Assembly: GCF_900537085.1 (NCBI RefSeq)
Contig: NZ_UNRE01000006.1
Span: forward strand, 310,001 to 374,000
Reading direction: 5' to 3'
Length of the DNA stretch: 64,000 nucleotides
DNA from: Agarivorans sp. Alg241-V36
Lineage (GTDB): Bacteria; Pseudomonadota; Gammaproteobacteria; Enterobacterales; Celerinatantimonadaceae
The translations under genes and the position numbers were made by a program. This document shows positions 1 through 64,000 of this stretch, one piece after another. How positions within the stretch are numbered: position 1 is the first letter of the stretch; each line of letters begins with the position of its first letter. A model generated the notes under the pieces. It was not told where the DNA came from. It saw nothing but the letters and a program-made list of their open reading frames with translations, and did not search any database.

Positions 1-976
1 TGCGGCTGTTCACAAAAAAGGCCTCTGCGCCGCGCAAACTGCCATTGGCTTGGAACTCACCTTCGGCAATGGTTGGCATTACCTGAATAACCGTACCTTT
101 AAATACAATGCCTGGCTGGGCGGTAACAATAAACTCAGCTTGGTCGCCCTCTTTTAAACGCTTGATGGAGTTTTCCCAAAAAGCGCCAACAAAAATGCTT
201 TCTTCCTTAGGAATAAAGGTCATCACTGGGCGCAATGGCATAGGAACTGCCACCATGCCTTTACGTAAACCTAATTGCGTAACGTAACCATCGGTAGGTG
301 CATGCACCACGGTTTGTTCAAGGTCGAACAGGGCTTTATCTAACTGGCTTTGTAATCGTGCAACGTTAGTATTCACCCCATTAATTTGCGAGTCGTAAGC
401 TAGTTGAGCATTGGTTTGATTGGCTTGTGCCACTTGCAGTTGGGCTTCTGCCGCTAAATAGGCTTGTTGGCGATTTTCTACTTCCAGCTCAGTAAAGGGG
501 CTGTTTTTGCCACCTTTTTTACGCCCTTCGGCATAGCGTTGATAAGCCTTTTGGGTGCGGTCTCGCTCGGCTTTCGCAGCATTGGTGGTGGCTTGAGCAC
601 TGGCAAGTTGCGCCAATAATTGCGGAACTTGTTGTTGAGCGGCTGCGACTTCGGCTTCGCGCTGCTCTACGACTGCTTCAAACGGTTCAGGGTCGAGTTT
701 AAATAACACATCGCCAGCTTTAATTAGCTGATTAGGTTTTACGGGTACGTCGATTACCTTGCCGCGGACTAAGGGCATTATAGGCACTGAGGTATACATC
801 TGCCGAGCATTGGCAGTAAACGGGTGGTTGTAGTTCATTAGGATCATTAATACTCCAATGATCACAATGCCGCCAAGCACTGCGGTTGGAACCGTCCATT
901 TGGTTAATGGAATATTAAAGATTTTGAATACCGCGATGCAGATCCCTGCGTAGGTGAGAATAAGCAATAAATCCAT
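1..976 (-). CDS. yiaV: HlyD-family membrane fusion protein, YiaV-like (3' part cut by window edge)
   Basis: Reading leftward from an ATG at 976, the frame stays open to the window edge, so the C-terminus is missing. The start is a hydrophobic N-terminus (MDLLLILTYAGICIAVFKI) with a second hydrophobic stretch about residues 30-47, then a biotinyl-lipoyl-like segment (RGKVIDVPVKPNQLIKAGD), a long Ala/Gln/Glu-rich alpha-helical hairpin, and a second lipoyl-like half (TVVHAPTDGYVTQLGLRKG). This is the layout of HlyD/EmrA-type periplasmic adaptors anchored in the inner membrane. Its ATG overlaps the stop codon of the upstream DUF3302 gene by one base, matching the yiaW-yiaV pairing known in enterobacteria. 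Transport substrate and outer-membrane partner cannot be told from the sequence. Confidence 0.88.
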   Translation of the reverse strand, partial: MDLLLILTYAGICIAVFKIFNIPLTKWTVPTAVLGGIVIIGVLMILMNYNHPFTANARQMYTSVPIMPLVRGKVIDVPVKPNQLIKAGDVLFKLDPEPFEAVVEQREAEVAAAQQQVPQLLAQLASAQATTNAAKAERDRTQKAYQRYAEGRKKGGKNSPFTELEVENRQQAYLAAEAQLQVAQANQTNAQLAYDSQINGVNTNVARLQSQLDKALFDLEQTVVHAPTDGYVTQLGLRKGMVAVPMPLRPVMTFIPKEESIFVGAFWENSIKRLKEGDQAEFIVTAQPGIVFKGTVIQVMPTIAEGEFQANGSLRGAEAFFVNSR

Positions 977-1365
977 TATTGATTCCCCTGTTGTTGCTCT
1001 AGCTGCTGTACATGTTTGCTAATAATGGCTACTTGGCGTTTTAGCTTAGTAAGCTCAGCACTTAGCTCTTCGTTTTGAGATTCTAATTGTTGCTCTTTTT
1101 GTTCGAGCTCTTGTTCTTGCTGTTGCAACTGTTTAAAACCCCAGCCTCGGTCTTCTCGATACAGGGTGGCCCATATCCATAGAAAGGGCCAAATAGCATG
1201 CAAGGTAAATAAGCTTATCCAGCCAGCTACGTGGATAGCATCTTGGTGAGGGTGATTGCGATGCTTAGATATTTCGTAAGGAATATCGTGAATAGCAATA
1301 ATGCCGTAGAACAGGGTCAATCCTACAAAGAGCAGCAGGCCTAATGCGAAAAAATCCAAAAACAT
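976..1365 (-). CDS. yiaW: DUF3302 inner-membrane protein, YiaW-like
   Basis: A 129-residue protein with two hydrophobic segments (about residues 3-25 and 45-68) and a C-terminal cytoplasmic coiled coil very rich in Gln and Glu (about 75-127, containing QQQEQELEQKEQQLESQ). The N-terminal two-thirds, including the HDIPYEISKHRNHPHQDAIH loop, fits the DUF3302 family (E. coli YiaW). The Gln-rich tail makes it longer than I expect for YiaW. It is followed with a 1-bp overlap by the HlyD-like adaptor gene, so the two are co-transcribed and probably form one membrane complex. Function is not established; the adaptor partnership is inferred from gene order. Confidence 0.8.
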   Translation of the reverse strand: MFLDFFALGLLLFVGLTLFYGIIAIHDIPYEISKHRNHPHQDAIHVAGWISLFTLHAIWPFLWIWATLYREDRGWGFKQLQQQEQELEQKEQQLESQNEELSAELTKLKRQVAIISKHVQQLEQQQGNQ

Positions 1366-1539
1366 GGTCCCTCCTTGGGGTATTTTTGCGATTAAATGAA
1401 TCTCTTATTCAGCTTAATTGATAATAGTCGATAAGGGTACAAAGTTGCTAAGCTTTTACTCAAGGAGCTGTGCAGGCTAGTTTGCTAGTTAAATCATTCG
1501 TTTATGCAGGTGCCGAAGGTTGTTTAGGAGAAACAGTTT

Positions 1540-2466
1540 ATGAAGTTATGCTCAGTAGAGCGGGTATGGGATGAAGGAGAGCATAACGCTTTTACTGATC
1601 TGTGCGAGTTTAAGCAAGCGCTATGGTTGTGCTTTCGCGAAGCTGAAGCACATGTAAGTGATGAAGGAGATATTCGCATCTTACGCCGCTCAGCAGATGA
1701 CACCCACTTCGAGTCGGCAGCGTTAATTCACCTACCTGGTATAGATTTACGCGACCCAAAATTAGTTGAAAGCCCAGACGGTCGCTTGCTGCTAACCTGC
1801 GCTGGGGTTAATCGCAGCAGCGAAAGTTTTGATTTACAAAGTTATACCGCCTGGTCTGATGATGGTGAAAACTGGAGCGAGTTAAGCGCCCAAGGCGATG
1901 CAGGCATGTGGTTATGGCGCAGCCGCTATTTGGCTGATAGCGCTTATGCAGTGGCCTACAATTACAGCTTAGATAAAGTGAATCTGTATCGTATGGACGA
2001 GCAAGGCGATTATCAGCTGCATTTAGATCCCTTATTTAGTTTGCAACAAAATGGTTTAGCCTATCCCAACGAGCATGATTTATGTTTACTCGATGATGGT
2101 GCGGCATTGTGTTTATTGCGTCGTGATAAAGACACTGGCACCGGGCAACTGGGTTATGCCAAACCGCCTTACTTAGATTGGCAGTGGCAAGATTTACAGC
2201 TGCAAATTGGTGGCCCAGCGATGATTAAACTCGACGATGGGCGTTTGCTCTGCGCAATGCGTTTGTACCAGCCGGTGCGTACCAGTTTGTGTTGGTTAGA
2301 TGCCGACAAAGCACGCTTGCAGGAGTTTCAGGTATTGCCTTCCGATGGTGATACCAGCTATCCAGGATTGGTACAGCAGGGCAATAAGGTGTTTTGCAGT
2401 TATTATTCTAGCCACGAAGAGAAAACAGCTATTTATTTTGCCGAATTAGATTTGAGTCAAGACTGA
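1540..2466 (+). CDS. Sialidase/BNR-fold hypothetical protein
   Basis: A 308-residue protein without signal peptide or membrane segment. Repeated short beta-blade patterns with Asp-box-like turns (TAWSDDGENWSEL around residue 105; LPSDGDTSYPGL around 267) suggest a five- or six-bladed sialidase-superfamily beta-propeller. The RDPKLVESPDGRLLLT segment near residue 70 resembles substrate-binding blades of glycoside hydrolases of that fold. I cannot identify a complete sialidase catalytic set (Arg triad, Tyr/Glu pair), so hydrolase activity is not claimed. The start follows AGGAG (1527-1531, 8 bases before the ATG). It stands alone, divergent from the yiaWV-like pair and convergent with the DUF2860 gene, sharing a terminator with it. 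Confidence 0.6.
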   Translation: MKLCSVERVWDEGEHNAFTDLCEFKQALWLCFREAEAHVSDEGDIRILRRSADDTHFESAALIHLPGIDLRDPKLVESPDGRLLLTCAGVNRSSESFDLQSYTAWSDDGENWSELSAQGDAGMWLWRSRYLADSAYAVAYNYSLDKVNLYRMDEQGDYQLHLDPLFSLQQNGLAYPNEHDLCLLDDGAALCLLRRDKDTGTGQLGYAKPPYLDWQWQDLQLQIGGPAMIKLDDGRLLCAMRLYQPVRTSLCWLDADKARLQEFQVLPSDGDTSYPGLVQQGNKVFCSYYSSHEEKTAIYFAELDLSQD

Positions 2467-2491
2467 GCGAGTGGCGCTAGTTTATTGAAAG

Positions 2492-2519
2492 ATAAAGGCA
2501 GCCTAGGCTGCCTTTATTT
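2492..2519. terminator. Bidirectional rho-independent terminator
   Basis: A perfect palindrome (AAAGGCAGCC/GGCTGCCTTT) with A-rich and T-rich flanks sits between the convergent sialidase-fold and DUF2860 genes and can terminate both. Confidence 0.85.
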
Positions 2520-2526
2520 ATGCGCT

Positions 2527-3531
2527 TTATTTAAATGTGTAACCAAAGCCAAGGGCTGCAATGCCACCTTTGCTATCGTAAAAGGTAATGTTGGAATCGG
2601 TATTATTGTATCCACCTAGCACATTAAACATAGTGTTCTTCCAACCAAAAGGTTCGTTAAACACGTAAATCCCAAACAGCGAAGCTTTGTCATCTTTTTG
2701 GGTCTGGTTATCAAACACCGGGTTACTGCCAGAGTACTTGGTTTGGCCATATTCCGCATTTAAGGTAAATACATGCGGACCCGAGCGGTAAATGCTGGTT
2801 AAACGTAAAGTATATTGGTCGAAATCGTTGGCGCTGCCGTCGGCTTTAGCCGTGGTGTAAGCCACTGCTGGTGCTAAGAACCATTTGCGCGACAATGGCA
2901 CGAAGGTTTCAGCAATTAAACGATGCAGATTGGCATTTCTATCTAAGGCTTTAGTTTCAGCAGAATTTGCACCGAATAAAGCTACACCACTTTGCTCGTT
3001 GTCTACAGTACGGTTTGCGTACACATATTCTAAAGTTAGCGGGCTGTCGGCAATCGATTCAAAACGTAAGCGACCACCTTGGTAGTTTTCATCGGTTTTT
3101 TGTCGCGCTTGACCGGTCAGGTAAGGATCGCTCCAGGTGTCGTTAAGAAGCGGAAGCTCTGGGAAATAAGCAGCGGTGATTTTACTGCGGTCACTGATTG
3201 CGCGGGTATAACCCAATTCATATTGAAATTGTGCACGGCCTAGATTCTCGCGGCTGTTACCGAGGAAAAACTGATTCTTTAAATCTTGAGTGGTGTAATC
3301 AACCCGTAATAAAGGGTAAACAATCGCCGAGCTTGAGCTTTTCCCATTATTGTTTAGGTCGTCGGTGATTTGGTTATCATCATCAGTGGAAAACTGATTT
3401 TGGCCACTCACGTAACCCACATTTAGGTTAATGGTGGCAGACCAACCAGGCGCTTCAGCTAGGGGGCGGGCATCAGTAGCGAAACTAACTGCCATACTAC
3501 AACAGAGTAGCGAACTTACTCGTTTAAACAT
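2527..3531 (-). CDS. DUF2860 family outer-membrane protein
   Basis: A 334-residue protein with an N-terminal signal sequence (MFKRVSSLLCCSMAVSFATDA, cleavage about residue 21) followed by alternating amphipathic beta strands with aromatic girdles, ending in the aromatic terminal pattern of outer-membrane barrels (ALGFGYTFK). The opening mature segment (APGWSATINLNVGYVSGQNQF) and overall length match DUF2860 proteins known from Vibrio and relatives. It is probably a beta-barrel in the outer membrane; substrate or role is unknown. Monocistronic; the 316-bp upstream region holds its promoter and the pyrI terminator. Confidence 0.75.
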   Translation of the reverse strand: MFKRVSSLLCCSMAVSFATDARPLAEAPGWSATINLNVGYVSGQNQFSTDDDNQITDDLNNNGKSSSSAIVYPLLRVDYTTQDLKNQFFLGNSRENLGRAQFQYELGYTRAISDRSKITAAYFPELPLLNDTWSDPYLTGQARQKTDENYQGGRLRFESIADSPLTLEYVYANRTVDNEQSGVALFGANSAETKALDRNANLHRLIAETFVPLSRKWFLAPAVAYTTAKADGSANDFDQYTLRLTSIYRSGPHVFTLNAEYGQTKYSGSNPVFDNQTQKDDKASLFGIYVFNEPFGWKNTMFNVLGGYNNTDSNITFYDSKGGIAALGFGYTFK

Positions 3532-3801
3532 TAGTCACATCCTTGTATCAGGTAATCTGAATTAAATCATTAGTTTGGATTACACTGGTTACGTTAAAAA
3601 AACTTTAATCGATCAGATATTTATAGCTTTACCTTAACTTAAGCGAAACATTTTGTAAGCACAAGCCTTGTTGCTGTTGTCGCTTGTGTTTAGTGTCTCT
3701 GCCACTATTAAATGATTAGCTTGTTATTAAGTTTGCCTGTGATTTTAACTATAGATGAAGCAGCTTTAATTGAAGGTTTTTATACAAGTTAAGTGTTAGT
3801 A
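3532..3801. other. Intergenic region upstream of the DUF2860 gene
   Basis: An AT-rich stretch with no convincing open frame. It should hold the leftward promoter of the DUF2860 gene. No clear operator or RNA element is visible. Confidence 0.5.
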
Positions 3802-3834
3802 AAGAAAACAGAGCGACTGGCGCTCTGTTTATTG
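3802..3834 (-). terminator. Terminator after pyrBI
   Basis: On the minus strand a stem AAACAGAGCG/CGCTCTGTTT with a 5-base loop is followed by a T-rich run (TTTTCTTT), shortly past the pyrI stop codon. Confidence 0.8.
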
Positions 3835-3847
3835 AGAGTAGCTGAGC

Positions 3848-4306
3848 TTAATCAAGCTCTGAGAATAGGCCGCGGTCGAAGGTTTTCTCGCAGTAGTGGC
3901 ACTTTAGCTTGATCTCTTGCTGCTGGTGGCGCACATAAAAGTTACTGTCGATGGGTTCGTTGTGGCTAATGCAGTTGCTATTGGGGCAAGCAAATACCGC
4001 TTTAATTTGCTCTGGCGTAGACACATGAAACTTACGCACTACTTCAAAGTCTTCAATAACATTAATGGTGGCGTTGGGTGCAAACAAGGCTAACTGGTTA
4101 GCTTGGTTTTCATCAAAAACCGTATTCTCAACTTTAATTAAGTCTTTTTGTTGTTGATCGCCACTCGGCAAATTAAGCCCTACGGTGATTCGCTCTTGCG
4201 CTGCCGAGAGCTGAAAAAACTTAAGAATTTTAATGCCTTGACCCGCTGGAACGTGGTCAATTACGGTGCCATGCGCAATGGCTTCTACTTGCAGCTTCTT
4301 TTTCAT
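3848..4306 (-). CDS. pyrI: Aspartate carbamoyltransferase regulatory chain
   Basis: 152 residues, the normal length for PyrI. It has an N-terminal allosteric nucleotide-binding domain ([16 protein letters not shown] region) and a C-terminal zinc domain with four cysteines (CPNSNC about residues 109-114 and CHYC about 138-141), which bind the catalytic chain. PyrI lets CTP and ATP tune aspartate carbamoyltransferase, the first committed step of pyrimidine synthesis. Its start overlaps the pyrB stop by one base, so translation is probably coupled and subunit supply balanced. No unusual residues seen. Confidence 0.97.
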
Positions 4307-5238
4307 TATTGCGCTCCAAATTCATTGGTCATGATTAATGCGAGTAGGGCTTGGCGAGCGTAGACCCCGTTTTCTGCTTGTTCGAAGTAGTAGGCATAAG
4401 GCGTGGTATCTACATCGGTGGTGATTTCATCAACCCGTGGCAGAGGGTGGAGAATTTTCAGATTATCTTTTACTTGCTCGAGCATATTAGCGCGTAAAAT
4501 AAAGCTTGATTTGATGTGTTGATATTCGGTTTCATCAAAGCGCTCTTTTTGTACTCGAGTCATGTACAGAATATCGAGTTCATCAACCACTTCTTCTATG
4601 CTGTCGTGCAGGCTGTATTTGATTTCACGCTCATTCAACTCTTCGATTATGTAGTCGGGCATGGCCAGAGCTTTCGGTGCAATAAAGTAGAACTCGCAAC
4701 CAAATAGTGACAAGGCTTGAGTAAGGGAGTGCACGGTGCGGCCATATTTTAAGTCGCCAACAAAGGCCACTTTTAAACCCTCAAGCGACCCTTGGGTTTC
4801 GTAGATGGTGAATAAGTCGAGCAAGGTTTGGGTAGGATGCTGGTTTGAGCCGTCTCCGCCATTCACCACCGGTACGCTAGAGAATTCGCTGGCTAGGCGA
4901 GCCGCGCCTTCCTGTGGGTGGCGCATGAAAAAAGCGTCGCTGTATGATGAAATCACTTTAACCGAATCAACTAAGGTTTCGCCTTTTTTACCCAGTGAGG
5001 TATTTCCGCCATCAGCAAAACCAATCACGCTGCCGCCTAAACGTTGTACGGCGGTTTCAAAAGACAAGCGCGTACGGGTCGAGGCTTCAAAAAAACAGCT
5101 GGCGACAACTTTGTTTTTTAATAATTCGGGACGGGGTTGTTGCTTGATGCTTTGGGCGGTGTCGACGATTAATTCAAGTTCCTGACGAGATAAATCAGGG
5201 ATGGAGATAATGTGCTTCTGATAAAGCGGGTTGTTCAT
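4306..5238 (-). CDS. pyrB: Aspartate carbamoyltransferase catalytic chain
   Basis: 310 residues, standard PyrB length. The carbamoyl-phosphate-binding loop ([14 protein letters not shown], about residues 51-64) and the C-terminal HPLPRVDEI motif (about 265-273) are intact, as is the [18 protein letters not shown] segment of the active site. It transfers a carbamoyl group to aspartate in the cytoplasm and works as a dodecamer with PyrI, encoded next with a 1-bp overlap. The 5' untranslated region is short and carries a small hairpin, described separately. Confidence 0.98.
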
Positions 5239-5253
5239 GCTCGCAGATCCTAA

Positions 5254-5281
5254 TCCGATGTGAAATCGGAACAGAATTATA
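5254..5281 (-). promoter_or_regulatory. pyrBI promoter -10 and leader hairpin
   Basis: Upstream of pyrB on the minus strand a perfect TATAAT hexamer (5276-5281) lies just before a 6-bp hairpin TCCGAT-TTCAC-ATCGGA (5254-5270) that ends 15 bases before the pyrB ATG. The transcript would begin in or next to this stem. There is no room for the long leader-peptide attenuator (pyrL) known in enteric bacteria. The regulatory role of the stem is inferred only. Confidence 0.5.
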
Positions 5282-5350
5282 ACAGCGAGCAGGCTCAGTG
5301 AATATGATCTTAATAAGGAATACTAAGATTATTTAGCCAAACAGGGCGAA

Positions 5351-5710
5351 TTAGGCGTATTGGCTGCTTTTTCTCTCGCGATAATCTTGGCAATCAATAC
5401 AGTAGCGAGACTCTGGGCGAGCGTTTAATCGCGCAACGCTAATGTCTTCGCCACAACCTTCGCAAAAACCATAATCTTGTTCTTCGATACGGCGTAGCGC
5501 GTCTTTAATGCTTTTAACATGGGCAATGTCGTGCTGGCGACGGTTCAGCTGCAGCTGTTGAGACTCTTCCTGGTTGGCGCGATCTACGTCATCACCAGAA
5601 TCTTCTTTGTCTTTAAAAAGTTGAGCGTCTTGCTCAAGGCGTTGTTGAGTTTCGTTCAGTTGCTCGACGAGTTGCAGACGAATGGTCTCTATTTGTTGGT
5701 CGCTAATCAT
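5351..5710 (-). CDS. TraR/DksA-type C4 zinc-finger protein
   Basis: 119 residues: an N-terminal coiled-coil helix pair (about 5-70) with the acidic tip SGDDVDRANQEE (38-49), then a four-cysteine zinc finger (CEGCG near residue 84, CIDC near 105). This is the DksA/TraR plan of proteins that enter the RNA polymerase secondary channel. It is shorter than classical DksA (about 150) and keeps an acidic DDVD tip in place of the usual DxxDxA, so it may be a DksA paralogue. It lies upstream of pyrBI on the same strand but about 110 bp away with a promoter between, so co-transcription is not required. Confidence 0.88.
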   Translation of the reverse strand: MISDQQIETIRLQLVEQLNETQQRLEQDAQLFKDKEDSGDDVDRANQEESQQLQLNRRQHDIAHVKSIKDALRRIEEQDYGFCEGCGEDISVARLNARPESRYCIDCQDYRERKSSQYA

Positions 5711-6015
5711 TGTTTTGAAAGTATTCCATCCTATATGTGTTAAGCGTGACTTAGTCCTGTATGCACGCAGTTAACTCAAAAATTTTAGTTAATCGTAGAT
5801 TTTAGCGAGGAGTAAAGTCTTTTCAAAGCGCTTTTTTGGATATTTGTTAGCCAGCCAACACTTGGGTTTAGATAAATTTACCGTTACTATCTCGCGGCGT
5901 TCGCTTAGAGCCTAAATCTTGTGGTTTTTGCCTGTGCTGACACGCTAACTACACTAAACTAACTATCAATAACCATTGTGTGATTAGCCATCACACCATT
6001 ACGAGGATTGCATGA
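5711..6015. other. Divergent promoter region
   Basis: 305 bp between the leftward DksA-like gene and the rightward polyamine-binding protein gene. I see no stable hairpin or clear operator. An AGGA ribosome-binding site lies at 6004-6007 before the GTG start at 6016. Confidence 0.4.
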
Positions 6016-7113
6016 GTGAATAAACTAAACATGTTGCTGGTAAGCCTATTGGCCATAAATGCTGGCGGAGTAACTGCTCAAGAAGAGAAAGTACTAAATG
6101 TTTATAATTGGACTGATTATATTGCCGAAGACACTATTGCTGAGTTTGAAAAAGAAACCGGTATTAAAGTGGTTTACGACGTATTTGATTCCAATGAAGT
6201 ATTAGAAGCCAAGTTACTGTCGGGTAGCACCGGTTTTGATATTGTTTCACCGTCGCACGACTTTTATGCTCGTCAAATCACCGCTGGGGTGTATCAAAAG
6301 CTAGACCGCAGCCAATTAAGCAATTGGGACAACTTAGATCCTAAATTGCTCGCTACTTTAGAGGCCTACGACCCAGGCAACCTTTACGGCATTCCTTATA
6401 TGTGGGGAACCACCGGTATTGGTTATAACGTAAATAAAGTAAAAGAAATCTTAGGTGAAGATGCCGAGCTGGACTCATGGTCATTGGTGTTTGACCCAGA
6501 AATTGCCGCTAAATTAAGCCAGTGTGGTATTGCCTACTTAGACGCGCCAAGTGAAGTGGTGGCGTCAATGCTTAACTATATGGGCAAAGAGCCTAACAGC
6601 GCTAAGTCTGCAGATTATAAGGGTGAGATCGAAAGTTTGATGACGCAGCTTCGCCCAAGCATTCGTTACTTTCATAGTTCGCAATACATTAACGATTTAG
6701 CCAGCGGTGACATTTGTGTTGCTATTGGTTGGTCTGGCGATGTGCTAATGGCTGGAGATCGCGCTGCAGAAGCTAACAATGGTGTAGAGCTTGAGTACAT
6801 TATTCCTAAAGAAGGCGCAGGTGTATGGTTTGACATGTTTGCCATTCCTAAAGATGCTAAACACCCAGAAAATGCTCATGCCTTTATTAACTTTGTACTG
6901 CGCCCAGACGTGATTGCTAAAGTGACCGATTATGTTTGGTATGCCAACCCAAACACTAAAGCCACTGCACTAATCAACCCTGAGATTGCTGCACATGAAG
7001 GTATTTACCCTACAGAAGAAGCGTCAGAGAAGTTATTTGGCTTTGTTAGTATTCCACCAAAAGTAGAACGTACTCGCACCCGCTTATGGACTAAGTTTAA
7101 GTCAGGTCGTTAA
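6016..7113 (+). CDS. potF: Polyamine ABC transporter substrate-binding protein, PotF/SpuD type
   Basis: 365 residues with a signal peptide (cleavage about residue 21, GGVTA|QEEKV) and the opening LNVYNWTDYIAEDT typical of periplasmic putrescine/spermidine-binding proteins; SPSHDFYARQI, GIPYMWGTTGIGYN and AIGWSGDVLMA are ligand-pocket segments of the family. The start is GTG at 6016, eight bases after ACGAGGA; the ATG four bases earlier runs into a stop at once. No permease or ATPase genes adjoin it, so it must either feed a transporter encoded elsewhere or act as a sensor partner. Specificity (putrescine or spermidine) is not decided by what I can see. Confidence 0.92.
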   Translation: MNKLNMLLVSLLAINAGGVTAQEEKVLNVYNWTDYIAEDTIAEFEKETGIKVVYDVFDSNEVLEAKLLSGSTGFDIVSPSHDFYARQITAGVYQKLDRSQLSNWDNLDPKLLATLEAYDPGNLYGIPYMWGTTGIGYNVNKVKEILGEDAELDSWSLVFDPEIAAKLSQCGIAYLDAPSEVVASMLNYMGKEPNSAKSADYKGEIESLMTQLRPSIRYFHSSQYINDLASGDICVAIGWSGDVLMAGDRAAEANNGVELEYIIPKEGAGVWFDMFAIPKDAKHPENAHAFINFVLRPDVIAKVTDYVWYANPNTKATALINPEIAAHEGIYPTEEASEKLFGFVSIPPKVERTRTRLWTKFKSGR

Positions 7114-7130
7114 GTCAAGATTTGGATATA

Positions 7131-7159
7131 AAAAAACCAGCCCACGGGCTGGTTTTTTA
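7131..7159. terminator. Bidirectional terminator between potF-like and pckA
   Basis: Stem AAAAAACCAGCCC/GGGCTGGTTTTTT with a 3-base loop between convergent genes. Confidence 0.9.
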
Positions 7160-7174
7160 GTGCTTAGCGTTTTT

Positions 7175-8800
7175 CTAGTCCAGTTGTGGACCCGCTGCTA
7201 CTAGGGCTTCACCTTCTGCATTGTCGGTGTACTTGGCAAAGTTTTTGATAAAGCGTTGGGCTAAATCTTCGGCTTTGCTTTCCCACTGCAATGGATCTTG
7301 GTAGGTATCGCGAGGGTCGAGAATCTCGCTGTCGGCACCGGGTAACGTGGTAGGTACTTCTAGATTAAAGATTGGCAATTGTTTGGTGTCTTGCGTTTCG
7401 ATTGAGCCATCTAAAATGGCGTCAATAATTGCACGAGTATCTTGAATCGAGATTCGTTTGCCTGTGCCATTCCAACCGGTATTGACTAAGTAAGCCTCGG
7501 CACCTGCCGCTTCCATACGTTTAACTAATACTTCGGCGTATTTAGTTGGATGTAAGGTTAGGAAGGCTGCACCAAAACACGCTGAGAAAGTAGGTGTTGG
7601 CTCAGTAATGCCTCGCTCAGTACCGGCTAGTTTGGCGGTAAAGCCAGACAAGAAATGGTACTTAGTTTGCTCAGGCGTAAGCTTAGCAACGGGCGGCAAT
7701 ACTCCAAAAGCATCGGCAGTTAAGAAAATCACTTTCTTAGCATGACCGGCTTTAGATACTGGCTTAACGATATTCTCAATGTGATTGATTGGGTAAGAAA
7801 CACGAGTATTTTCGGTTTTAGAACCGTCGTCGTAGTTTACGCTACCATCGTTGCGCACCGTTACGTTCTCTAACAAAGCATCACGTTTGATAGCATTGTA
7901 GATATCGGGCTCGGCTTCTTTACTTAACTTAATGGTTTTAGCGTAGCAGCCACCTTCAAAGTTAAATACGCCTTCGTCGTCCCAACCGTGCTCATCGTCA
8001 CCAATTAATTGGCGTTTAGGATCGGTTGATAAGGTAGTTTTACCAGTACCAGAGAGGCCAAAGAAAATGGCGGTGTCACCGGCTTCACCTACGTTGGCTG
8101 AGCAGTGCATAGACGCCATGCCATTAAGCGGTAGGTAGTAGTTCATCATGGCGAACATGCCTTTCTTCATTTCGCCGCCGTACCATGTACCACCAATCAC
8201 CTGCATTTTTTCTGTCATGTTAAATACGGTGAAGTTTTCTGAGTTTAGGCCGTGTTCTTTCCACTTTTTGTTGGTGGTTTTAGAACCGTTCATCACTACA
8301 AAGTCTGGCTCGTAGTCCTCAAGCTCTGCGGCTGTTGGGCGAATGAACATGTTGGTTACAAAGTGAGCCTGCCATGCCACTTCAACAATAAAACGTACTT
8401 TTAAGCGAGTATCAGGGTTAGCACCACAGTATGTATCAACCACAAATAAGCGTTTACCAGATAGTTGGTCGGTCACGGTTTGTTTTAGGTCGGTCCAAAC
8501 CGCGGGGTCTATTGGCTTGTTGTCGTTTTTAGCTTGTTCTGAGGTCCACCACATGCTGTCGCGGGTGGTATCGTCTAGAACGATGTATTTATCTTTTGGG
8601 GAACGCCCAGTGAAGATCCCTGTGTCTACGGCAACCGCACCAGTGTTGGTGACAATACCGCGTTCGTATCCGGTAAGTTCCGGTCGAGTTTCTTCCTTGA
8701 ATAGTTCTTCGTATGAGGGGTTGTACACCACGTCCGACACATCTTTGATGCCGTATTGAGCCAGGTCGATAACCTGATCTTTTTCTGCAACGTCAAGCAT
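7175..8800 (-). CDS. pckA: Phosphoenolpyruvate carboxykinase (ATP)
   Basis: 541 residues, normal for ATP-type PEPCK. The P-loop [11 protein letters not shown] lies about residues 249-259, with the metal-binding [17 protein letters not shown] segment after it and the RSPKDKYIV substrate region near residue 65. It converts oxaloacetate plus ATP to PEP in gluconeogenesis. The gene sits downstream of hslO on the same strand but across 179 bp of non-coding DNA, so it has its own promoter. The order pckA-hslO-hslR-gspC matches Vibrio and relatives. Confidence 0.98.
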
Positions 8801-8942
8801 AGCAGTCTCCTGTAGGTAGAGAGGTAAGATTTATATTGTTTTTTTAATTGGTGTTGGCTCTGATTCTATCCCTTTAGTGGTACCAAAAAGAGAGGGGCGT
8901 CAAATTACCAGCACTTTTTTTATGGTTATTAGGGGTCTATCT

Positions 8943-8970
8943 AGGAAATGCGATTTGCACCGCATTTCCT
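8943..8970 (-). terminator. Hairpin after hslO
   Basis: A perfect 10-bp stem (AGGAAATGCG/CGCATTTCCT, 8-base loop) begins 9 bases past the hslO stop codon. There is no U-tract, so it may stabilise the 3' end rather than terminate on its own. Confidence 0.5.
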
Positions 8971-8979
8971 GAAGTCAGT

Positions 8980-9861
8980 TTAATGAATTTTGGCAGGGTT
9001 TGTCGATATATTACGCGTGAAAATGTTTTCAACGTCGGCTTCGTTAAAATTATAGTCATGTCCACAGTAGTCACAATGCATCGAAATATGGCCTCTTTCA
9101 TGGCAAATTTCGAGCAATTCTTTGTGGTCAATGTTGGCTAAGGCGGTTTCACAGCGCTCTCTTGAACAAGTGCATTTAAAGCAAACGTCTTGCGGCTCGT
9201 AAACGCGAACTTTATGTTCGTGATACAAACGAAATAGTAATTGCTCAGCGTCTAGCTCAAAACTTTCTTGGGCGGTGGTGGTTTCACTTAAGGTGGTAAT
9301 TAACTCGAAGTGTTCGGCATCTTCATCTTTACTGGCTGGCAAGGCCTGTAAGAATAAGCCGCTGGCGTGAGGGCGACCCTCAAACATGCCTGTAAACAAC
9401 CATAGGCGAGTATTAAGTTGTTCCGATTGCTGGAAGTAAGCCTCAATACTGGCGGCTACACCTTGCGGGTTTATCTCAACAATACCTTGGTAGCGCTCGC
9501 CTTGGGTGGGCGTAATGGTAATCACAATGTGGCCTTTCCCAACTAGCTCAGCAAAGCTGATATTAGGATCGATGGCGCCTTGGTAGCGCGCGACACCACG
9601 CATTTGTTGTTGGTCGGTGCCGCTTACTGCTAATACGCTTAACGGGCCATCGCCTTGTAGTTGCACAGTAATGTCACCTTCAAACTTTAAAGTGGCAGTG
9701 AGCAAACAAGTGGCCGCTAGCATTTCGCCCAATAGAGTTTGTACAGGCGCAGGGTAGTTTTGTTGATCGATGATTTCTTCGTAGCTTTGCTGCAACTGCA
9801 CTAACTCGCCACGGAGGTTGTAATCTTCGAATAGGTAACGGTTAAGAATGTCTTGCTTCAT
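8980..9861 (-). CDS. hslO: Redox-regulated chaperone Hsp33
   Basis: 293 residues, family length. The redox switch is intact: CxC (FKCTCSRERC near residues 229-238) and CxxC (HCDYCGHD near 264) bind zinc when reduced and form disulfides under oxidative stress, which turns on holdase activity. The N-terminal domain begins with the typical RYLFEDYNLRGELVQL. It follows hslR by 12 bp and is probably co-transcribed with it. Confidence 0.97.
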   Translation of the reverse strand: MKQDILNRYLFEDYNLRGELVQLQQSYEEIIDQQNYPAPVQTLLGEMLAATCLLTATLKFEGDITVQLQGDGPLSVLAVSGTDQQQMRGVARYQGAIDPNISFAELVGKGHIVITITPTQGERYQGIVEINPQGVAASIEAYFQQSEQLNTRLWLFTGMFEGRPHASGLFLQALPASKDEDAEHFELITTLSETTTAQESFELDAEQLLFRLYHEHKVRVYEPQDVCFKCTCSRERCETALANIDHKELLEICHERGHISMHCDYCGHDYNFNEADVENIFTRNISTNPAKIH

Positions 9862-9873
9862 AAGTAGGCCTGA

Positions 9874-10269
9874 CTATTGTTGTTTAAACTGAATAATTTG
9901 CCGACGCTGCTTTTTATCGGGTCGGCGTTCTGGGCTGGCACTTTGTGCCATGAGCTTGCGTTGCATTGCATATTGTTCGCGCTTTTTAAGGCTTTGTTCT
10001 GTTTCTTGGTAAAGTAGTTGAGCTTGTGGCGCTGGGCCGCGTTTGTCGCTTAACTGCTCAACCACTATTTCTATTTGTTGCTGGCCTTGCCATAAGCTAA
10101 TAGTAGCACCCACTTCTACATTTTTACTTGGCTTACAGCGTTGTTGGTTATAGTGCACTTTACCGCCCATAACCATGTCACGAGCAAGCCCTCGAGTTTT
10201 ATAAAATCGTGCTGCCCACAACCACTTATCAAGGCGTGGTGCAGAGTTGTTAGAGTTTTGTGAATTCAT
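9874..10269 (-). CDS. hslR: Ribosome-associated heat-shock protein Hsp15
   Basis: 131 residues with an N-terminal S4 RNA-binding domain (LDKWLWAARFYKTRGLARDM about 14-33, then VHYNQQRCKPSKNVEVG) and a basic C-terminal tail. Hsp15 binds free 50S subunits carrying nascent chains. Family length and the hslR-hslO pair are as in E. coli. Divergent from gspC across 258 bp. Confidence 0.96.
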   Translation of the reverse strand: MNSQNSNNSAPRLDKWLWAARFYKTRGLARDMVMGGKVHYNQQRCKPSKNVEVGATISLWQGQQQIEIVVEQLSDKRGPAPQAQLLYQETEQSLKKREQYAMQRKLMAQSASPERRPDKKQRRQIIQFKQQ

Positions 10270-10527
10270 GCTAAGTCTTGGCTGGCTTATATAATATCTA
10301 TTAAATTATATCAGTTTTATACGTGTAAGCGATGTCACGGATTAGTGCGTTATCCAGCAGAAAACTGATAAAAGTCTAATTAAATGCAAAATTTACACTT
10401 GCAGCACTTGTTCTGCGCCTAAGTCCCTTTAGAATGAAGAACCCTCTCTATGAGGCGCTTTGCAATAGTTTTTTCATAAGGATGATCGAGAATCGGTTAA
10501 CGATGACAGATGTATTATAACGAATAA
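10270..10527. other. Divergent hslR/gspC promoter region
   Basis: 258 bp AT-rich region between two operons, expected to hold the heat-shock operon promoter leftward and the secretion-operon promoter rightward. I cannot assign -35/-10 boxes with confidence. No good Shine-Dalgarno is visible before the gspC ATG. Confidence 0.4.
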
Positions 10528-11415
10528 ATGGATATTAAATCTTTTTCAACTCAAGTTGCGCGTTACGTTCCTTCTCAAAAGAGCAGCGTATTAATCACAT
10601 TACTATTGATGTGTTTTGCCGCTTATCAGCTGGCGTCTATTACTTGGTTATTAGTGCCAACGCCTTCGCCGGCTTTTCGCTGGGTTCCTCAGCAGGTACA
10701 AACTAGCAATAAAGCGGCTCAAGTTGATTTATCTAGCCTTACCAAGTTGCATTTGTTTGGTGAATATCAAGCAAAAAAAGCCAAGCCGGTTGTTCAAGCG
10801 CCTTCGTCAACTGATGCACCCAAAACCTCATTAAAGCTAACCCTTTCTGGTTTGGTGGCGAGTAGCGACCAAACTAAAGCCCTGGCCATTATTGAACACC
10901 GCGGTAAACAACAGACTTACGGCGTAGATGAATCGATTAATGGTACTCAAGCTGTAATAAAAGAGATTCAAACTGACCGGGTGATTTTATTGCATCGCGG
11001 TGTTTACGAAAGTTTATTGTTAGATCCTGAAGACAAAAAGTCGCAATCTCGGTCTAGTTCCAATACCGCTAAACGCAATACCAAAGCGCCTAGCAACGAT
11101 CGTTCGGCCAAGGTCGACGTAAAAGAAGTATTAAAAGACCCTTCAAAGCTTACCGATTACATTCGTATTTCGCCGGTTCGTAAAGATGGTGCCTTAAGTG
11201 GTTATCGGATTAATCCCGGTAAAAACGCCGCCTTATTTAAACAAGTGGGCTTAAAAGCTAATGACTTAGCTGTAGCTCTTAATGGATATGACCTGCGCGA
11301 CAACGCGCAAGCAATGCAAGTGATGCAAGAAATGGCCGAGCTAACGGATATTACGGTAACCGTAGAACGCAATGGCCAGTTGCAGGATGTGTTGTTCAGC
11401 CTGCCAGATGAATAG
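10528..11415 (+). CDS. gspC: Type II secretion inner-membrane protein GspC
   Basis: 295 residues: cytoplasmic N-terminus, one membrane helix (about 20-40), a Pro/Lys-rich linker, the homology region that contacts the secretin (TSLKLTLSGLVASSDQTKALAII, about 96-118), a second basic linker rich in Ser/Asn/Lys, and a C-terminal PDZ domain (RISPVRKDGALSGYRINPG onward). It joins the inner-membrane platform to the GspD channel and may take part in substrate choice. First gene of the twelve-gene operon gspC to gspN. Confidence 0.96.
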   Translation: MDIKSFSTQVARYVPSQKSSVLITLLLMCFAAYQLASITWLLVPTPSPAFRWVPQQVQTSNKAAQVDLSSLTKLHLFGEYQAKKAKPVVQAPSSTDAPKTSLKLTLSGLVASSDQTKALAIIEHRGKQQTYGVDESINGTQAVIKEIQTDRVILLHRGVYESLLLDPEDKKSQSRSSSNTAKRNTKAPSNDRSAKVDVKEVLKDPSKLTDYIRISPVRKDGALSGYRINPGKNAALFKQVGLKANDLAVALNGYDLRDNAQAMQVMQEMAELTDITVTVERNGQLQDVLFSLPDE

Positions 11416-11434
11416 TACCGGAGATTTATTTAAC

Positions 11435-13546
11435 ATGAAGTTGCACGCCTTACGCTTTATTCGCCACAGCCTTGTTGGCCTAATTGGATTAGGCCTTTGT
11501 GGAATCGTGAGTGCCACCGAGTATTCAGCCAATTTTAAAGGTGCTGACATTAGTGAGTTCATCACCACGGTTGGTCGTAATCTCAATAAAACCATCATCG
11601 TAGACCCCGCGGTACGCGGCAAGGTTAATGTACGTAGTTACGATTTGCTTACCGAAGAGCAGTACTATCAGTTCTTTTTAAGTGTGCTAGATGTATACGG
11701 CTTTGCGGTTATTGATATGCCAAACGGCGTAACCAAAGTGGTACGCGCCAAAGACGCCAAAGCGGGAGCGATTCCGGTGGTTGACCGTGATGATCAAGCT
11801 TTAGGCGATGAAATGGTGACCCGCGTGGTGCCGGTGCGTAATGTATCGGTGCGTGAGTTGGCGCCATTATTACGCCAGCTAAATGATAATGCTGGTGGCG
11901 GTAACGTAGTGCACTACGATCCTTCCAACGTGATTATGCTTACTGGCCGCGCCGCGGTGGTTAATCGCTTAGTTGAGATTATTCGCCGAGTAGATAAAGC
12001 AGGTGACCAAGAAGTAGATATCATTCGCCTCAAGTTTGCCTCTGCTGGTGAGCTGGTACGTATTATTGAATCGCTAACGGCAAGCACTGGCGGCAAAGGT
12101 GCATCGGCCAGTTTGTTAATACCTAAAGTGGTTGCCGATGAGCGGACCAACAGCATTGTGGTATCGGGCGAACCAAGTGCTCGAGCACGAATTGTACGTT
12201 TAGTGGCAAAGCTTGATAGCGAATTAGAAACCTACGGTAATACCCGTGTTTTCTACTTAAAGTATGCTAAAGCTGGCGACTTGGTCGATGTACTTAAAGG
12301 CGTAAGTGAAACCGTAGCAGCAGAGGCAGCTGGCGGTAGCAAAAAGAGTTCTTCCAGTAATTCGCGTGGTAATTTCTCGATTGAAGCCCACGAAGATACC
12401 AATACCTTGGTAATCACCGCTCAGCCAGACAACATGCGCACCTTAGAAGGTGTGATTAATCAGCTTGATATTCGTCGCGCCCAAGTTAACGTAGAGGCCA
12501 TTATTGTTGAAGTGGCCGAAGGTGACGGTATTAGCCTTGGCGTACAGTGGGCGACTAAAGCGGGTGGTACTCAGTTTAATGATGCCGGTGTATCGATCAG
12601 TGAAATTGGCGCAGGTATCTACGATGCTCAACCAACGGAAGGGTCGCTGGTTACAAATACTGATGGTTCATCGGTACAAAACCCAGACACTCCTGGTGAT
12701 ATCTCTGGCTTAGCCAGTGCCTTGGCTAAAATTTCTGGTGCAGCTTTTGGTTTTTATGGTGCTGATTGGGGCGTGTTAGTGCAAGCGGCGGCTAATGATT
12801 CGCGTTCAAACTTATTAGCCACTCCGTCTATTACCACCCTAGATAACAAAGAAGCCTTCTTTACTGTGGGTGAAGAAGTTCCGGTACTAACCGGCTCTGC
12901 TTCTAGCAGTAGCAACGATAATCCTTTCACTACCGTTGACCGTAAAGAAGTGGGTATCAAGCTAAAAGTAACGCCACAGATTAACGAAGGTGACGCAGTT
13001 CAGTTAACCATTGAGCAAGAAGTGTCGAAGGTACAAGGTCAAACCTCTGTCGATGTTGTATTTGCTAAACGCCAATTGCAAACCACGGTATTAGTAGACA
13101 GTGGCGATACCATTATTTTAGGCGGTTTGTTAGACGACCAAATTGAAGAAAGTGAATCTAAAGTACCATTACTGGGCGACATTCCGGTATTAGGTCACTT
13201 GTTCCGTTCAACTAACTCGAAGAAAGTTAAACGTAATTTGATGATCTTCATTCGCCCCACCATTATTCGTGACTCAGTAACCATGCAAAGTGTTAGCTCG
13301 CGTAAGTACAGCCAAATTCGTGCTCAGCAGTTGTTGCGTGAAGAGTTAGGCGTGGTGCTAATGCCAGACACTAAAGTGCCAGTATTACCAGAGTTCAACT
13401 CGGTCGATGACGTATCTCCTGAAGTTCAAGAGTACATCGACTACTTAAAAGAAAAGAACGAGCGCTTAAAGAAAGAAGAAGCTGAGAAAGCGGCAAAAGA
13501 AGCCGAAGCAGCGGCTGCTAACGAAGAGCAAGTGAGTGCCGAGTAA
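11435..13546 (+). CDS. gspD: Type II secretion secretin GspD
   Basis: About 703 residues from the ATG at 11435, which follows CCGGAGA and begins a signal peptide ([18 protein letters not shown]...SA|TEYSANF). An in-frame upstream start at 11372 would put 21 residues before the signal and is rejected. N0 to N3 domains are followed by the secretin barrel ([27 protein letters not shown], and the LGGLLDD region). It forms the outer-membrane channel. The last 30 or so residues are an unusual Glu/Ala/Lys-rich helix beyond the S domain. The stop overlaps the gspE start by one base. Confidence 0.97.
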
Positions 13547-15084
13547 TGGACTTAGATGCTGAGTTAAACGTAATAGAAGATGAAAAGGCCTTAGTGTCTG
13601 ATACCCCCCAAATGGAAGGGGTTGAAGGTTGGCAGCTCCCCTATATGTTTGCCAAAACCTACGGCGTTATGTTGGAGAAAAAACAAGACGCTTGGCAGGT
13701 TTATCATAACTCTAAGGTGGAGCTAGAAGCGCTGCTCGAAATCCGCCGCGTATTAAAGCAAGAATTTGAATGTGAAGCGCTGTCTGATGATGATTTTGAG
13801 CAACGCCTAACCGAAGGCTATCAGCGTGATTCATCGCAAGCTCGTCAGCTAATGGAAGATATCGGTAACGATATGGACTTTTATACCTTGGCTGAAGAGC
13901 TTCCCGAAAACGAAGATCTCTTAGAAACCGAAGACGATGCGCCAATCATCAAATTGATTAACGCCATGTTAGGTGAAGCGATTAAAGAAGGTGCCAGTGA
14001 TATTCACATTGAAACCTTTGAAGCTGCACTGGTAATTCGTTTTCGTATTGATGGAGTATTACGTGAAATTTTACGCCCTCATCGTAAGTTGGCGGCCTTA
14101 TTGGTTTCGCGTATTAAAGTAATGGCGCGCTTAGACATTGCCGAGAAACGGGTACCGCAAGATGGTCGTATTTCCTTGCGCATTGCGGGTCGCGCCGTAG
14201 ATGTGCGGGTTTCGACCATGCCGTCTAGTCATGGCGAGCGTGTGGTATTGCGTTTATTAGACAAAAACAACTCACGACTAAAACTAGAAAGCCTCGGTTT
14301 AGCAGAAAGTTACCGCGAAGTTATCAGTGAATTGCTGAAGAAACCTCACGGCATTATTTTGGTTACTGGGCCAACGGGTTCGGGTAAAAGTACTACCTTG
14401 TACGCGGGCCTTAACGACATTAATACCAAAGATAGGAACATTCTTACCGTAGAAGACCCGGTGGAATTTAATATTGAAGGTATTGGTCAAACCCAAGTGA
14501 ATACCAAAGTGGATATGACCTTTGCACGTGGTCTGCGAGCGATTCTTCGTCAAGACCCCGATGTGGTAATGATTGGTGAGATCCGTGACTTAGAAACCGC
14601 GCAAATTGCAGTACAAGCCAGTTTAACTGGTCACTTAGTATTATCTACCTTGCACACCAATACCGCGATTGGTTCGGTAACCCGTTTACGCGACATGGGA
14701 GTAGAGCCGTTCTTATTATCGTCTAGTCTATTGGCGGTATTAGCTCAGCGTTTGGTGCGTACATTATGCCAAGATTGCTGCGAAGCCCATGTAGTGAGCG
14801 AGCACGAACATCAGCTCTTAGGCATTGCTAAAGATGCTACGGTGTATCGCCCTGTGGGTTGCGAAAGCTGTAACAACACAGGTTACCGTGGCCGAACCGG
14901 TATTCATGAACTATTGCCAGTGACCGATGAAGTACGCGATATGATTCACTCTGGTAGCAGCGAACAAGAAATTGAAAATGCAGTGCGCTCTAGTTGCCCA
15001 AGCATCCGACAAGATGGGGTAAATAAAGTGCTGAAGGGCATTACTAGCCTAGAAGAAGTATTGCGAGTCACCCGCGAAGGATAG
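13546..15084 (+). CDS. gspE: Type II secretion ATPase GspE
   Basis: 512 residues. N-terminal GspL-binding region, Walker [11 protein letters not shown] about residue 275, Asp box, Walker B ([12 protein letters not shown]), His box ([12 protein letters not shown]), and a tetracysteine zinc loop (CQDCC and CESCNNTG, about residues 408-448). It is the cytoplasmic hexameric motor that drives pseudopilus assembly through GspF and GspL. ATG overlaps the gspD stop by one base. Confidence 0.98.
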
Positions 15085-15092
15085 TTAGTGTA

Positions 15093-16310
15093 ATGCCGGC
15101 ATTTGAGTATCAAGCCTTTAACCAAAAGGGCAAAAAATCTAACGGAGTTCATGAAGCGGAGTCGGCGCGTCAGGTGCGCGCTCATCTGCGTGAACAAGGC
15201 TTAACACCACTTAAAATTGAGCAAGTGGCCGAGCGCGCCCAAAAAGCCAGTACAGGCTTTCGTCTGCGAAGCAAAGTCAGCACCTCAGATTTAGCGCTAT
15301 TAACGCGTCAGCTAGCAACCTTGGTTGCCGCAGCTATGCCTATTGAAGAGTCACTTAAAGCGGTGGCTCAGCAGTGTGACAAACCCAAACTCAAAAGCAT
15401 TATTTCAGGTGTGCGATCTAAAGTTGTCGAAGGTTACAGCTTGGCCGATAGCATGGCCGAATTCCCCGATGTATTTGAAAAACTGTATTGCGCCATGGTG
15501 GCCGCCGGCGAAAAGTCAGGTCACCTAGATAAAGTGCTTGATCGCTTGGCTGATTATACCGAGCAGCGCCAAGCCATGCGCATGAAAACCATGCAAGCCT
15601 TAATCTACCCAGCAGTGCTTACCTTTGTCTGTTTAGGGGTTATCGCGATTCTGTTGGTGTCGGTTGTGCCTAAGGTTGTGGCGCAGTTTGAGCATATGGG
15701 GCAAGAGCTGCCTAACGCCACCAAGTTTTTGATTTATGTGAGTGAACTGGTCAGTGACTACGGGCTGGTTTTCTTGATTGCAGGCATGCTGGCGATGGTG
15801 GTCTGGCAGCGCTTATTGCAGAAAGACAATATTAGAATGAAATGGCATCAGCGACTTCTAGGTATGCCGGTGGTTGGCAAGGTTAGCAAGGGGCTCAATA
15901 CTGCCCGCTTTGCTAGAACCTTAAGTATTTTGAATGCCAGTGCAGTGCCATTGCTAGAAGGTATGGGCATTGCCGGTGAAGTTCTCACCAATGATTACGC
16001 CCGCGCCCAGGTATTGGATGCGGCCTCTAAAGTGCGCGAAGGCGGCAGTTTGCACTCTTCGCTAGAAGCAACCAAGTTGTTTCCACCGATGATGCTACAC
16101 ATGATCGCCAGCGGTGAGCGTTCAGGAGAATTGGAAGGAATGTTAGAACGCGCGGCCGATAACCAAGACCGCCAGTTCGAAACGCAAGTGAACATAGCAT
16201 TAGGGATATTCGAGCCTGCCTTGATCGTTACGATGGCGGGTATCGTGCTATTTATCGTAATGGCAATTCTATTGCCGATTTTGGAACTTAATAACATGGT
16301 AGGGCTATAG
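15093..16310 (+). CDS. gspF: Type II secretion inner-membrane protein GspF
   Basis: 405 residues with two repeated T2SSF cytoplasmic domains (first: LALLTRQLATLVAAAMPIEE near 68-87; second: FARTLSILNASAVPLLEGM near 271) separated by membrane segments about 170-193 and 220-240, with a final helix about 375-398. Polytopic platform protein that works with GspE to add pseudopilins. Starts 8 bp after gspE. Confidence 0.97.
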   Translation: MPAFEYQAFNQKGKKSNGVHEAESARQVRAHLREQGLTPLKIEQVAERAQKASTGFRLRSKVSTSDLALLTRQLATLVAAAMPIEESLKAVAQQCDKPKLKSIISGVRSKVVEGYSLADSMAEFPDVFEKLYCAMVAAGEKSGHLDKVLDRLADYTEQRQAMRMKTMQALIYPAVLTFVCLGVIAILLVSVVPKVVAQFEHMGQELPNATKFLIYVSELVSDYGLVFLIAGMLAMVVWQRLLQKDNIRMKWHQRLLGMPVVGKVSKGLNTARFARTLSILNASAVPLLEGMGIAGEVLTNDYARAQVLDAASKVREGGSLHSSLEATKLFPPMMLHMIASGERSGELEGMLERAADNQDRQFETQVNIALGIFEPALIVTMAGIVLFIVMAILLPILELNNMVGL

Positions 16311-16338
16311 CCCCTACCGGTATTTCGGAGTAAGTAAC

Positions 16339-16779
16339 ATGCAAAAGTCGATGCACACACAAGCAACTAGTAAAGGTTTTACCTTGCTAGAAGTGATGGT
16401 GGTGATTGTTATTCTAGGTATTCTAGCGGGCTTGGTTGTTCCTAACCTATTAGGTAACAAAGAAAAAGCCGATATTCAAAAGGCAAAAACCGACATTATT
16501 GCCCTAGAAAATGCCCTAGATATGTACCGCTTGGATAACTCGCGTTACCCCACTACCGATCAAGGCCTAGAAGCCTTGGTAACTAAGCCAAGCTCAAGCC
16601 CTGAGCCGCGCAACTACCCAGAAGACGGTTACTTGCGTCGCCTGCAAAAAGACCCTTGGGGCAATGACTACATTCTAATTAGCCCTGGTGAAAAGGGCCG
16701 TATTGATATCTTCAGCGCTGGCTTAGACGGTGAAGAAGGTACCAATGACGATATTGGTAACTGGAATTTAGACCAGTAG
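16339..16779 (+). CDS. gspG: Type II secretion major pseudopilin GspG
   Basis: 146 residues. Prepilin-peptidase site KGFTLLEV with the +5 Glu, followed by the hydrophobic helix (VVIVILGILAGLVVPNLLG) and the conserved C-terminal half (DQGLEALV, DPWGNDY, and the DGEEGTNDD calcium-site loop). It is the main pseudopilus subunit. The start at 16339 follows a GGAG at 16326-16329. A 12-residue leader precedes the cleaved Gly. Confidence 0.97.
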   Translation: MQKSMHTQATSKGFTLLEVMVVIVILGILAGLVVPNLLGNKEKADIQKAKTDIIALENALDMYRLDNSRYPTTDQGLEALVTKPSSSPEPRNYPEDGYLRRLQKDPWGNDYILISPGEKGRIDIFSAGLDGEEGTNDDIGNWNLDQ

Positions 16780-16783
16780 TTTG

Positions 16784-17371
16784 ATGGCTTCTCGCTTGCC
16801 TCATCGTAATCGCCAGCAAGGTTTTACCTTGCTGGAAGTGATTTTAGTACTGCTATTAATGTCGATGGGGATTTACTCCGTCGTCATGTCGGTATCGGGT
16901 TCTAGCGAGCAAAAAATTGTAGAGCAGCAAGCAAAACGCTTAGCGGCGCTAATTCAATATGCGCAAGAGCAGGCACTGTTGACGGGCTACGATTACGGCA
17001 TCTACAGTGACGCCGAAAAGTACCAGTTTGTGCGTATGGAAAAGCAGCGTTGGGTAAAACTTAACGACCGCATATTTAAAGAAAAAGTATTTGAAGAACC
17101 TTATTTTCTAGAGTTAAGCCTAGAAAATGAGGAGCTTGAAGAGCAAGGCTATGGCAGTGGTAGCTTAGGCTTTGAAGGTGATGGCTTATTTGAAAAAGAC
17201 TTCATCACCGAAGAGGTCGAACAAACTATTGTGCCGCAGGTATTGTTGCTAAGTAGTGGTGAAGTCACGCCCTTTAAATTGGTGTTTGCTTACGAAGATA
17301 GCCTTAATCGCTGGCAAGTAAGCAGTGATGATTTAGGCCAGCTGACTATTGCTCGAGACCAAGAGCAATGA
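16784..17371 (+). CDS. gspH: Type II secretion minor pseudopilin GspH
   Basis: 195 residues from the ATG at 16784; a TTG directly before it (16781) is also in frame. Prepilin motif QGFTLLEVILVLLLMSMG, then a variable globular domain with an acidic insert (ENEELEEQGYGSGS). Minor pseudopilin near the pseudopilus tip. Immediately after gspG and overlapping gspI by 4 bp. Confidence 0.93.
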   Translation: MASRLPHRNRQQGFTLLEVILVLLLMSMGIYSVVMSVSGSSEQKIVEQQAKRLAALIQYAQEQALLTGYDYGIYSDAEKYQFVRMEKQRWVKLNDRIFKEKVFEEPYFLELSLENEELEEQGYGSGSLGFEGDGLFEKDFITEEVEQTIVPQVLLLSSGEVTPFKLVFAYEDSLNRWQVSSDDLGQLTIARDQEQ

Positions 17372-17730
17372 ACAAGCAACGAGGCATGACCCTACTCGAA
17401 GTGATGGTAGCCTTGGCGGTGCTAGCCATTGCTGGCACAGCAGTTATGAAAAGTGCCTCAGAAAACTTGCGCAGCCTAACTTACATTCAAGATAAAACCT
17501 TTGCCCTGTGGATTGCCGACAATCAAATGGCCGAGCTTAAGCTCAGTAATACTTGGCCCGGTACAGCTAGCCGCAAAGGAACCACCAAATTTGGTGATAT
17601 TGATTGGCATTGGCGCTCACAAGGAGTGGCCACTGGCGATCCCAATTTTGTGGCAGTGACTATTTCGGTGTATCGCAATGCCGAAGAAAAAGCCGCTTTG
17701 GCCGAAATCACCAGTTATGTGAGCCGTTGA
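17368..17730 (+). CDS. gspI: Type II secretion minor pseudopilin GspI
   Basis: 120 residues. Prepilin motif RGMTLLEVMVALAVLAIAG right at the N-terminus, and the conserved WIADNQMAEL segment around residue 49. Tip-complex pseudopilin that starts assembly with GspJ and GspK. Starts with an ATGA overlap on gspH and overlaps gspJ by one base. Confidence 0.95.
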   Translation: MNKQRGMTLLEVMVALAVLAIAGTAVMKSASENLRSLTYIQDKTFALWIADNQMAELKLSNTWPGTASRKGTTKFGDIDWHWRSQGVATGDPNFVAVTISVYRNAEEKAALAEITSYVSR

Positions 17731-18449
17731 TGAAGCAGCGCGGTTTTACCTTACTCGAAATGCTGGTGGCGATTGTAATTTTTGCCTTGCTGACTATGGC
17801 GGCTTATCAGGTATTGCAAGGGGTGATGCGCAGCGACGAGATTTCGCAGCGCCATGGCGAAAGCCTACAAGCCTTGCAACGCGCGATGTTTTTTATGCAG
17901 CGAGACTTTACTCAGCTGGCACCGCGTTCGGTGAGAGATGAAACCGAAGAACAGCGACCATTAATGATGGCCGAAAAGTACTTGTTAGAAAGTGATGACA
18001 TGGGCATTGAAATGTTGGTGCTTGGTTGGCGAAATCCTCAGTCGGTTATCCGTCGTTCGCATCTGCAACGCGTGGCTTATTTGTTAAAAGACGAAAAGCT
18101 GATTAAACGATTTTACAACCACCCCGATGCCGTAGTGGGATACGAGCCTCGCGAAATGGTATTGCTTGAAGATGTTGAAGAACTTAACTTTCGCTTTCAC
18201 GGCTCGAGCGGTTGGAGCCAGCAGGTATCGGACAGTAACCAGCTACCGCGAGCGGTAGAAGTGACTCTGCGACATAAAGATTATGGCGAATTGCGTCGAG
18301 TATTTTTAAGCCCGGAAGGCAGCCGAGCAACAGTTGCTAGCCAAGCCCAAGAAGACGCCAATCGTAATACCAACCAAGGTGGTAGCGATTCTGGCACCAA
18401 TAATGGCGATAATAACTCTGGCAGCCAACCTAATCCGGACGGCTCATAA
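17730..18449 (+). CDS. gspJ: Type II secretion minor pseudopilin GspJ
   Basis: 239 residues from the ATG at 17730 (TGATG overlap with the gspI stop). The open frame runs further upstream to 17604 but that part lies inside gspI and is not used. Prepilin motif RGFTLLEMLVAIVIFALLT, MQRDFTQLAPR and the usual GspJ globular domain. The last 35 residues are a low-complexity tail rich in Asn, Gly, Ser and Asp (NTNQGGSDSGTNNGDNNSG) that I do not expect in the family. Confidence 0.95.
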   Translation: MKQRGFTLLEMLVAIVIFALLTMAAYQVLQGVMRSDEISQRHGESLQALQRAMFFMQRDFTQLAPRSVRDETEEQRPLMMAEKYLLESDDMGIEMLVLGWRNPQSVIRRSHLQRVAYLLKDEKLIKRFYNHPDAVVGYEPREMVLLEDVEELNFRFHGSSGWSQQVSDSNQLPRAVEVTLRHKDYGELRRVFLSPEGSRATVASQAQEDANRNTNQGGSDSGTNNGDNNSGSQPNPDGS

Positions 18450-19438
18450 TGCAGAGTATTCCTGCTTTCCCTCAACGGCAACGAGGCGTTGCACTGCTAA
18501 CCGTAATGCTAATTTTGGCGGTGATGGTGGTGGTAGCGGCTCAGTTTAGTCAGCGTTTGCAACTGGATTTAGCCAGAGCAACCAACTTGCAGCACTCTTT
18601 GCGCTCAAACTGGATGCTGTCAGGCGCCGAAGCGTTTGCCTTAAAAGTGATAAAGCAAGATCTCGAAGATGATGATCGGGTGCACCTTGGTCAATATTGG
18701 GCTACCGAGGGCATGGTTTTCCCTGTTGAAGACTCGGTGATTAAGGGGCAAATTGTGGACATGCAGGCCTGCTTCAACTTAAACGCCTTGGGCCAGCCAA
18801 ATAAAACTGATGGACAGCCGCCTAAGGTTGCCGATCAGTTTATCGGTTTATTGGTGGCAATAGGGGTTGATGCCTATAGCGCCGAACAAATTACCGATGC
18901 TACTCGAGATTGGATTGACGCCGATACCATCCCGTTGCCGCAGGGTGCGGAAGATGGGGTTTACGAAGGTTTAAATCCAGCCTATTTGCCAGCTAATATG
19001 CCGATGGCAGATAAAAGTGAGTTTAGAGCGGTGTATGGAGTTACAGCTGGGATTTACCGAAAAGTCGCACCATTTATTTGTGCCTTGCCGGAGTCTAACT
19101 TAGCGGTGAACGTGAATACTATCGCCCCAGATCACCCACAGCTTTTAGAAGCGTTGTTTTATCCTGATCTGGATAACACTGGCGCACAGCAGGTCTTGAA
19201 TGACCGTCCCGATGAGGGGTATCGTTTGTTGGACGAGATGATGACTCATCCAGCCTTAGCGGGAATTCCGCTTACTCAACCGGGTTTACAGCAAACATTG
19301 GCGTTGCAATCAAATTACTTTAAAGCGCAATTGTTAGTGGAAAATGAACAAGGACAAGCACAAATGAGCAGCGTTATTCAGCGCAGTGGTACTTCTGATC
19401 TTAAAGTGATTAGACGCTCTTACGGAGACCAACTGTGA
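18449..19438 (+). CDS. gspK: Type II secretion minor pseudopilin GspK
   Basis: 329 residues. The prepilin-like start RGVALLTVMLILAVMVVVA lacks the +5 Glu, as is normal for GspK, the tip subunit. The large inserted alpha domain is present (YSAEQITDATRDWIDADTIP region). It caps the pseudopilus with GspI and GspJ. One-base overlap with gspJ and 4-bp overlap with gspL. Confidence 0.96.
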   Translation: MQSIPAFPQRQRGVALLTVMLILAVMVVVAAQFSQRLQLDLARATNLQHSLRSNWMLSGAEAFALKVIKQDLEDDDRVHLGQYWATEGMVFPVEDSVIKGQIVDMQACFNLNALGQPNKTDGQPPKVADQFIGLLVAIGVDAYSAEQITDATRDWIDADTIPLPQGAEDGVYEGLNPAYLPANMPMADKSEFRAVYGVTAGIYRKVAPFICALPESNLAVNVNTIAPDHPQLLEALFYPDLDNTGAQQVLNDRPDEGYRLLDEMMTHPALAGIPLTQPGLQQTLALQSNYFKAQLLVENEQGQAQMSSVIQRSGTSDLKVIRRSYGDQL

Positions 19439-20637
19439 ACGAACAACTCATTATTCGACTACCGAGCACCGGCAAAGAAATCATTAACTGGATGGTTTGG
19501 TCCGACAGCGAGCAGGAGCTTATTGCCGCTGGCGAGCTGACCAGTAGCGCCGAGTTAGGTTTGCTGAAAGAAAAGGCCGAACAGCGCCGAGTTATTGTAT
19601 TAGTTCCAGCCAGTGATATTAGTCAGCATAGCTTAGAGCTACCTAAATCGGCACAGCGCTCTTGGCAACAAGTGGCGCCATTTATGCTCGAAGAGCAGTT
19701 GGCACAAGATCCAGACAACTTACATATCTGTCTGCTAGACAAAGGCAAAGACAGTATTGATGTTGCCTGTGTGAGCCACCAACAGATGGAAAGCTGGCTA
19801 GACATGCTCGAAACGGCCGGCATAGAAAGCCAAACCTGGTGTGTGGACGCGCTGTGTTTACCTGAAGCGGAAGAAGGCCAATCGACAGCGATTCAGCTCA
19901 ATCAGCAATGGCTATTTCGCTTTTTTGATGGCCGCATAATGAGCATTGATGAAGGCTGGTTAGCTACAGCGTTCCCACTGATTGCTAAGCAGTATCCTGA
20001 GCTAGTAATTCAGCATTACAGCCCATCAGCTAAGCTCGAAAATGATACGGTCGAATGGCAAGCTCGCGCGCCTGAACTGCCGATGAAGCTGTTAAGTGAT
20101 GGTGCCAAAAAAGCTAAGCTTAATTTATTACAAGGGCGATATGCTGCGGCTAACCCTATTGCTCAGCTTTGGTTGCAGTGGCGAAAAGTGGCTATTGCTG
20201 CCAGCGTGTGTTTTGTATTGGCCTTGGCCTATCAGCTTATCGACACTCACAAAACAGAACAACAAATTGCTAGTGTTGATGAAAACATTCGCACCGTTTA
20301 CAAACGGGTATTTCCTGAAGTTTCTCGAGTACGAGATAGTCGTATTCGCAGTGATTTTCGCAAGGCCCTTACCGGCATTGGCGAAGCACCCGATCAAGAC
20401 TTTTTGAAAATGATGATTCATCTTTCGGTAGCCTTCGATAAAAACCAAGATTTGAATCCAATTAGCCTGCGCTACGACCACAAAAAAGGTGAAATACGCT
20501 TGCAGGCGCAAGCTAAAAACTTCCAAACCTTTGAGCAGTTCCGCCAGTCGGTGCAACCTTTTGAAAGTGAGCAAGGCACCTTGAGTAACAAAGCGGGTGC
20601 AGTGGTTGGCACCTTAGTTATAAGGAATGCATCATGA
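19435..20637 (+). CDS. gspL: Type II secretion inner-membrane protein GspL
   Basis: 400 residues: N-terminal cytoplasmic actin-like domain that binds GspE (VLVPASDISQHSLELPKSAQ near 40-60), one membrane helix about 250-267, and a periplasmic ferredoxin-like domain. It links the ATPase to GspM. GTG start overlapping gspK by 4 bp. Confidence 0.94.
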   Translation: MNEQLIIRLPSTGKEIINWMVWSDSEQELIAAGELTSSAELGLLKEKAEQRRVIVLVPASDISQHSLELPKSAQRSWQQVAPFMLEEQLAQDPDNLHICLLDKGKDSIDVACVSHQQMESWLDMLETAGIESQTWCVDALCLPEAEEGQSTAIQLNQQWLFRFFDGRIMSIDEGWLATAFPLIAKQYPELVIQHYSPSAKLENDTVEWQARAPELPMKLLSDGAKKAKLNLLQGRYAAANPIAQLWLQWRKVAIAASVCFVLALAYQLIDTHKTEQQIASVDENIRTVYKRVFPEVSRVRDSRIRSDFRKALTGIGEAPDQDFLKMMIHLSVAFDKNQDLNPISLRYDHKKGEIRLQAQAKNFQTFEQFRQSVQPFESEQGTLSNKAGAVVGTLVIRNAS

Positions 20638-21104
20638 AGCAGTGGTGGCAAAGTTTAAACAAACGCGAACAAAACCTGGTCACTGCAGCTGCGGTACTCG
20701 TGGCCATAGCGGTATTGTATTGGGGTATTTGGTCACCAATAGCTGGCGCTAATGCTCAGGCTAAACAGCGTTTGGCTAGCCAACAGCAAACCTTAGAATG
20801 GGCTCAGCAGCAAGGCTCAGTGATTTTGGCTAATGGACGCCCTCAACAAACCAGCACTGAGGTAAAGGTAAGCCAAGCTGTGAGCAGCTCCGCTCGCCAG
20901 CAACGCATTACTATTAGCCGCATTCAGCCAAAGGGTGATGAAGTCGAAGTATGGATTGAAAGTGTGCCTTTTAATCAGTTAATGACTTGGTTAAAAATGC
21001 TCAGCCAACGCTATGGCATTATTGTTGAAAACGTAGATTTAGATGAAGGTAAACAAGAGGGCATTGTTGGTGTTCGCCGTTTACGCTTAGGAAAAGCTGA
21101 ATGA
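20634..21104 (+). CDS. gspM: Type II secretion inner-membrane protein GspM
   Basis: 156 residues; starts MKQWWQSLNKREQNLV, membrane helix about 16-34 (TAAAVLVAIAVLYWGIW), then a periplasmic ferredoxin-like domain. Stabilises GspL. Overlaps both neighbours by 4 bp. Confidence 0.95.
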   Translation: MKQWWQSLNKREQNLVTAAAVLVAIAVLYWGIWSPIAGANAQAKQRLASQQQTLEWAQQQGSVILANGRPQQTSTEVKVSQAVSSSARQQRITISRIQPKGDEVEVWIESVPFNQLMTWLKMLSQRYGIIVENVDLDEGKQEGIVGVRRLRLGKAE

Positions 21105-21856
21105 AGAAGTATTTCGCTTTAGCGCTATTACTGATATCGGTGTATTTGATTAGTTTGATAGCAACCACTCCATTGGCGGTGGTATTAAATTATGCGCCTT
21201 TACCAAAGGGCATCGCGCTTAATCATCCCAGCGGCAGCATTTGGAGTGGCAAGTTAAACAGTGTTGATACGCCAAACTTAAGCCTAAACCAAGTACATTG
21301 GCAGTTAAAACCCAGCGCCTTATTGTTGGGGCGTATTGCCGCCGATGTGCAGCTTGGTACTGGTCAAGAGCTACATGGAGAGGGGCAGGTCGGTTTAAGC
21401 TTTTCCGGTTGGTATGCCAAGGATTTTGAATTAGAAGCTCCCGCCAGTTGGGTGGTTGAGCAGGTGCCAATGCCGCTGCCTTTATCAATTGAAGGTGATA
21501 TTCAATTAAACCTTGCCGAAGCTAGTCAAGGCAGCCCTTGGTGTGAGCAATTAGCCGGGCAGCTCCGTTGGCTTGGACCGCTAATTGGTACCCCATTAGG
21601 CGAACTGCGTTTAGATAACGCGAATGCCGAGCTAAGTTGCAATGAAGGGCAGCCTACTATTCAGCTTAGCCATAGCGACCCTCAGCTTGAGCTAGAGTTA
21701 TTGGCCTCCATTGGACAGCCAAATTGGTTGGCCGAAGGCAAAATTAAAGCGGGCGCAGAAATGCCCAAAACCATGAGTGGTAATCTAAAGTACATAGGCC
21801 GCCCAGACCCCCAAGGTTTTTATCGCTTTAAGCAGCAAGGCCGCCTGCCTCGATAA
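21101..21856 (+). CDS. gspN: Type II secretion protein GspN
   Basis: 251 residues with an N-terminal membrane helix (about 4-22) and a beta-rich periplasmic body (HPSGSIWSGKLN, SPWCEQLAGQLRWLGPLIGTP). GspN is present in a subset of systems including Vibrio eps and is often dispensable. Last gene of the operon; a strong terminator follows within 5 bp. Confidence 0.93.
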   Translation: MKKYFALALLLISVYLISLIATTPLAVVLNYAPLPKGIALNHPSGSIWSGKLNSVDTPNLSLNQVHWQLKPSALLLGRIAADVQLGTGQELHGEGQVGLSFSGWYAKDFELEAPASWVVEQVPMPLPLSIEGDIQLNLAEASQGSPWCEQLAGQLRWLGPLIGTPLGELRLDNANAELSCNEGQPTIQLSHSDPQLELELLASIGQPNWLAEGKIKAGAEMPKTMSGNLKYIGRPDPQGFYRFKQQGRLPR

Positions 21857-21859
21857 AGC

Positions 21860-21888
21860 AAAAGCTAGCGCTAAGAGCTAGCTTTTTT
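21860..21888. terminator. Terminator of the gsp operon
   Basis: Stem AAAAGCTAGC/GCTAGCTTTT with a 7-base loop, then T-rich. It lies between convergent gspN and yrfG and can serve both. Confidence 0.88.
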
Positions 21889-22549
21889 AGCCTAGCAACT
21901 CTTTAGTGAAATGATGGTAGTCATCAATAGACGGGAAGTGGCTAAACACTTTACTGGCCTGTTTTGAGTCTGGGTTATTGATCCCTAATAGATACTTAAT
22001 GCCAAACTTATTGGCTTGATCGAGCACAGTTTCGTTGTCGTCAATAAACAAAGTACGCTCTGGGTCAAAGGGATGGTGCTCTATTAAGGCTTCCCAAAGC
22101 TTTGGATCTTCTTTGGGGTAACCAAATTGGTGGGAGCTAAACAAAGTATCAAGATATTGATCTAGGCCGGTCACTTTAATCTTGGTAGTGAGCCCGTCGG
22201 GATGACAGTTGGTCAGCAATACCCGCTTTTTTCCCGCTGTAGCGAGCGCTTCTAAAAAGGGTTTTACGTCGTCTCGCCACTGAATCTTGTGCTCAACTTC
22301 TGTTTTTAAGTTTCGAATATCAATATTGGTTTTATTGCTCCAATAGTCGAAGCAATACCAATCTAGCGTGCCAGACACGGTTTCGTAGTCGGCGAACAAA
22401 CGCTCGCGTGCTTCAGCTAAACTCAGCTTATTTTGGTGGGCAAAGGAGATGGGTAGATAGTGCATCCAGAAGTAATTATCGTAATGCAGATCTAATAAAG
22501 TGCCATCCATATCTAATAAAACGGTATCGATTTTAGTCCAGTCAAACAT
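21887..22549 (-). CDS. yrfG: GMP/IMP 5'-nucleotidase YrfG (HAD superfamily)
   Basis: 220 residues. HAD motif I LLDMDGTLLDLHYDNYFW (nucleophile and acid/base Asp at about 12 and 14), motif II near VLLTNCHPDG (Thr), motif III Lys in GYPKEDPKLW, motif IV LFIDDNETVLD. All catalytic residues are present. It dephosphorylates purine monophosphates. Position next to nudE and cysQ and after the gsp operon matches Vibrio and Shewanella order. Confidence 0.93.
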   Translation of the reverse strand: MFDWTKIDTVLLDMDGTLLDLHYDNYFWMHYLPISFAHQNKLSLAEARERLFADYETVSGTLDWYCFDYWSNKTNIDIRNLKTEVEHKIQWRDDVKPFLEALATAGKKRVLLTNCHPDGLTTKIKVTGLDQYLDTLFSSHQFGYPKEDPKLWEALIEHHPFDPERTLFIDDNETVLDQANKFGIKYLLGINNPDSKQASKVFSHFPSIDDYHHFTKELLG

Positions 22550-22624
22550 TCTTAGTCGCTAATCCTTGAGTGCTTCTAACAGCAATGTAACAATGACATT
22601 AAGTTAATGATAGCAGGAAGATAG

Positions 22625-23191
22625 ATGAGCAAGCATCATCCGCCTCGATTATTAGACAGCGCCATTGCTGCCGAAAGTCGCTTCTTCAAGATTGAAGAAT
22701 TACACCTCGAGTTTAGCAACGGCGAACGACGGATTTATGAACGCTTAGTAGGATCAGGTCAGGGTGCGGTAATGGTATTACCGATTACCGAACAAAATGA
22801 ACTGCTGCTTATTAGTGAATATGCCGCCGGAACAGAGCGTTATGAACTAGGCTTTGTTAAAGGATTGGTCGATCGTGGTGAAGCTGCTATTGATGCCGCC
22901 AACCGCGAATTACAAGAAGAAGTGGGATTTAAAGCACAAGATTTGCAACTACTCACCGAGTTATCGGTAGCACCGGGATATTTCTCTAGTCATATGTCGG
23001 TGTATGTAGCGCAGGGTTTGCAACCCAGTGTGTTAGAAGGCGATGAGCCTGAGCCCTTAGAAGTGATAAAGCTACCACTTGATGAGATAGATAATTTGTA
23101 CGCAAATCCGGCCTTTTCAGAAGCGCGTAGTGTTGCGTCATTGTTGCTCCTTGAGAAATGGTTAAAGCAGAACAAGGTGAGAAGTATATAG
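22625..23191 (+). CDS. nudE: ADP-sugar/ADP-compound pyrophosphatase NudE
   Basis: 188 residues with a full Nudix box (GLVDRGEAAIDAANRELQEE then VGF, about residues 80-102). It hydrolyses ADP-ribose, NADH and similar adenylates. Start preceded by GGAAG. Followed by cysQ after 1 bp, as in related genomes. Confidence 0.95.
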   Translation: MSKHHPPRLLDSAIAAESRFFKIEELHLEFSNGERRIYERLVGSGQGAVMVLPITEQNELLLISEYAAGTERYELGFVKGLVDRGEAAIDAANRELQEEVGFKAQDLQLLTELSVAPGYFSSHMSVYVAQGLQPSVLEGDEPEPLEVIKLPLDEIDNLYANPAFSEARSVASLLLLEKWLKQNKVRSI

Positions 23192-23192
23192 G

Positions 23193-24008
23193 ATGATAGA
23201 CCCTGCTAGTGTGTTGTCAGAGGTGATTGAAATTGCTCGTGGTGCTGGCGAAATTATTCGTAAAATCTATGAAGAAGGTGATTTTGTTAGCGAAGTAAAA
23301 GATGATGCTACGCCGGTAACCTCGGCGGATTATGCTGCGCATCATTACATTATGGACGCACTAAGCAAGCTTACCCCAGAGATCCCTATTTTATCTGAAG
23401 AACAAGCCGATATTAGCTTAGCGGAAAGAGAAGCTTGGCAGTGTTATTGGTTGGTTGACCCGCTTGATGGTACGCAAGAATTTGTTTCTGGTAGCGGTGA
23501 CTTTGCTACCGAGATTGCCTTGGTTCAAAATAACCAACCAGTGCTTGGCGTAGTGTATGGGCCCATTGTACAAATCTTGTATGCAGCAGTAAAAGGCCAC
23601 GGCGCCTTTAAAGAGCAAAACGGTACTCGTACCTTGATTAAGAGTCGCCATTACCCCGATAAGCCAGAACATATTCGAGTCGCCACTAGTCGCGTTCAAC
23701 GTCCAGCTTTGCTGCAAGCAATCTTAAACTGTAACTATCATTACAAGCTGTATCCTTTAGGCAGTGCTAGCTTAAAAAGTTGTATGGTGGCAGAAGGGGC
23801 TGCGGATTGTTATATCAGGGTAGGGCCAACCGGCGAATGGGATACTGGTGCTCCGCAGATTATTTTGCAAGAAGCAGGCGGAACCTTGTTAGATTTGCAT
23901 TTGCGCGACTTAACTTACAACCTGAGGGAATCTTTAGAAAACCCTAATTTTATCTCTTTGGGTGACCCACAACTACCGTGGCGTGACATACTAAAAAATC
24001 CCAGTTAG
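23193..24008 (+). CDS. cysQ: 3'(2'),5'-bisphosphate nucleotidase CysQ
   Basis: 271 residues, inositol-monophosphatase fold: EEQ metal site (PILSEEQAD), WLVDPLDGTQEF, and EWDTGAPQIILQEAGG near residue 212. It removes the 3'-phosphate of PAP formed in sulfate assimilation. One base after nudE, so in one transcript. Confidence 0.96.
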   Translation: MIDPASVLSEVIEIARGAGEIIRKIYEEGDFVSEVKDDATPVTSADYAAHHYIMDALSKLTPEIPILSEEQADISLAEREAWQCYWLVDPLDGTQEFVSGSGDFATEIALVQNNQPVLGVVYGPIVQILYAAVKGHGAFKEQNGTRTLIKSRHYPDKPEHIRVATSRVQRPALLQAILNCNYHYKLYPLGSASLKSCMVAEGAADCYIRVGPTGEWDTGAPQIILQEAGGTLLDLHLRDLTYNLRESLENPNFISLGDPQLPWRDILKNPS

Positions 24009-24193
24009 TGGGTACAAAGCTAAACAAGCAAGCTTAAGCCGCTTTAAACTCGTTTAGCTAACAACTCGGACACATCTGGCTAATATTCGTTTTTACAATG
24101 GTTTAACCTCAAGGTAATAGCGGGTATAATTTTGCCAATAATGACAAGGATGCCTAATACTGCGGTCAGTAGGCACGATGAGGAGAGATAAGG

Positions 24194-24601
24194 GTGAAGC
24201 TTTTGAACTGGAAAACACTGGTACTATCTATTTGCTTAACAATTGTGCCGAATGCTTTTGCGGCTGATATGTCTGATGAGGCGATTGCCGAGCGTATTAA
24301 GCCAGTGGGTGAAGTTTATCTTGATGGCGAGTTAGAAGTTGCCAAAGCACCTGCTGCTTCAAGCGGTCCTCGTGCTGGCGACGCGGTATATAACACTTTC
24401 TGTACTGCCTGTCACAGTACTGGCGCAGCAGGCGCACCGAAGAAAGGTGACAGTGCAGCGTGGGCACCACGTATTGCTCAAGGTGATCAAACAATGTTTG
24501 ACCATGCTTGGAAGGGCTTTAACGCAATGCCAGCAAAAGGTACTTGTGGTGATTGTAGCGAAGACGAAATTAAAGCCGCTATCGCTTATATGATTAAGTA
24601 A
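24194..24601 (+). CDS. Cytochrome c5 family protein
   Basis: 135 residues, GTG start after an AGG-rich site (AGGAGAGATAAGG). Signal peptide (about 1-23, PNAFA|AD). Single haem site CTACHS near residue 69, axial Met in AMPAKG near 113, and an extra CGDC pair at the C-terminal side, which is the mark of cytochrome c5. It is a periplasmic electron carrier. Monocistronic, ending at a strong terminator. Confidence 0.93.
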   Translation: MKLLNWKTLVLSICLTIVPNAFAADMSDEAIAERIKPVGEVYLDGELEVAKAPAASSGPRAGDAVYNTFCTACHSTGAAGAPKKGDSAAWAPRIAQGDQTMFDHAWKGFNAMPAKGTCGDCSEDEIKAAIAYMIK

Positions 24602-24616
24602 GCGACAGTTTTCATT

Positions 24617-24648
24617 AAAAAAACACCACGCATTGCGTGGTGTTTTTG
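24617..24648. terminator. Terminator between cytochrome c5 and YlqF-type GTPase
   Basis: Stem AAACACCACGC/GCGTGGTGTTT, with A and T runs on both sides; serves convergent genes. Confidence 0.92.
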
Positions 24649-24680
24649 TTTGTACTGCACAATGATAGTCGCTGTTGTGG

Positions 24681-25625
24681 CTAACTGTTTTTTCTGCGGC
24701 GTTGGCGCTTTTTGGCTTTTTGTAACTCTTCCACCATCTTTTTGCGCTCTTCCTTTTCGGCCACAATTTTAGCGGTTTCTACTTTTTCTACCGCTACCAT
24801 TTCTGGTGTTTCTAAGGTGATGCGCCCAATGGTAGCGTCACGTAATTCATTAAGAATAATGGTAGCTGCTTTAACGTAATCGACTTGTCCGCCGCGCACT
24901 AAGCAGCCGCGCTTACGGCCAATTTCTTCCATCAATACCACTTCAGATTCTGGCAGTTCTTCGAGTTTATATCGCGCTTTAAGCTGCTCTGGGTAGGCTT
25001 GTAGTAAGTATTCACAAGCAAAGGCGGCTACGTCATCGTATTCCATGGCGGTGTCTTTGACTGCACCGGTGGCGGCTAAGCGGTAGCCACTGGCTACGTT
25101 GTCGAACTTTGGCCACAAAATACCAGGCGTATCTGAGAGGATAATATTGCCTTCTAGGCGGATCCGCTGTTGGGCCTTAGTCACCGCCGGCTCGTTACCC
25201 GTTTTCGCGATTTGGCGACCGGCTAATGCATTAATTAAGGTAGATTTACCCACATTAGGAATACCACAAATCATGGTGTGAATAGGTTTATCTACGCCGC
25301 CTTTGTTAGGCAACATACTACGGCACAGCTTAAGTAGGTCTTGGTTTTGGTTACCTTGAATGGTACAAAGAGGAATCGCTTTTACGCCTTGCTCCTGTTC
25401 AAAATACTCTTGCCACAGGGCGGTTGTTTTGGGGTCGGCTAAGTCGCTTTTATTCAATACCTTTATACAAGGTTTGTCGCCACGTAGGCTCGCAACCATT
25501 GGGTTTTCACTGCTGTAGGGAATACGCGCATCCAATACTTCGATGATTAAATCGATTTTAGGCATCACTTCTTTAATTTGTTTTTGGGCCTTGTGCATGT
25601 GCCCTGGATACCATTGAATAGCCAT
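24681..25625 (-). CDS. ylqF: YlqF/RbgA-like ribosome biogenesis GTPase
   Basis: 314 residues from the ATG at 25625, which follows a strong GAGGTGGG; an in-frame start 5 codons earlier is less likely. Circularly permuted GTPase: G4 NKSD near residue 57, then G1 GIPNVGKST near 120, then G3 DTPG near 165. Begins with the typical IQWYPGHMHKAQ. Late 50S subunit maturation. The Lys/Arg-rich C-terminus (MVEELQKAKKRQRRRK) probably binds rRNA. Confidence 0.93.
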   Translation of the reverse strand: MAIQWYPGHMHKAQKQIKEVMPKIDLIIEVLDARIPYSSENPMVASLRGDKPCIKVLNKSDLADPKTTALWQEYFEQEQGVKAIPLCTIQGNQNQDLLKLCRSMLPNKGGVDKPIHTMICGIPNVGKSTLINALAGRQIAKTGNEPAVTKAQQRIRLEGNIILSDTPGILWPKFDNVASGYRLAATGAVKDTAMEYDDVAAFACEYLLQAYPEQLKARYKLEELPESEVVLMEEIGRKRGCLVRGGQVDYVKAATIILNELRDATIGRITLETPEMVAVEKVETAKIVAEKEERKKMVEELQKAKKRQRRRKNS

Positions 25626-25860
25626 TTTATCCCACCTCAACTGCGTAATTGGCGCTCATTGTACTTGCTAAATTGTTAAAGTGTAGCGCTTTGTGATCGA
25701 ACTATTAGTTCGTATAGCTCAATATCAGTACATTAATTAAGCAGATAGGGAAATCTTTCAGTATTCTGTGCAACTTGCTGCTATGGTTTTAGCATCGATT
25801 CATTCAAGTGCTGTTTTCTTATGGTTAACAGTACCAAAGGACAATCTTAGGGAAGAGATA

Positions 25861-26550
25861 ATGTCTAGCAGTGAACTACCTAGTGATATTGAAATAGAAG
25901 CCCTGCAGCCGACAGAGCAGCAAGCTGCAGCGAGTCATCGCTCCGGTATCAGCTTGCAAGCGCGCTATGAGCATCATAAAGCGCGCCACAAGCATTATAA
26001 AAAAGGCTATAAACACCTGCGGCGCTATCGTTGGATTAGCCTTGGCTTAGGCATTGTAAGCTTTAGTGCAGTATTTTCTTTAATGGCGGTGTTGCCCACC
26101 TACAATGAAGTAAAAAATGATTATGACGATAGCTTGGCCGAGCTCAAAATTGTTGAAGACCAAAACCGCCAGCTTAAAGAAGCCTTGCTGATAGAACGGC
26201 GTAACAACTTTGATTTGAATAAAGAGAACCACCCAGAACTACGTATCTTTGCCTTCAATACGCTGATTGCCACCGACCAAAGTAATATTCGCTCTGCTTT
26301 TTTTGAAGCCTCTGACGATATGGGAAAAAAGATGGCGATTAGCTATCAGTTATTGGCTGAGGGCCCCGTTGAGCTGGCCTTGGCACTGGCGCTAATTGAT
26401 CAAACAGGTCAGCAGGTGTTCCAACACCCCATCGACTTTGGTGAAGTACCTCCAAAGCAAGGCGAGTCCTTAACTGTGGAAAGCACCATCAACTTAGATA
26501 AAAACTTAGATGTTCGTTACTTTAGAATTGTTGAATTGAGTGAAGAATAG
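25861..26550 (+). CDS. Hypothetical single-pass membrane protein with coiled coil
   Basis: 229 residues from the ATG at 25861, preceded by GGAAGAG; the longer frame from 25768 has no ribosome-binding site. Layout: acidic then His/Lys-rich N-terminus (YEHHKARHKHYKKGYKHLRR, about 33-52), one membrane helix (about 55-77), a coiled coil (about 82-118), and a C-terminal beta-rich domain of about 100 residues. I do not recognise the family. An inner-membrane protein with a periplasmic domain is likely. Monocistronic. Confidence 0.7.
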   Translation: MSSSELPSDIEIEALQPTEQQAAASHRSGISLQARYEHHKARHKHYKKGYKHLRRYRWISLGLGIVSFSAVFSLMAVLPTYNEVKNDYDDSLAELKIVEDQNRQLKEALLIERRNNFDLNKENHPELRIFAFNTLIATDQSNIRSAFFEASDDMGKKMAISYQLLAEGPVELALALALIDQTGQQVFQHPIDFGEVPPKQGESLTVESTINLDKNLDVRYFRIVELSEE

Positions 26551-26573
26551 ACCATTAACTGGCCGAGTTAATA

Positions 26574-26597
26574 AGAGGAGCTTAATGCTCCTTTTTT
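26574..26597 (+). terminator. Terminator after membrane coiled-coil gene
   Basis: Stem AGGAGC/GCTCCT with 5-base loop followed by six T's. Confidence 0.85.
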
Positions 26598-26657
26598 GTT
26601 GCTTATTAAGCGCTATACTGCCCCTAGAAATCGATTAACTTTGCTGTGAGGGCAAGT

Positions 26658-27782
26658 ATGTATATCAGCGATAAATTTGATAGTGGCAATATTCGTGTTG
26701 TAGAACTTAATGATCCTCAAAATATTCAACTAGAGATAAAACACGACCATCAATCGGAATTTTTCCAATGGTTTCACTTTCGTTTTGAAGGACCCTTGGA
26801 GCAACAATATCGTTTTTCTCTGATCAATGCGGGTCAATCTGCCTATGCGAAAGGCTGGCAAGGTTATCAAGTGGTAGCCTCTTACGACCGTGAAGAGTGG
26901 TTTAGGATTGATACTGAGTTTGATGGCGAGCAATTACATTTCTCTTTGCTACTCGAGCAGCCTAGTGTTTACTTTGCTTACTTCGCCCCCTACAGCTACG
27001 AGCGTCATCAAGATTTACTGCATACCATGCAGCAGGACTATCGGGTAAATCTAAATACTCTAGGGCAAACCTTAGATGGCAGAGACATGAGCCTGCTAAC
27101 TATTGGTGACGCCGAAAAAGCCAAACATAAAGTTTGGGTTATTGCTCGCCAACACCCTGGAGAAACCATGGCCGAATGGTTTGTTGAAGGCTTGTTAGGC
27201 AACCTGCTTGATCAAGATAATCCCCTGGCAATGAAACTGTTAGAAGACACTGTATTTTACGTGGTACCCAACATGAACCCTGATGGTTCAGTACGAGGCC
27301 ACTTAAGAACCAATGCTGTAGGCGCTAACTTAAACCGCGAGTGGCAAAGTCCCAGCATGGAGCGAAGCCCAGAAGTGTTTTTGGTGAGAGAGAAAATGCT
27401 AGAGCTGGGCGGTGACTTATTTTTAGATATTCATGGCGATGAAGACTTACCCTATAACTTCGTGGCTGGATGTGAAGGGATCCCGTCTTACGATGAGCGC
27501 CACAAACTGCTAGAGGACACCTTTAAAGAGGCGTTTATGGCCATTTCTCCTGATTTTCAGGATACCCACGGTTACGCTAAAGACGAACCGGGGCAGGCGA
27601 ACTTAACCATTGCCGCAGCGTGGTTAGGCGAGCAGTTCAAAACCCTGTCTTACACCATAGAAATGCCATTTAAAGACAATGCAGATATGCCAGACGAAGC
27701 TTTTGGTTGGTCACCAGAACGCGCCATGCAATTGGGCTGCGATGTATTGTTCCCAATAAAACAAACCCTAGCTAAGCTGTAA
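26658..27782 (+). CDS. M14 family zinc carboxypeptidase (cytosolic type)
   Basis: 374 residues from the ATG at 26658 (GAGGG five bases upstream); a GTG four codons earlier is the alternative. An N-terminal beta domain (about 1-110, QWFHFRFEG) precedes the peptidase domain. Zinc ligands are H and E in RQHPGETMAEW near residue 167 and H in FLDIHGDED near 260; NREW near 223 and the catalytic Glu in TIEMPF near 335 are present. No signal peptide. Related to the cytosolic carboxypeptidase branch of M14; the natural substrate is unknown. Confidence 0.88.
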   Translation: MYISDKFDSGNIRVVELNDPQNIQLEIKHDHQSEFFQWFHFRFEGPLEQQYRFSLINAGQSAYAKGWQGYQVVASYDREEWFRIDTEFDGEQLHFSLLLEQPSVYFAYFAPYSYERHQDLLHTMQQDYRVNLNTLGQTLDGRDMSLLTIGDAEKAKHKVWVIARQHPGETMAEWFVEGLLGNLLDQDNPLAMKLLEDTVFYVVPNMNPDGSVRGHLRTNAVGANLNREWQSPSMERSPEVFLVREKMLELGGDLFLDIHGDEDLPYNFVAGCEGIPSYDERHKLLEDTFKEAFMAISPDFQDTHGYAKDEPGQANLTIAAAWLGEQFKTLSYTIEMPFKDNADMPDEAFGWSPERAMQLGCDVLFPIKQTLAKL

Positions 27783-28094
27783 CTAGCTAGTGAGCACCTG
27801 GCTACCCGCTGGGTGCTTGTCGGTTTTTTTTACACTGTCGGTTTGAGAAAAATCATCAAGCTCATCATCTTTTCTCGGCTTTTGTCGCTTGCTGACCTTC
27901 AAATTGTGAGCAAGCTCACTAAGCATCTATCTGTTGTTTGTCAAATATCTATACAAATATAACTGTCTGATTTGTAAATAAATAATGACGTCATGTCTAT
28001 CTTGCTGAAATCTATCTAGTTCCTTTAGTGGGAGCAATTTATGCATGTGAAGCTGGTGTAACAAGAACATCTAACAAACCGCATGGAGTGCTAA
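27783..28094. other. Intergenic region with terminator and possible sigma-54 promoter
   Basis: 312 bp. A stem AGCACC/GGTGCT followed by eight T's (27793-27831) probably ends the carboxypeptidase transcript. Further on lie a perfect ATGACGTCAT palindrome (27985-27994) and a GG-N10-GC pair at 28031-28032 and 28043-28044 (followed by A) that fits a weak -24/-12 promoter for the next gene. The second part is tentative. Confidence 0.4.
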
Positions 28095-28862
28095 ATGAGA
28101 ATAATAAAAGCAAGCATGGTTAGTATTGGCTTAGGTCTTTTGCTACTAACGCAATCGGCCATAGCTACAGTGATGTATGACCAAAACGTAACGAGTGATG
28201 TGATATTTGGTAGTGGTAATGCTAACGGAGGCTTTACCGTTGATAGACAAAATGGCATCGAGTTAGGCCTAAGAGCGAAACTTCGTTTTGACGAGTTTAA
28301 TAACCCGCAGAACATCTTTAATAGTAACGGTGACGGTACTTACCAGTTCGATAACATCGCACCACCTACTGGATTTGACTCCGCACCAGGTTCGCTGGCT
28401 ACCGCTATTTGGAATTTTGAATGGTCTATTAATAGTAACTTTGATGGCAGCGGTGGAGCTTTAGACAGCCTTTCTTATTTGTTAGAAATCGATTTTGATC
28501 CTAGCGCTAGTACTAACTTTTTGGGCTTTGACCCAGTTAATGTACCGAATTCTGATAACGCCTTAGGAAATAACAGTACTGCCAATGGCGATGGCTTAGT
28601 TGATTCAGGTAATTACGCTAGTTTGTTAAGTGTATATAATTTGGCGCAAAACTCATGGAATATGGAATTTGGCACGAGCGATTTCATCTCCACTGAAGTA
28701 GGAATTTATGATTTTGTCCTAACTGCTTTTGGGCCGCAAGATGAAGTGCTTGCACGCACTTCTATGCAAGTGATTAACGCCACTGTCGCAGAGCCGCAAA
28801 CCTTGCTTATTATGTTGTTGTCATTAGCGGGTTTAGCCTGGATTAGGCGCCAAAGAAGCTAA
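28095..28862 (+). CDS. PEP-CTERM-like exported protein
   Basis: 255 residues: signal peptide (about 1-24, QSAIA|TV), an Asn/Asp/Gly-rich beta-type body with no known catalytic motif, and a C-terminal sorting-like tail: AEPQ at 232-235, a hydrophobic helix (TLLIMLLSLAGLAWI) and a terminal basic cluster RRQR. This tripartite tail is the PEP-CTERM plan recognised by exosortase; here the first Pro is Ala. The exosortase gene is not in the window. Probably a surface or extracellular-matrix protein. Monocistronic, ending at a strong terminator. Confidence 0.75.
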   Translation: MRIIKASMVSIGLGLLLLTQSAIATVMYDQNVTSDVIFGSGNANGGFTVDRQNGIELGLRAKLRFDEFNNPQNIFNSNGDGTYQFDNIAPPTGFDSAPGSLATAIWNFEWSINSNFDGSGGALDSLSYLLEIDFDPSASTNFLGFDPVNVPNSDNALGNNSTANGDGLVDSGNYASLLSVYNLAQNSWNMEFGTSDFISTEVGIYDFVLTAFGPQDEVLARTSMQVINATVAEPQTLLIMLLSLAGLAWIRRQRS

Positions 28863-28875
28863 TAAACATCAAGTA

Positions 28876-28904
28876 AAAAAGGAGCTCAATCGAGCTCCTT
28901 TTTA
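28876..28904. terminator. Terminator between PEP-CTERM-like gene and gltS
   Basis: Stem AAAAAGGAGCTC/GAGCTCCTTTTT with a 4-base loop between convergent genes. Confidence 0.92.
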
Positions 28905-28924
28905 TTATCTGCTTGGCTAATCTC

Positions 28925-30148
28925 TTAGCTTAAAAAGCTAATATAAGTTTGTAGCACGATTAGATTCACGATATCGATGAAGAAAGCGCCAACAATAGGC
29001 ACCACCATAAATGCTGGTGGTGAAGGTCCATTACGAGACACCAGCGCACTCATGTTCATAACCGCAGTGGGCGTTGCTCCTAGGCCAAAGCCGCAATGGC
29101 CACCGGCAATTACTGCTGAGTCATAACCTCCACCCATAAAGCGATAGCTGACATAACTAGCAAACAGCGCAATCATAATGGTTTGGCAGAGTAAAATGAT
29201 GAGTAGCGGTAAGGCCAAATCAAAAATTTCCCAAAGTCGTAAGCTCATTAAAGCCATTGAAAGAAACAATGAAAGGGACAGGGTTCCGAGCAAGTCTACG
29301 CATTCATGATTAATCTCATAGCGGCCGCTAAACTCACTCACATTGGCAATAAGTACGCCAAAGAACAGAGCATACACAAAGTCTGGCATTTTAAGCCAAG
29401 CGAGTGCGAGCTCCGTTTCTAAGCCTTTTGCTACCTTGGCCATCACTACACACGCCAGCAGCAAAAATAGCACTTCTATCACCGAAGTTGGGGTAACTAG
29501 ATCTTCTTCTTTGCGACTATAAGTGATTAAGTCAGGGTGGGTTTTATGGTGACTTTTGCCCTTGGAGAACGGCGATTCTAGATTCTTTTTGTTAATTAAA
29601 CGCTGGCCTACCGGGCCGCCAATAATACCGCCCATCACCAAGCCAAAGGTAGCTGCGGCCATGGCAAATTCTAAGGTTTGAATATTGTACTCATCGGCAA
29701 AGATTTGTGACCAAGCCGCGCCTGTTCCGTGCCCTCCAGAGAGAGTAATGGAACCAGCAAACAATCCCATCATCGGTTCTAGCCCGAGCAAAGTAGCTAG
29801 CACCACACCTAAACCGTTTTGCAGCACGATGTACACCGAGGCTATTGCCAAAAATACAAAAACTTTTCTACCGCCTTTTATCAGGAGTTTGTAGTTGGCG
29901 GCAAGGCCAATGGTGGCAAAGAACATCAGCATTAAGGTGTCTTGCAAGGGCAGTGCAAAACTCAACTCTATACCGCGCATTTTTAGTACGGTTATAACAA
30001 TGGCTACCACTAAGCCGCCAACAATTGGCTCGGGGATGTTGTACTTTTTGAGTATTGCCACGTAGTGACAAATGATACGTCCGATAAACAACACAGTAAG
30101 TGCTATAAGAAAAGAGCCCAGCTCTCCGACTGGATAAACAGTGTCCAT
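28925..30148 (-). CDS. gltS: Sodium/glutamate symporter GltS
   Basis: 407 residues with about ten membrane helices in two inverted halves. The two signature re-entrant regions are GSITLSGGHGTGAAWSQIF near 133 and GGHCGFGLGATPTAVMNM near 345. It imports glutamate with Na+. Length and motifs match the family. Monocistronic. Confidence 0.96.
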   Translation of the reverse strand: MDTVYPVGELGSFLIALTVLFIGRIICHYVAILKKYNIPEPIVGGLVVAIVITVLKMRGIELSFALPLQDTLMLMFFATIGLAANYKLLIKGGRKVFVFLAIASVYIVLQNGLGVVLATLLGLEPMMGLFAGSITLSGGHGTGAAWSQIFADEYNIQTLEFAMAAATFGLVMGGIIGGPVGQRLINKKNLESPFSKGKSHHKTHPDLITYSRKEEDLVTPTSVIEVLFLLLACVVMAKVAKGLETELALAWLKMPDFVYALFFGVLIANVSEFSGRYEINHECVDLLGTLSLSLFLSMALMSLRLWEIFDLALPLLIILLCQTIMIALFASYVSYRFMGGGYDSAVIAGGHCGFGLGATPTAVMNMSALVSRNGPSPPAFMVVPIVGAFFIDIVNLIVLQTYISFLS

Positions 30149-30254
30149 GTATTCAAAGCCTTACAATAAACTCGCCTATATAATCAGTGTAGTTGGCTGA
30201 TTGCCAAGTGCGCTGATTTTATTGCTTTAAATTGCTGGGTTTTAAGTGGAGCGC

Positions 30255-30281
30255 TTGGAAGCGGAGGAAGCGGAGGAAGCG
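30255..30281. repeat. Short GGAAGC-type tandem repeat
   Basis: Two to three copies of a 9-bp unit (GGAAGCGGA) in the gltS/gor spacer. No coding role seen. Confidence 0.5.
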
Positions 30282-30307
30282 AATAGAAGAACTTAAAGGG
30301 TATAAAT

Positions 30308-30333
30308 AGGCTAAGCATTGCTATGCTTAGCCT
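30308..30333 (-). terminator. Terminator after gor
   Basis: Stem AGGCTAAGCA/TGCTTAGCCT with 6-base loop, followed on the minus strand by ATTTAT; starts 8 bases past the gor stop. Confidence 0.7.
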
Positions 30334-30341
30334 AAGATTGG

Positions 30342-31691
30342 CTAGCGAAGTGTTACAAACTCTTCTGCGCTAGTGGGGTGAATCGCCACACAAGCGTCAA
30401 AATCAGCCTTAGTTGCGCCCATTTTCATGGCTACACCAAAACCTTGTAAGATCTCATCCATGCCTAAACCAATACCGTGCAGGCCAACCACTTTTTGGTC
30501 TTCGCCGGCACAAATTAGTTTCATTTTGGTCACTTGGCGATGTTGGGTAACTGCTGTGTACATCGCGCCAAAGCTAGAGTTATACACTTTCACCTTATCT
30601 TCACCGTATTGAGCAATCGCTTCTGGCTCGGTTAAGCCAATGGTGCCAATGGCTGGGTGGCTAAATACTACGGTAGGGATTAAGTCATAATCCATTTTCG
30701 CCTTAGTTTGACCATTGAATAAACGCTCAGACAATAAGCGTCCAGCTTTTACTGCAACTGGGGTCAATTCAACTTTACCGATGTTGTCACCTACCGCATA
30801 AACGCCAGCAACGTTGGTATTTGAGTATTCATCAACCTTAATGTAACCACGTTCATCGGTTTCAACACCAATGCCTTCAAGGTTAATTTTGTCGTTGGCG
30901 GGCTCGCGGCCAATAGCCCAAATTACGCTGTCTACTTGTAAGCTATTACCGTTTTCAAAGCTAACCACTAGGCTTCCATCAGCTTGTTTTTCAATGGCTT
31001 TTGGCGTGCTGTTGGTATGCAATGTTGGGCCATCTTCGGCCATTATCTCTACCAAGGTTTCGCTTAGCATAGGGTCAAAGTTGCGCAGCGGCGCATGCTT
31101 GCGAACGGCTAGGTGAGTTTCGCTACCTAAAGAGTGTAATACCCCTGCTAACTCAACGGCGATATAACCAGCACCTAAAACCAACACGCGCTTGGGTTGC
31201 TCGGTAAGCGCAAAAAAGCCATCTGAATCTATGCCTAGCTCAGCGCCAGGAATATTAGGTATCGTTGGGCGGCCACCGGTGGCAATAAGGATGTGTTTTG
31301 CGCGGATTTGCTCGCCGTTTACTTCAACAGTGTTGGCGTCTACAAACTTGGCGAAGCCATTGATAACGGTTACACCATTGTTGCCTAGTACACGGTCATA
31401 AGAGCCATGAATACGCTTAATGTAGGCTTCGCGGCTCGCCACTAAGGTAGACCAATCAAACTTGTTTACTTGAACATCAAAGCCATAGTCTGGGGCGTAG
31501 CGGTGAATGGCTTCAGCAACCTGAGCGCCAAACCACATGGCTTTTTTGGGTACACAACCCACGTTTACACAAGTGCCGCCAACATGGCGCGCTTCAACCA
31601 AGGCAACTTTTTGTCCGTGCATTGAGGCACGGTTAGCCGAGGCGATACCGCCACTGCCTGCGCCGATGCATAGGTAGTCGAATTCTCTCAT
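30342..31691 (-). CDS. gor: Glutathione-disulfide reductase
   Basis: 449 residues, family length. N-terminal FAD motif [10 protein letters not shown], redox-active disulfide [13 protein letters not shown] (about residues 38-50), NADPH-binding [11 protein letters not shown] near 174, and the C-terminal catalytic His-Glu in [13 protein letters not shown]. It keeps glutathione reduced in the cytoplasm. Monocistronic. Confidence 0.97.
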
Positions 31692-31752
31692 TAAGGTACT
31701 CCGAATAGGGGCCGAAAACTTGCAGCAGTATAGCCTGTACTAAAGACAGATG

Positions 31753-33756
31753 TTAATCAGCTTTTTGCGCTTGGTAAGGCAAACGGATAGAAAAGTGCAC
31801 CCCTTCATCGGGTTTGCTATCAAAAGCAATGTGCCCTTTAAGCAGCTGAACCACTAGGTTGTAGACAATGTGGGTGCCTAAACCGCTGCCGCCTTGGCCA
31901 CGCTTTGAGGTAACAAAGGGGTCAAAAATACGTTGGGCAATGTTGCTATCTACTCCACGCCCCGAGTCGCGGTAGTCGATATGCAGTTGGTCGTCTTCTC
32001 GGTGAATGGAAATGTCGATGCGTTTATCGCCTTCCCAGCCATCAAAGCCGTGTTTAACCGAGTTAAGAATTAAGTTGGAATAGATTTGGGTAAAGCTACC
32101 CGGAAAGCTGTAAAGCTCTAAGTCGTCATCACAATCAACCACTATCTCACAGCCCGAGCGTCTAATTTTGTGGCCAAGAGAAGTAATCACTTGATGAACA
32201 TTTTCGTTGAGATTAAAGGTGTAACACGCCTCTGAGCTTTGATCTACCGCCACTTGTTTAAAGCTGCTGATAAGATCGGATGCACGGCGTAAGTTGTTGA
32301 GTAGTAGCTCGGTAGATTGGTTGAGATTTTGGATCAACTCTTCCATAAACTTGCGGCTTAGTTTTCCGCTCTCGATGTTTTTCTCTAACTGATTGCCTTG
32401 CTCTTGCAAGTATGAGGCGGCGGTTACACTGATGCCAATGGGCGTATTAATTTCATGGGCAACGCCGGCAACTAAGCCACCCAGCGACGCCATTTTTTCG
32501 GCTTCAACCAGCGATTGTTGGGCGTTTTTAAGCTTGTCGAAGGCGCTGGCTAGTTGCAGGTTACTTTCTTCTAGGCGCTCGGTTCGAGATTGTACTTTTT
32601 GCTCTAGCTCGTCGTTGAGCTCTTTAATCTCTTTCTCAACCCGTTTAAGCGGAGTTACGTCGTAACCAAAGGCAATCATTCGAGATACATGGTTACCTTC
32701 GTAAAAAGGTACAAAGGTCCACAGCAGTGTGTATTGATTGTTGGCTTGATCGGTAAGGGTTAATTCTTGGTCTTGAATAACCCGCAGTTGGCGCAAGTCG
32801 GCTTCAATTTTCTCGCGCATGTCATTATCAATGAATACGCTTAGCCAATTTTGACCTTCTAATTCTTCTTGGTGGAAACCGGTGAGCATTACCCCAGCAG
32901 GATTTGCGGTGAGAACATTAAGCTGGTTATCGAGAGTAACAATGACCGCGTTACTGGCATTAATTACCGTGGCTGAGAAGTCGCGCTCGTGTGCCAGCTG
33001 TTCAGTGGCCTTGAGTTTTTGATCAAACTCGTGGTCGATCTTCTTGGTCATTTGATTAAGGGTATTAACCAGCTCTCCCAATTCATCGTTACGCGTTTTA
33101 TTGCCAGTCTCAATTTTTAGTGGCGCGCCTAAGTTATCTAAATCAAGGTTACGAGTGTATTCCACAATGGTGTTTAAGTGGCGCACAATCACGTAATAAA
33201 TGATGAACAAAATACCAATAGAGACCACTAAGGTTTTCACGGTTTGGCTGATTAAGATCAGCATGGCTTTTTGCCACAAACGCTCATAAACCTGTTCAAG
33301 TGAGGCTGCTACAAACAGTTTACCTACCATTTCACCTTGATAGATAAGCTCAAATTCTTGGGATAAGTCGTAGCGGTCGGCAGAGCGGCCGCGCGCGAGC
33401 AATGGTACTTCAGATGAACCAAGGATCTCTTTCACCAACACATATTGCATATTGGGCAGGTTCATAATGCCTTCAATTTGCACTTCTACTTGTTCTTCAT
33501 CAAGGTTCCATAAACTGGCAGCAATTGGCTGTAAAAAGCTCACTTCAATTTGATCAATACTTTCTTCGATAACTTGAACATCTTGTTTGTAGTCGTAACG
33601 AAGTTGGATGAGAGTGATGATAAGCGCAAGTAGGGTAGAACAGATAAGGATGTAGGACAGCATCCGCAATGACAGGCTGTTAGTGCCTTTGTTTAAGGCT
33701 AATTTTTGCCACAGGCTTGAGTTTTCAACACGTGGAGTATTGTTATTATTGTCCAT
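31753..33756 (-). CDS. Orphan sensor histidine kinase with PAS domain
   Basis: 667 residues. Two membrane helices (about 28-48 and 160-185) flank a periplasmic sensor of about 115 residues. Then come a HAMP linker (about 185-240), a PAS domain (about 265-380), a coiled coil, an H-box (GVAHEINTP, His near 434) and a HATPase domain (N box NLILNSVKHG, G boxes DSGRGV and GQGGSGLGTHIV). The H-box type and the N-terminal domain resemble large hybrid-type or RpoN-partner kinases, but there is no receiver here and no response-regulator gene alongside. Signal and partner unknown. Confidence 0.88.
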   Translation of the reverse strand: MDNNNNTPRVENSSLWQKLALNKGTNSLSLRMLSYILICSTLLALIITLIQLRYDYKQDVQVIEESIDQIEVSFLQPIAASLWNLDEEQVEVQIEGIMNLPNMQYVLVKEILGSSEVPLLARGRSADRYDLSQEFELIYQGEMVGKLFVAASLEQVYERLWQKAMLILISQTVKTLVVSIGILFIIYYVIVRHLNTIVEYTRNLDLDNLGAPLKIETGNKTRNDELGELVNTLNQMTKKIDHEFDQKLKATEQLAHERDFSATVINASNAVIVTLDNQLNVLTANPAGVMLTGFHQEELEGQNWLSVFIDNDMREKIEADLRQLRVIQDQELTLTDQANNQYTLLWTFVPFYEGNHVSRMIAFGYDVTPLKRVEKEIKELNDELEQKVQSRTERLEESNLQLASAFDKLKNAQQSLVEAEKMASLGGLVAGVAHEINTPIGISVTAASYLQEQGNQLEKNIESGKLSRKFMEELIQNLNQSTELLLNNLRRASDLISSFKQVAVDQSSEACYTFNLNENVHQVITSLGHKIRRSGCEIVVDCDDDLELYSFPGSFTQIYSNLILNSVKHGFDGWEGDKRIDISIHREDDQLHIDYRDSGRGVDSNIAQRIFDPFVTSKRGQGGSGLGTHIVYNLVVQLLKGHIAFDSKPDEGVHFSIRLPYQAQKAD

Positions 33757-33914
33757 TAATCGATGAGTCCTGTTGGTCTAGGTTATTGATAAACCAAGAA
33801 ACCAAAATAATCCCTAAGGAAATCATAGTCTAATTCAAGGCTATGTAAACTGCCCAAATCACTAAACGTGGGTTGATTTACAAAATTTTAGCCCCAGATT
33901 AAGCTATTCGTAGC
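33757..33914. other. Upstream region of the sensor kinase gene
   Basis: AT-rich non-coding DNA that should hold the kinase promoter. The rest of the spacer to prlC is taken up by an inverted-repeat element. Confidence 0.4.
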
Positions 33915-34181
33915 TAGGGTCAGTTGATCTTTCGAGCTGATTTTTGCAGCTGTTGTGGATTATTTAAACAAGCCAGAGGTTTTGATTTGTAGCTAGCCTA
34001 CATGAGAAGCCGATATCGCAGTAGAAATAAACCATAAACGTTGCCCGAAGGGTTCGGCTAAAATCGTTTTATGCTTTGTTAAGGAGTCTTTGCTTAGAAT
34101 AACTAGGCTACACACTCCTAGCCGCGCCTAAAACGATTTTATCTCGAACAAAATTTAACTGCGAAAGGTCAACTGACCCTA
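33915..34181. mobile_element. MITE-like element with 20-bp terminal inverted repeats
   Basis: The ends TAGGGTCAGTTGATCTTTCG (33915-33934) and CGAAAGGTCAACTGACCCTA (34162-34181) are inverted repeats with one mismatch in 20. If the outer TA is a target duplication, the element is 263 bp and flanked by TA, as in IS630/Tc1-type MITEs. Nested inside is a second perfect inverted repeat (TAAAATCGTTTTA 34059-34071, TAAAACGATTTTA 34129-34141). No open frame of note. It sits directly before prlC and may supply part of its leader. Confidence 0.65.
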
Positions 34182-34208
34182 ACATTTCTCAATCTTTAAG
34201 GATCCCCT

Positions 34209-36242
34209 ATGAGTAACCCTTTACTTGATTTACCTGGATTACCGCCGTTTAGCAAAATTAAACCTGAACATGTGCAGCCTGCTGTAGAGCAAGTGATTGA
34301 GGAATGCCGCACCACCATTGACGAAGTGCTTAAGCATTCAAGCCCAAGCTGGCAAAACTTCATTCTGCCTTTGGATGAAGTAAACGATCGCCTTAGTCGC
34401 CTATGGTCACCGGTGAGTCACTGTAATTCGGTGGTGAATAGCCAAGAATTGCGCGAAGCCTATGAAGCCTGTTTACCCTTGCTGTCGGAATACAGCACTT
34501 TTGTAGGCCAACACAAAGGCTTGTATCAAGCTTACAAGCAACTGGCAGAGAGTGATGCGTTTGCCAGTTACAACTTAGCTCAGCAAAAATCGATTAGCGA
34601 TGCACTGCGTGATTTTGAATTATCGGGCATTGGCTTAGAGGCCGAGCAGCAAAGCCGCTATGGCGAGATAGTTAAGCGCCTATCTGAGCTGTCGTCGCAG
34701 TTCTCTAATAACGTATTAGACGCTACCTTAGCGTGGCAAAAACAAATTACCGATGTAAATGATCTTGCTGGTTTACCAGAGTCTGCCTTGGCAGCAGCCA
34801 AACAAGCTGCCGAAGCCAAAGAACTTGATGGCTACTTGCTGACTTTAGAATTCCCAAGCTACTTGCCAGTGATGACCTATGCCGACAAGCGAGAGCTACG
34901 CGAAGAAATGTACCGCGCCTTTAGTACTCGCGCTTCGGAGCAAGCCAGTACCGAAGAGAAGTTTGATAACACCGCAATTATTGATGAAGAATTAGAGCTG
35001 CGTAGTGAATTAGCTAAGCTGCTCGGTTTTGATAGTTACGCCGACAAATCTCTAGCGACTAAAATGGCGGAATCACCATCTCAAGTATTAGGCTTTTTAA
35101 ATGACCTAGCCGAGCGCTCTAAGCCACAAGCTGAGCGCGAATTAGCCGAACTAGAAGCCTTTGCCAAAGAACAACACCAAGTCTCTGAGCTAGCTGCTTG
35201 GGACATGGCCTATTACTCTGAGAAACTAAAACAACATACTTACGCTATTTCTGATGAAGAGCTGCGTCCTTACTTCCCAGAAGACAAGGTACTTGGTGGT
35301 TTGTTTGAAGTGGTAAAACGCCTATTTAAGGTTGAGGTAAGCGAAAAGCAAAACGTAGATACTTGGCATTCTGACGTACGCTTTTTTGAAATTAGCGACC
35401 AAAGCGGTGAGCTACGCGGTTCGTTCTACCTAGATTTATATGCTCGCGAACACAAACGTGGCGGTGCTTGGATGGACGGCTGCATAGATCGCCGAGTGGA
35501 TGCCAATGGTGAGCTGATTAAGCCAGTGGCTTATTTAACCTGTAACTTCAATAAACCCGTGGGCGACAAGCCAGCGCTATTTACTCATGATGAAGTGATT
35601 ACCTTGTTCCATGAATTTGGCCACGGCATTCACCACATGCTTACCAAAGTTGATGAAGCGGCGGTATCGGGGATTAATGGTGTAGCTTGGGACGCTGTTG
35701 AGCTACCTAGCCAGTTTTTAGAAAACTGGTGCTGGCAAAGTGACGCGCTAGCGTTTATCTCGGGTCATTACGAAACTGGCGAGCCACTGCCACAAGCTTT
35801 GTTAGACAAAATGCTTGCAGCACGTAACTTCCAATCGGCGATGACCATGGTTCGCCAGCTTGAGTTTTCACTGTTTGATTTCCGTTTGCACCACGAGCCA
35901 GCCAATGGCCGCAGTGTATTAGATCTGCTTAATGAAGTTCGTGCTCAAGTGTCGGTGATTAAGCCACCTAGTTTTAATCGCTTCCAAAATAGCTTTAGCC
36001 ATATTTTTGCTGGCGGTTACAGCGCCGGTTACTACAGCTACAAGTGGGCCGAAGTATTGTCTGCCGATGCCTTCTCGAAATTTGAAGATGAAGGGATCTT
36101 TAACCCAGACACCGGTTTACATTTCTTGAGTAATATTCTTGAGAAAGGTGGCTCGCAAGAACCTATGGAATTGTTTAAAGCCTTTAGGGGGCGTGAGCCT
36201 AAAGTTGATGCTTTATTACGTCACTCTGGCATCGCTGCCTAA
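34209..36242 (+). CDS. prlC: Oligopeptidase A
   Basis: 677 residues, normal for M3 oligopeptidase A. Zinc motif HEFGHGIHH at about residues 468-476, with the downstream Glu in the WDAVELPSQFLENW segment. It degrades signal peptides and other short peptides in the cytoplasm. ATG preceded by AAGGAT. The usual neighbour yhiQ is not next to it here; an MscS channel gene follows after 160 bp. Confidence 0.97.
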   Translation: MSNPLLDLPGLPPFSKIKPEHVQPAVEQVIEECRTTIDEVLKHSSPSWQNFILPLDEVNDRLSRLWSPVSHCNSVVNSQELREAYEACLPLLSEYSTFVGQHKGLYQAYKQLAESDAFASYNLAQQKSISDALRDFELSGIGLEAEQQSRYGEIVKRLSELSSQFSNNVLDATLAWQKQITDVNDLAGLPESALAAAKQAAEAKELDGYLLTLEFPSYLPVMTYADKRELREEMYRAFSTRASEQASTEEKFDNTAIIDEELELRSELAKLLGFDSYADKSLATKMAESPSQVLGFLNDLAERSKPQAERELAELEAFAKEQHQVSELAAWDMAYYSEKLKQHTYAISDEELRPYFPEDKVLGGLFEVVKRLFKVEVSEKQNVDTWHSDVRFFEISDQSGELRGSFYLDLYAREHKRGGAWMDGCIDRRVDANGELIKPVAYLTCNFNKPVGDKPALFTHDEVITLFHEFGHGIHHMLTKVDEAAVSGINGVAWDAVELPSQFLENWCWQSDALAFISGHYETGEPLPQALLDKMLAARNFQSAMTMVRQLEFSLFDFRLHHEPANGRSVLDLLNEVRAQVSVIKPPSFNRFQNSFSHIFAGGYSAGYYSYKWAEVLSADAFSKFEDEGIFNPDTGLHFLSNILEKGGSQEPMELFKAFRGREPKVDALLRHSGIAA

Positions 36243-36264
36243 GTGGCTAGCAAGTTATAATTTA

Positions 36265-36293
36265 CAACGCGGCTAAGGCCGCGTTTTGTTTTT
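36265..36293 (+). terminator. Terminator of prlC
   Basis: Stem ACGCGGC/GCCGCGT, 4-base loop, then TTTGTTTTT. Confidence 0.88.
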
Positions 36294-36326
36294 AAGGCTT
36301 AGATAAATTTTTGCTCACAGCAACTA

Positions 36327-36376
36327 GGTGTTGAGTTAAGCTTGTCTAGATTTAACCGCGAAAGATAAACAGCCCC
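36327..36376. repeat. Possible relic of the 34-kb inverted-repeat element
   Basis: The right end (GCGAAAGATAAACAGCCCC, then TA) matches the ends of the element at 33915-34181 at most positions (17 of 20 against its left end read inverted), and the neighbouring ATTTAAC is shared too. The left end is only loosely related. It may be a deleted, decayed copy upstream of the MscS gene. Confidence 0.4.
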
Positions 36377-36402
36377 TAGTTACCAAAGAAAGAGATGGAT
36401 TA

Positions 36403-37488
36403 ATGTTTGAAGAATTTGCCCAGTGGTTAGAGCAGGAGCAAGCTCAGCTAGCCACGTCTAACTGGTTATTTGATGTATTTGTCGTGTTAAGCATTACGCT
36501 GGTGGCCTTTTTAGTTTGGCGTATCTTGGCCTCACGCATGAGTCGCTTAACCGAGAAAACTAAAACCGTATGGGATGACGCTATTTGGTTTTCACTTTGG
36601 AAACCGATTAACTGGATGATTGCGGTGGTGGGTTTGTCTTTAGTTGCAGTCGCTTTTGCGAATGCCTTAGACTCTGACTTTAAACCTTATATTCCGATTA
36701 TTCGCCAAGTGATGGTGGTATTCATGGTTGCTTGGGCGGCGATGCGCTTTGTGCGCAGAGCCGAAGAGCAGCTGATCGTGGTGGGGAAAGACAAAACCAC
36801 TGTACAGGCTGTGGCTAAGTTATGCCGCGCTGCGGTGATCATTCTATTTTTACTGGCGGTGTTTCAAACTCTTGGCTTTAGTATTTCTGGGGTTTTGGCC
36901 TTTGGTGGTATGGGCGGCCTTATTGTTGGCATGGCTGCTAAAGACTTACTGGCAAACTTCTTTGGCGCTCTGTTAGTCTACTTTGACAAGCCCTTTAAGG
37001 TGGGCGATTGGATCCGTTCCCCCGATCGCAGCATTGAAGGCACGGTTGAAAACATAGGCTGGCGAGTAACCAAAATTCGCACCTTCGACAAACGCCCTTT
37101 GTATGTGCCTAACTCAATCTTTTCTAGCATTGCGGTAGAAAACCCGAGCCGCATGAGTCATCGCCGAATTAAAGAAACCATTGGTTTACGTTACGACGAC
37201 GCAGACAAGGTGAGCAAGGTGGTGGCTGATGTAGAAAATATGCTGCGTAATCACCCGGAAATTGATACCAGCCAAACCCTAATGGTGAACTTTGATAGCT
37301 TTAATGCTTCTTCACTCGACTTCTTTATTTACACCTTTACTAAAACTACCAATTGGGTGAAGTATCACGAAGTGAAGCAAGACGTTTTAAATCAGATTGT
37401 AGAGATTGTAACGGCTAACGGCGCAGAGTTTGCCTTCCCAACTCGCACCTTGCACTTAAACACTAGCCCGGCAGATCTAGAAGCCTAA
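36403..37488 (+). CDS. MscS family mechanosensitive channel
   Basis: 361 residues with N-terminal helices (about 20-40, 67-85, 100-118) and the pore-lining helix plus beta domain (FGGMGGLIVGMAAKDLLANF about 168-187, then DKPFKVGDWI). The pattern of Gly and Ala in the pore helix is that of small-conductance channels. It opens under membrane tension to release solutes. Resembles the YbdG/YnaI-like size class; exact subgroup not assigned. The start follows AGAGATGG. Confidence 0.92.
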   Translation: MFEEFAQWLEQEQAQLATSNWLFDVFVVLSITLVAFLVWRILASRMSRLTEKTKTVWDDAIWFSLWKPINWMIAVVGLSLVAVAFANALDSDFKPYIPIIRQVMVVFMVAWAAMRFVRRAEEQLIVVGKDKTTVQAVAKLCRAAVIILFLLAVFQTLGFSISGVLAFGGMGGLIVGMAAKDLLANFFGALLVYFDKPFKVGDWIRSPDRSIEGTVENIGWRVTKIRTFDKRPLYVPNSIFSSIAVENPSRMSHRRIKETIGLRYDDADKVSKVVADVENMLRNHPEIDTSQTLMVNFDSFNASSLDFFIYTFTKTTNWVKYHEVKQDVLNQIVEIVTANGAEFAFPTRTLHLNTSPADLEA

Positions 37489-37987
37489 GAAAAACGGCAG
37501 AAGCAGCAGCGATGCTGTTTCTACCGAGCGCTAAATTGGCGTATAGCAGCCTGCATATTTATTCTCTGTAAAAGCGTAAAACTTCAAAACTCCACCAGTG
37601 ATACTAGCTAAATCTTATGCTATTTATACAAATTGCTTTATTTTTATCCTGCAAAAATTAATTTAACCTTATCAAAATTTAGTTATTCAGCAGAGCTGTA
37701 GCATATTTGAGATAAATAAGGCTTAAATTTCGGATTTAGATCTTTTTATAGCTTAAAACTTTGCTTGTGTGGAATAAGTTGCTGTATGTGATCGGTGTAT
37801 TGTTTTTTGTCTAGACAAATAAGTTGTTAAAACCCTATGTGATAGAGCCGGCAATCCTAGGCTGACTTGTGAAACACTGCAAACTTAGGGTAAAACAACA
37901 GCCAATGGGGTGAAATCTGCATTATGGTTTAATGCGGCACTTCTGCAAACACACTCAATATAACAAAAAGCTAACATGGAGTTATCA
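37489..37987. other. Long AT-rich leader region before livJ
   Basis: 499 bp with no convincing gene. It contains a TTGTCTAGACAA palindrome (37807-37818) that could be a regulator site, and it should hold the livJ promoter. No riboswitch fold recognised. Confidence 0.4.
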
Positions 37988-39106
37988 ATGACTAAATGGA
38001 CAAAATCAGCTTCAGGGGTAGCGGTATCGCTAGCTCTATTCGGCGCTGCTACTTTCGCACAAGCGGCAGACACTATTAAAGTGGCAATTGCTGGCCCAGT
38101 AACGGGTCCAGTAGCGCAATACGGTGACATGCAATTTGCTGGTGGCGGCATTGCTGTAGAACTGCTTAACCAAGCTGGCGCATTAACTGGCAAGCAAATT
38201 GAAGCAGTGGTTTATGATGATGCTTGTGAGCCCAAACAAGCCGTGGCCGTGGCCAACAAAATCATTAACGACGGTGTTAAATACGTAATTGGTCACCTTT
38301 GTTCAGGTGCGACTCAGCCAGCCTCAGACGTATATGAAGATGAAGGTGTATTGATGATTACACCTGCTTCAACTAACCCAGACATCACCACTCGTGATTA
38401 CCAACTTATTTTCCGCACCATTGGTTTAGATAGCGACCAAGGTCCTACTGCTGCGCGTTACATTGTTGATGCTGTTAAACCAGAGCGCGTAGCCGTTATT
38501 CACGATAAGCAACAATACGGTGAAGGTATTGCTACATCTGTGAAAAATGAGCTAGAAGCTGCTGGTACCAAAGTAGTGGCGTTTGAAGGTGTAACCGCCG
38601 GCGATAAAGATTTCTCAGCACTGATTGCTAAGTTGAAGAAAGAGAATGTAGATTTTGTTTACTACGGTGGTTACCACCCAGAGCTAGGTCTTATTCTTCG
38701 TCAGTCTTCAGAAAAAGGCTTAAAAGCAACCTTTATGGGCCCTGAAGGTGTGGGTAACAAAGACATTTCTGCGATTGCTGGTGCAGCTTCAGAAGGCTTA
38801 TTAGTAACCCTTCCTAAGAAATACGACCTAGATCCAGCTAACAAACCTGTTGTAGATGCCTTAGTTAAAAATGGCGACGATCCTACCGGTCCGTTCGTAT
38901 GGACGGCCTTTGCTGCAATGCAAAGTATTGTTGCTGGCGTAAATGCTGCCGGTGATGATCCAGAAGCGGTAGCTGAGTTCCTACGTAGCAACACCGTTGA
39001 AACGGTTATGGGCCCACTTCAGTGGGACGCTAAAGGCGACCTTAAAGGCTTCGACTTTGGTGTATTCACTTGGCACGCTGACGGTTCTTCATCAGCCGCT
39101 AAGTAA
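37988..39106 (+). CDS. livJ: Branched-chain amino acid ABC transporter, binding protein
   Basis: 372 residues from the ATG at 37988 (GGAG six bases upstream); the in-frame ATG four codons earlier overlaps that site. Signal peptide about 1-26 (ATFAQA|ADT). Mature protein opens [19 protein letters not shown]; the C-HLCSG segment (about 86-98) and [10 protein letters not shown] are ligand-binding parts. Periplasmic Leu/Ile/Val-binding protein. Followed by a hairpin and then the membrane and ATPase genes. Confidence 0.95.
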
Positions 39107-39118
39107 GCGCGAACTATC

Positions 39119-39157
39119 ACACCGACTAACTAGCAGTTAGTCGGTGTTTCTGTTTTT
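39119..39157 (+). terminator. Hairpin with T-tract between livJ and livH
   Basis: An 11-bp stem (ACCGACTAACT/AGTTAGTCGGT, AGC loop) then TTTCTGTTTTT. As a partial terminator it would give more LivJ than transporter. Confidence 0.75.
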
Positions 39158-39286
39158 AAGATTCTACATTTAGCAAACCTGATAAGTCAGCATTGATAAT
39201 TTGTTTATCAGCGGTTTGGGCCGCAATGTTGAATAGCAACTTACTGGTTTGGTATTGGTGGCTCTAGCCACTAGATTGGGGCAGTT

Positions 39287-40213
39287 ATGTCTGAGCAATT
39301 TTTCTACTTTTTTCAGCAGCTGGTTAATGGTTTAACCATTGGCAGCACCTACGCATTAATCGCCATTGGTTACACTATGGTGTATGGCATTATCGGCATG
39401 ATTAACTTCGCTCACGGTGAAGTGTATATGATCGGTAGTTACGTGGCTTTTATCGTGCTGGCTGCATTGGCCTTAATGGGCCTAGATTCCTTACCTATTT
39501 TATTATTTGGTGCCTTTGCAATAAGCATCATTATTACCAGCGCCTATGGCTGGACCATTGAAAAGATCGCCTATCGGCCAGTGCGCGGTGGTAACCGCCT
39601 AATTGCACTCATTTCGGCCATTGGTATGTCTATTTTCTTGCAAAACTTGGTGCGACTGTCGCAGGGCAGCCGAGACATTGCTATGCCCAGCTTAATTACT
39701 GGTGGTTGGACATTTGGCCCAGAAGACGGCTTTAACCTGACGATTTCTTACATGCAGCTGGTTATTTTTGTGGTGACCTTTGTCACCATGATTGCACTAA
39801 CCACCTTCATTACCCACTCACGCATGGGCCGCGCCTGTCGCGCCTGTTCTGAAGATATCGGCATGGCTAACTTATTGGGTATCGATACCAATAAAGTGAT
39901 TTCATTAACCTTTGTTATTGGTGCTGCGTTGGCGGCAGTAGCGGGTGTGCTATTAGGCATTTATTACGGGGTAATTAATCCTTACATTGGCTTTATGGCA
40001 GGCTTAAAAGCCTTTACTGCAGCGGTGTTAGGCGGTATTGGTTCTATTCCTGGCGCAGTGGTAGGCGGTTTGTTGTTAGGTATAACCGAAGCGATTACCG
40101 CCGGTTACTTTAGTACTGAATACAAAGACGTGGTGTCGTTTGGCTTGCTGTGTTTTGTATTGCTGTTTATGCCGACTGGTTTGCTAGGTAAGCCGGAGGT
40201 TGAGAAAGTATGA
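39287..40213 (+). CDS. livH: Branched-chain amino acid ABC permease LivH
   Basis: 308 residues with about eight membrane helices; opening [20 protein letters not shown] and the [12 protein letters not shown] segment are LivH signatures, and the [14 protein letters not shown] stretch is the ATPase-coupling loop. Overlaps livM by 4 bp. Confidence 0.96.
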
Positions 40214-41481
40214 AGAAGTTTAATTTTTCTGGCAGTTTAATTTCTGCGTTTACTTTTTTACTTTTGGGGGGGTGGCTACTAGGTATACGTATGGAACCAA
40301 GTAGTGATGGTTTACAGCTTGCCTTAGCTGAAGGTCGATCATTAGTTTTATTGCCTGGCGGGGTTGTTCTTGTTTTTATTGGTCAGGCTATTAGGTCTTA
40401 CTTTTTTAGCAATAAACCCTCGAATGGTTCGAAAAGTAGATTTTCGTTTAAATTACCTAGCCCAGAGCAAAACCCAAAAGCTTATCGTTTAGTGGTGTCT
40501 TTTGCCCTAGCTGGCGCAATTATTTGGCCATTTATGGTGAGTCGAGGCTCGGTAGACTTAGCCACACTCACGCTTATTTACGTGATGTTAGGTTTAGGCC
40601 TTAACGTGGTAGTTGGCCTTGCCGGCTTACTCGATTTGGGTTACGTAGGTTTTTATGCGGTAGGTGCTTATACCTATGCGCTGCTAAGTGCCGATGGTTT
40701 TGGTTTTTGGATTTGCTTGCCTATTGCCGGTGGTATGGCCGCTTTATTTGGTTTCTTGCTGGGATTCCCTGTATTGCGCTTGCGCGGCGACTACCTTGCC
40801 ATCGTAACCTTGGGTTTTGGCGAAATTATCCGTTTGATGCTGAACAACCTAACTCATCTTACCGGTGGCCCAAATGGGATAAGCGGTATTCCTAAACCTA
40901 CCTTGTTTGGTTTGGAATTTAACCGCCGTTTGAAAGGTGAGGGTTTTGATACCTTCCACAACTTTTTTGGCATTAGTTACAACTCCCAATACAAAGTGAT
41001 TTTCTTGTATTTAATGGCTCTATTATTGGTAGTGCTAACGGTGATTGTGATTAACCGTTTATTAAGAATGCCAATTGGCCGTGCATGGGAAGCACTACGC
41101 GAGGACGAAATTGCCTGTCGTTCGTTAGGCTTGAATCCTACCGTGGTTAAACTGAGTGCCTTTACCATTGGTGCTGCGTTTGCTGGATTTGCCGGAAGCT
41201 TTTTTGCGGCTCGCCAAGGCTTTATTAGCCCCGAATCTTTCACCTTTATTGAATCGGCAATTATTTTAGCCATTGTGGTGCTGGGCGGCATGGGCTCGCA
41301 AATTGGTGTAGTACTAGCAGCAATCATTATGACTGTGCTGCCAGAAATGGCGCGTGAATTTAACGAATACCGCATGTTGATGTTTGGTTTGATGATGGTA
41401 TTTATGATGGTTTGGCGACCACAGGGTCTATTGCCAATGTCTCGTCCTCATATTGAGTTAAAAGAGGAGGCCAAGGCATGA
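40210..41481 (+). CDS. livM: Branched-chain amino acid ABC permease LivM
   Basis: 423 residues; an N-terminal extension with two hydrophobic segments precedes the family core ([20 protein letters not shown] near 136). Coupling loop [21 protein letters not shown] near 298. Forms the membrane pore with LivH. Overlaps livG by 4 bp. Confidence 0.96.
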
Positions 41482-42242
41482 GTACTTTATTAGATGTAAA
41501 TGGCCTTACCATGCGTTTTGGTGGCTTATTGGCGGTAAATAATGTTGCCCTTAAGCTAAATGAAAAAGAAGTGGTATCGGTTATTGGCCCAAATGGGGCA
41601 GGTAAAACCACGGTATTTAACTGCTTAACTGGTTTTTACAAACCAACCGCTGGGCAAATTCTTTATCGCGGTGAAGCGCTGCAAGGTTTAGCGGGTCATC
41701 AAATTGCCCGTAAAGGCGTTGTGCGTACCTTCCAACACGTGCGTTTGTTTAAAGATATGAGCGTGGTAGAAAACCTATTAGTGGCGCAGCATCGCCACCT
41801 AAATACCAACTTTCTAGCGGGTTTGTTAAAAACGCCAAGCTTTAAGAAAAGTGAGGCCGATGCCTTAGCCTTTGCTGAATATTGGCTTGAGAAGGTTGAT
41901 CTCAAAGAGTTTGCCAACCGCAAAGCCGGTAACTTGGCTTATGGTCAGCAGCGCCGTTTGGAAATTGCTCGTTGTATGGTCACGCGTCCAGAAATTCTGA
42001 TGCTTGATGAGCCAGCCGCTGGTTTAAACCCCAAGGAAACCGACGATCTAGACCGCTTGATTATGGACCTACGTGACAACGAAAATGTCTCGGTCTTGCT
42101 GATTGAGCACGATATGAAGTTGGTGATGGGCATATCGGATCGTATTTACGTGGTTAACCAAGGCTGTCCTTTAGCCAACGGTACACCAGAAGAAATTCGC
42201 AACAACCCTGAGGTGATTAAAGCCTACTTGGGCGAGTTTTAG
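41478..42242 (+). CDS. livG: Branched-chain amino acid ABC ATPase LivG
   Basis: 254 residues. Walker [10 protein letters not shown] near 36, ABC signature [13 protein letters not shown] near 153, Walker [15 protein letters not shown] near 171. Energises LivHM. Confidence 0.96.
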
Positions 42243-42261
42243 GCTGAGGTAGAAAATAACA

Positions 42262-42963
42262 ATGTTAGAGTTAAAAAATGTTTCAACCCACTACGGCCCA
42301 ATTCAAGCTCTGCACGATGTAAGTGTAAAAGTGGACCAAGGCGAGATTGTTAGTTTAATTGGCGCCAATGGTGCGGGTAAAACCACCTTGTTAATGACCT
42401 TGTGTGGCGATCCGCGTGCTAGCAGTGGCCAAGTTTTGTTTGACGGTAAAGACATTACCAATAGTCAAACACACGACATAATGCGTGGCGATATTGCCGT
42501 GGTGCCTGAAGGACGTCGAATCTTTTCGCGCTTAACCGTAGAAGAAAACCTGCACATGGGCGCCTTTTTCGCGACCAAAGAACAGACAGCAGAGCGTATC
42601 GAAGAAGTGTATAGCTTATTCCCGCGTTTGCTCGAGCGGGTCAGTCAGCGCGCCGGTACTATGTCGGGTGGTGAGCAACAAATGCTGGCCATTGGCCGCG
42701 CTTTAATGAGTAACCCCCGTTTGCTGCTATTAGATGAGCCTTCTTTAGGTTTAGCACCGATTATCATTCAGCAGATTTTTGATATTGTGGAGCAATTGCG
42801 CCAACGTGGCATGACGGTATTTTTGGTAGAGCAAAATGCCAACCAAGCATTGCGTTTAGCCGATCGTGGCTACGTGCTTGAAAACGGCCGTATTGTGCTG
42901 GAAGACACTGGCGATAACCTCTTGGTTAACGAGGATGTACGTAAAGCCTACCTCGGCGCTTAA
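42262..42963 (+). CDS. livF: Branched-chain amino acid ABC ATPase LivF
   Basis: 233 residues. Walker A GANGAGKTT near 34, signature MSGGEQQMLAIGRAL near 133, Walker B LLLLDEPSLGLAP near 153. Second ATPase of the transporter. Last gene of the operon; a strong terminator follows. Confidence 0.96.
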   Translation: MLELKNVSTHYGPIQALHDVSVKVDQGEIVSLIGANGAGKTTLLMTLCGDPRASSGQVLFDGKDITNSQTHDIMRGDIAVVPEGRRIFSRLTVEENLHMGAFFATKEQTAERIEEVYSLFPRLLERVSQRAGTMSGGEQQMLAIGRALMSNPRLLLLDEPSLGLAPIIIQQIFDIVEQLRQRGMTVFLVEQNANQALRLADRGYVLENGRIVLEDTGDNLLVNEDVRKAYLGA

Positions 42964-42984
42964 GCCACTTTCAATACTCAATCT

Positions 42985-43011
42985 AAGCAAGCTTCGGCTT
43001 GCTTTTTTTAT
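42985..43011 (+). terminator. Terminator of the liv operon
   Basis: Stem AAGCAAGC/GCTTGCTT with a TTCG loop and T-tract. Confidence 0.93.
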
Positions 43012-43083
43012 CTCTACACTTAGCCATTTCCTTATGGTTTGTGGCTTTTTCTTTGCCGTTAAACCAGTTAAAGTGAAACAAAA

Positions 43084-43431
43084 ATGACAGCGAAGAAAAA
43101 GATGATGGAACAGTTCGAACAAATTGATGTAAATGGCGCTCAGCAAAAACTCGCTTCGGAAGGAGCGGTATTGCTAGATATGCGTGACCCTCAGTCTTTT
43201 TCTCAAGCACACCCCATTAATGCCTTTCATTTAAGCGATGGCAGTTTAAATCAGCTTATTTCTGAAACTGAGTTTGATACTCCGCTTATCGTTATGTGCT
43301 ACCACGGGATTTCTAGTCAAGGAGCTGCACAGTACTTGATTCATCAAGGTTTTGAAGAGGTGTATAGCCTGCAGGGTGGCTTTGAGGCCTGGCGCCAAGT
43401 GGCTCCTTTTGAATCGGGTGATGCTGAGTGA
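43084..43431 (+). CDS. glpE: Thiosulfate sulfurtransferase GlpE
   Basis: Single rhodanese domain; active-site loop CYHGISSQG with the catalytic Cys, and GGFEAWR near the end. E. coli GlpE starts at MDQFE, so the ATG at 43105 (MEQFEQIDV) is a likely true start; the frame is open from 43084 (115 residues). Cytoplasmic sulfur transfer. Overlaps glpG by 4 bp as in related genomes. Confidence 0.92.
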
Positions 43432-44276
43432 AGCAACTAATCGTAATGGGCAACCCTCGGGTAGCCCAAGCTTTTGTTGATTATATGGCAGTGCTCAAGA
43501 TTGAGTGCCAACTCGCACCGGCTGATCAGGGCGTGGCGGTTTTCTTAATGGATGAGCAACACTTAGAGAAGGCTGAATACGAGCTCAAGCAGTTTATCGA
43601 AAACCCCAATGATGAAAAGTACTTAGCTGCCTCTTGGACTGTGGCCGATAGCCGCAAAGCCAAGTTCTCCTATGGGGGGAAAGGTCTGGTTAAAAGCGCT
43701 TTTTTTGCTCATGCCGGCCCGGTTACTTTAGCTGTATTGCTAATTTCAGCAGTGGTTTATTTGTTTATGAACATTGGTTTTGAGCGTTATTTAATGCTCA
43801 ACCTCACCATTCCACCGCAGCTAAGCATGTTAGCCTCAGATCAGTTTTGGCGAGTGATTACCCCTATCTTTTTGCACTTTTCGGTGATCCACATTGTGTT
43901 TAATGGCTTGTGGTGGTGGCAGCTCGGGGGAGAGATTGAACGCCAGCTGGGTAGCTCAAAACTGTTGCTAATTACGCTGGTGGCTGCGGTGATCCCTAAT
44001 GTGGCGCAGCTGTTAGCAACGGGTCCATACTTTGGCGGTTTATCGGGAGTGGTGTACGCCTTACTGGGTTATTGCTGGTTTACCGGATGGTTACGCCCAC
44101 AGGCTGGTTTGCAACTTAGCCCGGCCATTGTCGGCTTTATGTTGGTATGGCTAGTGATTGGCTTTATGGATGTAGTAGGTCCATCTACTGCTAACTTAGC
44201 CCACTTATTTGGCCTATTTGTTGGTTGTGCTCAGGCTCTTTTAGATAAGTTTTTCGATAAACAGCAGCCAAACTAA
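43428..44276 (+). CDS. glpG: Rhomboid intramembrane protease GlpG
   Basis: 282 residues. N-terminal cytoplasmic domain about 1-85, six helices, catalytic Ser in [12 protein letters not shown] near 206 and His in [12 protein letters not shown] near 260. It cleaves membrane proteins within the bilayer. Overlaps glpE by 4 bp. Confidence 0.96.
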
Positions 44277-44294
44277 AAGCAGCGCTTAATCAGC

Positions 44295-44322
44295 AAAAAG
44301 CCCATCATTGATGGGCTTTTTG
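44295..44322. terminator. Terminator between glpG and the fliL-like gene
   Basis: Stem AAAAAGCCCATCA/TGATGGGCTTTTT-type with a 2-base loop, between convergent genes. Confidence 0.92.
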
Positions 44323-44343
44323 GGTTTTATCTATCGAATTGCG

Positions 44344-44745
44344 TTATTGGTACAAGTACTTAGTGAACAGCAGTTTGCTTACGAGTTTTTTACCGGTTTC
44401 TTGTACCAATAAATCGTTAACGGCTTCTTGGCATAAGACGCGAATCTCTTCGCGGCCTTTTAAAGACTTAATGTCTTCTTCACGTTGGTGACCCAGTATT
44501 TCAATAATCGCGTCGCGAATTAGCGGTGCGTGGTGCTCAATGCTGCTTAAGGCACTTTGGTTTTCTACCATTACTTCGGCAGTAATGCGCACGTAACCAA
44601 GCTTTTTGCCGGTGCTAATGTAGTTAGTGATGATATCGGGTTCGAAGCCAAAATATGCATAACTAGAGGTTCCTGCTTCTTGGCTGTAAGCCAACGAGGA
44701 GAAGAATAAGCTGCAACATAACAGCAGGCTGTGAACAAATTTCAT
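44344..44745 (-). CDS. FliL-like exported protein
   Basis: 133 residues from the ATG at 44745, which starts a signal peptide (MKFVHSLLLCCSLFFSSLAYS); the frame extends 18 codons upstream without reason to use them. The body has the FliL pattern: YVRITAEVMVENQSALSSIE, PLIRDAIIEILGHQ, REEIRVLCQEAVN. FliL normally is a membrane-anchored stator partner of the flagellar motor. This copy lies far from flagellar genes, next to glpG and ubiC, and seems to have a cleavable signal in place of the usual anchor. Confidence 0.8.
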   Translation of the reverse strand: MKFVHSLLLCCSLFFSSLAYSQEAGTSSYAYFGFEPDIITNYISTGKKLGYVRITAEVMVENQSALSSIEHHAPLIRDAIIEILGHQREEDIKSLKGREEIRVLCQEAVNDLLVQETGKKLVSKLLFTKYLYQ

Positions 44746-44970
44746 GCGGCGGTGTATTTCCTTGGTAGTCCTAGCTTTATTGTTTCTGTTAGTGGGCACT
44801 AGGTCAAGCAGGTGACCGAAAATAATACAAGACTTGTTAGCAAAGCGGCTTAGTCTCTTAGAATAACCCTAGCAATTATGCTGGCAAATCTAGGGTAAAT
44901 CAGCGAACTATTCGCGCAAAGTAGAGTTTACTTTAAACCGCTGTTTACTGGATAATGCCACTCTAATTCT

Positions 44971-45549
44971 TTGCAATGTGATCGCGTGAAACCAAATCAA
45001 CAGCAGCCTTGCGGGGCCGATGGCAAGTGGCAATTACCACAACAAATATCCATGACAGCGCCAGTGTTGCGTGACTGGTTAGAATACCCAGGCTCGTTAA
45101 CCGCGCGCTTACGCCAACATTGCCAACAATTTTCTATTCAAGTGTTGTTTGAAGGTTACGCCGAGATTGCCGATCATGAATCTAAAACCTTAGCCTGTGC
45201 TGGGCCCTATTGGGTGCGCGAAGTGCTGTTGTGCTGTGATGGTGAGCCCTGGGTATTTGCCCGCAGTGTCATACCCAAAAGTTCTTTAGAGGGCGATGCC
45301 GCCGAGGTGAGCCGTCTCGCTAACAAGCCGCTGGGTGAGTTATTGTTTACCGACAAAGGCCAACGACAAACTCTAGAGTTAGCCCAGATTGACCAAGGCT
45401 CAGCTATTTACCAACATGTTGCCGACCAGCAGTGCCTATGGGGACGACGTTCACGTTTCTTATTAGCCTCGGCGCCATTGTTGGTTTCTGAGATCTTTTT
45501 GCCATCTTGTATCGCCTATCAAGGAGAAAGCGGTGTTGCAGTTAGCTAA
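44971..45549 (+). CDS. ubiC: Chorismate--pyruvate lyase
   Basis: 192 residues from a TTG at 44971; a GTG at 44986 (KPNQQQP) is the other possible start, and neither has a good ribosome-binding site. Family motifs: [15 protein letters not shown] near 33-47, [20 protein letters not shown] near 81, and GRRSRF near 160. It makes 4-hydroxybenzoate, the ubiquinone ring precursor. Overlaps ubiA by 17 bp. Confidence 0.93.
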
Positions 45550-46411
45550 CGCAAAACCCTACTGGCAGTTAATGCGTGCAGACAAGCCCATTGGCACCTT
45601 GTTGTTACTGTGGCCGGCATTATGGGCACTTTGGCTAGCCGCCGAAGGTCTCCCTGATTTCTCTATTTTACTGGTGTTTGTGTTGGGCGTGTTTTTTATG
45701 CGCTCGGCTGGATGTGTGATTAACGATTTCGCTGACCGCAAGGTAGATGCTCATGTAAAACGCACCGCCCAGCGACCATTGGCAACAGGGGTGGTGAGCG
45801 AGCGTGAAGCACTTACCTTGTTTTTTGGCTTGGTAGCTTTATCGTTTTTGCTAGTATTAAGCCAAAACACCTTTACCATTTTATTGTCTTTTGCAGCCTT
45901 GGTATTGGCGGCAATCTATCCATTTATGAAGCGCTATACCCATTTACCACAGCTATTTTTAGGTTTGGCCTTTAGCTGGTGCATTCCCATGGCTTACGCG
46001 GCGCAAACCAACACAGTGCCTGCCGAGGCGTGGTTACTGTTAGTGGCTAATGTATGTTGGACGGTGGCTTACGATACCAAGTATGCCATGGTAGATCGCG
46101 ATGATGATTTAAAGGTAGGCATCAAATCTACTGCTATTTTGTTTGGTCGTTTCGACAAGCTTATTGTGGCTTTATTGCAAGCAGCTAGTTTGTTGTGCTT
46201 GGCGCTTTTAGGACACGTGAAACAACTAGGTGTTATTTTTGATCTTGGTTTGCTAGCAGCTGCGGTGCTGTTTGTTTATCAGCAAAAATTGATTAGGTAT
46301 CGTGACAGAGACGCTTGTTTCCAAGCCTTCTTAAATAACAACTATGTGGGTTTGGCGGTGTTTTTAGGCATAGCCAGCCATTATGCATGGCTGGCTATTA
46401 GTGCGACTTAA
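45533..46411 (+). CDS. ubiA: 4-hydroxybenzoate octaprenyltransferase
   Basis: 292 residues, GTG start after AAGGAGAAAGC. Asp-rich prenyl-diphosphate sites NDFADRKVD near 63 and [13 protein letters not shown] near 185, with about eight helices. Attaches the polyprenyl tail to 4-hydroxybenzoate in the inner membrane. Confidence 0.96.
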
Positions 46412-48801
46412 GCTTCTAAATCTAACAATTCACTAATCGATTGGTAAACCCCATCGGCCAGCAATGGCGAGAGTTGCTTAAATAAACCCTCTGCCGATTG
46501 GCTATCGTTTAAGCCTTGTTCACGCATTAGTGACAGTAAGTTGGTGGTAATTCGTTTGTCGTAATACTCCGGCGCGTCGATATTGTGCAATTGAGCTAAA
46601 CGTTGCGCGCCGGCCAAAGCTTGTTGTTCTAACTCAGCACGTTCTAGGTGAGGTCGCTTCGCCAGCAAAGCCGCCACAATGGCGTAGCGGTGCAAACTTT
46701 CTTGAGCAACTTGCGATAGCAGCAACAAACGCCCGCGACGTTGGCTGTCAATGTTAAAGCAATCGCCTTCATCACTAATCAGTTTTAGCGCGGCAAATTC
46801 TTCTAAATAGCGATCGGCCAGGTCGCTCATATCACTGACTTGATAACGCAGGAATAATTCACCCTTTAGCAGTGGGTAAAGCTGCTCAAGTAAGGTGACT
46901 AGCTGGCTACGACACAGGCTGCGATGCTGCAATAAGGCGCTGGCGATAAAGGCTGGAATAATCAGCAAGTGGATAATGTTATTGCGATAGAAATTAAGCA
47001 GCACTTGCTGTTTTTCATCTAGGCCAATAATCTCACCAAGGTAGTCGCTGCGAGTCTCAAACTTGTCGAGGCTAATTGCCTGATCTAACAATGTTTCCGC
47101 ATCAACCTCAGGTAGCGTAACGTGATCGCTATAAGGCACATTTTCTATTAAAGATGTGTATAAACTTATCTGCTTAACCAGTTGCTTGCGTGGCAGAGCT
47201 CGGTTCTCGGCGGCCAATAAAATAGTGGCGCTTAAACACAAGCCATTCACCGCTGCGGCGCTGTTTATGTTCTCCATTAATTGGTTAGAGATATCGTTAA
47301 CCGCCGGCACCAGCCAATTGGGTTTTAAGCCTTCTTCTGGGTGTTCTCGCCATTCTGGTGCTAGTTTGTTTAGGCTTTGGTTTACGTTAATTGGCTCTCC
47401 GAAGTTTACGTAGCCGTGACCAAAGTTACGCAATTTACGCAGCATGCCAAACAGCGAAAACAACGATTCTTTATCTTTAGATTTGCCTTTGAGTTCTTTG
47501 TAGTAAGTGCCGACTTCCATTACGTGTTCGTAGCCAAAGTACACGGGAACAATGGTTACAGGGCGCTCTAAGCCTTTGAGCATGGCTTGAACGGTCATGG
47601 CTAACATGCCGGTTTTAGGCGGCAATAATCGCCCGGTGCGACTGCGCCCGCCCTCGGTAAAATACTCCACAGAATAGCCGCGGCTAAACAATTGTCCTAA
47701 GTATTCTCTAAATACCGTGGAATAGAGTTTGTTGCCTTTAAAGCTACGGCGAATGAAAAATGCACCCGCGCGACGGAAGAATGGACCGGCAGGCCAAAAG
47801 TTTAGATTTACCCCTGCCGCAATATGCGGTGGTACCATGCCTTGGTGGTATAAAACATAAGACAGTAGCAAGTAGTCCATATGGCTGCGGTGACAAGGTG
47901 CGTAGACAATCTCATGACCTTCTTGGGCCAGTTTACGTACCTTTTCGGCATGGTTTACCTCAATGCCAGAATAGATTTTATTCCATACCCAGCTGAGTAC
48001 AGAATCAGCCATGCGCAAGTTACGGTAAGAGAAATCAGCAGCAATTTCTTCTAGGTATTTTAAGGCAGCTTGGCGAGCGGCAGCTTTATCGATGTTCTTG
48101 GCCTTGGCTTCTTCATTAATTGCTTCACGAATGGTTGCCGAAGCCAGTAGCTGCTCAAACATATGGCGGCGGTTAGGCAACTTAGGGCCAGTTGCGATCA
48201 TTTGCATACGGCTAAAGTGAATTCGCGCCACACGCGCCAGTTTATGACCAATGCGTTTGTCTGAGCCTTGGCGTTGTGCCATGTCTTTGAGTGAAACTGG
48301 TGGACTAAAACGCACCAAGTTTTCACGTCCCTTAAACACCAGTTGCCAGGTTTTCTTTAATACTCCGGCAGGACGTTCAGGCTTGCCACCCATCAGGTCA
48401 TTTACACTTTCACGCCCCGGATAGCGATCCCAAAATAGTTTTACTGGCACCAACTGCGCATTGTGGCTCTCGTCTGCGCGATGAATGCTTAATGCCGAAG
48501 TAAACTGTTCAATGGTTTGCTCTAAGGTTTCGCCCTTGCTATCCACCAAAAATGCCACTCGTTTATGTGCTTCGCCAGCAAACATCACCGGTTCAAAAGG
48601 ATCGGGCAGCTCAAGCTCTTTACAGGCTAACTGTAGAGTTAAGACATCGACCAAGGAGTTGCTTGGAATCACGTAAATAATCGGCTGAGATAAATCTAAG
48701 TTGAACTCGGCGATAGGATTGTCAGGAACAAATTTTCCGCGCGTAAAAAAGCCAATTATGGCTCGTAAAACGGCTAAAACTGGAGAGGGTAAATGTAACA
48801 T
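46408..48801 (-). CDS. plsB: Glycerol-3-phosphate 1-O-acyltransferase PlsB
   Basis: 797 residues, normal PlsB length. Acyltransferase block [13 protein letters not shown] near 304, block [17 protein letters not shown] near 347, block [14 protein letters not shown] near 381, and block [16 protein letters not shown] near 418. First step of phospholipid synthesis at the inner membrane. Convergent with ubiA (4-bp overlap of the ends). Confidence 0.97.
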
Positions 48802-49043
48802 CTCAAGAGCTTATAGTGGTGAATGGATACAGGGCATAGGGTAGCAGACTTATCTAATTTTGGCTTTGATTTGATGCATTATCTCAAATAAATCAGTACT
48901 TAGATAATTAACTAAAATAAAGCTCAATAGTTACTCTGAGTAGGTTAATCTCGCTGAAAAAATTAGTTTATTTAGCAGTGGCTGCTATTGTTAATTATGT
49001 TACTCAAGGTTTTCATTAGGCTTACCACGCTAAGGAACGCACC
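48802..49043. other. Left junction of the accessory block
   Basis: AT-rich spacer between divergent plsB and the metalloprotease gene. It should hold both promoters. No repeat or attachment site was recognised. Confidence 0.3.
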
Positions 49044-49757
49044 ATGTTTTTAACAATAAAACGCGCTGCATTTGCGCTAACTCTAATAGTTTCGCCATTT
49101 GTTCAAGCAGCATTTATTACCACCAACGAAGCAGCAATGGATGAAATTTATTCCCAAGCTAACTTTGGCCAAAACATCATTGATATTCGCATTGGTACCG
49201 CCAGCGAGTTGGTGTTTCCGGAACTGCTAAGTATTACCACCAGCACAGAAGTCACTCAGTTGTTTAATCAACACATTGGTCCCTCCAACGTGGTCAATTT
49301 TTACTTTGTCGACACGATTAGCGCCTGTGGAGGTACCATTAATGCGGGGATTGTTGGCTGTGGTGAGTATTTTGGTAATGATTTTGTGGTTGAGTCTTCT
49401 TATGCTGCGGGATCTTACGGGGGTGAGTTATTAGCCCATGAGCTTGGCCATAATTTAGGCTTACCACATATGAACGGCGCATTTTTAATGAATCCGTCTT
49501 TGAATAGACAAACTCTTATTACCGAAGATGAAGTAACGCGTATTTTTAATAGTCCCTTGGTACAAGGCGATGAAGATTACTATTGGATTGATATCAATCC
49601 GGTGCTGGTTGTAGCGGAAGCTACGCGGGTTAATGAACCGCTTTCGGCAGGCTTGTTTGCCAGTATTGTATTAATGCTAGCGTGGAAAAACAGTAGGCGT
49701 GAAACTAAAAAGCGGTGTAGCAATTTGCATGCTACACCGCTTCAACAACTTACTTAA
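49044..49757 (+). CDS. PEP-CTERM-like exported zinc metalloprotease
   Basis: 237 residues: signal peptide (about 1-22), a catalytic domain with the metzincin-type zinc site HELGHNLGLPH (132-142) and a Met a few residues later (FLMNPS) suited to a Met-turn. The C-terminal tail has EP at 198-199, a hydrophobic helix (LSAGLFASIVLMLAW) and RR at 218-219, a PEP-CTERM-like sorting signal. Translation continues 18 residues past RR, through codons that also form a terminator hairpin. Probably a surface-sorted protease; substrate unknown. Confidence 0.75.
   Translation: MFLTIKRAAFALTLIVSPFVQAAFITTNEAAMDEIYSQANFGQNIIDIRIGTASELVFPELLSITTSTEVTQLFNQHIGPSNVVNFYFVDTISACGGTINAGIVGCGEYFGNDFVVESSYAAGSYGGELLAHELGHNLGLPHMNGAFLMNPSLNRQTLITEDEVTRIFNSPLVQGDEDYYWIDINPVLVVAEATRVNEPLSAGLFASIVLMLAWKNSRRETKKRCSNLHATPLQQLT
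49710..49742. terminator. Bidirectional terminator inside the end of the metalloprotease gene
   Basis: A perfect 13-bp stem (AAGCGGTGTAGCA/TGCTACACCGCTT, 7-base loop) lies wholly within the last codons of the rightward gene and just past the stop of the leftward dehydrogenase gene. Confidence 0.8.
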
Positions 49758-49758
49758 A

Positions 49759-50637
49759 CTACTTCTCTAATTTTAGGAAGTAATCGAAGATTTCAGGCAC
49801 GTTGCCGTTGCCTAGGCCTGCGTCTAGTGCAGCGTTTAGATTGGCAGAAGAACCTTCTGCAATCTTAGATTCAGTGCCTAAATCTTTAACCATTTCTAAG
49901 AAGTAGCCAAGGTCTTTGTTTGCGTTAGCAATAGAGAAACCTAAGTCACTTACGCCATCTACAGCGTAGTTTTTACAAAACTGCATGAATGGTGAGTTAG
50001 ATGGGCCAGCAGACATAATGTCGAACAATTGTTGGCGGTTTACACCAGCGCGGTCGGCAACAGCGAAAGCTTGCGACATAGCAACAACGGTAGTCATGCC
50101 CATAAAGTTATTTACTAACTTAGTGGTATGGCCGGCACCTAGAGCGCCTAGGTGGAATACGTTCTCACCTTGCTCATCTAATACTGGCTTAACTTTGTTA
50201 AATGTTTCTGTATCACCAGCAGCCATGATGTTTAGTAAACCATCTTTAGCGTGAGCAGGAGTACGACCTAAAGGTGCGTCAATCATGCCAGCGCCTTTAG
50301 CGGCTAGGTCTTCACCAATCTTACGTGTAGAGGCTGGGATAGAAGTACCAAAATCTACTAATACTGCGCCGTCTTTAATGCCGGCTAAAATGCCGTCGTC
50401 AGCGTAGATAAGTTTTTCAACTACTGCAGAAGTGGTTAAACAAAGCATTACAATGTCACTTGCAGCGGCAAGTTCTTTTGCTGAGCTAGCTTCTTTAGCA
50501 CCACGAGCAACACAAGTAGCAACAGCCTCTTTGTTTAAGTCCATTACATTTAGTTGGTAACCGCGCTTTTGCAGGTTTTCAACCATGTTGCCGCCCATAA
50601 GACCAAGGCCGATGAAACCGATGACAGGTTTTGTCAT
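49759..50637 (-). CDS. Beta-hydroxyacid dehydrogenase (3-hydroxyisobutyrate dehydrogenase / tartronate semialdehyde reductase family)
   Basis: 292 residues from the ATG at 50637 (TGGAG upstream); a frame extension of 20 codons is unlikely. Rossmann motif GFIGLGLMGGNM near 7-18, substrate site DAPLGRTPAHAKDG near 123, catalytic Lys in GHTTKLVNNFMG near 171. It oxidises or reduces a small 2- or 3-hydroxyacid with NAD(P). Substrate cannot be fixed from sequence alone. Confidence 0.87.
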   Translation of the reverse strand: MTKPVIGFIGLGLMGGNMVENLQKRGYQLNVMDLNKEAVATCVARGAKEASSAKELAAASDIVMLCLTTSAVVEKLIYADDGILAGIKDGAVLVDFGTSIPASTRKIGEDLAAKGAGMIDAPLGRTPAHAKDGLLNIMAAGDTETFNKVKPVLDEQGENVFHLGALGAGHTTKLVNNFMGMTTVVAMSQAFAVADRAGVNRQQLFDIMSAGPSNSPFMQFCKNYAVDGVSDLGFSIANANKDLGYFLEMVKDLGTESKIAEGSSANLNAALDAGLGNGNVPEIFDYFLKLEK

Positions 50638-50983
50638 ATTCAACTCCAGTAAATCATATTGTATTATTAATAGGGGGTAAGCATATACCTCAGTCACTTT
50701 TTAAGCAATTGGGCAGTAGCTTAAATTTATCTTAAAGTATGAATTATTTGATTTTGATCGTACTAAAGAAACGATTTATTACTCTCTAAGCAAATATTTC
50801 GTACAGCTCAACAAAGCTTAGCTTTCTCTTCCTGCTTGTTTTCCTGCGGCTTAAACAAGCCCTTTTTAGCACTTTAGTGTTGGCCGATAGTCTAGGATCC
50901 GAGGGTTTGATCCATCAAAGCTGATTCACCAATATTCTCCCTCAGCCATAAGCTCATGCTTCATTTATGAACTTGAGGTAATG
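50638..50983. other. Divergent promoter region of the dehydrogenase and racemase-family genes
   Basis: 346 bp without a gene. Short hairpin-forming stretches are present (for example AAGCTTAGCTTT around 50816) but no clear operator. Confidence 0.35.
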
Positions 50984-51856
50984 ATGAAAGACATTCGATT
51001 TGGCGTTATTGGCAATATGGGACCAGAAGCAGATGCACTGTTTCAAGATATCGTGGCTAAAACAGAAATGCAGCATGGTGCATTAAAAGACCAAGATCAC
51101 ATGGCGATGATTGTGGTTAAAAACTCAGACATTCCAGATCGCTCAGAAGCGATTAACGAAGGGGGGGAAGACCCAGTTCCTGAGCTAAGTAAGTCAGCCA
51201 AGTTGCTAGCAAACTGCGGAGTGCAATTTGCGGTGATGACTTGCAACACTGCGCACTACTTTAGAGATGAAGTGCAAAAACATAGCCCGGTGTACTTGCT
51301 CGATATGCTACAAACCACCACCCAGCTTATTAAAGATAAGGATACAGAATCGATTGTTGGCATCCTATGTACTAACGGCACCTATAACTCTGGTATTTAT
51401 GACCGTTACTTAGAGCAGGCAAATTTGGTGTTTGTAAAACCACAAGCCTATGAGCAGGAGCATTATGTTCACAGTGCTATTTACGGGGAAGTAACCGGTG
51501 AAAAAAGTGCGGCTGGGCAAGCGGTACGACAAGCTAATGGCATTAAATCAGGTGAGTTTGACCGTAATGCTGAGTTGCTAGCAAAAGCCATTGAACCACT
51601 GGTAGCAAAAGGGGTAAACACAATTATATTAGGTTGTACCGAGCTTCCTCTGGTAAGAAAGCAACTAGAGCAAGCTTTCCCTAACTTAAATTTTATTGAT
51701 CCAATGGAAGCGGTGGCAGAACGCGCAGTTGAGATATACCAACAAGCAGAACAAGCCTTAAAACAAGGTGCTTTGACCGAGGTGATTCCTGCAATTAGCG
51801 GCATTCATAACAATCAAGATATTGTAAATTATGTGCTAAGCCGCGCTCGCGTTTAA
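50984..51856 (+). CDS. Aspartate/glutamate racemase family protein
   Basis: 290 residues; ATG at 50984 is five bases after GAGG, and an ATG one codon earlier is too close. Both catalytic cysteines are present: MTCNTAHYF near 87 and LGCTELPL near 213. N-terminal GVIGNMGPEADALFQDIV is typical of the family. It may racemise aspartate, glutamate or a related acid without a cofactor. The length (290, against about 230-240 for common aspartate racemases) marks a longer subgroup. Confidence 0.83.
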   Translation: MKDIRFGVIGNMGPEADALFQDIVAKTEMQHGALKDQDHMAMIVVKNSDIPDRSEAINEGGEDPVPELSKSAKLLANCGVQFAVMTCNTAHYFRDEVQKHSPVYLLDMLQTTTQLIKDKDTESIVGILCTNGTYNSGIYDRYLEQANLVFVKPQAYEQEHYVHSAIYGEVTGEKSAAGQAVRQANGIKSGEFDRNAELLAKAIEPLVAKGVNTIILGCTELPLVRKQLEQAFPNLNFIDPMEAVAERAVEIYQQAEQALKQGALTEVIPAISGIHNNQDIVNYVLSRARV

Positions 51857-51866
51857 GTGTGTGTTA

Positions 51867-51894
51867 TTCAACCAAGAACGGGTTCTTGGTTGAA
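51867..51894. terminator. Palindrome between convergent genes
   Basis: Stem TTCAACCAAGAAC/GTTCTTGGTTGAA with only a GG between the arms. No T-tract follows, so termination efficiency is uncertain. Confidence 0.6.
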
Positions 51895-51965
51895 TACCCT
51901 TGGTTTATTAAGCGTGCATTATTGCTAAGGTGCTAAGCCAGACTAAATACTTGAATGGGGTTCGG

Positions 51966-52889
51966 CTACGAAGTCGCTTTATCCTTAGCGTGTTTCCAGT
52001 GGCTAATTGCTTGAATATGTTCTGGGTGAATACCACAACAACCGCCTATGATAGTGGCGCCAAGTCGCTGCCACTGCTTTACAAACTCCAGGTACTCTTC
52101 AGCCGACAAACCCTTAGTTTGATTTAATGAGCTATTGGCTTTGTGACCTGCTTTAATAGGTCCAAAGCTATTGGCATAGGCACCAATTTCCAGCTCTTTC
52201 CCATATTCATCACCTAGTGTTTTAGTTTGTTTAATAGCCTCTGCCATTACCTCGGGAATAGAGCAATTAAATAGTATTCCGTCTGCGTCTGCATCACACA
52301 CGTGTGTTACTGCCTCTGTGACTAGCTCGCCAGATCTAAGCTTTACCTGTTCATCGGGAGCATCTTGCAGCGTGAAGGCGTAATACTTTTTCTTGTTGCT
52401 ATTTTTAAGAGCGCGCTGAATAGCTGTAAACTCTTCGATGCTAGAAATGGTTTCGGCAATCCAAATATCTACATAGGGTTCTTGGGCGTTTATCAAAGTA
52501 TCGAGAATACTCATTGCTTGTTTTGGCTCAAACAAGTCGGGCCGGTAACTGCCTAATACCGGCGGGATAGCGCCGGCCACAGTAATGGTGCGTTGGGTAT
52601 TGCTAAGGGCATCCCTCGCTACAGAATTTGCAATCTCAGCCGCTTGTTGCGCAAGCACTGCCCCCTGGCGTTGAAATAGCTCTTGGCCAAGATGAAAAGG
52701 CACACAAGCGTAGCTGTTTACGGTAATTATCTCGGCGCCGGCATCAATAAAGTTTTGATGGGCTTGGCGCACTAAAGAAGGGGATTCAATCAGCGCTTGA
52801 GCACTCCATAAAGGTTGTGAAAAAGGCGCGCCCATTCTTTTAAGCTCTCGGCCCATGCCACCATCTAGCACTACTACATCTTTACCCAT
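51966..52889 (-). CDS. Homocysteine S-methyltransferase family protein
   Basis: 307 residues. Zinc cysteines FNCSIPEV near 209 and GGCCGIHPEH near 286; N-terminal VVLDGGMGRELKR. Fits MmuM-like enzymes that pass a methyl group from S-methylmethionine or a similar donor to homocysteine. No permease (MmuP) gene adjoins it. Convergent with the racemase-family gene. Confidence 0.85.
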   Translation of the reverse strand: MGKDVVVLDGGMGRELKRMGAPFSQPLWSAQALIESPSLVRQAHQNFIDAGAEIITVNSYACVPFHLGQELFQRQGAVLAQQAAEIANSVARDALSNTQRTITVAGAIPPVLGSYRPDLFEPKQAMSILDTLINAQEPYVDIWIAETISSIEEFTAIQRALKNSNKKKYYAFTLQDAPDEQVKLRSGELVTEAVTHVCDADADGILFNCSIPEVMAEAIKQTKTLGDEYGKELEIGAYANSFGPIKAGHKANSSLNQTKGLSAEEYLEFVKQWQRLGATIIGGCCGIHPEHIQAISHWKHAKDKATS

Positions 52890-53165
52890 AACTTCTTATA
52901 CCACCACTGTGAGCTGTTCGAACTATCATGGTGAGTCTAATTCAGATTCGATATCAAAATAATGAAATTTGTTCATGTTGATTAAGCTAGCTCTACCTTT
53001 AAACATTCTCAGCGTAAAAGTTCAAAGCTCTATGAAGTCGCTTAAGACTAGTAACAACTGGAGGGGATTTTAGCGCTAAAGCGGATTGCAAAAACACAGC
53101 ATAGGCTTTATTCATCCCACTGCTTATGAACTACTCTTAAGGCTAGCAAGCGGTTAAGCCTTGGT
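52890..53165. other. Intergenic region before the small ORF and DUF1254 gene
   Basis: 276 bp with no gene of note; promoters for the leftward methyltransferase and the rightward pair are expected here. Confidence 0.3.
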
Positions 53166-53342
53166 ATGAAAGCGGCAAATATAAACCGTATCTTAGTGAC
53201 CAGTCGCGAAATGATCATTTTTGACCGAGTGGAGCAATACCATTTGCTTCATTCGCGCATTTTAGAAAAGCTCGACACGCCTAATTTAAGCAATAAACGT
53301 TTTAGTTGTAGTTACTATCAAACCTTGAGAGAACATACATGA
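53166..53342 (+). CDS. Possible small protein gene overlapping the DUF1254 gene
   Basis: A 58-residue frame (starting MKAANINRILVTSREMIIFD, ending YQTLREHT) whose TGA stop forms an ATGA overlap with the next gene, the usual sign of translational coupling. No good ribosome-binding site precedes its ATG, and the protein is not one I know. It may be a true leader gene, or the tail of a lost larger gene. Confidence 0.35.
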   Translation: MKAANINRILVTSREMIIFDRVEQYHLLHSRILEKLDTPNLSNKRFSCSYYQTLREHT

Positions 53343-54385
53343 TGAACAAATTTTTAATTGCCCCTCTTGCCTTAGCCACTTTGAGTATATCGACCATTGC
53401 TAATGCTCAAACAGAGGTGACTCGCGATAATTATATTGTGGCTGAAACATCTAAATATTTTGCAGTAACCGAAGCTAAAGCAACGGATGGTGTAAATTCT
53501 TGGCGGCATTTTCGTGTACCACCGTTAACCGAAGATCAACCTATTGTTCGAATGAATCGTGACACCATTTACTCAACAGCGGTTGTAGATACCGAGAAGG
53601 GAGCCAGTGTAACCCTTCCTGACTTCGGTGAGCGTTTTGTTATGGTGCAGTTTACTGATGAAAACCATCAAACTTACGATATGGTATATACCCAAGGTAA
53701 CGAAACCCTAGAAGTGCCAAGTTCAACCAAGTTTATGTTTGTTATGGTGCGAGCGTATTTACCAAATATTCATGATAAACAAGAGATTGCAGAGCTTAAC
53801 AAGTTGCAAGATAAGCTAGTAATTGATGCTGCCTCTAGCGATGATTACCCAATCTTTGCGGGCTACGACTTAGCGACTTTAGCAGCCAAGCTTGAGCCTG
53901 TGAAAAAAGGCATACTAGAAGAGATAGCAGCACAAGGCGTTGGCGATTCAGAAAAAATGTTTGGCACTAATGATTACACTACTGCAGAAAAGCGAATTCA
54001 AGGGGCTGCTTACGGCTGGGGCGGCGCCACCTTTAAAGACAATGTGTATCAGTACTCTGCTAACTTTGAAACAACCGAGTGTCACTCGGTGACCTTTGAA
54101 GATCCTAAGAATAAAGGTTTTTGGTCATTCACCGTTTATAACGATGATGGCTTTATGTTTAATGATGACGCCAGCACCAACAGCGGTGTAGCTAAGCCAA
54201 ATGCAGATGGCAGTTACAGCGTGCATTTTGGTTGTGATGAAGCAAAATACGGCGCAAACAACATTCCATTAACCGGGCTTAAAGAAGGTCAAGAGTGGAA
54301 CGTATTGGTTCGTCACTATGCACCAAGCAGCCAACTCGCCGATAAAAACATCGACCCGAGTAAAGGTATCATGCCCAGCAAATAA
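53339..54385 (+). CDS. Exported DUF1254/DUF1214 protein
   Basis: 348 residues with signal peptide (cleavage about 24, ANAQ). DUF1254-type start (PIVRMNRDTIYSTAVVD near 63-79) and DUF1214-type end (KGFWSFTVYNDDGFMFNDD near 260-278). Such proteins are periplasmic or secreted and lack a settled function. Double ATG start; overlaps the small ORF by 4 bp. Confidence 0.85.
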   Translation: MMNKFLIAPLALATLSISTIANAQTEVTRDNYIVAETSKYFAVTEAKATDGVNSWRHFRVPPLTEDQPIVRMNRDTIYSTAVVDTEKGASVTLPDFGERFVMVQFTDENHQTYDMVYTQGNETLEVPSSTKFMFVMVRAYLPNIHDKQEIAELNKLQDKLVIDAASSDDYPIFAGYDLATLAAKLEPVKKGILEEIAAQGVGDSEKMFGTNDYTTAEKRIQGAAYGWGGATFKDNVYQYSANFETTECHSVTFEDPKNKGFWSFTVYNDDGFMFNDDASTNSGVAKPNADGSYSVHFGCDEAKYGANNIPLTGLKEGQEWNVLVRHYAPSSQLADKNIDPSKGIMPSK

Positions 54386-54410
54386 GCTACCTGATTTAGT
54401 TACTTATAAT

Positions 54411-54435
54411 AAAGGCCTGCACACGCAGGCCTTTT
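54411..54435 (+). terminator. Terminator of the DUF1254 gene
   Basis: Stem AAAGGCCTGC/GCAGGCCTTT, ACAC loop, then TT. Confidence 0.88.
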
Positions 54436-55061
54436 AGTTTGCACCGAGCATCCAAGCGGATCCTCCGATAAACTTTTCCCAAGTCTAACTGCCTTAAGCT
54501 AGTTTTTAACTCGCTTATTTGCAAATTGAAGTATCCGATTTAATCTGAAGGAGTACAAAAAAATGGTGAGATATGACATCGCCATTATATTAGATGTAAG
54601 TGGCTTTATTCAGTCGTTATCTTTAAGCTCAGCCTTAATTTGCACCATTCTTTTTTCAAGGCTTTTCTGAAGTGATAAGGCCTGAGAACCCTAGGCTTTT
54701 TCTAGGTTCCCAAAATACCGCTGCTTCCACCCTGACTCGAAAGTGCCCCATTATGAGTTTGCGCAACAGAATAGTGTGTTTTTCATTCAGGAATACACCC
54801 TACAATTACTAATGAGTGAGCTTGTAAAACAGCTTTCTGAGTGATGTGTTCACATCAAGCTCTTAACCTTACGACTCTCGTGAAATTGCAAGTATAAGCG
54901 GGTAAAAGTAGATATACCGAATCCAGCCTCATGGCTCGGCTTCTTCTTGGAATACGGTCAATGACAGAAGTGTCACACATGAAGTCTAACAGTTGGTGTA
55001 TAGTTAATCCGCAAGCAACTTTAGCGAGTTATGATGGATAGATCGCTAAAGTGCATGTCTA
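54436..55061. other. Long non-coding stretch in the accessory block
   Basis: About 630 bp. It holds one weak 35-codon frame (54563-54670, with AAGGAG ten bases upstream) and a 10-bp stem ACTTTAGCGA/TCGCTAAAGT with a 15-base loop (55018-55052) just past the YjbR-like gene. No attC site or transposon end was recognised. Confidence 0.4.
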
Positions 55062-55424
55062 TCATTGAGGTAAGCCAAGCGTTGCTTGTTTTCGTTTACT
55101 TAGTGCTGAGGAGACTATTCGATAGGATTCAGACAGGTAATACTTCAGCTCTTCATCAAGTTTCCCGTCGGTGTCGGTTTGCTGGATCCATTTCATCCCT
55201 CGACTAGCAAAGTATGGAGCAGGACGGTAGCCATCATGGTTACACAAAAACTCATAATTCAGGTTCGATGCTTTGAATGTATATGCTGTCGTGCCTTCTT
55301 TTAAAGTAAAGCCAATTGCATACACCTTTCCTCCCACCTTCCACACATGTGAGTTTCCCCATTGCATGACATAGGTTGAGGATTTTAAAGCTTCACAAAA
55401 TTGATTGAATTCATCGTGTTTCAT
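55062..55424 (-). CDS. YjbR/MmcQ-like protein
   Basis: 120 residues, usual size. Pattern of the family: MQWGNSHVWKVGGKVYAIG near 20-38, then a basic surface and WIQQ near 80. These are small double-wing proteins with a presumed DNA-binding fold and no firm function. Same strand as the small membrane gene upstream, 103 bp away. Confidence 0.82.
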   Translation of the reverse strand: MKHDEFNQFCEALKSSTYVMQWGNSHVWKVGGKVYAIGFTLKEGTTAYTFKASNLNYEFLCNHDGYRPAPYFASRGMKWIQQTDTDGKLDEELKYYLSESYRIVSSALSKRKQATLGLPQ

Positions 55425-55473
55425 ACCCCTGTATTCCTTATCTGATGCTTTTTAAGCTACTTAGCTCACTTTA

Positions 55474-55500
55474 GCTACATTGGCTACATTGGCTACATTG
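55474..55500. repeat. Three copies of a 9-bp repeat
   Basis: GCTACATTG occurs three times in tandem between the YjbR-like gene and the small membrane protein gene. Confidence 0.85.
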
Positions 55501-55527
55501 GCTTTATAAGTGAAAAAGCGAAAGCTT

Positions 55528-55911
55528 TTAAGAAGCGGACTTTCCTAAAATCAGAGACATAACTGGAATCCCCGTTATTTTTGAACTTCCGATTATGTAG
55601 ATTGTGGCAGCGAGCAGATCCATTAATGAAATAGGAATAAATGCCATTGGCGCGATACCAAGTAAAGCGGCATAGCTGACAACGAAGAAGCCAAAAAGTC
55701 GAACAAGGCCATTCCAAACAATTATAGGAGCACGGCTAGGTAAGTCTGAGACAGCCCAAAGTAATGCTGCCCCGATACTTATAAAGAACGAAGCGAGTAC
55801 AAGAGTAACAATGAATGAACTTGGCTTAGGAGAAAGAAGCTCAGGGATCATGATCCCAATCGCGACAGGAAAATTAAAAATGGCGGTAATTTGTACAAAC
55901 TTCTTAAACAT
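55528..55911 (-). CDS. Small four-helix membrane protein, putative member of the TetR regulon
   Basis: 127 residues from the ATG at 55911; a TTG four codons earlier is the alternative, and neither has a clear ribosome-binding site. Four hydrophobic helices (about 9-28, 35-57, 66-90, 95-113). I do not recognise the family. Its upstream region carries the same -35/operator/-10 arrangement as the tetR and dehalogenase promoters nearby, so it is probably under the same repressor; it could help uptake or export of the inducing compound, which is inference. Confidence 0.6.
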   Translation of the reverse strand: MFKKFVQITAIFNFPVAIGIMIPELLSPKPSSFIVTLVLASFFISIGAALLWAVSDLPSRAPIIVWNGLVRLFGFFVVSYAALLGIAPMAFIPISLMDLLAATIYIIGSSKITGIPVMSLILGKSAS

Positions 55912-55953
55912 ATTCCTACTCAATCATTTGAATGTATCGGTTGACTAGGATTT

Positions 55954-55982
55954 ATTTTGTAGTGATCAGTAAGTAATGTCAA
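55954..55982 (-). promoter_or_regulatory. Promoter P1 with TetR-type operator
   Basis: Leftward: -35 TTGACA (55977-55982), 17-bp spacer, -10 CAAAAT (55954-55959). The 12-mer TACTGATCACTA (55960-55971) fills the end of the spacer. Precedes the small membrane protein gene. A second related 12-mer (TAGCGATAACTA) lies at 55990-56001. Confidence 0.6.
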
Positions 55983-56356
55983 TATTTTTTAGCGATAACT
56001 ACAAAATAGGTTTCACCCCTTATCCTCGTTGCAAATCAATCACACAGACTGCATGAAGAATTCACTTATGCTCTGTCATTTACCAGAACAACAAAAAAAA
56101 GAGTTTGCCAACTTACAACAAGACTCAAACGGCGATACTCACCATAACAATAAGCGACACAAACTCCTTCACCCATTCTCTCCCCAATCAAAAGAAAGGG
56201 TTGTTAGAACTAATTCTGCATCGTTCACTAAAAAATATTTAGTTATAGCTTTGACATTACTTAGTGATCGATACGGAATATTCACCCTGGCGTGGTTGCA
56301 ACAAATATGGCTGATATTACTGGTTTAAGTGAAATGGCATCGTCACCACAATAGTA
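55983..56356. other. Regulatory and possibly deleted region between P1 and tetR
   Basis: Contains the second operator copy (55990-56001), a 99-codon frame (56029-56328) that looks spurious, and promoter P2. No known gene lies downstream of P2 before the tetR end. Confidence 0.5.
56251..56279 (+). promoter_or_regulatory. Promoter P2 with TetR-type operator, no recognisable gene behind it
   Basis: Rightward: -35 TTGACA (56251-56256), 17-bp spacer containing TAGTGATCGATA (56262-56273), -10-like CGGAAT. Only a 15-codon frame (MADITGLSEMASSPQ) follows before the convergent tetR gene. Confidence 0.55.
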
Positions 56357-56959
56357 TTACTGACCGCTGCTAGTCTGTATCGAATTGAGTGCGTAGTCCA
56401 TGACCGATACTGCAACTTGCTGTGACTCACCCGCTCGAATCTGAGTAGAAAGCCCATAAAGAACCGATAGCAGGTATTTTGTCTGCAGTTCTGCGGTCTC
56501 AGACTCAGTTATTACACCCTCAGACTCGATCAAGGTAGTGATCAGCTTTTGGGTTTTCAATCCAAATTGATTGATGTACACCGTCGCTTCCTCAGGAAAG
56601 GCAACGCTGTCAGACTCATTGACGCTTTTTACTAATAAACACCCCAGCGGGGTATCAGCATCTGAAAACTCTTGAATTAGCTCATAGAAACACGCTCGTA
56701 GCCTTTCTATGAAAGGCGCGTCTGAAGGCTCTGTGATATGGCGATAACACGGGTCAGTATATTGCGTGATGTAATGCGCGATCACTTCTTTGAATAGCTT
56801 CTCTTTGTTGCCAAAAGCGGCATACAAGCTAGGCGTATTGATCCCAAGTTCTGAGGTTAGATGCGCCACAGATGTAGCTGTATAACCGTTGTTCCAAAAT
56901 ATGCGCATTGCCTTATCGAGTGCGATATCTCTGTCAAACGCCCTTTTTCTTCCTACCAT
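56357..56959 (-). CDS. TetR-family repressor
   Basis: 200 residues. N-terminal helix-turn-helix (ATSVAHLTSELGINTPSLYA near 28-47, then AFGNKEKLF). The rest is the ligand-binding helical domain. Divergent from the haloalkane dehalogenase gene across 196 bp; its own promoter and that of the dehalogenase both carry the shared 12-bp palindrome. Most likely a local repressor of the dehalogenase genes, itself and the small membrane protein gene, released by a halogenated compound or its product. The ligand is inferred. Confidence 0.88.
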   Translation of the reverse strand: MVGRKRAFDRDIALDKAMRIFWNNGYTATSVAHLTSELGINTPSLYAAFGNKEKLFKEVIAHYITQYTDPCYRHITEPSDAPFIERLRACFYELIQEFSDADTPLGCLLVKSVNESDSVAFPEEATVYINQFGLKTQKLITTLIESEGVITESETAELQTKYLLSVLYGLSTQIRAGESQQVAVSVMDYALNSIQTSSGQ

Positions 56960-57000
56960 TACCGATGGTACTCCTACCTAAAGTATATTGATTGATACCT

Positions 57001-57029
57001 ATTTTGTAGTACTCACTATAAAATGTCAA
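57001..57029 (-). promoter_or_regulatory. Promoter P3 (tetR) with operator
   Basis: Leftward: -35 TTGACA (57024-57029), 17-bp spacer, -10 CAAAAT (57001-57006). Operator 12-mer TAGTGAGTACTA at 57007-57018, within the wider palindrome ATTTTGTAGT/ACTATAAAAT. Confidence 0.65.
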
Positions 57030-57034
57030 TTTCG

Positions 57035-57063
57035 TTGTTGACTTTACTTATCGATCGGTACAG
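57035..57063 (+). promoter_or_regulatory. Promoter P4 (dehalogenase) with operator
   Basis: Rightward: -35 TTGACT (57035-57040), 17-bp spacer holding TATCGATCGGTA (57046-57057), -10 CAGAAT (57058-57063). Confidence 0.65.
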
Positions 57064-57079
57064 AATTTATCCATACCAT

Positions 57080-57091
57080 TTGTATCGATCA
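57080..57091 (+). promoter_or_regulatory. Additional TetR-type operator before the dehalogenase gene
   Basis: TATCGATCACTA, two changes from the consensus TAGTGATCACTA, lies 17 bp past the P4 -10 box and would block elongation or add cooperative binding. Confidence 0.5.
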
Positions 57092-57155
57092 CTACATAAT
57101 ACCAATGACCGTGCAGATGACTTTATGAATACCAACCAATTTGTAGGAAATAATA

Positions 57156-58061
57156 ATGACGATTAAAGCATTAAGAACTCGAGAAGAGCGTTTTTCAGTA
57201 CTCCCTGCGTTTCCTTATCAGCCTAATTATGTTGATGATCTCAGCGGATATGAATCGCTGCGAATGGCGTATATCGATGAAGGTGATAAAAACTCGGAAT
57301 ACACATTTCTCTGTTTGCACGGTGAACCAACATGGAGTTATCTATATCGTAAAATGATCCCAGTTTTTACTGATGCAGGTCATCGTGTTGTTGCCCCTGA
57401 TTTATTCGGCTTTGGCCGCTCAGATAAGCCTATTGAAGACTCTGTGTACAACTTTGAGTTCCACAGAAACAGTCTAATTCAATTAATTGAACGCTTAGAT
57501 CTTAAAAATATTGTGTTGGTTTGTCAGGATTGGGGAGGGGGCCTTGGTTTGACGATACCAATGGATATGCAAGATCGTTTCAAAAAACTTATTGTGATGA
57601 ACACTGCTATCTCAAATGGTGAACCGCTGGCTGAAGCCGCAGTACAGTGGATGGCTCTTAATGAAACAATTTCAGAATTACCAGTAGCAGGGGTCATAGC
57701 ATGTGATGCTGGCGCAGCTGTCAATGTGATGGATGCAATTGCGTATGACGCGCCATTCCCTGACAAAACCTACAAAGTTGGCGTGAAACGATTCCCACAG
57801 ATGATCCCAACGAATGCGGATGATGATGCGGTGAAGTATGGACTTCGTGCGATTGAGTTCTGGTCAAATGAATGGAGCGGTGAAAGCTTTATGGCGATAG
57901 GAATGAAAGATGCAATCTTAGGTGAGGCAGCGATGATGCAACTAAAAGCGGTGATCAAAGGTTGCCCTGAGCCAATGAAAATTGAAGAAGCGGGTCACTT
58001 TGTTCAAGAGTATGGTGTTGAAGTAGCAGAGCAAGCTCTTGCTTCATTTACTATGATTTAG
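57156..58061 (+). CDS. Haloalkane dehalogenase, subfamily I type
   Basis: 301 residues, alpha/beta-hydrolase fold, no signal peptide. Nucleophile D125 in LVCQDWGGGLGL, oxyanion loop HGEPTW (55-60), acid D252 in GMKDAILG, base H281 in EAGHFVQE. W126 and W165 (VQWMALNE) can form the halide-binding pair; YKVGVKRFPQMI is a subfamily I cap segment. It should hydrolyse a carbon-halogen bond to an alcohol and halide. ATG seven bases after AGGAAA. Followed by an SDR gene, with a strong hairpin between; divergent from tetR. Confidence 0.9.
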   Translation: MTIKALRTREERFSVLPAFPYQPNYVDDLSGYESLRMAYIDEGDKNSEYTFLCLHGEPTWSYLYRKMIPVFTDAGHRVVAPDLFGFGRSDKPIEDSVYNFEFHRNSLIQLIERLDLKNIVLVCQDWGGGLGLTIPMDMQDRFKKLIVMNTAISNGEPLAEAAVQWMALNETISELPVAGVIACDAGAAVNVMDAIAYDAPFPDKTYKVGVKRFPQMIPTNADDDAVKYGLRAIEFWSNEWSGESFMAIGMKDAILGEAAMMQLKAVIKGCPEPMKIEEAGHFVQEYGVEVAEQALASFTMI

Positions 58062-58084
58062 TTGTACTCATTCAGCCCTGACAT

Positions 58085-58118
58085 ATGCTCAAAAATGCTC
58101 ATAAGCATTTTTGAGCAT
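58085..58118. terminator. 15-bp hairpin between dehalogenase and SDR genes
   Basis: Perfect stem ATGCTCAAAAATGCT/AGCATTTTTGAGCAT with a 4-base loop. No T-tract follows, so it is more likely a processing or attenuation element than a full terminator. Confidence 0.6.
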
Positions 58119-58188
58119 GCCGTATTGTTCTAAACACAGTGAACTTACAAACCAATCTTCCGAGAAGTTAAACCTAGGAATCAGTTAT

Positions 58189-58929
58189 ATGAAGACAAAT
58201 ATTGAAAACAAAGTAGTTGTAATTACAGGCGCAAGCAGTGGACTAGGTGAGGCAATGGCTAGAAAACTGGCTTCTCAGGGTGCAAAAGTGGTGTTAGGTG
58301 CGCGCCGCATTGAAAAACTGGACGCGATTGTTGCTGAAATTCAAAGCGAAAATGGTCAGGCAGTAGCATTGGCAACAGATGTCACTATAGGTGAGAGCGT
58401 TAAAGCACTGGTTGACTTGGCAGTAACGACGTTTGGTCGCGCAGATGTGATGATCAATAACGCTGGTATTATGCCGCTTTCACCTTTAAGTGCGCTGAAA
58501 GTACAAGAGTGGAATGACACCATCGATGTGAATATAAAGGGTGTACTTAATGGTATTGCAGCTGCACTTCCAGTGTTTGAGCGACAAGAAACTGGTCACT
58601 TTATTAACATTTCCTCTGTTGCTGGTCATAAAGTTTCGCCAGCGAGCAGTGTGTATGCAGGTACTAAATTTGCCGTTCGTGCAATTAGTGAGGGGCTACG
58701 TATGGAGGTAGGTCGTAATATTCGCACAACTGTCATCTCACCTGGACTTATTGATTCTGAGCTTAAACATGGCACCTCAGATGCAACGATCTCTCAATTT
58801 GTGAATGAGGTGTATAACGATGCCATTTCAGCGACGTCTATCGCTAATGCTGTCGCTTATGTGATTGAACAGCCAAACGATGTTGATGTAAACGAGATTG
58901 TACTGCGCCCTACAGTACAAGAGTTTTAA
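58189..58929 (+). CDS. Short-chain dehydrogenase/reductase
   Basis: 246 residues from the ATG at 58189 (AGGAAT upstream); the frame is open 26 codons further but those overlap the hairpin. NAD(P) site TGASSGLG near 13-20, NNAG near 89, catalytic Ser in NISSVAG near 141 and YxxxK in [10 protein letters not shown] near 154. Genomic context suggests that it oxidises the alcohol made by the dehalogenase. Same strand, 127 bp after it. Confidence 0.88.
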
Positions 58930-59254
58930 CTGGCACTAACAGTATGTGTGGTCGATATGACGTGTGTCGACCATGATCTGTTGTAATGGATGAGTAATTT
59001 TGGACACCTGATTAGAGGTTTTCAATACCTCAGGTAGTCCATGAACTGCTAATTTAGAAGAAGCACTGACACAGTTCTGTCCAAAAATGAGCTACCTAGA
59101 CTCTTCGTATCCTTCTTTATTCCAACCTCTGCTTATTTGTGATGTACGTCAAAAAATATAGGGTGTAGTTTCAAAGTAGCGGAAAGAATTCCAATGAAAC
59201 TGAAACCTACAAATAAGTCACTGATTTAGATAAAGCCTTGCTTCATTATTTATG
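58930..59254. other. Right end of the accessory block
   Basis: Holds a small stem TGGTCGA/TCGACCA (about 58957-58981), a possible SDR terminator, and a 91-bp segment with short inverted ends described separately. Confidence 0.4.
58998..59086. repeat. Short segment bounded by TTTTGGACA/TGTCCAAAA inverted repeats
   Basis: Two perfect 9-bp inverted ends bound a non-coding segment. The sequence looks like joined ends of an insertion sequence that has lost its transposase, but the repeat is short and could be chance. Confidence 0.3.
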
Positions 59255-59290
59255 CTGTATATACTAACAGTGTGCTGTATAAACCTACAG
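59255..59290 (+). promoter_or_regulatory. Two SOS boxes upstream of lexA
   Basis: CTGTATATACTAACAG (59255-59270) and CTGTATAAACCTACAG (59275-59290) both fit the LexA box CTG-N10-CAG, ending 7 bases before the start codon. Two adjacent boxes are the known plan for lexA autoregulation. Confidence 0.93.
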
Positions 59291-59297
59291 GTAAATT

Positions 59298-59945
59298 ATG
59301 AAGCCCTTAACACCTCGTCAAACCGAAGTCTTTGAACTTATTCGCCGCCATATTTCCGATACCGGAATGCCGCCAACTCGCGCAGAAATTGCCAAGGAGT
59401 TAGGCTTTCGCTCAGCTAATGCGGCGGAAGAGCACTTACGTGCTTTAGCTAAAAAGGGCGCTATTGAGATGATCCCGGGGGCTTCGCGTGGTATCCGTTT
59501 AAGTGAAGCGTACTTGCCCGCCAGTGCCAATGAGTCTGCGGCCGAGGAAGCAGAGCCGGGTTTACCTTTAATTGGCCAAGTGGCTGCCGGTGAGCCTATT
59601 TTGGCGCAAGAACATGTAGAGTCGCACTATGCGGTAGATGCTAACTTGTTTAACCCTCATGCAGATTATTTGCTGCGGGTGCAAGGTATGAGCATGAAGG
59701 ATATTGGCATAATGGATGGCGATTTACTGGCTGTGCATAAAACCAATGATGTTCACAACGGCCAAGTGGTGGTGGCGCGTTTAGAAGACGATGTTACTGT
59801 TAAGCGTTTTGAGCGCGACGGTAAAATGGTTTACTTGCATCCAGAGAATGAAGAGCTCTCTACTATTGAAGTTGATTTAGAATATCAAAGCATCGAAATA
59901 GAAGGTTTAGCGGTAGGTATTATTCGCACTGCCGATTGGATGTAA
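59298..59945 (+). CDS. lexA: LexA repressor
   Basis: 215 residues. Winged HTH ([20 protein letters not shown] near 26-45), self-cleavage site Ala97-Gly98 (GQVAAGEP), catalytic Ser132 (GMSMKD) and Lys169 (VTVKRF). About a dozen residues longer than E. coli LexA, mostly in an acidic linker ([14 protein letters not shown]). RecA-stimulated self-cleavage opens the SOS regulon. Preceded by two SOS boxes; a strong terminator follows. Confidence 0.98.
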
Positions 59946-60212
59946 GCCTTACATAGCAATAAGTTCCGCCCTTTTTAAGCCCAAATCAGCCTGATTTGGG
60001 CTTTTGTCGTTAGCATCACATCTTTCGTGTTTATCCATAAAAATCTCAACAATATATTTACATTTCTTTAACTTAGGGGTTAATTTATAAGCAGTAGCTT
60101 GTATTTAGCTGTTGCTGTCTACTACTTTTGGGGTGGGGGATTTCCCTTTTTCTGCAGCTACTTTCCTAGTTTGGAGAGTTGTTGTCGTTGGCTACTAGCA
60201 AAGGAGAGCGCT
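59946..60212. other. Spacer between lexA and coxB
   Basis: Holds the lexA terminator and then an AT-rich region that should contain the cox operon promoter. An open frame runs through its last part in phase with coxB but lacks a ribosome-binding site. Confidence 0.4.
59975..60007 (+). terminator. Terminator of lexA
   Basis: Stem AAGCCCAAATCA/TGATTTGGGCTT with 3-base loop and T's. Confidence 0.92.
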
Positions 60213-61343
60213 GTGGGCCGATGGATTCAGCTATTAATGCTGACATTCTTTTCGTCGCAAGTATTTGCGCAAGAAATGTCATTCAACTTACGTCCGGGTG
60301 TTACCGCCATTAGTGAGCAGGTTTATGGCCTGCACATGACAATTTTTTATATTTGTTGTGCTATTGGGGTGCTGGTGTTTGGCGCCATGTTCTGGGCTAT
60401 TTTTCATCATCGTAAGTCTAAAGGAGCCAAGCCGGCTCAATTTCATGAAAGTACCAAAGTAGAAATTATTTGGACCATTATTCCCTTCATTATTTTGATT
60501 GGAATGGCGATCCCTGCCACTAAAACCCTGCTGGCCATGGAAGATCCTTCCGATGCCGATATCACCATTCAAGTTACGGGTTCTCAGTGGAAGTGGCATT
60601 ACAAGTACTTTGACCGTGAATTAGAGTTCTACAGCGTGCTGGCTTCTGATATGGATGAAGTTAACGGCAAACTGGAAAAACGCAAAAACTACTTGCTTGA
60701 GGTAGACCGCCCACTGGTATTGCCTATCGATAAAAAAGTGCGGTTCTTGATGACCTCAGAAGATGTTATCCACTCGTGGTGGGTACCTGATTTTGCAGTT
60801 AAAAAAGACGCCAACCCAGGCTTTATTAACGAAGCTTGGACCATCATTGATAAACCCGGTATATACCGCGGCCAGTGTGCTGAGTTATGTGGTAAAGACC
60901 ATGGCTTTATGCCGATTGTGGTTATTGCTAAAACTCAGGCCGACTACGATACCTGGCTAGCCGAAGAAGAGGCGGCTTATCTAGCTAAGCAAGCCCAAGA
61001 GTTAGAGCTGGTGGCTATGACCATGGAACAGGATGAGCTGATGTCGCTAGGCAAAAAAGTTTACGACAAGAGCTGTGCGGCTTGTCACCAAGTTAATGGT
61101 GAAGGTTTACCGGGTGTATTCCCTGGTCTTAAAGACAGCCCAATTGCTGTGGGGGATGTAACTAAACACATCGAAGTGGTTGTACACGGGGTACCAGGCA
61201 CTGCAATGCAAGCCTTTGGTAAACAGCTAGGTTTAAAAGAACTGGCTGCTGTAATTACTTACGAGCGTAATGCTTGGGGTAATGATACCGGTGATTTAGT
61301 GCAGGCCAAGGATGTTGTGGCCGTGCAAAACGCAGCGCAGTAG
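60213..61343 (+). CDS. coxB: Cytochrome c oxidase subunit II with fused cytochrome c domain
   Basis: 376 residues from the GTG at 60213, six bases after AAGGAG; upstream in-frame codons are not used. Signal peptide, two membrane helices (about 42-64 and 85-105), cupredoxin domain with the CuA site CAELCGKDHGFM near 225-236, and a C-terminal haem domain (CAACHQ near 287). This fused form is common in aa3-type oxidases of marine gammaproteobacteria. It receives electrons at the periplasmic face. Confidence 0.96.
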   Translation: MGRWIQLLMLTFFSSQVFAQEMSFNLRPGVTAISEQVYGLHMTIFYICCAIGVLVFGAMFWAIFHHRKSKGAKPAQFHESTKVEIIWTIIPFIILIGMAIPATKTLLAMEDPSDADITIQVTGSQWKWHYKYFDRELEFYSVLASDMDEVNGKLEKRKNYLLEVDRPLVLPIDKKVRFLMTSEDVIHSWWVPDFAVKKDANPGFINEAWTIIDKPGIYRGQCAELCGKDHGFMPIVVIAKTQADYDTWLAEEEAAYLAKQAQELELVAMTMEQDELMSLGKKVYDKSCAACHQVNGEGLPGVFPGLKDSPIAVGDVTKHIEVVVHGVPGTAMQAFGKQLGLKELAAVITYERNAWGNDTGDLVQAKDVVAVQNAAQ

Positions 61344-61354
61344 GGAGAGAAATA

Positions 61355-62947
61355 ATGAGCACGATTAGTGACGTTCATGCTGACCATGACGAGCACCATC
61401 ACGGCGCCCCTCGCGGCCTTATGCGTTGGGTATTAACCACTAACCACAAAGACATTGGCTCTATGTATTTGTGGTTCAGTTTTGCCATGTTTATTACCGG
61501 TGGCGCTATGGCTATGGTAATTCGCGCAGAACTGTTTCAACCTGGCTTACAGTTGGTTGAACCTAACTTCTTTAATCAAATGACCACCATGCATGGCCTT
61601 ATTATGGTGTTTGGTGCGGTAATGCCGGCCTTTACTGGATTGGCTAACTGGCTGATTCCAATGATGATTGGCGCGCCAGATATGGCCTTGCCTCGGATGA
61701 ATAACTGGAGCTTTTGGATTCTACCTTTTGCCTTCACCATGCTGTTGGCTTCGTTATTTATGGAAGGCGGCGGCCCCAACTTTGGTTGGACTTTCTACGC
61801 TCCGCTCTCTACTAACTACAGTCCCGATAGTACTGCCTTGTTTGTATTCTCGGTGCATATTATGGGCATCAGTTCGATTATGGGCGCGATCAACGTGATT
61901 GTGACCATTATGAACTTGCGCGCACCTGGTATGACTTACATGAAGCTGCCGCTATTTGTGTGGACCTGGTTTATTACCGCATTTTTGTTGATCGCGGTAA
62001 TGCCGGTGCTCGCTGGAGCGGTCACCATGGTGCTCACTGATAAGTATTTTGGCACCTCGTTTTTTGATGCTGCGGGCGGGGGAGACCCCGTGCTGTTCCA
62101 GCACATATTCTGGTTCTTTGGCCATCCTGAAGTTTACATTATGATTTTGCCGTCATTCGGCATTATCTCGGCCATTGTTCCTGCCTTCTCACGTAAAAGA
62201 TTGTTCGGTTATGCCTCGATGGTTTACGCCACTGCATCTATTGCTGGCTTAAGCTTTGTAGTGTGGGCACACCACATGTTTACCACGGGAATGCCGGTAG
62301 AAGCAGAGCTGTTCTTTATGTTCTGTACCATGCTGATCTCGGTGCCTACCGGGGTGAAGGTATTTAACTGGGTAGCCACCATGTGGCGTGGCTCAATGAC
62401 CTTTGAAACCCCCATGTTGTTTGCGCTGGCCTTTATCGTACTGTTCACTATTGGTGGCTTCTCTGGTTTGATGCTGGCGATTACGCCGGTGGACTTCCAG
62501 TATCATGATACCTATTTTGTGGTGGCGCACTTCCACTATGTATTGGTAACTGGCGCGGTATTCTCGATTATGGCGGCTGCCTATTATTGGCTACCCAAGT
62601 GGACTGGCAACATGTACGACGAAGGTTTGGGTAGGTTGCACTTTTGGTGCTCGCTTATCTCGGTGAATGTGTTGTTCTTCCCAATGCACTTCTTAGGTTT
62701 AGGTGGAATGCCACGGCGTATACCAGACTATGCCCTGCAGTTTGCCGATGTTAACGCCATTGTAAGCATTGGTGGCTTTGCCTTTGGTTTGTCTCAATTC
62801 ATCTTCTTGTACATGGTTATCAAGTGCATTCGCAGCGGTGAACCCGCTCCGGCTAAACCTTGGGAAGGAGCTGAAGGTTTAGAGTGGGATGCACTGCCAT
62901 CGCCAGCGCCTTATCACAGCTTCTCTACTCCGCCGGAGATTAAATAA
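61355..62947 (+). CDS. ctaD: Cytochrome c oxidase subunit I
   Basis: 530 residues with twelve helices. Haem and CuB ligands: the helix II His in TTMHGLIMVFG, FWFFGHPEVYIMILP (with the D-channel Glu, type A1), WAHHMFTTG and HDTYFVVAHFHYVL. Proton-pumping haem-copper oxidase core. 11 bp after coxB. Confidence 0.98.
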   Translation: MSTISDVHADHDEHHHGAPRGLMRWVLTTNHKDIGSMYLWFSFAMFITGGAMAMVIRAELFQPGLQLVEPNFFNQMTTMHGLIMVFGAVMPAFTGLANWLIPMMIGAPDMALPRMNNWSFWILPFAFTMLLASLFMEGGGPNFGWTFYAPLSTNYSPDSTALFVFSVHIMGISSIMGAINVIVTIMNLRAPGMTYMKLPLFVWTWFITAFLLIAVMPVLAGAVTMVLTDKYFGTSFFDAAGGGDPVLFQHIFWFFGHPEVYIMILPSFGIISAIVPAFSRKRLFGYASMVYATASIAGLSFVVWAHHMFTTGMPVEAELFFMFCTMLISVPTGVKVFNWVATMWRGSMTFETPMLFALAFIVLFTIGGFSGLMLAITPVDFQYHDTYFVVAHFHYVLVTGAVFSIMAAAYYWLPKWTGNMYDEGLGRLHFWCSLISVNVLFFPMHFLGLGGMPRRIPDYALQFADVNAIVSIGGFAFGLSQFIFLYMVIKCIRSGEPAPAKPWEGAEGLEWDALPSPAPYHSFSTPPEIK

Positions 62948-62948
62948 T

Positions 62949-63527
62949 ATGCTTGGCCATCGTCGTTTAGTCACAAAACTGCTGGTGGTAGTGGTGGCTA
63001 TGTTCGGCTTTGGTTACGCCTTAGTGCCGCTTTATGACGTGTTTTGTCAGGTTACTGGCATTAACGGCAAAACAGCTAAAGAAGCCAGTGAGCTAAGCCT
63101 AGTTACTGACGAGCAGCGCACCGTAACCGTAGAGTTTATTAGCTATGTACCGCAAGGGCTTAACTGGAAGTTTGGCCCTAAGGTTAACCGAGTAAAAGTG
63201 CATCCGGGTGAAACGCTACAGGTAGATTTTAGCGCGAGTAATCTCACTCCCAAGCGAGGCACGGTACAGGCGGTTCCTTCGGTTAGCCCTGGTTTAGCTG
63301 CCAATCACTTAAAAAAAGTCAGCTGTTTTTGTTTTGAGCAGCAAACCTTAGCCCCGGGTCAACAACAAGATATGCCTTTGTTTTTCTATGTGGACCCAGA
63401 GTTACCTAAAGATATTAATACCTTAACCTTGGCTTACACCTTATTTGCCGTAGAGGGCGAGCCGATTGAATCTGAAACAGCACAAGTAAGTGCCGATGGA
63501 GAGGTGGGCAATGACGCAGCCTTATGA
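62949..63527 (+). CDS. ctaG: Cytochrome c oxidase assembly protein CtaG (Cox11)
   Basis: 192 residues from the ATG at 62949, directly after ctaD; an in-frame extension inside ctaD is rejected. One membrane helix (about 9-28), and the copper-binding KVSCFCFEQQ motif (CFC) near residue 121. Inserts CuB. Overlaps ctaE by 17 bp. Confidence 0.96.
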   Translation: MLGHRRLVTKLLVVVVAMFGFGYALVPLYDVFCQVTGINGKTAKEASELSLVTDEQRTVTVEFISYVPQGLNWKFGPKVNRVKVHPGETLQVDFSASNLTPKRGTVQAVPSVSPGLAANHLKKVSCFCFEQQTLAPGQQQDMPLFFYVDPELPKDINTLTLAYTLFAVEGEPIESETAQVSADGEVGNDAAL

Positions 63528-64000
63528 GAAGTATTATGTTCCCGCACAAAGTATATGGCCAATTGTTGGCGCGGTGGGTTTATTCCTAATTGCGATGGGC
63601 GCGGGTTTTTCTGTTCAGCAAATGGGCAGTGAGCAAAGCTACGGCCTATGGATATTGTCTTGCGGCTTTGTGGTGATAGTTACCATGATGTTTGGCTGGT
63701 TTGGCAATGTTATTCAAGAAAGCATGGATGGCTTATATAGCGCGCAAATGGATCGCTCTTTTCGCCAAGGCATGAGCTGGTTTATTTTTTCTGAAGTAAT
63801 GTTCTTTGGCGCATTTTTTGGTGCTCTATTCTACGCCAGAATGATTGCTGTGCCATGGCTTGGTGGTGCCGGTAACAATGAAATGACCGGCGCAGTGTTG
63901 TGGCCAGAGTTCACAGCTATGTGGCCGCTAGTGGAAACGCCCGGAGGAACAACCACAAAGGCAATGGGGTGGTTCGGTTTACCATTGTTGAACACGGTAA
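63511..64000 (+). CDS. ctaE: Cytochrome c oxidase subunit III (3' end cut by window)
   Basis: ATG at 63511 after GGAGAGGTGGG. The visible 163 residues (MTQPYEKYYVPAQSIWPIVG onward) contain several helices and the family stretch RQGMSWFIFSEVMFFGAFF. The frame is open to the window end. Third core subunit of the aa3 oxidase. Confidence 0.95.
   Translation, partial: MTQPYEKYYVPAQSIWPIVGAVGLFLIAMGAGFSVQQMGSEQSYGLWILSCGFVVIVTMMFGWFGNVIQESMDGLYSAQMDRSFRQGMSWFIFSEVMFFGAFFGALFYARMIAVPWLGGAGNNEMTGAVLWPEFTAMWPLVETPGGTTTKAMGWFGLPLLNTV

Follow-up and report, generated by a model that had tools for sequence, protein, structure and literature searches.

Within the 64-kb stretch of DNA analysed here, the whole of which we call the window, a tetR gene stands divergent from a haloalkane dehalogenase gene, and promoters of one repeated design lie close by. 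The locus raises two questions: whether these genes form one regulon under this TetR protein, and whether that regulon responds to a halogenated compound, both of which the original prediction had proposed. The genes and promoters concerned are the following, with each operator putative.

55062-55424, minus strand: yjbR-like gene (PF04237, E 7e-11)
55528-55911, minus strand: gene for a small membrane-like protein with four long predicted helices, recurring beside tetR
55954-55982, minus strand: promoter P1 (TTGACA, 17 bp, CAAAAT), facing the membrane-protein gene; operator 55956-55975 within it, centred at 55965.5
56251-56279, plus strand: promoter P2, an orphan, counterpart of the SDR3-SDR2 promoter of relatives; operator 56258-56277
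56357-56959, minus strand: tetR, a CifR/NemR-like repressor with conserved Cys107 (PF00440; CifR match, 6nsn; fold)
57001-57029, minus strand: promoter P3, of tetR; operator 57003-57022 within it
57038-57066, plus strand: promoter P4, before HLD-SDR1; operator 57045-57064 within it
57156-58061, plus strand: haloalkane dehalogenase gene, HLD1, subfamily I (NF002043, 325.8 bits, cut-off 265)
58189-58929, plus strand: SDR1, a short-chain dehydrogenase/reductase gene (PF00106, E 8.5e-54)

All four promoters have a TTGACA/T hexamer, a 17-bp spacer and a CAAAAT, CGGAAT or CAGAAT hexamer, with a near-palindrome inside each spacer; P3 heads tetR, P4 heads HLD-SDR1 and P1 heads the membrane-protein gene, all as predicted. 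On the sequence, the predicted coordinates of P1, P2 and P3 proved exact. P4 is real but lies 3 bases to the right of the position claimed for it (57035-57063), and the last of the 12-mers described in the prediction is present, at 57083-57094 rather than 57080-57091.

P1-P4 are the four best sites of the window in a motif search that took in the window and the related loci, the latter numbered here with an L. We went through the control region of tetR in 18 related loci and built a weight matrix from 17 distinct TTGAC-type promoters of other loci, leaving out the window, the near-identical L037 and L042 and the odd-spaced L039, as well as the divergent promoters of L039, L041 and L043, which have no TTGAC; the loci that supplied training promoters score high by construction and provide no test. 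Scanned with this matrix, the window gave P3 (38.6), P1 (34.1), P2 (33.8) and P4 (33.5) as its top four, with companion sites in the same locus at ranks 5-7 (57077-57105, 55979-56007 and 56213-56241, at 20.8, 20.4 and 18.3). Sites overlapping the companions or P2 came next (12.6 and 10.2). The best score outside the locus was 7.8, and three mononucleotide shuffles peaked at 6.6-7.8.

The specificity expected of the 12-mer across the genome belongs to the composite site and not to the bare 12-mer, which shows no enrichment. At ≤1 mismatch the 4.7-Mb genome has 11 occurrences of the 12-mer, compared to 21 of the reversed pattern, and we discarded the bare 12-mer as evidence; at ≤3 mismatches the window holds 35 copies versus 21.6 expected, a count reached by 1 of 100 shuffles. 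Composite patterns are confined to the locus: at ≤3 mismatches in the same genome, one pattern found P1, P2 and P4 only and a second found P1, P2 and P3 only, with no hits for either reversed control. The signal is the composite, a -35 hexamer, a palindrome and a -10 hexamer in fixed register. A sigma-70 scan of 54600-59300 returned 7 sites, versus 11.3 in shuffles, and missed P2.

The putative operator is a 20-bp palindrome with the consensus TTTGTAGCGATCGCTACAAA, derived by symmetrising the training sites. Its right arm extends into the CARAAT hexamer, so that the 12-mer forms just the central part of a longer site, and the resemblance among the -10-like hexamers is partly that of operator sequence. 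The seven best matches to the symmetrised palindrome in the window all fall in 55956-57098 (15.2-25.1), with the next at 13.2. One of five shuffles reached 18.2, and the weaker palindromes are therefore not significant alone and count only through their position and conservation. Three operator-like palindromes accompany the promoters, of which that at 56215-56234, the seventh site, had been overlooked in the prediction.

55986-56005, no strand assigned: second operator-like palindrome beside P1, 30 bp centre to centre from the P1 operator (score 20.0)
56215-56234, no strand assigned: operator-like palindrome, 43 bp from the P2 operator (matrix 18.3, palindrome 15.2)
57079-57098, no strand assigned: putative third operator downstream of P4, 34 bp from the P4 operator and the best palindrome of the window (25.1)

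The gap between tetR and the dehalogenase gene holds three putative operators, spaced 42 and 34 bp, an arrangement that recurs in relatives. We compared 14 tetR control regions (the window, L032, L037-L047 and L052, with L031 and L048-L051 left out). The two operators that serve one divergent promoter each, O2 and O3, lie 41-43 bp apart in all 14, and O1, beyond the divergent promoter, lies 31-35 bp from O2 in 12; the other two, L039 and L043, have no O1 above the threshold of 5.5. The window and L042 each carry one extra weak palindrome (6.2 and 6.8). All 18 related loci read have a tetR promoter of the P3 design, that of L039 with a spacer longer by one base, and 15 of them (all but L039, L041 and L043) have a divergent promoter of the TTGAC type. 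The arms of the operator track the tetR clade: the TA-type occurs with the clade of the window, the GAA-type in L031, L032 and L046-L051, and a mixed type in L052. Since 42 bp amounts to four helical turns, repressors on the two divergent promoters would share one face of the DNA and may cooperate.

The repressor itself matches PF00440 with 46.7 bits (cut-off 24), and its model is all-helical (pLDDT 82.7), with TetR-type regulators as the best fold matches. The nearest solved relative by sequence is CifR of Pseudomonas aeruginosa (6nsn, E 1.9e-24, a full-length match over residues 3-191), and in the fold search CifR chains took ranks 1-5 and NemR rank 8. Sequence places the protein at some distance from NemR, at 16% identity to the Escherichia coli protein, and no NemR model is among its 10 NCBIfam matches. 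Cys107 aligns with the Cys of the NemR GCLxVK motif, is shared by all 18 family members compared and by NemR, and corresponds to a Cys changed in the CifR mutant named in the PDB title of 6nsm (C99T-C107S-C181R). According to the accessible part of one report, CifR comes off the DNA in response to epoxides (PMC8244358), and the accessible part of another describes AltR, a NemR relative, as requiring a conserved Cys for derepression (PMC13178969). Electrophile sensing through C107 is, by analogy, a reasoned guess.

The protein encoded by HLD1 is identical at 288 of 301 residues (95.7%) to PDB 7avr, ‘Haloalkane dehalogenase 1’, which we take to be DpaA of Paraglaciecola agarilytica. Residues D125-W126, D252 and H281 are invariant in the 12 of 12 intact copies aligned and are matched in the alignment with 1hde; following DhlA, we presume them to be the nucleophile Asp of QDWGG with its adjacent Trp, the acid Asp and the catalytic His. 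DpaA is cited as a tetrameric subfamily-I enzyme in the accessible part of PMC10503415. The identity to 7avr makes this a predicted haloalkane dehalogenase from which halide release would be expected. Between HLD1 and SDR1 is a gap of 127 bp with a strong hairpin in it.

58084-58119, plus strand: hairpin with a 16-pair stem (z -3.79)

The hairpin is a possible attenuator or RNA stabiliser, and it may uncouple SDR1 from P4. For SDR1, which is truncated in L037, no operator of its own was found, none of the 14 matrix-scan sites listed lying near it. On the other side of tetR, the membrane protein is modelled with a pLDDT of 90.2; the window copy has no Pfam match and no PDB fold match at E ≤ 0.001, two of three family members give weak Pfam matches (best E 0.0074), and the gene in L052 has an in-frame stop. 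The yjbR-like gene is probably co-transcribed with the membrane-protein gene from P1. It is a neighbor in L037 and L042 as well, and copies of 54-55% lie near tetR in L050 and L051.

These genes sit in an island that a same-genus genome (G001) does not share.

54674-59066, no strand assigned: island; G001 has collinear flanks (95% and 96%) and, between them, 717 bp with no match listed instead of the island

A 95% match to L037, a metagenome-assembled genome (MAG) recorded as Methylophaga, starts at 54744; since the record is a MAG, the Methylophaga host is uncertain. At the level of the order, 6 of 394 genomes, our own included, have TetR matches at E ≤ 1e-30, two at 55-56% (L031 and L032) and three at 33-35%. 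Among the genomes listed, the six of the same genus and the five others of the same family reach no match at this threshold and show only TetR paralogues of about 30% identity at weaker E-values. At the level of the class, 2 of 369 genomes match at 1e-50, again counting our own. A scan of genome contigs gave 41 loci, with a TetR of 55-97% identity in 16 (L037-L052) and of 27-38% in the other 25. The records of those 16 are named Methylophaga, Shewanella, Vibrio, Oceanisphaera, Marinomonas, Granulosicoccus, Amphritea, Psychromonas, Pseudoalteromonas, Psychrobacter and Paraglaciecola; the DNA of L037 and L042 is almost the same as that of the window, and these two loci do not count as independent of it. 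The same tetR, membrane-protein, dehalogenase and SDR genes recur in these other gammaproteobacteria in shuffled order and with varying gene content. Two vibrios (L044 and L045) have an SDR1 91-92% identical to the one in the window but a tetR only 57-58% identical, a contrast that reads as a mosaic.

The gene set was probably acquired horizontally. Among the matches listed, Vibrio plasmids carry DNA like the island's right edge (about 58982-59093), 74-92% identical over 47-108 bp and unannotated there, which fits the edge of a mobile element. No plasmid matched the whole island by megablast. By blastn, 162 plasmid records matched, none over 80% of the island query; among the 60 matches listed, SDR1 accounts for those of 64-67% over 10-17% of the query, and those of best identity (80-92% over 1-2%) are Vibrio plasmids matching the right edge. 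Two Rhodococcus plasmid neighbourhoods of distant TetR matches have a SnoaL/NTF2-type neighbour and no annotated dehalogenase. Carriage by viruses was also considered and rejected, as none of 119 pattern stretches in viral contigs encodes a TetR relative.

The prediction of a single TetR regulon is well supported by this comparison, in which the same tetR, the operator-in-spacer promoters and shuffled partner genes appear together in other genera, and control of the locus by this TetR is very likely. A repressor of the CifR/NemR type would bind the ~20-bp palindrome in the spacer between the -35 and -10 hexamers, running into the -10. Once bound, it would block RNA polymerase at P3, its own gene, at P4 (HLD-SDR1), at P1 (membrane protein-yjbR) and at the orphan P2. 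An electrophilic organohalide or its product would release it, perhaps via Cys107; the dehalogenase would then strip the halogen, and the SDR would handle the resulting alcohol or carbonyl. Taken as a whole, the locus is in our view best explained, and likely so, as a TetR detoxification regulon that regulates itself and was acquired horizontally.

The second part of the prediction, a response to a halogenated compound, is plausible, with arguments on both sides. In its favor, besides the 95.7% identity of the dehalogenase, HLD1 is intact in 12 of 17 loci (the window and L037-L052), each time pointing away from the control region of tetR, and in seven relatives a second dehalogenase gene, HLD2, and an AlkD-like gene are present as well. 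In all seven (L046-L052), HLD1, HLD2 and the AlkD-like gene lie on one strand and head away from tetR, suggesting that they may be co-transcribed. The L047 copy of HLD2 scores 368.9 bits against an equivalog cut-off of 241, and the AlkD-like protein of the same locus matches PF08713 (E 4e-20), with AlkD as its nearest solved chain (E 4.2e-7). HLD2 of L046 and AlkD of L048 are in two pieces, and the AlkD gene of L051 lies more than 1 kb further on.

Against this, HLD1 is fragmentary or frameshifted in four relatives that all keep tetR (L039, L040, L041 and L043; the L044 copy was not judged because it meets a contig end), and dehalogenation is therefore not the sole selected role. More distant TetRs of the family adjoin SDR2-like genes, 53%, 50% and 46% identical to SDR2 in L096, L070 and L034, respectively; the dehalogenase query had no match in L034 or L070, the two of these loci that its search covered, and TACCGATCGGTA-type palindromes lie near several of the more distant TetRs. 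These observations would suit a TetR regulon whose inducer is a non-halogenated electrophile or carbonyl, such as a quinone, aldehyde or epoxide, with the SDRs as its core and the dehalogenase as a late, dispensable passenger. The response of CifR to epoxides, in the accessible part of its report (PMC8244358), and the nitroreductase, DsbA-like and ABM genes near the L047 locus point the same way. The consistent placing of intact HLD1 genes and the second dehalogenase and AlkD-like gene in all seven fuller loci argue against such an inducer, which we regard as a genuine possibility though on balance doubtful. An organohalide or related electrophile is a plausible inducer, a reading weakened by the decay of HLD1. 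A bolder version, to be taken as tentative, is a mobile alkylation-stress regulon of marine gammaproteobacteria, in which a Cys-sensing TetR would detect halogenated alkylators (for example, from seaweeds) and induce dehalogenases, product-clearing SDRs and, in the fuller versions, AlkD-like repair of alkylated DNA, the genes having been recruited by copying of the three-operator cassette.

Such copying is supported by sequence comparison as the source of the repeated design. A gene pair, SDR3-SDR2, is found in L038, L040, L041 and L043 (SDR2 being interrupted in L043), and each of these four SDR3 loci has a second control region before SDR3, spaced 34-35 and 42-43 bp. Its alignment with the control region of tetR extends across the back-to-back -35 boxes, and its promoter on the tetR side is decayed; by blastn, the tetR/HLD gap of the window (57013-57100) matches the SDR3 region of L040 with 73.9% identity over 88 bp (E 4.4e-8). 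Given the same spacing and alignable flanks, it appears that the whole control cassette was copied, more than a lone site. In the window, P2 and the palindrome at 56215-56234 have the appearance of one such copy, the palindrome probably being the decayed tetR-side half of the duplicated region.

What follows P2 indicates its fate. The prediction counted P2 as one of four regulon promoters; the site is real but heads no intact gene.

56281-56351, plus strand: SDR2 remnant of 23 codons, the rest deleted, with 86-90% DNA identity to SDR2 of L038, L040, L041 and L043

The 71 bp right after P2 match the interior of SDR2, reading HPGVVATNMADITGLSEMASSPQ in the correct frame versus HPGVVATDMADLAGFSDIASSPQ in SDR2 of L040. 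SDR3 and the remainder of SDR2 are missing, and the stub almost touches the 3′ end of tetR. This identity downstream rules out P2 as the promoter of a working gene. P2 appears to have belonged to an SDR operon since deleted, and the deletion scar is common to L037 and L042. An open reading frame here (56029-56328, 99 aa) is unlikely to be a gene: it has no family match, its frame is split in L037, and in L042 its protein identity is 59% although the surrounding DNA is >90% identical.

P2 could instead be live and repressor-controlled, sending an antisense transcript into tetR that cuts repressor synthesis on induction. It is directed at tetR, whose 3′ end lies about 78 bp from it; its own strand shows no terminator-like site before 56761, and it is identical in L037 and retains both hexamers in L042. 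Its -10 is weak (CGGAAT), however, and escaped the sigma-70 scan, the deletion scar explains it simply, and its three copies belong to one recent lineage (91.9-95% DNA identity), and we find an antisense role improbable. The idea that the neighboring TetR does not bind the palindromes, which would then be sites of another regulator or mobile repeats, is very hard to credit, since although the genome has eight places matching this TetR at E ≤ 0.001 (its own copy included), the composite sites accompany this tetR in other genera, occur nowhere else in the genome at 3 mismatches and have arms that vary with tetR clade (TA-type, GAA-type and mixed).

The detoxification regulon that we favor is of interest in several respects. 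In the literature searched, which lay mostly outside subscription journals and offers no proof of absence, there seems to be little on how haloalkane dehalogenases are regulated, and no paper was found there that brings together haloalkane dehalogenase, DNA alkylation and AlkD. In the accessible part of a dehalogenase review, nothing on repressors was found (PMC6100074). Haloalkane dehalogenase genes are the most abundant target genes in macroalgal metagenomes according to the accessible part of PMC10919026, which gives the natural inducer an ecological interest. If that inducer is an organohalide, the repressor would be a ready biosensor. The duplicated control cassette would also be a clear case of regulon growth by copying of cis-regulatory DNA.

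Divergent promoters with operators for a TetR repressor are a textbook arrangement, and DhaR-dhaA of Rhodococcus is a known pairing of a TetR-type repressor with a haloalkane dehalogenase; no Rhodococcus record was found for comparison among the 25 of 141 matches listed. The type of switch is thus already known, and what some relatives of the window add is further dehalogenases and a DNA-alkylation-repair-like gene placed after it. In pDCA of Xanthobacter flavus and pTHAF8_b of Roseovarius, a TetR gene is likewise divergent from a subfamily-I-like dehalogenase gene whose product is 51-54% identical to that of the window. The repressors of these plasmids, however, have no significant match to ours (best BLASTP E 1.5 and 2.3), and no operator of the window type is present (best promoter-model scores 2.8 and -2.7), suggesting that the pairing there is apparently independent. 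NemR of E. coli shares the GCLxVK motif and its Cys with the TetR of the window, and NemR and AltR of Pantoea ananatis are Cys-based TetR proteins that, in the accessible part of PMC13178969, combine autoregulation with stress genes; the low identity of NemR, noted above, and the different operators and enzymes of both set them apart. The closest parallel is CifR-cif of P. aeruginosa, a TetR repressor and its epoxide hydrolase operon, in which a tetR-type gene is also divergent from an alpha/beta-hydrolase operon and the repressor, at ~29% identity, is the top match to ours in sequence and fold and has the equivalent Cys. The window differs in its target, a haloalkane dehalogenase with an SDR, and in having an operator in every spacer and a third site. 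By analogy, the window system would work like CifR-cif, with a repressor that sequence and fold place on the same branch as CifR.

The left edge of the island (window 54673-54725) comprises about 50 bp that are a dispersed repeat, present at several further places in the Agarivorans genome and found again in the same-genus genome that has collinear flanks and no island (G001), as well as in two further genomes (G003 and G006). The following features lie at the right edge, between the island genes and just outside the island (window coordinates).

53339-54385, DUF1254/DUF1214 protein, immediately outside the island
55474-55503, tandem repeat with 3.3 copies of GCTACATTG, in the gap that separates the membrane-protein gene from yjbR
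58084-58119, hairpin whose stem has 16 pairs, in the gap between the dehalogenase gene and SDR1
58982-59093, right island edge, containing TTTTGGACACCTG and CTGTCCAAAA in inverted order

The right edge is perhaps that of a mobile element. Its sequence is common to the window and the Methylophaga MAG (L037) as far as 59091 and, among the matches listed, unannotated stretches of Vibrio plasmids match it at 74-92% over 47-108 bp. The window match to L037 is interrupted at 58083, at the foot of the hairpin.

Loci of other gammaproteobacteria with a related tetR vary in their gene content. In four of them (L039, L040, L041, and L043) the dehalogenase gene is frameshifted or in fragments and the adjoining tetR is open, a pattern that represents repeated loss. 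L044 has a homologue of the DUF1254/DUF1214 protein near tetR (37%). Past tetR in L047 (7172-12514) is a larger detoxification neighborhood, with a gene that we label LysR-like as an interpretation, a nitroreductase, a third dehalogenase-like hydrolase, and DsbA-like and ABM genes.

On pDCA of Xanthobacter flavus (L093), the gap between the divergent TetR and dehalogenase genes (3916-4005) contains palindromes of its own, GTAGGTCAGGCGACCTAC and TAGGTCACCCGACCTA, which differ from the putative operator palindromes of the window and may serve as operators of the pDCA dehalogenase gene.
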